From IMG/VR virus record IMGVR_UViG_3300047446_000083, positions 1 through 20,232 of that record: 20,232 bases of DNA; one strand, given 5' to 3'. Every line of letters begins with the position of its first letter. Positions within the stretch are counted from its first letter, which is position 1. Below the pieces are notes generated by a model. The model was given only the letters and a program-made list of their open reading frames with translations, was not told where the DNA came from and made no database searches. Made by a program: the position numbers and the translations under genes. Shown here one piece after another: positions 1 through 20,232 of this stretch. The DNA comes from a virus.

Positions 1-1
1 G

Positions 2-925
2 CGGATCGACGACGCCGCACAAAACGTCGCCAAGTTCGTGTTCGACAACGGCACCGCGGTCGCGGAGTCGGTGCTCTACAAGTACCCGGACTACGCCACC
101 CGCACCGTGATCTGCTGCTCCACGCAGTCGGGCTGCCCCGTTGGCTGCCGCTTCTGCGGCGCTGGGGACAACTTCGTCCGGTCGCTGACCGCCGACGAGA
201 TCGTCGCCCAGGTCGAGCACTCGATCGAGCAGACCGGCATCCAGGCCTCAGAGATGAAGCGCCTGCAGATCATGTTCATGTCCATGGGCGAGCCGCTCCT
301 GAACCTGAAGGGTCTGATCCCGGCGCTGCGGGAGCTCTATCGGCTGTATCCGAACGCCGCGCTGCTGATCTCCACATCTGCGCCGAACGTCAACTACGAA
401 CCCGTGCGGGAAATCTCGATGGAGATCCCGACGATCGGTCTCCAGTTCTCGGTCCACGAGACGACGGACGCCGCGCGTGACTTCCTGGTGCCATTCAAGA
501 AGAAACTGACGCTGCAGCAGATCGCCCGCGAAGGTCACATCTGGCACGAGGTCACCGGCCGCAACCCGTTCTTCAACTACTGCGCCCACGACGGCAACTC
601 CTCGGTCGAGGATGCCGATCGGCTGCGCGCCCTGTTCGATCCGCATGTCTGGAACGCGACCATCTCCGTGGTCTGCGAGCGCTCCGAAGGCATGCCGGCG
701 ACCAACGAGCACCAGCGTTCGCTGGCTTCGGACTTCAGCATCAAGATGGTCGAGCGCGGCTTCGATGTCCGCGTGTTCGATCCGGCCGGCCAGGACACGA
801 TCGGCGGCGGCTGCGGTCAACTCTGGTTCGTTCAGAAATGGATGCAGGACCACCCCGATCTCGCTCACCCGAGCATCGGTCGTGGCCTGCCAGTTGTCCA
901 CGCTCCGACTGCGCATGCCGCGTAG
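2..925 (+). CDS. RlmN-like radical SAM RNA methyltransferase, 5' end cut off by the window
   Basis: The reading frame is open back to the first bases, so the start lies outside the window; a GTG at 38 is internal. The protein matches the RlmN/Cfr family, which uses S-adenosylmethionine and a 4Fe-4S cluster to methylate C2 of an adenine in 23S rRNA and some tRNAs. Numbering from the GTG, the cluster motif CxxxCxxC is C33, C37 and C40. C26 lies seven residues before C33, the spacing of E. coli Cys118. C259, in a GGGCGQLW context, matches the second catalytic Cys near the C-terminus. The family motifs MGEPLLN and SVHETTDAARDFLVP are present. Both mechanistic cysteines are therefore kept and the enzyme should be active. 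The N-terminal accessory domain is not visible. The gene overlaps the next by 11 bases. Its specific RNA substrate cannot be read from sequence. Confidence 0.85.
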   Translation, partial: RIDDAAQNVAKFVFDNGTAVAESVLYKYPDYATRTVICCSTQSGCPVGCRFCGAGDNFVRSLTADEIVAQVEHSIEQTGIQASEMKRLQIMFMSMGEPLLNLKGLIPALRELYRLYPNAALLISTSAPNVNYEPVREISMEIPTIGLQFSVHETTDAARDFLVPFKKKLTLQQIAREGHIWHEVTGRNPFFNYCAHDGNSSVEDADRLRALFDPHVWNATISVVCERSEGMPATNEHQRSLASDFSIKMVERGFDVRVFDPAGQDTIGGGCGQLWFVQKWMQDHPDLAHPSIGRGLPVVHAPTAHAA

Positions 926-1154
926 CTCGGACCTCACCGACGCCTACCTCAAATTCCAGGCGGCGAGACGGGTCCACGAGGCATGTCTCTGCCGGCTGGA
1001 GGCGTCCTTCATCGTCGGCTCCGCTGAACAAGTGGAGCTGTCGATCTCCGCACTCCTGGACTCGTCGCAGACGCTTGCCGATCGGCTGCGAGACCAGGTG
1101 TTCGCCCAGCTCCGTGACGAGGGGATCGATCCGATCACCCGGAGGCCAATGTGA
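915..1154 (+). CDS. Small helical protein of unknown function (79 aa)
   Basis: I do not recognise this protein. The start ATG at 915 lies inside the end of the radical SAM gene, and the stop overlaps the GTG start of the next gene (GTGA at 1151-1154). It is thus translationally coupled on both sides, which is the main support for it being real. The frame is open further upstream, but only as a shadow of the previous gene. The product is mostly helical, with alternating charged and leucine-rich stretches (LSISALLDSSQTLADRLRDQ), and has no cysteine cluster or membrane segment. It may accompany the exonuclease that follows, but nothing beyond position says so. Confidence 0.6.
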   Translation: MPRSSDLTDAYLKFQAARRVHEACLCRLEASFIVGSAEQVELSISALLDSSQTLADRLRDQVFAQLRDEGIDPITRRPM

Positions 1155-1834
1155 GAGAGATCATCATCGACACCGAAACCACGGGCCTTGAGCGCAAGCT
1201 CGATCGCATCGTGGAAATCGGCTGCGTCGAGATCAACAACCTGCTGCCAACGGGCAAGACGTTCCACAAATACGTCAACCCGTTGCACCCGGTTCACAGG
1301 GATGCGTTCGCCGTCCACGGGCTCAGCAATGAGTTCCTGAAGACGAAGCCGACGTTCAGACGGGTCGTCAACCAGTTCCTCACCTTCATCGGTGATGCGC
1401 GGTTGGTGGCGCACAACGCACCCTTCGATCTCGGGATGATCAACGACGAACTGGATCGGCTCGATATGCAGCCGCTCCAGAACGAAATCGTCGACACGCT
1501 GGAGATGGCGAAGACGAAGCGTCCGGGCAAGCGAGCAACGCTCGATGCTCTGTGCTCCGCCTTCAACGTCGACACCAGCAAGCGAGACCTGCACGGCGCC
1601 CTGCTCGACGCGCAGCTGCTGAGCGAAGTCTACGTCGAACTGCGCGGCGGCCGACAGTACGGCCTCTCGCTGCTCGGCGAGGACGGTAACCCCGCCCACA
1701 CCATCGACAACCTGCCGGCTGCGAGACAGCGACCGGTGCCACTGCCGCCGCGGCTCACCGATGAGGAGCGAGCCGCACACGCCGTCTTCGTCCAGACCCT
1801 GGGCGGAGAAATCATCTGGAACGAATACCGCTGA
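1151..1834 (+). CDS. DnaQ-like 3'-5' exonuclease (DEDDh family, DNA polymerase III epsilon type)
   Basis: The 227-residue protein has all catalytic residues of a DEDDh exonuclease: D7 and E9 in DTETTG (ExoI), D93 in AHNAPFD (ExoII), and H148 and D153 in HGALLDA (ExoIII). Such enzymes remove mispaired 3' nucleotides using two metal ions. In bacteria the epsilon subunit proofreads for the replicative polymerase. The length is close to E. coli DnaQ (243 aa), but I see no clear C-terminal polymerase-binding segment. It starts with GTG overlapping the previous stop. The downstream YqaJ-type nuclease suggests a role in phage replication or recombination. It could act alone or be recruited by the host polymerase. 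Confidence 0.92.
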   Translation: MREIIIDTETTGLERKLDRIVEIGCVEINNLLPTGKTFHKYVNPLHPVHRDAFAVHGLSNEFLKTKPTFRRVVNQFLTFIGDARLVAHNAPFDLGMINDELDRLDMQPLQNEIVDTLEMAKTKRPGKRATLDALCSAFNVDTSKRDLHGALLDAQLLSEVYVELRGGRQYGLSLLGEDGNPAHTIDNLPAARQRPVPLPPRLTDEERAAHAVFVQTLGGEIIWNEYR

Positions 1835-1845
1835 GGAGAACTGAG

Positions 1846-2805
1846 ATGCAGTTTCTACGACGTACCCGCCACCTCGGAATGAGCGATGAAGCCCGTGCCG
1901 CCCGCATGACGTCTCTTGGCGGTTCGGACGCGCGGATCATCATGTCCGGCAACCAGCAAGCGATCGAGCAGCTCTGGCGCGAGAAGCGCGGCGAGCAGGA
2001 GCAGGAGGATATGTCCGAGATCCTGCTGGTCCAGCTCGGCAACGTGACCGAACACCTGAACGCTGACTGGTTCGAGTTCCAGACCGGCATGGTCGTGACC
2101 AACGAGCAGGACAAGGTCTTCTACAAGGATTGGGACAAGGCTCACGCCACCCTCGATGGACTCGTGCGTCAGACGCTCGAAGGCCCCGTCAAGGCGATGG
2201 TCGAGTTCAAGTTCATGTTCCCGTTCGGCTTCGACAAGCAAGCCGCCTTCGACAAGTACTACCCGCAGTGCCAGCACAACATGATGGTGATGGATCTGCC
2301 GGTCTCGTACCTGTCGATCATCACGGGCGCTGGCCAGTGGGTGTCGATGGAGGTCACGGCCGACATCTTCTACCAGGCCAAGATGCTCCAGGCCGAGCAG
2401 GACTTCTGGGACTGCGTCCAGACGGGCCGCACGCCCGGAAATCCTGTGGCGGAGGTCCCGCTGCTGGAGAAGATCCGCGTCGCCGACATGAGCCAGGACA
2501 ACGCCTGGTGCGACCTCGCCCAGAAGATGGTCGAGACCAAGACCGTCGCTGAAGAGCACGAGAAGGCGAAGAAGGCGATCAAGGCGCTGATGCCTGGCGA
2601 CGCCAAGATCGCCTCCGGCAAGGGCGTGACGATCTCCTACTCGAAGGATGGGAAGAAGCTCATCAACATCGACAAGGAGGCCGTCAAGCAGGCCGACAAG
2701 GACTCCGGCCGCCCGTTGCCCGAGCCCAAACCCAAAGCGACACGCTCCCGGAAGGCGGCGAACAGCAACGAGAAACCCGCAGAACCCGCGGCAGACGCCG
2801 CTTAA
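1846..2805 (+). CDS. YqaJ-type phage recombination exonuclease
   Basis: The 319-residue protein resembles the YqaJ viral recombinase family, lambda-exonuclease-like members of the PD-(D/E)XK nucleases. They resect double-stranded DNA so an annealing protein can pair the strands. The visible signature is E69 in LGNVTEHLNADWFE, D104 in TLDGLV, and E120-x-K122 in VEFKF, followed by YPQCQHNMMVMD, which fits the substrate-channel helix of the family. The last 60 residues are a lysine- and proline-rich tail of low complexity. An AGGAGA ribosome site lies seven or so bases before the ATG. The gene directly downstream is a plausible annealing partner, the normal arrangement for phage two-component recombination systems. 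Confidence 0.85.
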   Translation: MQFLRRTRHLGMSDEARAARMTSLGGSDARIIMSGNQQAIEQLWREKRGEQEQEDMSEILLVQLGNVTEHLNADWFEFQTGMVVTNEQDKVFYKDWDKAHATLDGLVRQTLEGPVKAMVEFKFMFPFGFDKQAAFDKYYPQCQHNMMVMDLPVSYLSIITGAGQWVSMEVTADIFYQAKMLQAEQDFWDCVQTGRTPGNPVAEVPLLEKIRVADMSQDNAWCDLAQKMVETKTVAEEHEKAKKAIKALMPGDAKIASGKGVTISYSKDGKKLINIDKEAVKQADKDSGRPLPEPKPKATRSRKAANSNEKPAEPAADAA

Positions 2806-2820
2806 TCACAGGAGAGAACC

Positions 2821-3552
2821 ATGGCACGAAGCAATCCCAGGCTCGACAAGATCTACGACGTTTTCGAGAAGCACAAGGTCGACATCGACCGCGACGCGAT
2901 CTGGGAAGTCCAGGGTACGCCTGTCGTCAAGCACAAGGACGTCGAGCGTCTCGGTGCCGCGATCGGCATCAAGTGGACGAAGCCCGAGATCCTGCGCGCC
3001 GAGCGTGACGAGGCGGTCATCCTCGTCATGGGTGAAGCCAACGGCAAGACCGAATGGTCGATCGGCGAGGCGTTGATCTCGCTCGAAGGCAAGCCCGGCG
3101 GCAACTACAAGGTCAAGGGCAAGATGGCGGCGTATCCGTACGCCATGGCGGAGAAGCGGGCGAAGGATCGCGTGATCCTGAAGATCGCCGATCTGCATGG
3201 TGACGCCTACTCGTCCGAGGAAGCCGACGATTTCAAGGAAGAGTCGGGTAACAGCCGCAACGACGACCGCCGCGATGACCGTCGCGACATCCGTCAGGAT
3301 AGCCGTCCGGCGAACGACGACAAGGCTCCGGCTCGCGAGGCCACCGTTTCCAAGGAGGAAGGTCAGAAGATCGTGACCTTCTGGTCGGACAAGATCGCGA
3401 AGATCACCCGCACCAAGGAAGCGATGGAAATCGCGTCGAGCCAGGACTTCATCAAGGACATGAAAGTCCTGTCCTCGAACGGCGAGGCCTATGTGATGGG
3501 CAAGCTCAGCGACAAGTCGCAGGAGCTGAAGAAGGCGGCCCATGCCGGATAG
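2821..3552 (+). CDS. Probable phage single-strand annealing or recombination partner protein
   Basis: The 243-residue protein has an alphaproteobacterial phage-type core: VVKHKDVERLGAAIGIKW, a beta-rich middle with GEANGKTEWSIGEA, and the helix YPYAMAEKRAKDRVILKIA. This layout recalls Rad52/Erf-like annealing proteins, in which a 'KRA..RAL' helix follows a beta sheet. I cannot prove that family. After about residue 140 comes an acidic and arginine-rich linker (RNDDRRDDRRDIRQDSRP), then a helical C-terminal part, like the disordered tails of annealing proteins. An AGGAGA ribosome site precedes the ATG. Its place right after the YqaJ-type nuclease supports a role in strand annealing. The alternative is an uncharacterised accessory protein. 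Confidence 0.55.
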   Translation: MARSNPRLDKIYDVFEKHKVDIDRDAIWEVQGTPVVKHKDVERLGAAIGIKWTKPEILRAERDEAVILVMGEANGKTEWSIGEALISLEGKPGGNYKVKGKMAAYPYAMAEKRAKDRVILKIADLHGDAYSSEEADDFKEESGNSRNDDRRDDRRDIRQDSRPANDDKAPAREATVSKEEGQKIVTFWSDKIAKITRTKEAMEIASSQDFIKDMKVLSSNGEAYVMGKLSDKSQELKKAAHAG

Positions 3553-3802
3553 GGCTGCGGCCTACATGGAGCTGGCTACCTTTGCGATTTCGATCGCCGA
3601 GGGGCCAGCCTCCTCCCTGCGGCAGTGGTGGGCGGACGAACGCGCCCACCGCGAGGACTACGGCCTCAGCCAGGATCAGATCGACACGCTCGTCGAGGCC
3701 TGCCGGGTGAAGGTCAAGTCCTGGGGCAGCGAGGAGAGACCGAGATCAGAACCCAAACCGAGATCAACCAACCAGCGTGCCCGTCAGGGATCGCTGATCT
3801 GA
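3542..3802 (+). CDS. Hypothetical protein (86 aa)
   Basis: I do not recognise this protein. Its ATG lies 11 bases inside the end of the preceding gene. The first 60 residues look folded and helical, with the tryptophan pair LRQWWADERAHRED. The last 25 are arginine- and proline-rich and probably disordered. No cysteine motif, signal peptide or membrane segment is visible. It sits between the recombination pair and a small replication-type protein, so an accessory role in DNA metabolism is possible but unproven. Confidence 0.6.
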   Translation: MPDRAAAYMELATFAISIAEGPASSLRQWWADERAHREDYGLSQDQIDTLVEACRVKVKSWGSEERPRSEPKPRSTNQRARQGSLI

Positions 3803-3825
3803 GGCGTCATGAAGAGAACTGATAC

Positions 3826-4323
3826 ATGAGCGCGAGCAACAAATCGAAGAACAAGTGGATCATGCTCCGCAAGGTCGAAGGTCGCATGGTCCCGCATGCT
3901 CGATACGATGCGGAGATGCTTGAAGCGATCCCGGAGAACGTTCCTGTGCGGGCTCAGTTCGCACAGCCTCGTAGCGGCCCCAGGCACCGCCTCTATCGGG
4001 TGCTGATCCGCATCGTCGCCAACAACACCGATCTGTTCGCGCACGAAGATGCACTGCACGACACGCTGCTGCTCGCCAATGGCGTGGTGCGCCCGGTCAT
4101 GACCACCGCTGGCGAGATCATCATGATGCCCTCCTCCACCGCGTACGACGCGATGGGCGAGGACGAGTTCAAAGCCTACTTCGACGCCGCGCTCGAAACG
4201 ATCCAGACGCACATCATCCCGGGTATCGATCTGGATGCGCTGCTGAAGGAAGCCCGGCAACAATCGAATTACAAGGACGCCGCCAACGACAACGACGAGC
4301 GGCCGAAAGAAGAGGTGGCGTGA
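3826..4323 (+). CDS. Phage protein resembling DUF1367
   Basis: The 165-residue protein has a lysine-rich start, a basic central stretch (QPRSGPRHRLYRVLIRIVAN) and a C-terminal part reading SSTAYDAMGEDEFKAYFDAALE. That pattern recalls the DUF1367 family of phage proteins found near recombination genes. Those proteins carry an Arg/His block and a phenylalanine-rich helix before the C-terminus. The match is from memory and is tentative. It ends in a polar tail containing AANDNDERP, typical of Rhizobiales proteins. A weak GAAGAGA ribosome site lies upstream, and its stop overlaps the next start (TGATG). Confidence 0.6.
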   Translation: MSASNKSKNKWIMLRKVEGRMVPHARYDAEMLEAIPENVPVRAQFAQPRSGPRHRLYRVLIRIVANNTDLFAHEDALHDTLLLANGVVRPVMTTAGEIIMMPSSTAYDAMGEDEFKAYFDAALETIQTHIIPGIDLDALLKEARQQSNYKDAANDNDERPKEEVA

Positions 4324-4754
4324 TGGAACTGTTGAAGAAGCTTTCGAACCTGATCAGCGGCCTCGGCAAGAACGAGAAACCGCAAATGCCGGAGTGGTTC
4401 GGCTCCTACCTCGACGAGGACGGGATGGTCGCCGACGTGGTCAGGCGCGTGAGCGATGACCAGATCGCGCTGAACCGCTGGCTCGATCCGTGGAGCTGGA
4501 AGTTCCCGTACACCCTGAAGCCTGGCGTGCTCAACCCGCCGGAGCATGCCGGCTGCCTGATCCACGCGGGCCGCGGCATCCGCAACTTCTACGGTCTCTG
4601 GCACGCGGACAATCCGCACACCGGGGTCGGCGAGTACGAGGTCACGGACGGCATCGTCACCGATCCGCGCCACCCGGACAACTTCTCCCAGCGCGTCGTC
4701 GAGCGGGCTAAGGCTGAGCTGGCTCGGCTCTTCCCGGAGTTCATCGTGGCATGA
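4323..4754 (+). CDS. Hypothetical phage protein (143 aa)
   Basis: I do not recognise the family. The ATG at 4323 overlaps the previous stop as TGATG. A GTG one codon earlier is possible, but ATG fits the coupling pattern of the region. The protein has an amphipathic N-terminal helix, an aromatic-rich middle (LNRWLDPWSWKFPY) and a possible compact core with CLIHAGRGIRNFYGLWH. A C-terminal helix rich in Arg, Ala and Glu follows. The many Trp, His and Tyr residues suggest a folded domain, possibly a ligand-binding one. No catalytic motif is evident. It is coupled to the next gene by ATGA at 4751. Confidence 0.6.
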   Translation: MELLKKLSNLISGLGKNEKPQMPEWFGSYLDEDGMVADVVRRVSDDQIALNRWLDPWSWKFPYTLKPGVLNPPEHAGCLIHAGRGIRNFYGLWHADNPHTGVGEYEVTDGIVTDPRHPDNFSQRVVERAKAELARLFPEFIVA

Positions 4755-5029
4755 ACGCTGACGTCCTCGCGAAGCAGTGCGTAGAGAACATCAACTTCTA
4801 CACGCTCAACAAGATGCCAGCTGACGAAGCCGGCATCCTGCTCACCACGCCCAAGGGCTGGAAGGCTCCTCCGCGGTTTCCGCGGGGAAGGCTCAACATC
4901 GTCAAGGAAGACGGCACCAGGGTCTGGCACTTCAACGCAATGCGGCTGCTGGCCTACCTGGTCGGCAACAAACTCACCACCCTCAAGATCGAGATGAAGG
5001 CACCACCGAAAATGATTGGGAAAAACTGA
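4751..5029 (+). CDS. Hypothetical protein (92 aa)
   Basis: I do not recognise this protein. It starts in an ATGA overlap with the preceding stop. The protein is basic, with the central segment KGWKAPPRFPRGRLNIV and an aromatic turn VWHFNAMRLLAYLVG. This might form a small nucleic-acid-binding or protein-binding fold. It ends in a lysine-rich tail. Only two bases separate its stop from the next start. No catalytic residues can be assigned. Confidence 0.55.
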   Translation: MNADVLAKQCVENINFYTLNKMPADEAGILLTTPKGWKAPPRFPRGRLNIVKEDGTRVWHFNAMRLLAYLVGNKLTTLKIEMKAPPKMIGKN

Positions 5030-5031
5030 CA

Positions 5032-5475
5032 ATGAACCCGAAGCTGCTACCCGCCGCAGATGACCTCGGCGGCAACATTTCCAGAATCGTCGAGGAGTCC
5101 GGTGAGGTTCTCCAGGCGATCGGCAAGATCGAGAGATTTGGTCTCGACAGCTACCACCCTCGCAAGGGCGGGCTGAACAACGCCGCGCACATGCTGAGCG
5201 AGCTGGCCGACCTACGCCACGCCATCTCTGTCACCGAATCGCTGCTGACCGATCACGCGAAGGCCGTGGTGCTGAGCGACGGCGTCTACCGCCACGACTT
5301 CGTCTGGACCGACACGCTGATCACCACCAAGGAGCTGCGCGAGCTGGTCGGCGACGAGGACTACGACAACGACGACGACTTCAACGACGCCCACACCTGC
5401 ATCCCGGTCTGCGCCGGCCAGTGGCACCGCGAGGGGCTGGAGTGGCGCTTTTACGTCGACCCAGAGCTGGACTGA
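5032..5475 (+). CDS. MazG-like nucleotide pyrophosphohydrolase with acidic C-terminal extension
   Basis: The first 65 residues carry the all-alpha NTP pyrophosphohydrolase signature: E22-x-x-E25 in VEESGEVLQAIGK, and E57-x-x-D60 in SELADLRHAI. In this superfamily these acidic residues bind magnesium and hydrolyse (d)NTPs to monophosphates. About 80 further residues follow, starting with a segment of unknown type and then a very acidic run (DEDYDNDDDFND). A Trp- and Cys-containing end (CIPVCAGQWHREGLEW) follows that. This extension is not part of the standard domain. The gene starts two bases after the previous stop with no strong ribosome site. A second MazG-like gene lies at 14395. Together with NrdJ and ThyA it points to dNTP pool control. 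Confidence 0.75.
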   Translation: MNPKLLPAADDLGGNISRIVEESGEVLQAIGKIERFGLDSYHPRKGGLNNAAHMLSELADLRHAISVTESLLTDHAKAVVLSDGVYRHDFVWTDTLITTKELRELVGDEDYDNDDDFNDAHTCIPVCAGQWHREGLEWRFYVDPELD

Positions 5476-5708
5476 TGCGCACCCCTCGTTTGTCGAGAGC
5501 CCAGCTCCGCCTGATGGACGCATGGGTTCCGACCCAGAAGCATTGGATGGAGAAGGCCGGCTGGTTCATCGGCGTCACCGCGACTACCAAGCGCGAGCAG
5601 CGCAGCCTCGACGCACTGAACCGCAAGGGTTTCATCAGCTGGGACGGCGAGTTCACCAAGGAAGGCCTGGCAGCCTACGAGAGGAAAATTTCTCGTCTTC
5701 GTGCTTGA
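5475..5708 (+). CDS. Small hypothetical protein, possibly winged-helix-like (77 aa)
   Basis: The ATG at 5475 overlaps the preceding stop (TGATG). The frame is open upstream, but coupling and coding context favour this start. The sequence has the rhythm of a short winged helix: a helix (LSRAQLRLMDAW), a second (KREQRSLDALNRKGFI), then a wing-like SWDGEFTKEGLAAYE. Small phage proteins of this shape often bind DNA, but this is an inference from secondary structure. The stop codon lies inside the TTGACT that precedes the first copy of the repeated palindrome. Confidence 0.55.
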   Translation: MRTPRLSRAQLRLMDAWVPTQKHWMEKAGWFIGVTATTKREQRSLDALNRKGFISWDGEFTKEGLAAYERKISRLRA

Positions 5709-5741
5709 CTGTTTGCTTGAATGCAAATACCAAAAGCAAAT
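5705..5741 (+). promoter_or_regulatory. Repeated palindromic element, copy 1, with downstream half-site
   Basis: The core at 5712-5727, TTTGCTTGAATGCAAA, has perfect arms TTTGC and GCAAA around six bases. TTGACT lies directly before it and overlaps the upstream stop codon. A second half-site, GCAAAT, lies at 5736, exactly 13 bases after the first, and runs into the ATG at 5740. The core ends 12 bases before that ATG. Confidence 0.65.
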
Positions 5742-6246
5742 GGATGCCACCCTCCCTCTCGCACCTCCGACCGGGTTCAGAAAAGCGATCCCGGTCTTGG
5801 TGAAGCTCAAGGTGGTTATCCGGCAGGACAGCAAATGCGCGACCTGCGGTGAACGCCTGGGCAAGCTCGAAGACGCCGAGTTCGATCATATCCCCGCAGT
5901 GCAGCTGCGCTGCTGGGATCCAGAGGCGAAGGACACTGTGCCGCCGTCCAACGACGAGGAGCACATCTTCGCCAAGCACGTCGACTGCCACGCAGCCAAG
6001 ACCTTCGGGTCGAAGGCATCGAAGCGAGGTGCCGACGTGACGGAGATCGCGCGGACAAAGCGCATAGCCAAGGACACCGAAGAGTTCAGACGCCGCATGC
6101 TGGCGAAGGGCGACCCCGATGCGGTGGTCGAACCTCCCAGCATGCGGCCCAAGCGGGCGTGGCCGAAGAGGTCATTCTCGAAGAGGGAAAAACATGAAGG
6201 CACACGTTCGAGAGATCAAGAAGGAGGCGCAGCAGCTGAAGGATGA
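5740..6246 (+). CDS. HNH endonuclease-like protein
   Basis: The 168-residue protein has an HNH layout with a zinc site: C33-x-x-C36 (CATCG), the first histidine H50 in FDHIP, N71 in PPSNDEEH, and H80 and H84 flanking C83 in KHVDCH. HNH nucleases nick or cut DNA with one metal ion. In phages they serve in packaging, homing or host DNA attack. The C-terminal third is basic and low-complexity and may be disordered. I chose ATG 5740 because it follows the repeated regulatory element. The frame runs back to 5701, but that would place the element inside the gene. No good ribosome site precedes 5740. The last 53 bases overlap the next gene. Confidence 0.7.
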   Translation: MDATLPLAPPTGFRKAIPVLVKLKVVIRQDSKCATCGERLGKLEDAEFDHIPAVQLRCWDPEAKDTVPPSNDEEHIFAKHVDCHAAKTFGSKASKRGADVTEIARTKRIAKDTEEFRRRMLAKGDPDAVVEPPSMRPKRAWPKRSFSKREKHEGTRSRDQEGGAAAEG

Positions 6247-6415
6247 TGGCGAGATAGACGAGTTCTACCTCGACCAAAACAGAAGACACTACGTGGTCCA
6301 CTTCCGAGTCCGGACATCGTGGGCCCAGGTGCCTTTCGCATCATCACCGCGCACCCCGTACGTTTCCAACTTCACCCGACAGCAGATCCGACGCCGCATT
6401 CGTTCTCTGCCGTGA
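6194..6415 (+). CDS. Small basic hypothetical protein (73 aa)
   Basis: I do not recognise this protein. The ATG at 6194 follows an AGAGGGAAAAAC stretch and lies 53 bases inside the end of the HNH gene, a long overlap for this region. The first half is a charged helix (REIKKEAQQLKDDGEIDEFY). The second half is beta-like and strongly basic, ending RQQIRRRIRSLP, as in small nucleic-acid-binding proteins. Its stop codon abuts copy 2 of the repeated palindrome. Confidence 0.6.
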   Translation: MKAHVREIKKEAQQLKDDGEIDEFYLDQNRRHYVVHFRVRTSWAQVPFASSPRTPYVSNFTRQQIRRRIRSLP

Positions 6416-6438
6416 CGTTTGTTTGAATGCAAAAGGAG
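6414..6438 (+). promoter_or_regulatory. Repeated palindromic element, copy 2, fused to a ribosome binding site
   Basis: The core at 6418-6433, TTTGTTTGAATGCAAA, differs from copy 1 at one base. TGAC precedes it and includes the stop of the upstream gene. Its right arm runs straight into the ribosome site as GCAAAAGGAG, and the ATG at 6444 follows five bases later. A transcript starting downstream of the core would lack this ribosome site. The element is therefore not simply the -10 region of a promoter for this gene. Confidence 0.65.
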
Positions 6439-6443
6439 CACCG

Positions 6444-6779
6444 ATGTTCACTTCCGACGCCATCTTGAGCGGCCTGATGAAGGCCTTCGCCTTCCTGGCC
6501 AGACCGAAGCCTGGTCCCAAGGTCAAGTTCACCTACCGCACCGCCGGCACGGCTGTGCATGCCCGTCGCCGCCTGCGCCCGTCCGAGAACGTCGCTGTCA
6601 ACCAGCTCGTCTCCGACCTGGCGATCCTCGATCCGAACAACACGGACCACGACGCGAAGATCAAGGAGACGATCAACGCGCTCGGCAAGCTGCCGGTGAA
6701 GTTCGTCCCGATCAAGCGCGAGACCCGCATCCAGACCGCCAAGGTCTACCCGTACCGCTCCACCAAGCGCGGCGCCTGA
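6444..6779 (+). CDS. Hypothetical basic protein (111 aa)
   Basis: I do not recognise the family. The start ATG at 6444 has an AGGAG five bases upstream and is the clear choice; a TTG at 6423 lies inside the regulatory element. The protein has a short hydrophobic N-terminal stretch (AILSGLMKAFAFLARP), too interrupted to be a sure membrane segment. Three basic clusters follow (VHARRRLRP, PIKRETRIQ, YPYRSTKRGA). The mixture suggests nucleic acid or membrane-surface contact. It precedes the ribonucleotide reductase by 25 bases and may be cotranscribed with it. Confidence 0.55.
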   Translation: MFTSDAILSGLMKAFAFLARPKPGPKVKFTYRTAGTAVHARRRLRPSENVAVNQLVSDLAILDPNNTDHDAKIKETINALGKLPVKFVPIKRETRIQTAKVYPYRSTKRGA

Positions 6780-6804
6780 GCACGAGAACGAGAAACAGTA
6801 GCTT

Positions 6805-9800
6805 ATGAGAATCGACCGACTTTTCACAGCTGGCATCAACTCGCCCTACGACAACATCAAGTTCAAGAAGGCCACCAGCGAGATCAAGAACCCGGACGGC
6901 TCGGTTGTTTTCCGCATGGAGAACATCGAGGTGCCGGCGCATTGGTCGCAGGTTGCCATCGACGTGCTCGCGCAGAAGTACTTCCGCAAGGCCGGCGTCC
7001 CCGACCAGGTCAGCAAGGTAATCGAATCCGGCGTGCCGCATTGGCTCCAACGCTCGGTGCCGTATGCCGGCAACGGCGACCCGGACACGCGCTCTGCGTT
7101 CATGGGCTCTGAGACCTCAGCCAAGCAGGTGTTCGACCGCCTTGCCGGTTGCTGGACCTATTGGGGCTGGAAGGGCGGCTACTTCGCTCCCGAGGGCACC
7201 AAGAAGGGCGACGTCTTCAAGCTGCGCGATGCGGAGGCCAACGCTCTCGCGTTCTTCGACGAGATGCGCTTCATGCTGGCGCAGCAGATGTTCGCGCCCA
7301 ACTCGCCGCAGTGGTTCAACACCGGTCTGCATTGGGCCTACGGCATCGACGGCCCGGCTCAGGGTCACTCCTACGTCGACGACGCGCTCTACCAGGCGCA
7401 CCGGAACGACGACCGCTACCCCAACGTCATGGCGGTGGTGAAGTCGATGAGCGCCTACGAGCGCCCGCAGCCGCACGCCTGCTTCATCCAGGGTATCCAG
7501 GATGATCTCGTCGGTGATGGCGGCATCATGGACCTGTGGACCCGAGAGGCCCGCCTGTTCAAGTACGGCTCAGGCACCGGCTCCAACTTCTCCAGCCTGC
7601 GTGGCAAGGGCGAGAAGCTGTCCGGCGGCGGCCAGTCGTCCGGCGTGATGTCGTTCCTCAAGATCGGTGACCGGGCGGCCGGCGCCATCAAGTCGGGTGG
7701 CACGACGCGCCGCGCCGCCAAGATGGTGGTGCTCGACGTCGATCATCCGGATATCCAGGAGTACATCGGCTGGAAGGTCGAGGAGGAGAAGAAGGTTGCA
7801 GCGCTGGTGGCTGGTTCGAAGGCTGCCAAGAAGCACCTGAAGGCGATCCACGAGGCCTGGGGCGACGGCGAGAGCCGTCAGAGCGACAGCGTGAAGAAGG
7901 CGATCCGAGAGGCTCGCTCTGCCTTCCTGCCGGACAGCTACATCCAGCGCGTCCTGCAGCTCGCTGAAGAAGGTCAGGACTTCGACTTCCCGGAGTTCGA
8001 TGTCGATTGGCAGTCCCCGGCTTACGAGACGGTGTCAGGCCAGAACTCGAACAACACGGTGTCGGTGACCGACGAGTTCCTGAAGCGCGTCGAGACAGAT
8101 GGCCTGTGGGGCCTGAAGGCTCGGACGTCCCCGACCATCGTGAAGACGGTCGAGGCGAAGGCGCTCTGGGATCAGATCTGCCGCGCCGCGTGGGAGTCGG
8201 CTGATCCGGGCCTGCACTTCAACACGACCATGAACGAATGGCACACCTGCCCGGCTGGTGGTCGCATCCGCGCCTCCAACCCGTGCTCGGAGTACATGTT
8301 CCTGGACGACACGGCGTGCAACCTGGCTTCGACCAACCTACTGAAGTTCTTCGGCCGGAACGTCCTGAAGAACGGTGGCCCGATGGAGTTCGACGGTCAG
8401 GCTTACGTCCACGCCTGCCGGCTGATCACCATCATGCTCGAAATCTCGGTGGCGATGGCGCAGTTCCCGTCCAAGGAAATCGCGCTGCTCTCCTACGAGT
8501 ACCGCACCCTCGGCCTCGGCTTCGCCAACCTCGGCGGCCTGCTGATGGCGATGGGTCTGCCGTACGACTCCCGCGAAGGTCGGGCGATGGCTGCCGCCAT
8601 CTCCGCGATCATGACGGGCGTGGCCTACCGCACCTCCGCCGAGATGGCGCGGGAGCTGGGTCCGTTCGTCAAGTTCGAGGAGAACAAGGAGGCGATGCTG
8701 CGCGTGATGGCGAACCATTACGCCGCGGCAGAAGCGGGCTCGACGCAGTTCGAGGGGCTCAGCATCGAGCCTCCGCGGCTGGACTGGGATGCTCTGCCTC
8801 AGAGCGACTTGGCTGGCTCGGCAACCGCGATCTGGGCTGACGTGCTCGACATGGGCATGGCCTATGGGTACCGCAATGCGCAGACGACGGTCGTCGCCCC
8901 GACTGGCACGATCGGACTGCTGATGGATTGCGACACCACGGGCATCGAGCCTGACTTCGCTCTGGTGAAGTTCAAGAGGTTGGCCGGCGGCGGCTACTTC
9001 AAGATCATCAACCAGCAGGTCCCGGCGGCGCTCCGCAAGTTCGGCTACACCGAGGCGCAGATCGACTCGATCTCAAAGTACGCCATCGGCACAGGCGTGC
9101 TGCCGCCAAAGTTCGATCTGGCCCTCCGGGCTGCGTCGATCATCATCAATGAAGCCGAGGTCAAGTCGACCTTCGACATCCGCTTCCTCACGAAGTGGAA
9201 GGATCTCGGGTTCACCGACGCTGAGTTGGAGAAGGCCAACACGGAGGTGTGCGGAACGATGACGCTGGAAGGCGCTCCCGGTCTCAAGCCGGAGCACCAG
9301 GCCATCTTCGACTGCGCAAACCCGTGCGGCAAGCTCGGCAAGCGGTACATCGCGACCGAGGGTCACATCTTGATGATGGCGGCAGTGCAGCCGTTCATCT
9401 CTGGTGCGATCTCCAAGACCATCAACATGCCGAACAGCGCGACCGTTGAGGACGTGTCCAAGGCATACATGATGTCCTGGAAGCTCGGGCTGAAGGCCAA
9501 CGCGATCTATCGCGATGGTTCGAAGCTGTCGCAGCCGCTCAACTCTGCCCTCGTCGACGACGAACCGGCTGGTGATGAACCGGTCGAGACGCCGAAGACG
9601 GTGGTCCAGGTGGTCGAGAAGCTGGTGCGCAAGCGGGAGAAGCTCCCGTCGAAGCGCGGCGGCTACACGCAGAAGGCAATCGTTGGTGGCCACAAGGTCT
9701 ACCTGCGAACCGGCGAATATCCGGACGGTCGGCTGGGTGAAATCTTCATCGACATGCACAAGGAAGGCGCGTCCTTCCGGTCGATGATGAATGCCTTCGC

Positions 9801-10272
9801 CATCGCTGTGAGCCTCGGCTTGCAGTACGGCGTGCCGCTCGACGAGTTCGTCGACGCCTTCACGTTCTTCCGGTTCGAGCCCTCCGGGTTCGTCCAGGAG
9901 CACGACCGCATCCGGCAGGTGACGTCGATCATCGACTTCGTCTTCCGGGACATCGCGATCAGCTATCTCGATCGCGAAGACCTGGCCCATGTCACGCCCG
10001 AGGAGAGCAACCACACGGCGATGGGCACGGGAGTCGGGCAGCCGGCGACGGTGATCAACAACGTGGTGGTCACCAGCGGCGGTGTCGGTACCGAGACCAA
10101 GGTCGAGGTGCAGACGAAGGAAATCGCGGATGCAGCCCCCGACAAGCGGGCTGTCGCCAAGATGTCCGGCTTCACCGGAGACGAGTGCAGCGCCTGCCAC
10201 AGCTTCACGATGGTGCGGAACGGCACCTGCTTGAAGTGCGAGACCTGCGGCGAGACCACGGGCTGCAGCTAA
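6805..10272 (+). CDS. nrdJ: Adenosylcobalamin-dependent (class II) ribonucleoside-diphosphate reductase
   Basis: The 1155-residue protein reduces ribonucleotides to deoxyribonucleotides with a thiyl radical made from adenosylcobalamin, so it needs no oxygen and no NrdB partner. The catalytic site is intact: N492, C494 (thiyl) and E496 in SNPCSEY, with the redox pair C226 (PHACFIQ) and C505 (TACNLAS). [20 protein letters not shown] is the conserved substrate-binding region. A TSCPD-type domain spans roughly residues 950-1080. The end is a zinc-ribbon-like tail with C1128, C1131, C1142, C1145, C1148 and C1154. The N-terminus ([22 protein letters not shown]) and overall length match alphaproteobacterial chromosomal NrdJ, suggesting capture from a host. 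No strong ribosome site is seen before the ATG. ThyA and MazG-like genes in the window fit a shared dNTP role. Confidence 0.97.
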
Positions 10273-10281
10273 CGAGATCAC

Positions 10282-10303
10282 GGGCGGGGCTTCGGCCCCG
10301 TCC
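10282..10303 (+). terminator. UUCG-loop hairpin after nrdJ
   Basis: GGGCGGGGC, loop TTCG, GCCCCGTCC: nine pairs with one G-T wobble and a C(UUCG)G tetraloop, ten bases after the nrdJ stop. No T run follows, so it may be a weak or factor-assisted terminator or an RNA-stabilising 3' hairpin. Confidence 0.6.
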
Positions 10304-10320
10304 AACGAACCTTCATGCGT

Positions 10321-10372
10321 GACCATGCGCATGAATGCAAACCGTGCTGGCCGGCAGCCAGCAAACAAAGGA
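10321..10372 (+). promoter_or_regulatory. Repeated palindromic element, copy 5 (most diverged left arm), and downstream half-site
   Basis: The core at 10326-10341, TGCGCATGAATGCAAA, keeps the right part TGAATGCAAA exactly. The left arm has changed, though its TGCGCATG part pairs locally with itself. TGAC precedes it, as in copies 1 and 2. A further GCAAAC at 10361 leads directly into the AAAGGAG ribosome site of the TerB-like gene, giving the same GCAAA-AGGAG junction seen at copy 2. Confidence 0.5.
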
Positions 10373-10380
10373 GAACCAGA

Positions 10381-10818
10381 ATGAGCTTCCTCAAGAACTT
10401 TCTCGCCAAGGCCGAGAAGACCCTCGTCACCTACACGGGCGACAAGGTGTTCCTCGCGGGTGTCGCAGCAGCTGCTGCCAACGTGACCGCGGCTGACGGT
10501 TCGATCGACGACAAGGAGATCGATGCTGCCATCTCCGGCATGCAGGCGAACCCGATCGTCTCCGCCTCCTACACCGGCCCGCAGATCGAGGAGGCGCTCA
10601 ACGTCGCCTTGACCCGCGCCAAGTCCCGCGCCGGCCGCATGGAGAACAAGCGCGCCATCGAGGCCCTCCAGACCCGCGACATCGCAGTGCGCCAGGACGT
10701 CTTCCTGATCGCTGCTGACACCGCCGACCAGGGCGGCATCGGCGCCGAGGAGAAGGTGGTCCTCGTCGAGATCGGCAAGCTGATCAACGTCGACGCCGAC
10801 AAGCTGCTCGCGGCCTGA
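10381..10818 (+). CDS. TerB-like tellurite-resistance family protein
   Basis: The 145-residue protein is all-helical. An acidic motif AADGSIDDKE sits at residues 37-46, with a second loop ADTADQGGIGAEEK near residues 111-124. This is the paired, EF-hand-like metal-binding pattern of TerB proteins, which act at the inner membrane with TerC in bacterial stress and tellurite resistance systems. AAAGGAG lies eight bases before the ATG. It stands with a TerC-family gene between hairpins, so the two probably work as a pair. The exact benefit to a phage is unknown. Membrane-stress defence, superinfection control and metal handling are all possible. Confidence 0.8.
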   Translation: MSFLKNFLAKAEKTLVTYTGDKVFLAGVAAAAANVTAADGSIDDKEIDAAISGMQANPIVSASYTGPQIEEALNVALTRAKSRAGRMENKRAIEALQTRDIAVRQDVFLIAADTADQGGIGAEEKVVLVEIGKLINVDADKLLAA

Positions 10819-10832
10819 TCGTCACACCAACA

Positions 10833-10854
10833 CGGGCGGTCTTCGGGCCGCCCG
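10833..10854 (+). terminator. UUCG-loop hairpin after the TerB-like gene
   Basis: A nine-pair stem (CGGGCGGTC, loop TTCG, GGCCGCCCG, one wobble) is followed by CCCCTTTCCC, the closest of the four hairpins to a T run. It lies 14 bases after the stop and 25 before the terC start, so it may reduce terC expression relative to terB. Confidence 0.65.
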
Positions 10855-10879
10855 CCCCTTTCCCAATTTGGAGTTTTCA

Positions 10880-11548
10880 ATGGACAGCCTCTTCTGGGCC
10901 GCTCTGCTCGGCATCGTGTGGATCGACCTTCTCCTCTCTGGCGACAACGCAGTCGTCATCGCCCTCGTCAGCAACCAGCTTCCGGAGAACCAACGGAAGT
11001 GGGGCATCATCGGCGGCACCGCTGCTGCGGTCGGCCTCCGGGTCGTCATGTCGTTCTTCGCCGCGTTCCTCCTCGGCGTCCCTGCACTGAGCATCATCGG
11101 CGGACTCTTCCTGCTCTGGGTCGCAGCCAAGCTGCTCATGGGCGAAGACGATGAAGCCGGCCCGACCAAGAAGGTCATCAGCCTGGGTGCCGCGATCTGG
11201 ACCATCTCAGTCGCCGACGCCAGCATGAGCCTCGACAACGTCATGGCCATCGCCGCTCTCTCGCACGGCTCAACCTTGCTGATGGCGCTCGGCGTCGTCC
11301 TGTCGATCCCGCTCGTGATCGCCGGCAGCGCAATCATCTCGGCGGTGATCGGACGCTTCCCGATCCTCACCTGGGCTGGCGCGGCTCTGCTGGGCTGGGT
11401 GGCTGGCGGCATCATCGCTGCTGACCCGTGGGCAACTCCGTACGCCAACCACTACCTGGCCTCGGCCGCCGGCACCGTGCTGGTGCTGCTGGTCGGCTGG
11501 GTCTGGCGGCTGCGTGCAGACTCCTCGGTCGCCGATGCGACTGCCTGA
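10880..11548 (+). CDS. TerC-family integral membrane protein
   Basis: The 222-residue protein has about seven hydrophobic helices. Its two signature motifs are SGDNAVVIAL with D22 and N23 in the first helix, and DASMSLDNVMAIA with D113, D119 and N120 in a middle helix. TerC proteins are inner-membrane proteins tied to tellurite resistance, and several are manganese exporters. The paired SxDN motifs are thought to line the ion site. The start ATG at 10880 has TTGGAG upstream; the TTG at 10868 is part of that site. An intracellular loop MGEDDEAGPTKK follows the third helix. It lies just after the TerB-like gene, its usual partner, and overlaps the small gene that follows. Confidence 0.9.
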   Translation: MDSLFWAALLGIVWIDLLLSGDNAVVIALVSNQLPENQRKWGIIGGTAAAVGLRVVMSFFAAFLLGVPALSIIGGLFLLWVAAKLLMGEDDEAGPTKKVISLGAAIWTISVADASMSLDNVMAIAALSHGSTLLMALGVVLSIPLVIAGSAIISAVIGRFPILTWAGAALLGWVAGGIIAADPWATPYANHYLASAAGTVLVLLVGWVWRLRADSSVADATA

Positions 11549-11633
11549 CGCCTTCGATCTGAAGCTCGGCGCTGTAGCGGTGGTGTGGATCCTCTGCGCC
11601 TACGGCATCGCCCGCTGCATCGTCGGGCACTGA
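11535..11633 (+). CDS. 32-residue single-pass membrane peptide
   Basis: This very small gene overlaps the last 14 bases of terC and ends seven bases before a hairpin. The product is MRLPDAFDLKLGAVAVVWIL followed by CAYGIARCIVGH: a short polar N-terminus, one hydrophobic helix of about 20 residues, and two Cys near the C-terminus. The overlap start, clean end before a terminator-like hairpin and membrane pattern support it. It could be a subunit or regulator of TerC. Chance cannot be ruled out at this length. Confidence 0.45.
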   Translation: MRLPDAFDLKLGAVAVVWILCAYGIARCIVGH

Positions 11634-11639
11634 CGACAC

Positions 11640-11661
11640 GGCTGGGGCTTCGGCCCCGGCC
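11640..11661 (+). terminator. UUCG-loop hairpin closing the Ter cassette
   Basis: GGCTGGGGC, loop TTCG, GCCCCGGCC: nine pairs with one wobble, seven bases after the 32-residue peptide gene. No T run follows. It resembles the hairpins at 10282 and 10833 in loop, stem length and wobble, so the three may share an origin. Confidence 0.6.
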
Positions 11662-11692
11662 ACCTTCCCTGAACATCACTGGAGACCTACGC

Positions 11693-12919
11693 ATGATCGA
11701 CGGCGAAAGAAAACTCGCGACCATCAGACGGATCGCTGACATCAATCCGATCCCCGGCGCTGACGCCATCATCCGCCTGACGGTGGATGGCTGGGAGCTG
11801 GTGTCCGCCAAGGACAACGGCTTTCAGATCGGCGACCTGATCGTTTACTTCGAGATCGACTCGTTCCTCCCGGTCATCCCTGCATTCGAGTTCCTGCGCT
11901 CGCGCTGCTACAAGTCGACCGCCCATCTGGGTGAAGGCTTCCGACTGAAGACCATCAAGCTCCGCGGTCAGATCTCGCAGGGCCTGGCAATGCCGCTCGG
12001 CGAGTTCTTCGAACTCAATGAGCAGGACAACAACTGGTACACGCCGAACGGGGTTTGCCTGCAAGAAGGCGACGACGTTACCGACTACATCGGCGTCAAG
12101 AAGTGGGAAGCCGCCCCGGAGCGCGAGGGCAACAGCTTCGGCCCGACCAAGGCCCGCGGCACCTTCCCGTCGTTCCTGCGCAAGACCGATCAGGACCGTG
12201 TCCAGAACTGCTACGGCAAGGTCAAGAGCTGGGCGACCGTCTCGATCCAGAACGAAATCCTGGAGCTGCCGGAAGACGCTGCCATCCCCGATGGCGTCTA
12301 CAAGATGGCCGATGGCCGCTACGTCCGGAAGACGGTCGTGGCGCTGAACGACAACGAGCTGCTGGAGCGCGGTCAGTTTGAGGCCACCCTGAAGCTCGAT
12401 GGCTCGTCGATGACCATCTACAACTACGATGGCCAGTACGGCGTCTGCTCGCGCAATCTCGAACTGAAGCGCGATGCTGAAAACACGTTCTGGAAGACCG
12501 CGATCAACACTCGCATCCTGCCGGCGCTGGTCCACGGTGGCTACAACGTCGCGGTCCAGGGCGAGCTGATGGGTCCGAACATCCAGGGCAACCGCGAGAA
12601 CCTGGCCGTCCATACGTTCTTCATCTTCGACGTGTTCGACATCGATCGTCAGGTCTACCTGGCGCCGGCCGAACGTCTCGAGTTTTTGGTGAAGTTGGCC
12701 AACGAGGGACTCATCGACCTGCAACACTTCAACCGGGTGCCGAACCTGGGCGTCGTGTCGCTCTCGGATTATCCGAGCGTGAAGGACTTCCTCGCCGCGG
12801 CCAACCGCCCCTCGATCTCGCACAAGATCGCCGAGGGCGTCGTCTACAAGTCGATGGTCGAAGGCGGCCCGACCTTCAAGGCGATCAACGACAACTACCT
12901 GCTGGCAGAAGCTGGCTGA
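11693..12919 (+). CDS. DraRnl-type (Rnl5) RNA ligase
   Basis: The 408-residue protein has a lysine nucleotidyltransferase core: K234-L-D-G in EATLKLDGSSMTIY (motif I, the adenylated lysine), FFIFDVF (motif III region), EGVVYKS at residues 381-387 (motif IV) and K396 in FKAIND (motif V). A beta-rich N-terminal region of about 150 residues is consistent with the OB-fold domain that precedes the core in Deinococcus DraRnl. Those ligases seal nicks with a 3'-OH RNA end on a duplex, so the likely job is RNA repair. The start ATG at 11693 follows TGGAGACC; the longer frame to 11585 crosses a hairpin. The next gene starts in a TGATG overlap. Confidence 0.85.
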   Translation: MIDGERKLATIRRIADINPIPGADAIIRLTVDGWELVSAKDNGFQIGDLIVYFEIDSFLPVIPAFEFLRSRCYKSTAHLGEGFRLKTIKLRGQISQGLAMPLGEFFELNEQDNNWYTPNGVCLQEGDDVTDYIGVKKWEAAPEREGNSFGPTKARGTFPSFLRKTDQDRVQNCYGKVKSWATVSIQNEILELPEDAAIPDGVYKMADGRYVRKTVVALNDNELLERGQFEATLKLDGSSMTIYNYDGQYGVCSRNLELKRDAENTFWKTAINTRILPALVHGGYNVAVQGELMGPNIQGNRENLAVHTFFIFDVFDIDRQVYLAPAERLEFLVKLANEGLIDLQHFNRVPNLGVVSLSDYPSVKDFLAAANRPSISHKIAEGVVYKSMVEGGPTFKAINDNYLLAEAG

Positions 12920-13137
12920 TGTTCGCGGCGGTCAAGAGGAACAAGCGCCTCTGGATCATCGACAAGGAAACGGATCAGGCGGTCTACACGCCGCCTGACT
13001 TCGTGCAGCTCCCGTCCAGAGAGCCAATGCACAAGTTGGCGTCCGACCTGACCGAGGCTGGGCGCCGAGATATCAATCTGATTGCTGCATTCGAAGCCGA
13101 GTTTAGCAAGCGCACAGGTTCAGATAGGGATAAATGA
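12919..13137 (+). CDS. Small hypothetical protein (72 aa)
   Basis: I do not recognise it. The ATG overlaps the ligase stop (TGATG), and its own stop overlaps the next start (ATGATG). The sequence begins with a basic strand (VKRNKRLWIIDKETDQAVY) and ends in a helix (DINLIAAFEAEFSKRTG). The last 60 bases are already poorer in G and C than the ligase, so the compositional change of the following gene begins here. It may belong with the unusual neighbour. Confidence 0.5.
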   Translation: MFAAVKRNKRLWIIDKETDQAVYTPPDFVQLPSREPMHKLASDLTEAGRRDINLIAAFEAEFSKRTGSDRDK

Positions 13138-14063
13138 TGCGGCCGAAATTGATACAATTCAACGACAAATACCTGATGCGAGGCCTTCATCGCGATGCCA
13201 CGATGCTGCTGTCAGTTTGGGATTTCAATAACGCAGAACTGCACAACGCATTCGGCCGAACGATCGATGAAAGGACCGATACGGCAAAGCAATGTGGACT
13301 GGAGGTCGTAACTGGTCGTTCACTCATGCGTTCGATCGGTCACTACTCCGATAGCATGCTGTTTATCGACGCATCCAAGCTCGATCGCGCCTACGAGTGC
13401 TTCGACCTGTACTCCCATAGGGCTCAGCGATCCTATCTCAAGCACGTCCTAAAACAGACTGTCGATGTCCTGCGCGATGGTGTCAAAATTCTCGCCTTCG
13501 ACCAAAGAAGGTGGGTTCGGTACGTTAACGAGAGCGTTAACGATCAGGTTGATTGGGATAAACGACGCGAGGAGGTGGCAAGGCAGGCAAAAGCCTCTTT
13601 GCAGTCGATCGTCGAAGGCCGATTTCCATCGGATTGCGAGTTGGAAGTTGAGTTTTGGTTAGCCGGTCACGGTGTGGAGGCATCAAAGTCGATCTTCGAC
13701 ACGGACGCGCTGTTTATGAAGATAGGGCTCAACGAGCGCTCGTCAACTCTGGTCGTCTCCGACGACAGCTTCAGCTGTCAATTGGATAACGGCAGGTCTG
13801 TTAAGGTTCCTTTCTGCGCAATCACTGAAGCGACCCAGGTTAAAATAGGCATTGCCGAGAGTCCTCAGGATGCGAACAACGATCGAACTGAGAGTAACTT
13901 CAAGGCTGCTGTTGTAGCGAAGGCGCGGGCTGACCGAACCTACTACAGGTCCAAGATGCTTTACAAAAAGGCAAGCAATCTCCTGAGCCTGCTCCCTCCG
14001 GATCTGCAAACCAAGGTGCCGGAGGCAGCGAAACAGCTCAATGCCGAGCTGAGAGATAATTAG
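13134..14063 (+). CDS. Unknown 309-residue protein of low GC for the window (possible acquired gene)
   Basis: I do not recognise this protein. It has about 309 residues. The N-terminal half has alternating strands and helices with aromatic and acidic residues (LLSVWDFNNAELHNAFG, SMLFIDASKLDRAYECFD). The middle has VLRDGVKILAFDQRRWVRY. A strand-rich segment with three serine- and acid-rich turns follows. The C-terminus is a long basic helix with ADRTYYRSKMLYKKASNLL. Hand counts of three 60-base lines give 48-52% GC, against about 63% in a line of the ligase gene. Codons ending in A or T are frequent. Its dense coupling to neighbours argues that it is expressed. Defence, counter-defence or regulation are guesses. 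Confidence 0.65.
   Translation: MMRPKLIQFNDKYLMRGLHRDATMLLSVWDFNNAELHNAFGRTIDERTDTAKQCGLEVVTGRSLMRSIGHYSDSMLFIDASKLDRAYECFDLYSHRAQRSYLKHVLKQTVDVLRDGVKILAFDQRRWVRYVNESVNDQVDWDKRREEVARQAKASLQSIVEGRFPSDCELEVEFWLAGHGVEASKSIFDTDALFMKIGLNERSSTLVVSDDSFSCQLDNGRSVKVPFCAITEATQVKIGIAESPQDANNDRTESNFKAAVVAKARADRTYYRSKMLYKKASNLLSLLPPDLQTKVPEAAKQLNAELRDN
13523..13542. repeat. Short inverted and direct repeat inside the low-GC gene
   Basis: CGTTAACG, four bases AGAG, CGTTAACG. Each arm is itself palindromic, so the unit is both a direct and an inverted repeat. It encodes the repeated residues VNESVN. It could be a protein-binding site or chance. Confidence 0.5.
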
Positions 14064-14068
14064 ATTCC

Positions 14069-14398
14069 ATGTTCACCGAACTCGAAATTGTGGAGCGGTG
14101 CCTGTCGCTGTTCTCGAAGCCCGGAAGGTGGACCCAGAAGACGTGCGCACGGGATGGGCTTGGTAAGCCCTGTCCCGTGTTCAGCGACGAGGCCCGAGCC
14201 TTCGACATCGAGGGAGCCATCCGGCGAGCCGCTGGCAAAGAAGATCGAGGCGCGTATGCGCGCTTCGTCAAGCTGATCAAGAGTCAGCTCGCAAAGCATC
14301 CGTTCGACTGGAACGACGTGTCGGGTCGCAACCAGCGAGATGTCGTCCGGATGTTTCAAGACCTCGCCGACGAACTGCGTTTTAAGGAGACGACGTGA
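14069..14398 (+). CDS. Hypothetical protein resembling DUF6197
   Basis: The 109-residue protein starts five bases after the low-GC gene and returns to high GC. It reads LFSKPGRWTQKTCARDGLGK followed by SDEARAFDIEGAIRRAAG. This recalls small proteins of the DUF6197 type, with W-x-Q...R-D..G and a GA-x-R-R-A motif. The assignment is from memory and tentative. The rest is a basic and acidic helix. Its stop TGA shares bases with the GTG of the following MazG-like gene. Confidence 0.55.
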   Translation: MFTELEIVERCLSLFSKPGRWTQKTCARDGLGKPCPVFSDEARAFDIEGAIRRAAGKEDRGAYARFVKLIKSQLAKHPFDWNDVSGRNQRDVVRMFQDLADELRFKETT

Positions 14399-14778
14399 GC
14401 ATCGTTAACACCAACATCGACACCAAGGCGCCGATCAGAGCTGAAGAGCTGATCCGCGGCTTCGACCTCTATCAGGAGCAGTCCATCAAGACGATCGCCT
14501 ATGGCGACGACATGAAGCTCTGGTACCCGGCGCTGGGCCTCGGCGAGGCCGGCGAAGTCCAGAACAAGGTTAAGAAGGTCTTCCGGGACGACGGCGGCGT
14601 GCTGACCGAAAAGCGCCGGACTGACATCGTCAAGGAGATGGGCGGAAACCTCTGGTATCTCGCAGCGCTCGCCCACGGCATGGGCATGAGCCTCGGCGAG
14701 ATCGCCCTCGCCAACATCCAGGAACTCCGGGGCCGCGTCGATCGCGGAACCCTGCAAGGAGACGGCGACAATCGTTGA
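14395..14778 (+). CDS. MazG-like nucleotide pyrophosphohydrolase with altered metal site
   Basis: The 127-residue protein shows the MazG-type plan: YQEQSIKTIAY, LGEAGEVQNKVKKVFRDDGG (E51 and E54), KEMGGNLWYLAALAHGMGMS, and the C-terminal ELRGRVDRGTLQGDGDNR loop. In the usual domain the third motif is ExGD followed by LWYL. Here it is E81-M-G-G84-N85, so the metal-binding aspartate is a glycine. Activity may be lost, or N85 may compensate. The GTG start overlaps the previous stop. With the MazG-like protein at 5032, the NrdJ and the ThyA, it points to control of dNTPs or of an alarmone or modified nucleotide. Confidence 0.8.
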   Translation: MSIVNTNIDTKAPIRAEELIRGFDLYQEQSIKTIAYGDDMKLWYPALGLGEAGEVQNKVKKVFRDDGGVLTEKRRTDIVKEMGGNLWYLAALAHGMGMSLGEIALANIQELRGRVDRGTLQGDGDNR

Positions 14779-14786
14779 GTTTCCTC

Positions 14787-14832
14787 TTGACGACTCGTTC
14801 GCTTGAATGCAAATAGATAATGCAAACAGGAG
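14787..14832 (+). promoter_or_regulatory. Repeated palindromic element, copy 3, with downstream half-site and ribosome site
   Basis: The core at 14798-14813, TTCGCTTGAATGCAAA, has one left-arm change from copy 1. TTGACG lies at 14787, five bases before the G that precedes the core. A second half-site, GCAAAC, lies at 14822, 13 bases after the first GCAAAT at 14809, the same offset as in copy 1. It passes into CAGGAG, the ribosome site for a TTG start at 14841. Confidence 0.65.
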
Positions 14833-14840
14833 CTATCAAC

Positions 14841-15230
14841 TTGGACGCACAGCAAGCACAATACGCCGCCCTCGGCTTCATCATGGCCGAGCTGGCTCGG
14901 CAGAACGAAATGTGGGGCCCTGCCAACGAGCGCGTTGACGTCTCGAATGGCGAGCTGTTCCAGGCGGGCGTCGCCCAGCTGGACGCCACGTTCGACCGTC
15001 GCAACGGTGAGACGGAAGCCTTCGAGTCTGCCCCTGAGATCTATCCGCAGACGTGGAGCGGCTTCCGCAGCTACGGCGGTGACTTCGCGAACATCGGCGT
15101 CGCGGCCACTTTCCTCGTCCAGGAGATGAAGAGATTGGCGATGAACGGAGAAGATCTCACCCGCCTGAGCCGCACGGCTCAGCAGCCCTACAACCCGGAG
15201 ACGGGTCTCCCCAACCCGGTGACCGCATGA
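14841..15230 (+). CDS. Hypothetical phage protein (129 aa) with TTG start
   Basis: The TTG at 14841 has AGGAG ending eight bases upstream, the best ribosome site of the region. The in-frame ATG at 14820 falls between the two half-sites of the regulatory element and lacks a ribosome site. The protein pattern is RQNEMWGPANERVDVSNGEL near the N-terminus, then YPQTWSGFRSYGGDFANIG, then a helix AATFLVQEMKRLAMNGED. It faintly recalls phage proteins that carry an ER..Q..W...G.L..A pattern near nucleotide-metabolism genes, but I cannot name a family with confidence. It is coupled to the next gene by ATGA. Confidence 0.55.
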   Translation: MDAQQAQYAALGFIMAELARQNEMWGPANERVDVSNGELFQAGVAQLDATFDRRNGETEAFESAPEIYPQTWSGFRSYGGDFANIGVAATFLVQEMKRLAMNGEDLTRLSRTAQQPYNPETGLPNPVTA

Positions 15231-15346
15231 TCGGCATCTTCCTGCTGAACCACGTCCTCGACGCGCTCGGCCTCTGGTACGCCCTGTCCGTCTGCTGGAA
15301 GCTCGCGAAGTTCAAGAAGTACGGGTTCTTCCGCGCTTTTTGGTGA
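15227..15346 (+). CDS. 39-residue membrane-type peptide
   Basis: A small gene starting in an ATGA overlap with the preceding stop. The product begins MIGIFLLNHVLDALGLWYAL, a hydrophobic stretch of about 24 residues, and ends in a basic and aromatic tail (WKLAKFKKYGFFRAFW). This is a single-helix peptide with a cationic, cytoplasm-facing end. It ends seven bases before copy 4 of the repeated element. Whether it is translated is inferred from coupling only; a holin-like role is possible. Confidence 0.45.
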   Translation: MIGIFLLNHVLDALGLWYALSVCWKLAKFKKYGFFRAFW

Positions 15347-15352
15347 TCTACC

Positions 15353-15370
15353 GTTTGTTCAAAAGCAAAC
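15353..15370 (+). promoter_or_regulatory. Repeated palindromic element, copy 4
   Basis: The core at 15354-15369 is TTTGTTCAAAAGCAAA, with TTTG and GCAAA arms kept and central bases changed. With its flanks it forms CGTTTG, eight bases, CAAACG, the best-arm palindrome of the set. GTTCGTTTTTT follows, and no second half-site lies 13 bases downstream. Confidence 0.55.
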
Positions 15371-15386
15371 GTTCGTTTTTTGGAGA

Positions 15387-15416
15387 GCGGGCCCCCTAGT
15401 GGGGCTCGCAAAAGGA
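15387..15416 (+). promoter_or_regulatory. Leader hairpin beside the ribosome site of the TAXI-like gene
   Basis: GCGGGCCCC, loop CTAGT, GGGGCTCGC: nine pairs with one wobble, ending at 15409. AAAAGGAG begins one base later and the ATG is at 15423. The foot of the stem abuts the ribosome site, so it could limit or time translation. It has no T run after it. The T6 tract lies on the wrong side for a terminator on this strand. Confidence 0.5.
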
Positions 15417-15422
15417 GACCAC

Positions 15423-16304
15423 ATGAAGAAGCTGTTTTTGTTGATCGCTGCCGCGACCCTCGGTCTGTCGGCTGCAAGCTCGGCTCAGGCCGCCGAGAAG
15501 TTCCGCCTCTGCACCGGCAATGCCAAGCTGAACTACTACGCCGCCGGCCAGCACCTGAAGCGCCACGCCGGCAACGTCGATGTCGTCGAGACCAAGGGCT
15601 CGCTGGACAACCTCGACAAGGTCACGGCTGGTGAGTGCGACGGCGCCTTCGTCCAGAACGATGCCCTGCTCGTCTACGCGCAACGCAACGCGAAGGCCAT
15701 CTCGGCCCTGCAGCGTGCCGGCGTGCTCTACCAGGAGCAGGCGAACCTGCTCTGCAACCGCAAAGCCTACACGTCGTCCCGCATGGTCGACCTGAACTCC
15801 AACTTCACGGTCGCGATCGGCCCCGATGGCTCTGGCGCCAACACCACCTGGGCCGCCTTCGTTGCCGCCGACAAGGCTCGCTACGGCAAGGTCCGCACGT
15901 CCGACCTGACCGGCACCCTCGCGCTCAGCGCCGTCAACGACGGTTCGGAAGTGCAGTGCGCTCTCATCATCACCGCGCTCAATGCCTCGATGCTCAAGAA
16001 CGAAGCCCCGAAGTATGCGAGCGGCCTGGTGCTGGTCGAGACCGACGACCGCGACATGACGAAGAACGCCAAGGATGCCCGCAACAACCCGGTCTACACC
16101 TACGGTGAGATCCCGGCCGGCACGTACAAGGGCATCCAGCCCTCCGGCATGTTCGGCTCCAAGTCGGTAGCCACCATCCAGGTTGATGCCGTGTTCGTCG
16201 CCAACCGTGACTGGGTCGCAGCCCACACCAGCGACTTCGAGAAGATCGTCGACGGCTTCGCCAACGCCAAGCCCGACATCGAGAAGCTGGTCCAGCCGAA
16301 GTAA
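15423..16304 (+). CDS. Exported TAXI-like periplasmic substrate-binding protein
   Basis: The 293-residue protein begins with a classic signal peptide: MKK, a hydrophobic core to residue 18, and an AQA-A cleavage site after A23. The mature part has features of TAXI-type solute receptors of TRAP transporters: a ligand loop near LYQEQANLLCNR, KGSLDNLDKVTAGECDGAFVQND, and VAIGPDGSGANTTWAAF. It lacks the long C-terminal extensions of some receptors. No TRAP membrane subunit gene is visible nearby, so it would act alone in the periplasm. The reason a phage-like element carries it is unknown. It could modify the envelope or nutrient uptake, or be a host gene picked up on excision. Confidence in the family is moderate. 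Confidence 0.75.
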   Translation: MKKLFLLIAAATLGLSAASSAQAAEKFRLCTGNAKLNYYAAGQHLKRHAGNVDVVETKGSLDNLDKVTAGECDGAFVQNDALLVYAQRNAKAISALQRAGVLYQEQANLLCNRKAYTSSRMVDLNSNFTVAIGPDGSGANTTWAAFVAADKARYGKVRTSDLTGTLALSAVNDGSEVQCALIITALNASMLKNEAPKYASGLVLVETDDRDMTKNAKDARNNPVYTYGEIPAGTYKGIQPSGMFGSKSVATIQVDAVFVANRDWVAAHTSDFEKIVDGFANAKPDIEKLVQPK

Positions 16305-16312
16305 CGGACCCC

Positions 16313-16346
16313 GACGCGCCCCCGATGTTCCTGTCTGGGGCGCGTC
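16313..16346 (+). terminator. Perfect 10-bp hairpin after the TAXI-like gene
   Basis: GACGCGCCCC and GGGGCGCGTC pair without mismatch across a 14-base loop, eight bases after the stop. No T run follows. It is the strongest stem in the window and lies 10 bases before the next ATG. Confidence 0.6.
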
Positions 16347-16356
16347 ACGACCGAAC

Positions 16357-16797
16357 ATGACCCAGCATTTCGATGTCACGCGGCTCGTGAAGTTGATGAT
16401 GATGACGACGTCATCCAACGACAACGAAGCCTTAGTCGCGATGCGCAAGGCCAACGCTGTGCTCGGGGCCTCTCAGAAGAACTGGCAGGACATCCTGCTC
16501 ACGCCTTTCGCGAGAAGACCGGAGCCGCCGCCACGGCCTGAGCCGCAGCCGCAGCAACAACAGCATCGGAAGCCTGACCCGAAGCCGGCATCCGATCCGA
16601 AGACCGACCTGATCAACGCGATGTTCGAGACCCTGCTGAAGGAAGTCTCTCCCGAGAGCAATTTCCGCAGCTTCGTCCTGAGCGTCCACGCCCACTGGCT
16701 CAAACGGCAACGTCTCACCGACAAGCAGTACCGAGCCATCCGCAAAGCCTATCTCAACTACAAGCCCGAGGCCGAGACCGACGATGACCGACGCTGA
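16357..16797 (+). CDS. Hypothetical protein with DUF2786-like N-terminus and proline/glutamine linker
   Basis: The ATG at 16357 follows the hairpin; the frame is open upstream only through the antigene of the previous gene. The 146-residue protein has a helix LVKLMMMTTSSNDNEALVAMRKANAVL and then WQDILL, a pattern recalling DUF2786-like phage proteins. A Pro/Gln/Arg linker (residues about 50-75) follows, then a C-terminal folded part with WLKRQRLTDKQYRAIRKAY, a basic helix. The linker is low complexity. The stop overlaps the next start region by 14 bases. Confidence 0.6.
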   Translation: MTQHFDVTRLVKLMMMTTSSNDNEALVAMRKANAVLGASQKNWQDILLTPFARRPEPPPRPEPQPQQQQHRKPDPKPASDPKTDLINAMFETLLKEVSPESNFRSFVLSVHAHWLKRQRLTDKQYRAIRKAYLNYKPEAETDDDRR

Positions 16798-16945
16798 ACA
16801 GAAGAGATTGAACGACCGCATCACCGAGCTGCTGGAGCACAACAACGCGCAACTCATGGAGAACCGGAAGCAACGGGCGATCATCGCGCAGCAGAAGGCC
16901 CAGATCGCGTGGCTGCTGAGCCAGATCCCGGGAGCCCAGGCATGA
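16784..16945 (+). CDS. 53-residue coiled-coil peptide
   Basis: The ATG at 16784 lies inside the preceding gene and the stop overlaps the next start (ATGA). The product is one long charged helix, beginning MTDAEQKRLNDRITELLEHN and ending QQKAQIAWLLSQIPGAQA, with leucine and isoleucine spacing typical of a coiled coil. There is no membrane segment. It may be a small oligomerising or partner-binding protein; I cannot name it. Confidence 0.5.
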   Translation: MTDAEQKRLNDRITELLEHNNAQLMENRKQRAIIAQQKAQIAWLLSQIPGAQA

Positions 16946-17109
16946 AGTACATCGTGTTCGGACTCTTCATGGGCGTGGCTCTGGGTATGGCCATCTCCAA
17001 CGTGATCGAGGGCCAGCGGCAAGACGCCTGCCAAGCCCGCGTTTCCTCAGAGCACTTCTCGCTCTGCCTCGATTCCAAAATGCAAAAGGCCAAGGAGTTA
17101 TTTCGATGA
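16942..17109 (+). CDS. 55-residue membrane peptide with two cysteines
   Basis: The ATG overlaps the preceding stop. The product begins MKYIVFGLFMGVALGMAISN, one hydrophobic helix. A polar tail follows with cysteines in RQDACQARVSSEHFSLCLDS. The tail motif FSLCL also occurs in the next gene (FSICL). The tail may face the periplasm, where the Cys could form a disulfide. Spanin or envelope roles are possible but unproven. Confidence 0.5.
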   Translation: MKYIVFGLFMGVALGMAISNVIEGQRQDACQARVSSEHFSLCLDSKMQKAKELFR

Positions 17110-17240
17110 TGAAGGAAGTGTTGTTTGTGGTGCTGATCGTGGTGGCTGGTGCGGCCATCGCCAGCGCGATCCACGGGAAGCAGCTCTCCTTCTCCACCCA
17201 GTTTTCGATCTGCCTCGCGACGAGCTGCTCCAATGACTGA
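17106..17240 (+). CDS. 44-residue membrane peptide with FSICL tail
   Basis: It starts in an ATGA overlap with the preceding stop. The product begins MMKEVLFVVLIVVAGAAIAS, one hydrophobic helix, and continues AIHGKQLSFSTQFSICLATS, ending CSND. The FSICL motif and two Cys resemble the tail of the preceding peptide. Its stop lies inside the next gene's start region. Confidence 0.5.
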   Translation: MMKEVLFVVLIVVAGAAIASAIHGKQLSFSTQFSICLATSCSND

Positions 17241-17478
17241 GGCGGCACTGAACACGACCGAGGTGAAGTTCCTTCCGCCGGAGGAAGTCGGCGAGGAGCT
17301 GTCAGGATGGTGGATCCTCCAGCTGGAGCTGGAAGGCTGCTGGGACGCCATCGGTCCCTACGACAGCAAGGAAGAAGCTGCACGTCTCGCCAACCCCGCC
17401 CCTCAACCCTGCCCGCAAGCACGACACGGAGACTGGTGCGTCTGGCCCCGCTGCGACTGCACCAAGGAAACCCAATGA
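17233..17478 (+). CDS. Small Cys- and Trp-rich hypothetical protein (81 aa)
   Basis: The ATG at 17233 overlaps the end of the previous gene by eight bases, and its stop overlaps the ThyA start. The first part is acidic with [20 protein letters not shown], a likely folded beta-type core. The last 25 residues hold several Cys and Trp ([19 protein letters not shown]), a possible metal-binding end. I do not recognise the family. Confidence 0.5.
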
Positions 17479-18332
17479 AGCAATATCACGATCTGCTCGA
17501 CAAAATCCTGACCGAAGGCGTCCAGAAGGGCGACCGCACCGGCACCGGGACGATCTCTATCTTCGGTCACCAGATGCGTTTCGATCTGAGTGAGGGCTTC
17601 CCGATGCTCACGACGAAGCGCCTGCCGTTCAAGGCCATCGCTGTCGAGTTGCTCTGGTTCCTGCGCGGCGACACCAACATCAAGTTTCTGCATGACCATG
17701 GCGTCACCATCTGGGACGAGTGGGCGGATGCCAACGGTGATCTCGGCCCGGTATACGGCAAGCAGTGGCGGTCGTGGCCGTCGTTCGAGCAGACCGGTGC
17801 TATGACCATCAACCATGGTGAGCATTTCGGTAAGATCCTGAGCGTTGGTTTCACCAAGTCCATCGACCAGATCGCCAACGTCGTCGATCAGATCAAGCGC
17901 AATCCCAACTCGCGCCGCCTGATGGTCACCGCCTGGAACCCGGCAGAGGTTGACCAGATGGCGCTGCCGCCCTGCCACTGCCTCTTCCAGTTCTACGTGG
18001 CTAACGGCAAGCTGTCCTGCCAACTGTACCAGCGATCGGCAGACGTCTTCCTCGGCGTTCCATTCAACATCGCCTCGTACGCCCTGCTGACGATGATGAT
18101 CGCCCATGTGACGGGTCTGCAGCCTGGTGACTTCGTGCATTCGTTCGGCGACACGCACCTGTATCTGAACCACATCGAGCAGGCGAAGCTCCAGCTCACC
18201 CGGGAGACGCGCGCTCTGCCTCGCGTGACCTTCAACCAGGCGATGGACAGCATCTTCGGCTTCCAGCTCGAAGACATGCAGCTCCAGGGATACGACCCCC
18301 ACCCTGGCATCAAGGCGGAGGTCTCCGTATGA
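17475..18332 (+). CDS. thyA: Thymidylate synthase
   Basis: The 285-residue enzyme methylates dUMP to dTMP with methylenetetrahydrofolate. The catalytic Cys is C167 in [11 protein letters not shown]. Other hallmarks are [18 protein letters not shown], the phosphate-binding [12 protein letters not shown] and [20 protein letters not shown], and [12 protein letters not shown]. The C-terminus has [14 protein letters not shown]. It is 21 residues longer than E. coli ThyA, because of a segment after the [10 protein letters not shown] region ([22 protein letters not shown]). Insertions there are known in other bacteria. The ATG at 17475 overlaps the preceding stop. It belongs with NrdJ and the MazG-like genes in dNTP supply, and the next gene is coupled by ATGA. 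Confidence 0.96.
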
Positions 18333-18649
18333 CGAGGGTCGCGCAGTCCTACTATTCGACAGCGGTCAATCATCGGGAGGTGCCGGGCTGCTATCTCGGC
18401 TCCTTCGCCATCCCGGGTGAACCAGCCATGTGGGTCACCGACACGGACGGCAGCCCCAAAATCTTCAGGGATGCCGTCGAGGCGGAGGTCGCCGGCTTCC
18501 GCGTGATGATGACCAAGCTGAACCGTGCTCGCGCTGTCCAAAGCTTCGAGATGAAGGGCTACAAGCGCAAGGGCGGCATCAAGGTGTTCCGGTCTGCGGA
18601 GAAGCCGGAGCAGCATACCGTGGAGTCCGTTTTCGGGAGCAAGAAATGA
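18329..18649 (+). CDS. Hypothetical protein (106 aa)
   Basis: It starts in an ATGA overlap with the ThyA stop. The first half is beta-like ([20 protein letters not shown]) with an acidic turn. The second half is a basic helix and tail ([25 protein letters not shown]). I do not recognise the family. Coupling to ThyA hints at a replication role. The stop overlaps the next start. Confidence 0.55.
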
Positions 18650-18891
18650 GTGAGCACAAGGCCTGGCTGTTCCGTCCTGACGACTACGTTCCGGAGACGC
18701 CTGAGGAGTGGCACGACGTGACCACGTACGGCGACGATTGGGAGGTCGAAATGAACATCTTCGGCGACGCCAATCTGCGCGGTACCTGGCGCCATCGGCC
18801 GGTCAGCTTCACCGATCGCAAGACGGATTGGGTTGTCGGCCGCCCGCCGACCGGCTTCTATGCGAAGCCCGAGGACAAGGCGGATGCCTGA
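18646..18891 (+). CDS. Hypothetical protein (81 aa)
   Basis: The ATG overlaps the previous stop (ATGA). The product is acidic and aromatic, with repeated tryptophans (AWLFRPDDY, EEWHDVTTYGDDWEVEMN, GTWRHRP, TDWVVGRPPTGFY). This suggests a compact folded domain with exposed aromatic rings. No catalytic motif or membrane segment is visible. Its stop overlaps the start of the helix-turn-helix gene. Confidence 0.55.
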   Translation: MSEHKAWLFRPDDYVPETPEEWHDVTTYGDDWEVEMNIFGDANLRGTWRHRPVSFTDRKTDWVVGRPPTGFYAKPEDKADA

Positions 18892-19201
18892 CCCCGCGAA
18901 CGACAATAAGAAGCTTGGCCAGATCTATACCTTTGACGAGGTCTGCGCCAAGCTGAGGATCAGCAGACAGTCGCTCACTGACCTGATCGCCGGCACCAAC
19001 TTCTACAGCAAGAAGGGCCGCGTCTACCGTTTCTCGGACGCGGACCTGATGGCAATTTGGGAATCCATGAGATGCGCCTCTACCTCTACCAACGTTCACC
19101 TGGATCGAACTACGTCATCCGCGGCACCGACAGCGAAGGCTGTAAGGTCTTCAAATCTGCGAAAACTACTGACAAAGCCACCGCGGAAAAAATCCGCATA
19201 A
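18884..19201 (+). CDS. Helix-turn-helix protein, probable excisionase or integrase regulator
   Basis: The first 60 residues fit a MerR/excisionase-type winged helix: TFDEVCAKLRISRQSLTDLIA for the recognition region, then a wing SKKGRVYRFSDADLMAIWESM. Excisionases bind near the attachment site and turn integrase toward excision. The gene starts inside the previous gene and runs 130 bases over the integrase gene. Its last 43 residues are Ser/Thr- and Lys-rich, read from integrase coding sequence in another frame, and may be of little use. The position directly before the integrase is typical of xis-int pairs. I call it an excisionase with moderate confidence. Confidence 0.65.
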   Translation: MPDPANDNKKLGQIYTFDEVCAKLRISRQSLTDLIAGTNFYSKKGRVYRFSDADLMAIWESMRCASTSTNVHLDRTTSSAAPTAKAVRSSNLRKLLTKPPRKKSA

Positions 19202-20229
19202 AGATGGAGAGCGAGCTGCTGTCAGAGGCGGTCCACGGCAAGAAGTCCGTGGTGACCTTCGACCAGGCAGCGTCGTCCTACATCGAGGCGGGCGGTTCGA
19301 CGCGCTTTCTCGGCCAGTACGATGAACAGACGGACAAGATGACCGGGATTGCCGGGAAGCTGGAGGGCGTGAAGCTCAGGTCCATAACCCAGGCGGTGCT
19401 CGATAAGGTCGCGCTCGAACTGCTGCCGAATGTCCAGCCCGACACCCTGAACCGCCAGGTCTACACCCCGTTCATTGCCGTTTGGAACCACGCGGTCGGC
19501 AACGAGTGGGCGGATTTCCGGAAGTGGAAGCGTCCGAAGAAGCCCAAGGGCACCCGCTCCTTCGCCGTCAAGAAGCGTCGGGTCGGCAGCTTCCCGACGA
19601 CCTACGACCGGGCCTGCCCGTTCGTGTGCGCCATGTCGCCGGCCAACGCCATCGTTATGACCATCCTGTTCTACACGGGGATGCGGCCGATCGAGCTGTT
19701 CCTGATGGACCGGGAGCAGGTCAACGTCGCGAACCGGTGGATTACCCTGCCGTCGTCCAAGACGGGCGAGCCCCGCGGCGTGCCGCTGCACGAGTTCCTG
19801 GTCCCGCTGATGAAGGGGCTGCTCAAGCGGAAGGACGGCACCCGGCTTGTCAGGACGTGGGAGGGAGAGCCCTGGACGGTCGTGGAGGGCAATGGCGGCC
19901 AGATGAAGAAGGGCATCAAGAACGCCCGCAGCCGCACCGGCATCCTCGACATCGCGCCCTACACGGCACGCCATACGGTCTCGACCCAGCTCGTGGTCAA
20001 TGGCGTCCACGAGTACGTCAAGGACCAGATCTTGGGCCACGTCGTCGACGACATGAGCCACAAGTACACCGAGGTCCCGCGGGCCGCCCTGATCAAGGCG
20101 ATCAACACCCTGCCGACCTTCAAGGCCTGGGCGAGTATGCCCTGGATGAGCGAGCCTCTTCGCTACGAGTCGGATCGGCTGAAGCCTCTGACCAAGGAGA
20201 AGAAGGCCAAGATGGCCAAGTTGGCCTGA
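19072..20229 (+). CDS. int: Tyrosine recombinase (phage integrase)
   Basis: The 385-residue protein joins phage and host attachment sites. The C-terminal catalytic set is R205 (TGMRPIEL), K230 (SSKTGE), R300 in YTARHT, H323 (LGH) and nucleophile Y332 (HKYTEV). The usual HxxR is here Y297-x-x-R300, a change I believe occurs in related Rhizobiales integrases. The N-terminal half (MRLYLYQRSPGSNYVIRGTD to about residue 150) should hold the arm-binding and core-binding domains. The ATG at 19072 lies inside the helix-turn-helix gene; a TTG five codons earlier is also possible. The stop is at 20227-20229 and the window ends three bases later, so no attachment site is visible downstream. Confidence 0.93.
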   Translation: MRLYLYQRSPGSNYVIRGTDSEGCKVFKSAKTTDKATAEKIRIKMESELLSEAVHGKKSVVTFDQAASSYIEAGGSTRFLGQYDEQTDKMTGIAGKLEGVKLRSITQAVLDKVALELLPNVQPDTLNRQVYTPFIAVWNHAVGNEWADFRKWKRPKKPKGTRSFAVKKRRVGSFPTTYDRACPFVCAMSPANAIVMTILFYTGMRPIELFLMDREQVNVANRWITLPSSKTGEPRGVPLHEFLVPLMKGLLKRKDGTRLVRTWEGEPWTVVEGNGGQMKKGIKNARSRTGILDIAPYTARHTVSTQLVVNGVHEYVKDQILGHVVDDMSHKYTEVPRAALIKAINTLPTFKAWASMPWMSEPLRYESDRLKPLTKEKKAKMAKLA

Positions 20230-20232
20230 AAA

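Follow-up and report, generated by a model that had tools for sequence, protein, structure and literature searches.

A phage-encoded TAXI-type binding protein found without transporter genes may form a two-gene envelope module with an adjacent micropeptide

Analysis of a 20,232-base stretch of soil phage DNA (hereafter the window, which is the whole IMG/VR record) revealed that the gene at 15423..16304 (+ strand) encodes a solute-binding protein with the TAXI fold and a conserved ligand pocket, which belongs to a clade separate from other bacterial TAXIs, is not accompanied by transporter genes, and adjoins a gene for a tiny hydrophobic protein. We propose, with a probability of roughly 0.4, that this TAXI gene belongs to a two-gene envelope module dedicated to the phage, of which it would provide one half. 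A periplasmic TAXI protein with an amino-acid (glutamate/glutamine-like) pocket would be exported during infection and, instead of using a TRAP transporter of its own, would contact a tiny inner-membrane protein produced from the adjacent gene; once loaded with ligand, and aided by this micropeptide, it would dock on a permease of the host inner membrane, adding high-affinity uptake during host takeover. Our confidence is high regarding the anatomy of the module, and moderate to low regarding any specific function.

The TAXI gene (ATG at 15423, stop at 16304) codes for a 293-aa protein of the NMT1_3 type, with a ribosome-binding site, AAGGAG (15412..15417, + strand), located just 5' of the open reading frame. 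Residues 1-23 (15423..15491, + strand) constitute a predicted Sec signal peptide, MKKLFLLIAAATLGLSAASSAQA followed by AEKF (SAQA and AE at the junction), in which a clear n-h-c region and an AXA site, and no lipobox, were read by eye; from these features, we infer that the protein is exported. The protein matched PF16868 (NMT1_3) above the cut-off (46 bits, cut-off 27) and TIGR02122 (TRAP_TAXI) below it (E 1.7e-14, 53 vs 84 bits), and further matches were obtained with phrog_6856, annotated as 'unknown function' (E 3e-89), and with the PDB TAXI chains 1us4, 8u79, 8s4j and 9ibo (E about 1e-4 to 3e-5). An AlphaFold2 model based on an alignment of 39 homologues reached a pLDDT of 90.9, with low values at residues 1-20 of the signal peptide; in a Foldseek comparison against the PDB, the best 7 matches were all TAXI receptors (TM-score about 0.7, several with bound glutamate), after which the TM-score falls to about 0.5. 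Hence, the exported TAXI-like binding protein described in the initial annotation was borne out by its signal peptide, its PF16868 match and its fold, and the unrelated fold considered there as an alternative was not found. Furthermore, dN/dS values of 0.13-0.43 against relatives indicate purifying selection on the gene.

In VcGluP, residues Y45, Q93 and E125 touch the amino group of the ligand, and affinity is dominated by Y45 and Q93 (PMC11574862). By alignment, these residues were equated with Y38, Q78 and E105 of the window protein, whose codons lie on the + strand at 15534..15536, 15654..15656 and 15735..15737, respectively, and which represent 3 of only 7 invariant columns among 39 diverse sequences. 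The whole Y/Q/E triad was kept in 44/44 phage-type TAXIs vs 23/33 bacterial ones (p = 8e-5, a guide only, because the sequences share descent). This conservation favours ligand binding, and the simplest reading would be that binding matters to the function of the protein in the phage. An amino acid is the probable ligand, with glutamate or glutamine as our best guess. Phages recruit binding folds into their particles, and the TAXI protein could accordingly be thought of as a structural or receptor-binding virion component exploiting this fold; however, such a role is highly improbable for a protein with a cleavable signal peptide and a conserved pocket, encoded among nucleotide-metabolism or tRNA genes and not among structural genes.

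In fold (TM about 0.7), signal peptide, triad and size, the phage protein resembles the TAXI-type TRAP binding proteins (VcGluP/VC0430, TtGluBP 1US4/1US5, PF16868), but it differs from them in lacking a TRAP membrane subunit, in scoring below the TIGR02122 cut-off, in forming a separate clade and in having a tiny hydrophobic neighbour. The absence of nearby TRAP membrane genes, already pointed out in the initial annotation, was confirmed in the whole window and in 47 related phage or viral records, none of which contained DctM (PF06808), with control genomes being positive. The records searched included the complete genome of Bradyrhizobium phage BDU-MI-1 together with IMG/VR relatives in the size range of 114-122 kb, and TRAP genes lying just beyond the window, the circumstance that could have overturned that observation, were thus ruled out (0/47). 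Likewise, a phage-encoded GltS partner (PF03616) was ruled out, with no match above the cut-off in 46 records and one sub-threshold match containing stop codons.

TAXI proteins are able to serve non-TRAP permeases, as described for the TAXI-GltS system of Bordetella pertussis (BP0403/BP0402; PMC12344293), which shares with the phage loci a TAXI protein devoid of a TRAP membrane component; nevertheless, gltS is adjacent in that system, and its extra N-terminal domain is missing from the phage TAXIs. A second precedent is the PstS of cyanophages, a phage-borne periplasmic binding protein without transporter genes of its own, which groups with the PstS of its hosts and has been linked to undelayed lysis under phosphate starvation (PMC10976474). 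Both precedents, together with the retention of the pocket, lead us to favour a role in uptake by way of a host permease. The PstS precedent would also fit the plain replacement of a host protein, where the phage TAXI would feed the host TAXI-TRAP system while host mRNA is degraded, with the tiny ORF being incidental. Although one strong TRAP_fused gene adjoins a TAXI gene in Bradyrhizobium hipponense, this replacement appears unlikely, as the tiny ORF is strongly enriched beside TAXI and the TAXIs of phages branch separately from those of hosts; moreover, two Methylobacterium genomes carrying TAXI relatives had no TAXI-type TRAP membrane protein (TRAP_fused) above the cut-off, a result that also counts against the uptake module.

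Regarding phylogeny, a tree of 77 sequences placed the 44 phage-type TAXIs and two chromosomal orphans in one clade with a support of 0.93, to the exclusion of 31 other bacterial TAXIs; this tree is a sample and not a survey, since the phage-type set includes a few bacterial contig/MAG loci of putative phage origin, and the bacterial set covers the alphaproteobacterial TAXIs sampled, mostly picked as best-scoring. Phage TAXIs thus differ from a host-derived, PstS-like auxiliary metabolic gene: the phosphate-binding PstS falls together with the PstS of the hosts, whereas the phage TAXIs form their own clade in phages of Alpha- and Gammaproteobacteria, and such a clade spanning unrelated hosts is odd for a plain feeder of host permeases, which weighs against the uptake module. 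Among 289 alphaproteobacterial genomes, only 4 contained a copy scoring >100 bits against the phage TAXI model, with ordinary TAXIs at 91 or less. The two orphans (L189 and L190) were located in apparently non-phage regions of alphaproteobacterial chromosomes, and may be ancestors or domesticated copies of the phage genes.

Directly upstream of the TAXI gene, at 15227..15346 (+ strand), a tiny hydrophobic ORF of 39 aa (MIGIFLLNHVLDALGLWYALSVCWKLAKFKKYGFFRAFW) was identified, whose product is the putative inner-membrane partner; this ORF was absent from the initial annotation. Its ATG overlaps the stop of the preceding gene (ATGA), and the peptide displays a predicted single helix (residues 2-32, pLDDT 77) and a basic C-terminus. 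It belongs to a family of 12 (...NHxLDGLG...RRWFF) with N8, H9, L11, G15, K25, R36 and F38 invariant. Within this family, the window copy has diverged the most, with pairwise dN/dS values of about 0.5-1.3; the dN/dS of the micropeptide is weakly purifying, and is near 1 for the window copy. EBPR siphovirus 2 shares DNA similarity with the window region over TAXI only, yet it carries a ...RRWFF micropeptide upstream of TAXI. In Agrobacterium, Rhizobium, Klebsiella, Pseudomonas and enterobacterial phages or prophages, a small hydrophobic ORF of different sequence lies downstream of TAXI, often overlapping its stop, and in Erwinia phages such an ORF is found upstream.

By one mechanical rule, a tiny hydrophobic ORF (30-65 aa) directly adjoined TAXI in 28/45 loci dereplicated at 85%, vs 12/145 control genes, namely the remaining large ORFs in these loci (p = 6e-13), an association that is not universal and was obtained with phylogenetically related loci and a simple ORF caller. 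The excess remained significant without the start-context requirement and at four hydrophobicity thresholds (p from 1e-14 to 1e-6). The window itself escapes this rule, and a candidate is visible on inspection in some of the other loci that it misses. A single micropeptide family was discarded by HH comparison, in which relatedness was supported among gammaproteobacterial phage groups only (entero-lana 91%) and homology to the micropeptides of alphaproteobacterial phages was undetectable. This undetected homology counts against the uptake module, as do the non-universal association, the weak dN/dS signal, and the fact that the micropeptide offers hardly any periplasmic segment on which TAXI could dock.

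Related TAXI genes, sought in other phages by tblastn and IMG/VR scans, were found in >100 phage and prophage records of Alpha- and Gammaproteobacteria. The tblastn search yielded 51 phage records, including phages of Bradyrhizobium, EBPR siphovirus 2, phages of Agrobacterium, Rhizobium, Sinorhizobium and Pseudomonas, Klebsiella and Erwinia jumbo phages, and Vibrio phages, among others, and the IMG/VR scans yielded >100 TAXI loci. A literature search on phage TAXI genes retrieved no study of the family, which is catalogued only as a PHROG of unknown function or under scattered 'TAXI' annotations. The gene was detected in 3 of 5,426 complete E. coli genomes; in the one prophage examined (strain MLI106K4), TAXI and a 49-aa ORF lie between DUF1133/tRNA-Thr and the holin/endolysin genes, which we take to be a slot where lambdoid phages carry morons, and in jumbo phages the TAXI gene is located among tRNA genes. 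Such moron-like positions lend support to the cargo-gene status suggested in the initial annotation.

These positions also fit superinfection exclusion or envelope protection, a close rival of uptake, in which TAXI and the micropeptide would occupy or block an inner-membrane protein used by other phages or colicins, with the ligand holding the TAXI conformation. P1 SimABC and other superinfection-exclusion morons are small non-structural phage or prophage genes acting in the envelope, and they are comparable to the TAXI module by its proposed role, the latter having a solute-binding protein fold and a conserved ligand pocket. In favour of exclusion, TAXI genes are present in prophages of several genera, and phrog_1470 ('TciB-like inhibition of cell division or resistance to colicin') was matched at E 1.5e-19 by the micropeptide of Erwinia phages; P1 tciA-C were scored non-essential by CRISPRi (PMC10695390). 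The P1 tciA-tciB-tciC genes resemble the module in that a tiny hydrophobic protein is encoded within a moron region rich in tRNA genes, but the TciB-like peptide of P1 adjoins a TerB homologue and no TAXI; therefore, some of these peptides may serve another function, which counts against the uptake module. The window micropeptide had no PHROG match. Against exclusion, the TciB label comes from homology only, a mere blocker would have no need of an amino-group triad conserved in 44/44 sequences, TAXI genes also occur in large lytic-type phages, and a known defence system was not recognized by PADLOC in five TAXI representatives (0 matches). Exclusion is thus possible, if somewhat doubtful. In enterobacterial prophages, TAXI immediately precedes the holin-endolysin cassette, a location that would instead fit a sensor of host nutrition or of lysis timing, with the liganded protein signalling via the micropeptide or the phage holin; this appears quite improbable, as TAXI lies far from lysis genes in Bradyrhizobium and jumbo phages and the micropeptide is devoid of sensor and effector domains.

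Concerning the surroundings of the gene, the best DNA match of the window over the region examined was phage BDU-MI-1 (121 kb), with which it shares the gene order class II ribonucleotide reductase, TAXI, integrase. In the window, TAXI lies between the class II B12-dependent ribonucleotide reductase (6805-10272) and the thymidylate synthase ThyA (17466-18332), and a radical SAM enzyme truncated by the contig start occupies 2-925 (PF04055 barely over the cut-off). About 4 kb upstream of TAXI, at 10315-11548, a TerB-like ORF (phrog_632 'tellurite resistance', E 9e-19; below Pfam sensitivity) precedes the gene of TerC, an integral-membrane protein (PF03741, 145 bits). In Erwinia phage Caitlin, TerB immediately borders the TAXI region, and it is near TAXI in two other loci (L042 and L047); nevertheless, it was found in 5/44 records, so a TerB/TerC partnership is not general and was rejected as obligatory. 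In Rhizobium phage RHph_I1_18, the TAXI, RNA ligase and thymidylate synthase region is located between two von Willebrand factor A domain proteins (1309-2742 and 11201-12304).

Upstream of TAXI, a 20-bp inverted-repeat element, CGTTTGTTCAAAAGCAAACG (CGTTTG-TTCAAAAG-CAAACG), was located at 15352..15371. It is one of four related copies of CGTTTGYTYGAAWGCAAACG on the + strand of the window (5710-5729, 6416-6435, 14796-14815 and 15352-15371; 0 expected in shuffles), each close upstream of a gene, and its 8-bp stem followed by a T-rich tail is terminator-like by consensus. The element is likely a phage operator, or a promoter-associated or mRNA-leader signal; given its four copies, it represents a shared phage signal and not one private to the TAXI gene. 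A leader hairpin (15387..15409, + strand; leader MFE -29.4, z about -3.2) lies directly upstream of the ribosome-binding site, and a 3' hairpin (16313..16346, + strand; -25.8 kcal/mol, z -3.1) lies past the stop codon, both being more stable than shuffles (z about -3.1 each). In several relatives, the leader position is occupied by a hairpin with another sequence, and in others the hairpin there is weak or missing; no clear T tract accompanies the 3' hairpin in the window, although T tracts are present in relatives such as BDU-MI-1. Thus, both hairpins noted in the initial annotation proved sound, and the regulatory element that it assigned to TAXI is real without being exclusive to this gene. 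Its view of TAXI as independently controlled is weakened because the tiny membrane-protein gene precedes TAXI and the upstream repeat also precedes other phage genes.

Beyond the uptake module, we tentatively entertain a wider possibility, namely that an undescribed and ancient two-gene system is present in unrelated phages of Alpha- and Gammaproteobacteria, in which TAXI, as a periplasmic amino-acid-binding protein, would have an inner-membrane micropeptide of 37-60 aa as its membrane partner in place of a transporter, and the two would jointly re-programme an inner-membrane protein of the host depending on the ligand, be it for uptake, exclusion or signalling. As TAXI relatives are present in E. 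coli prophages, these proposals are testable in laboratory E. coli. Solute-binding proteins are regarded as transporter parts; if our proposal is true, the phage TAXIs would represent a second working mode for these proteins, in which the binding residues are kept, no transporter is encoded and a micropeptide gene is often adjacent, and they would define a novel class of morons with which phages act on the envelope of the host.
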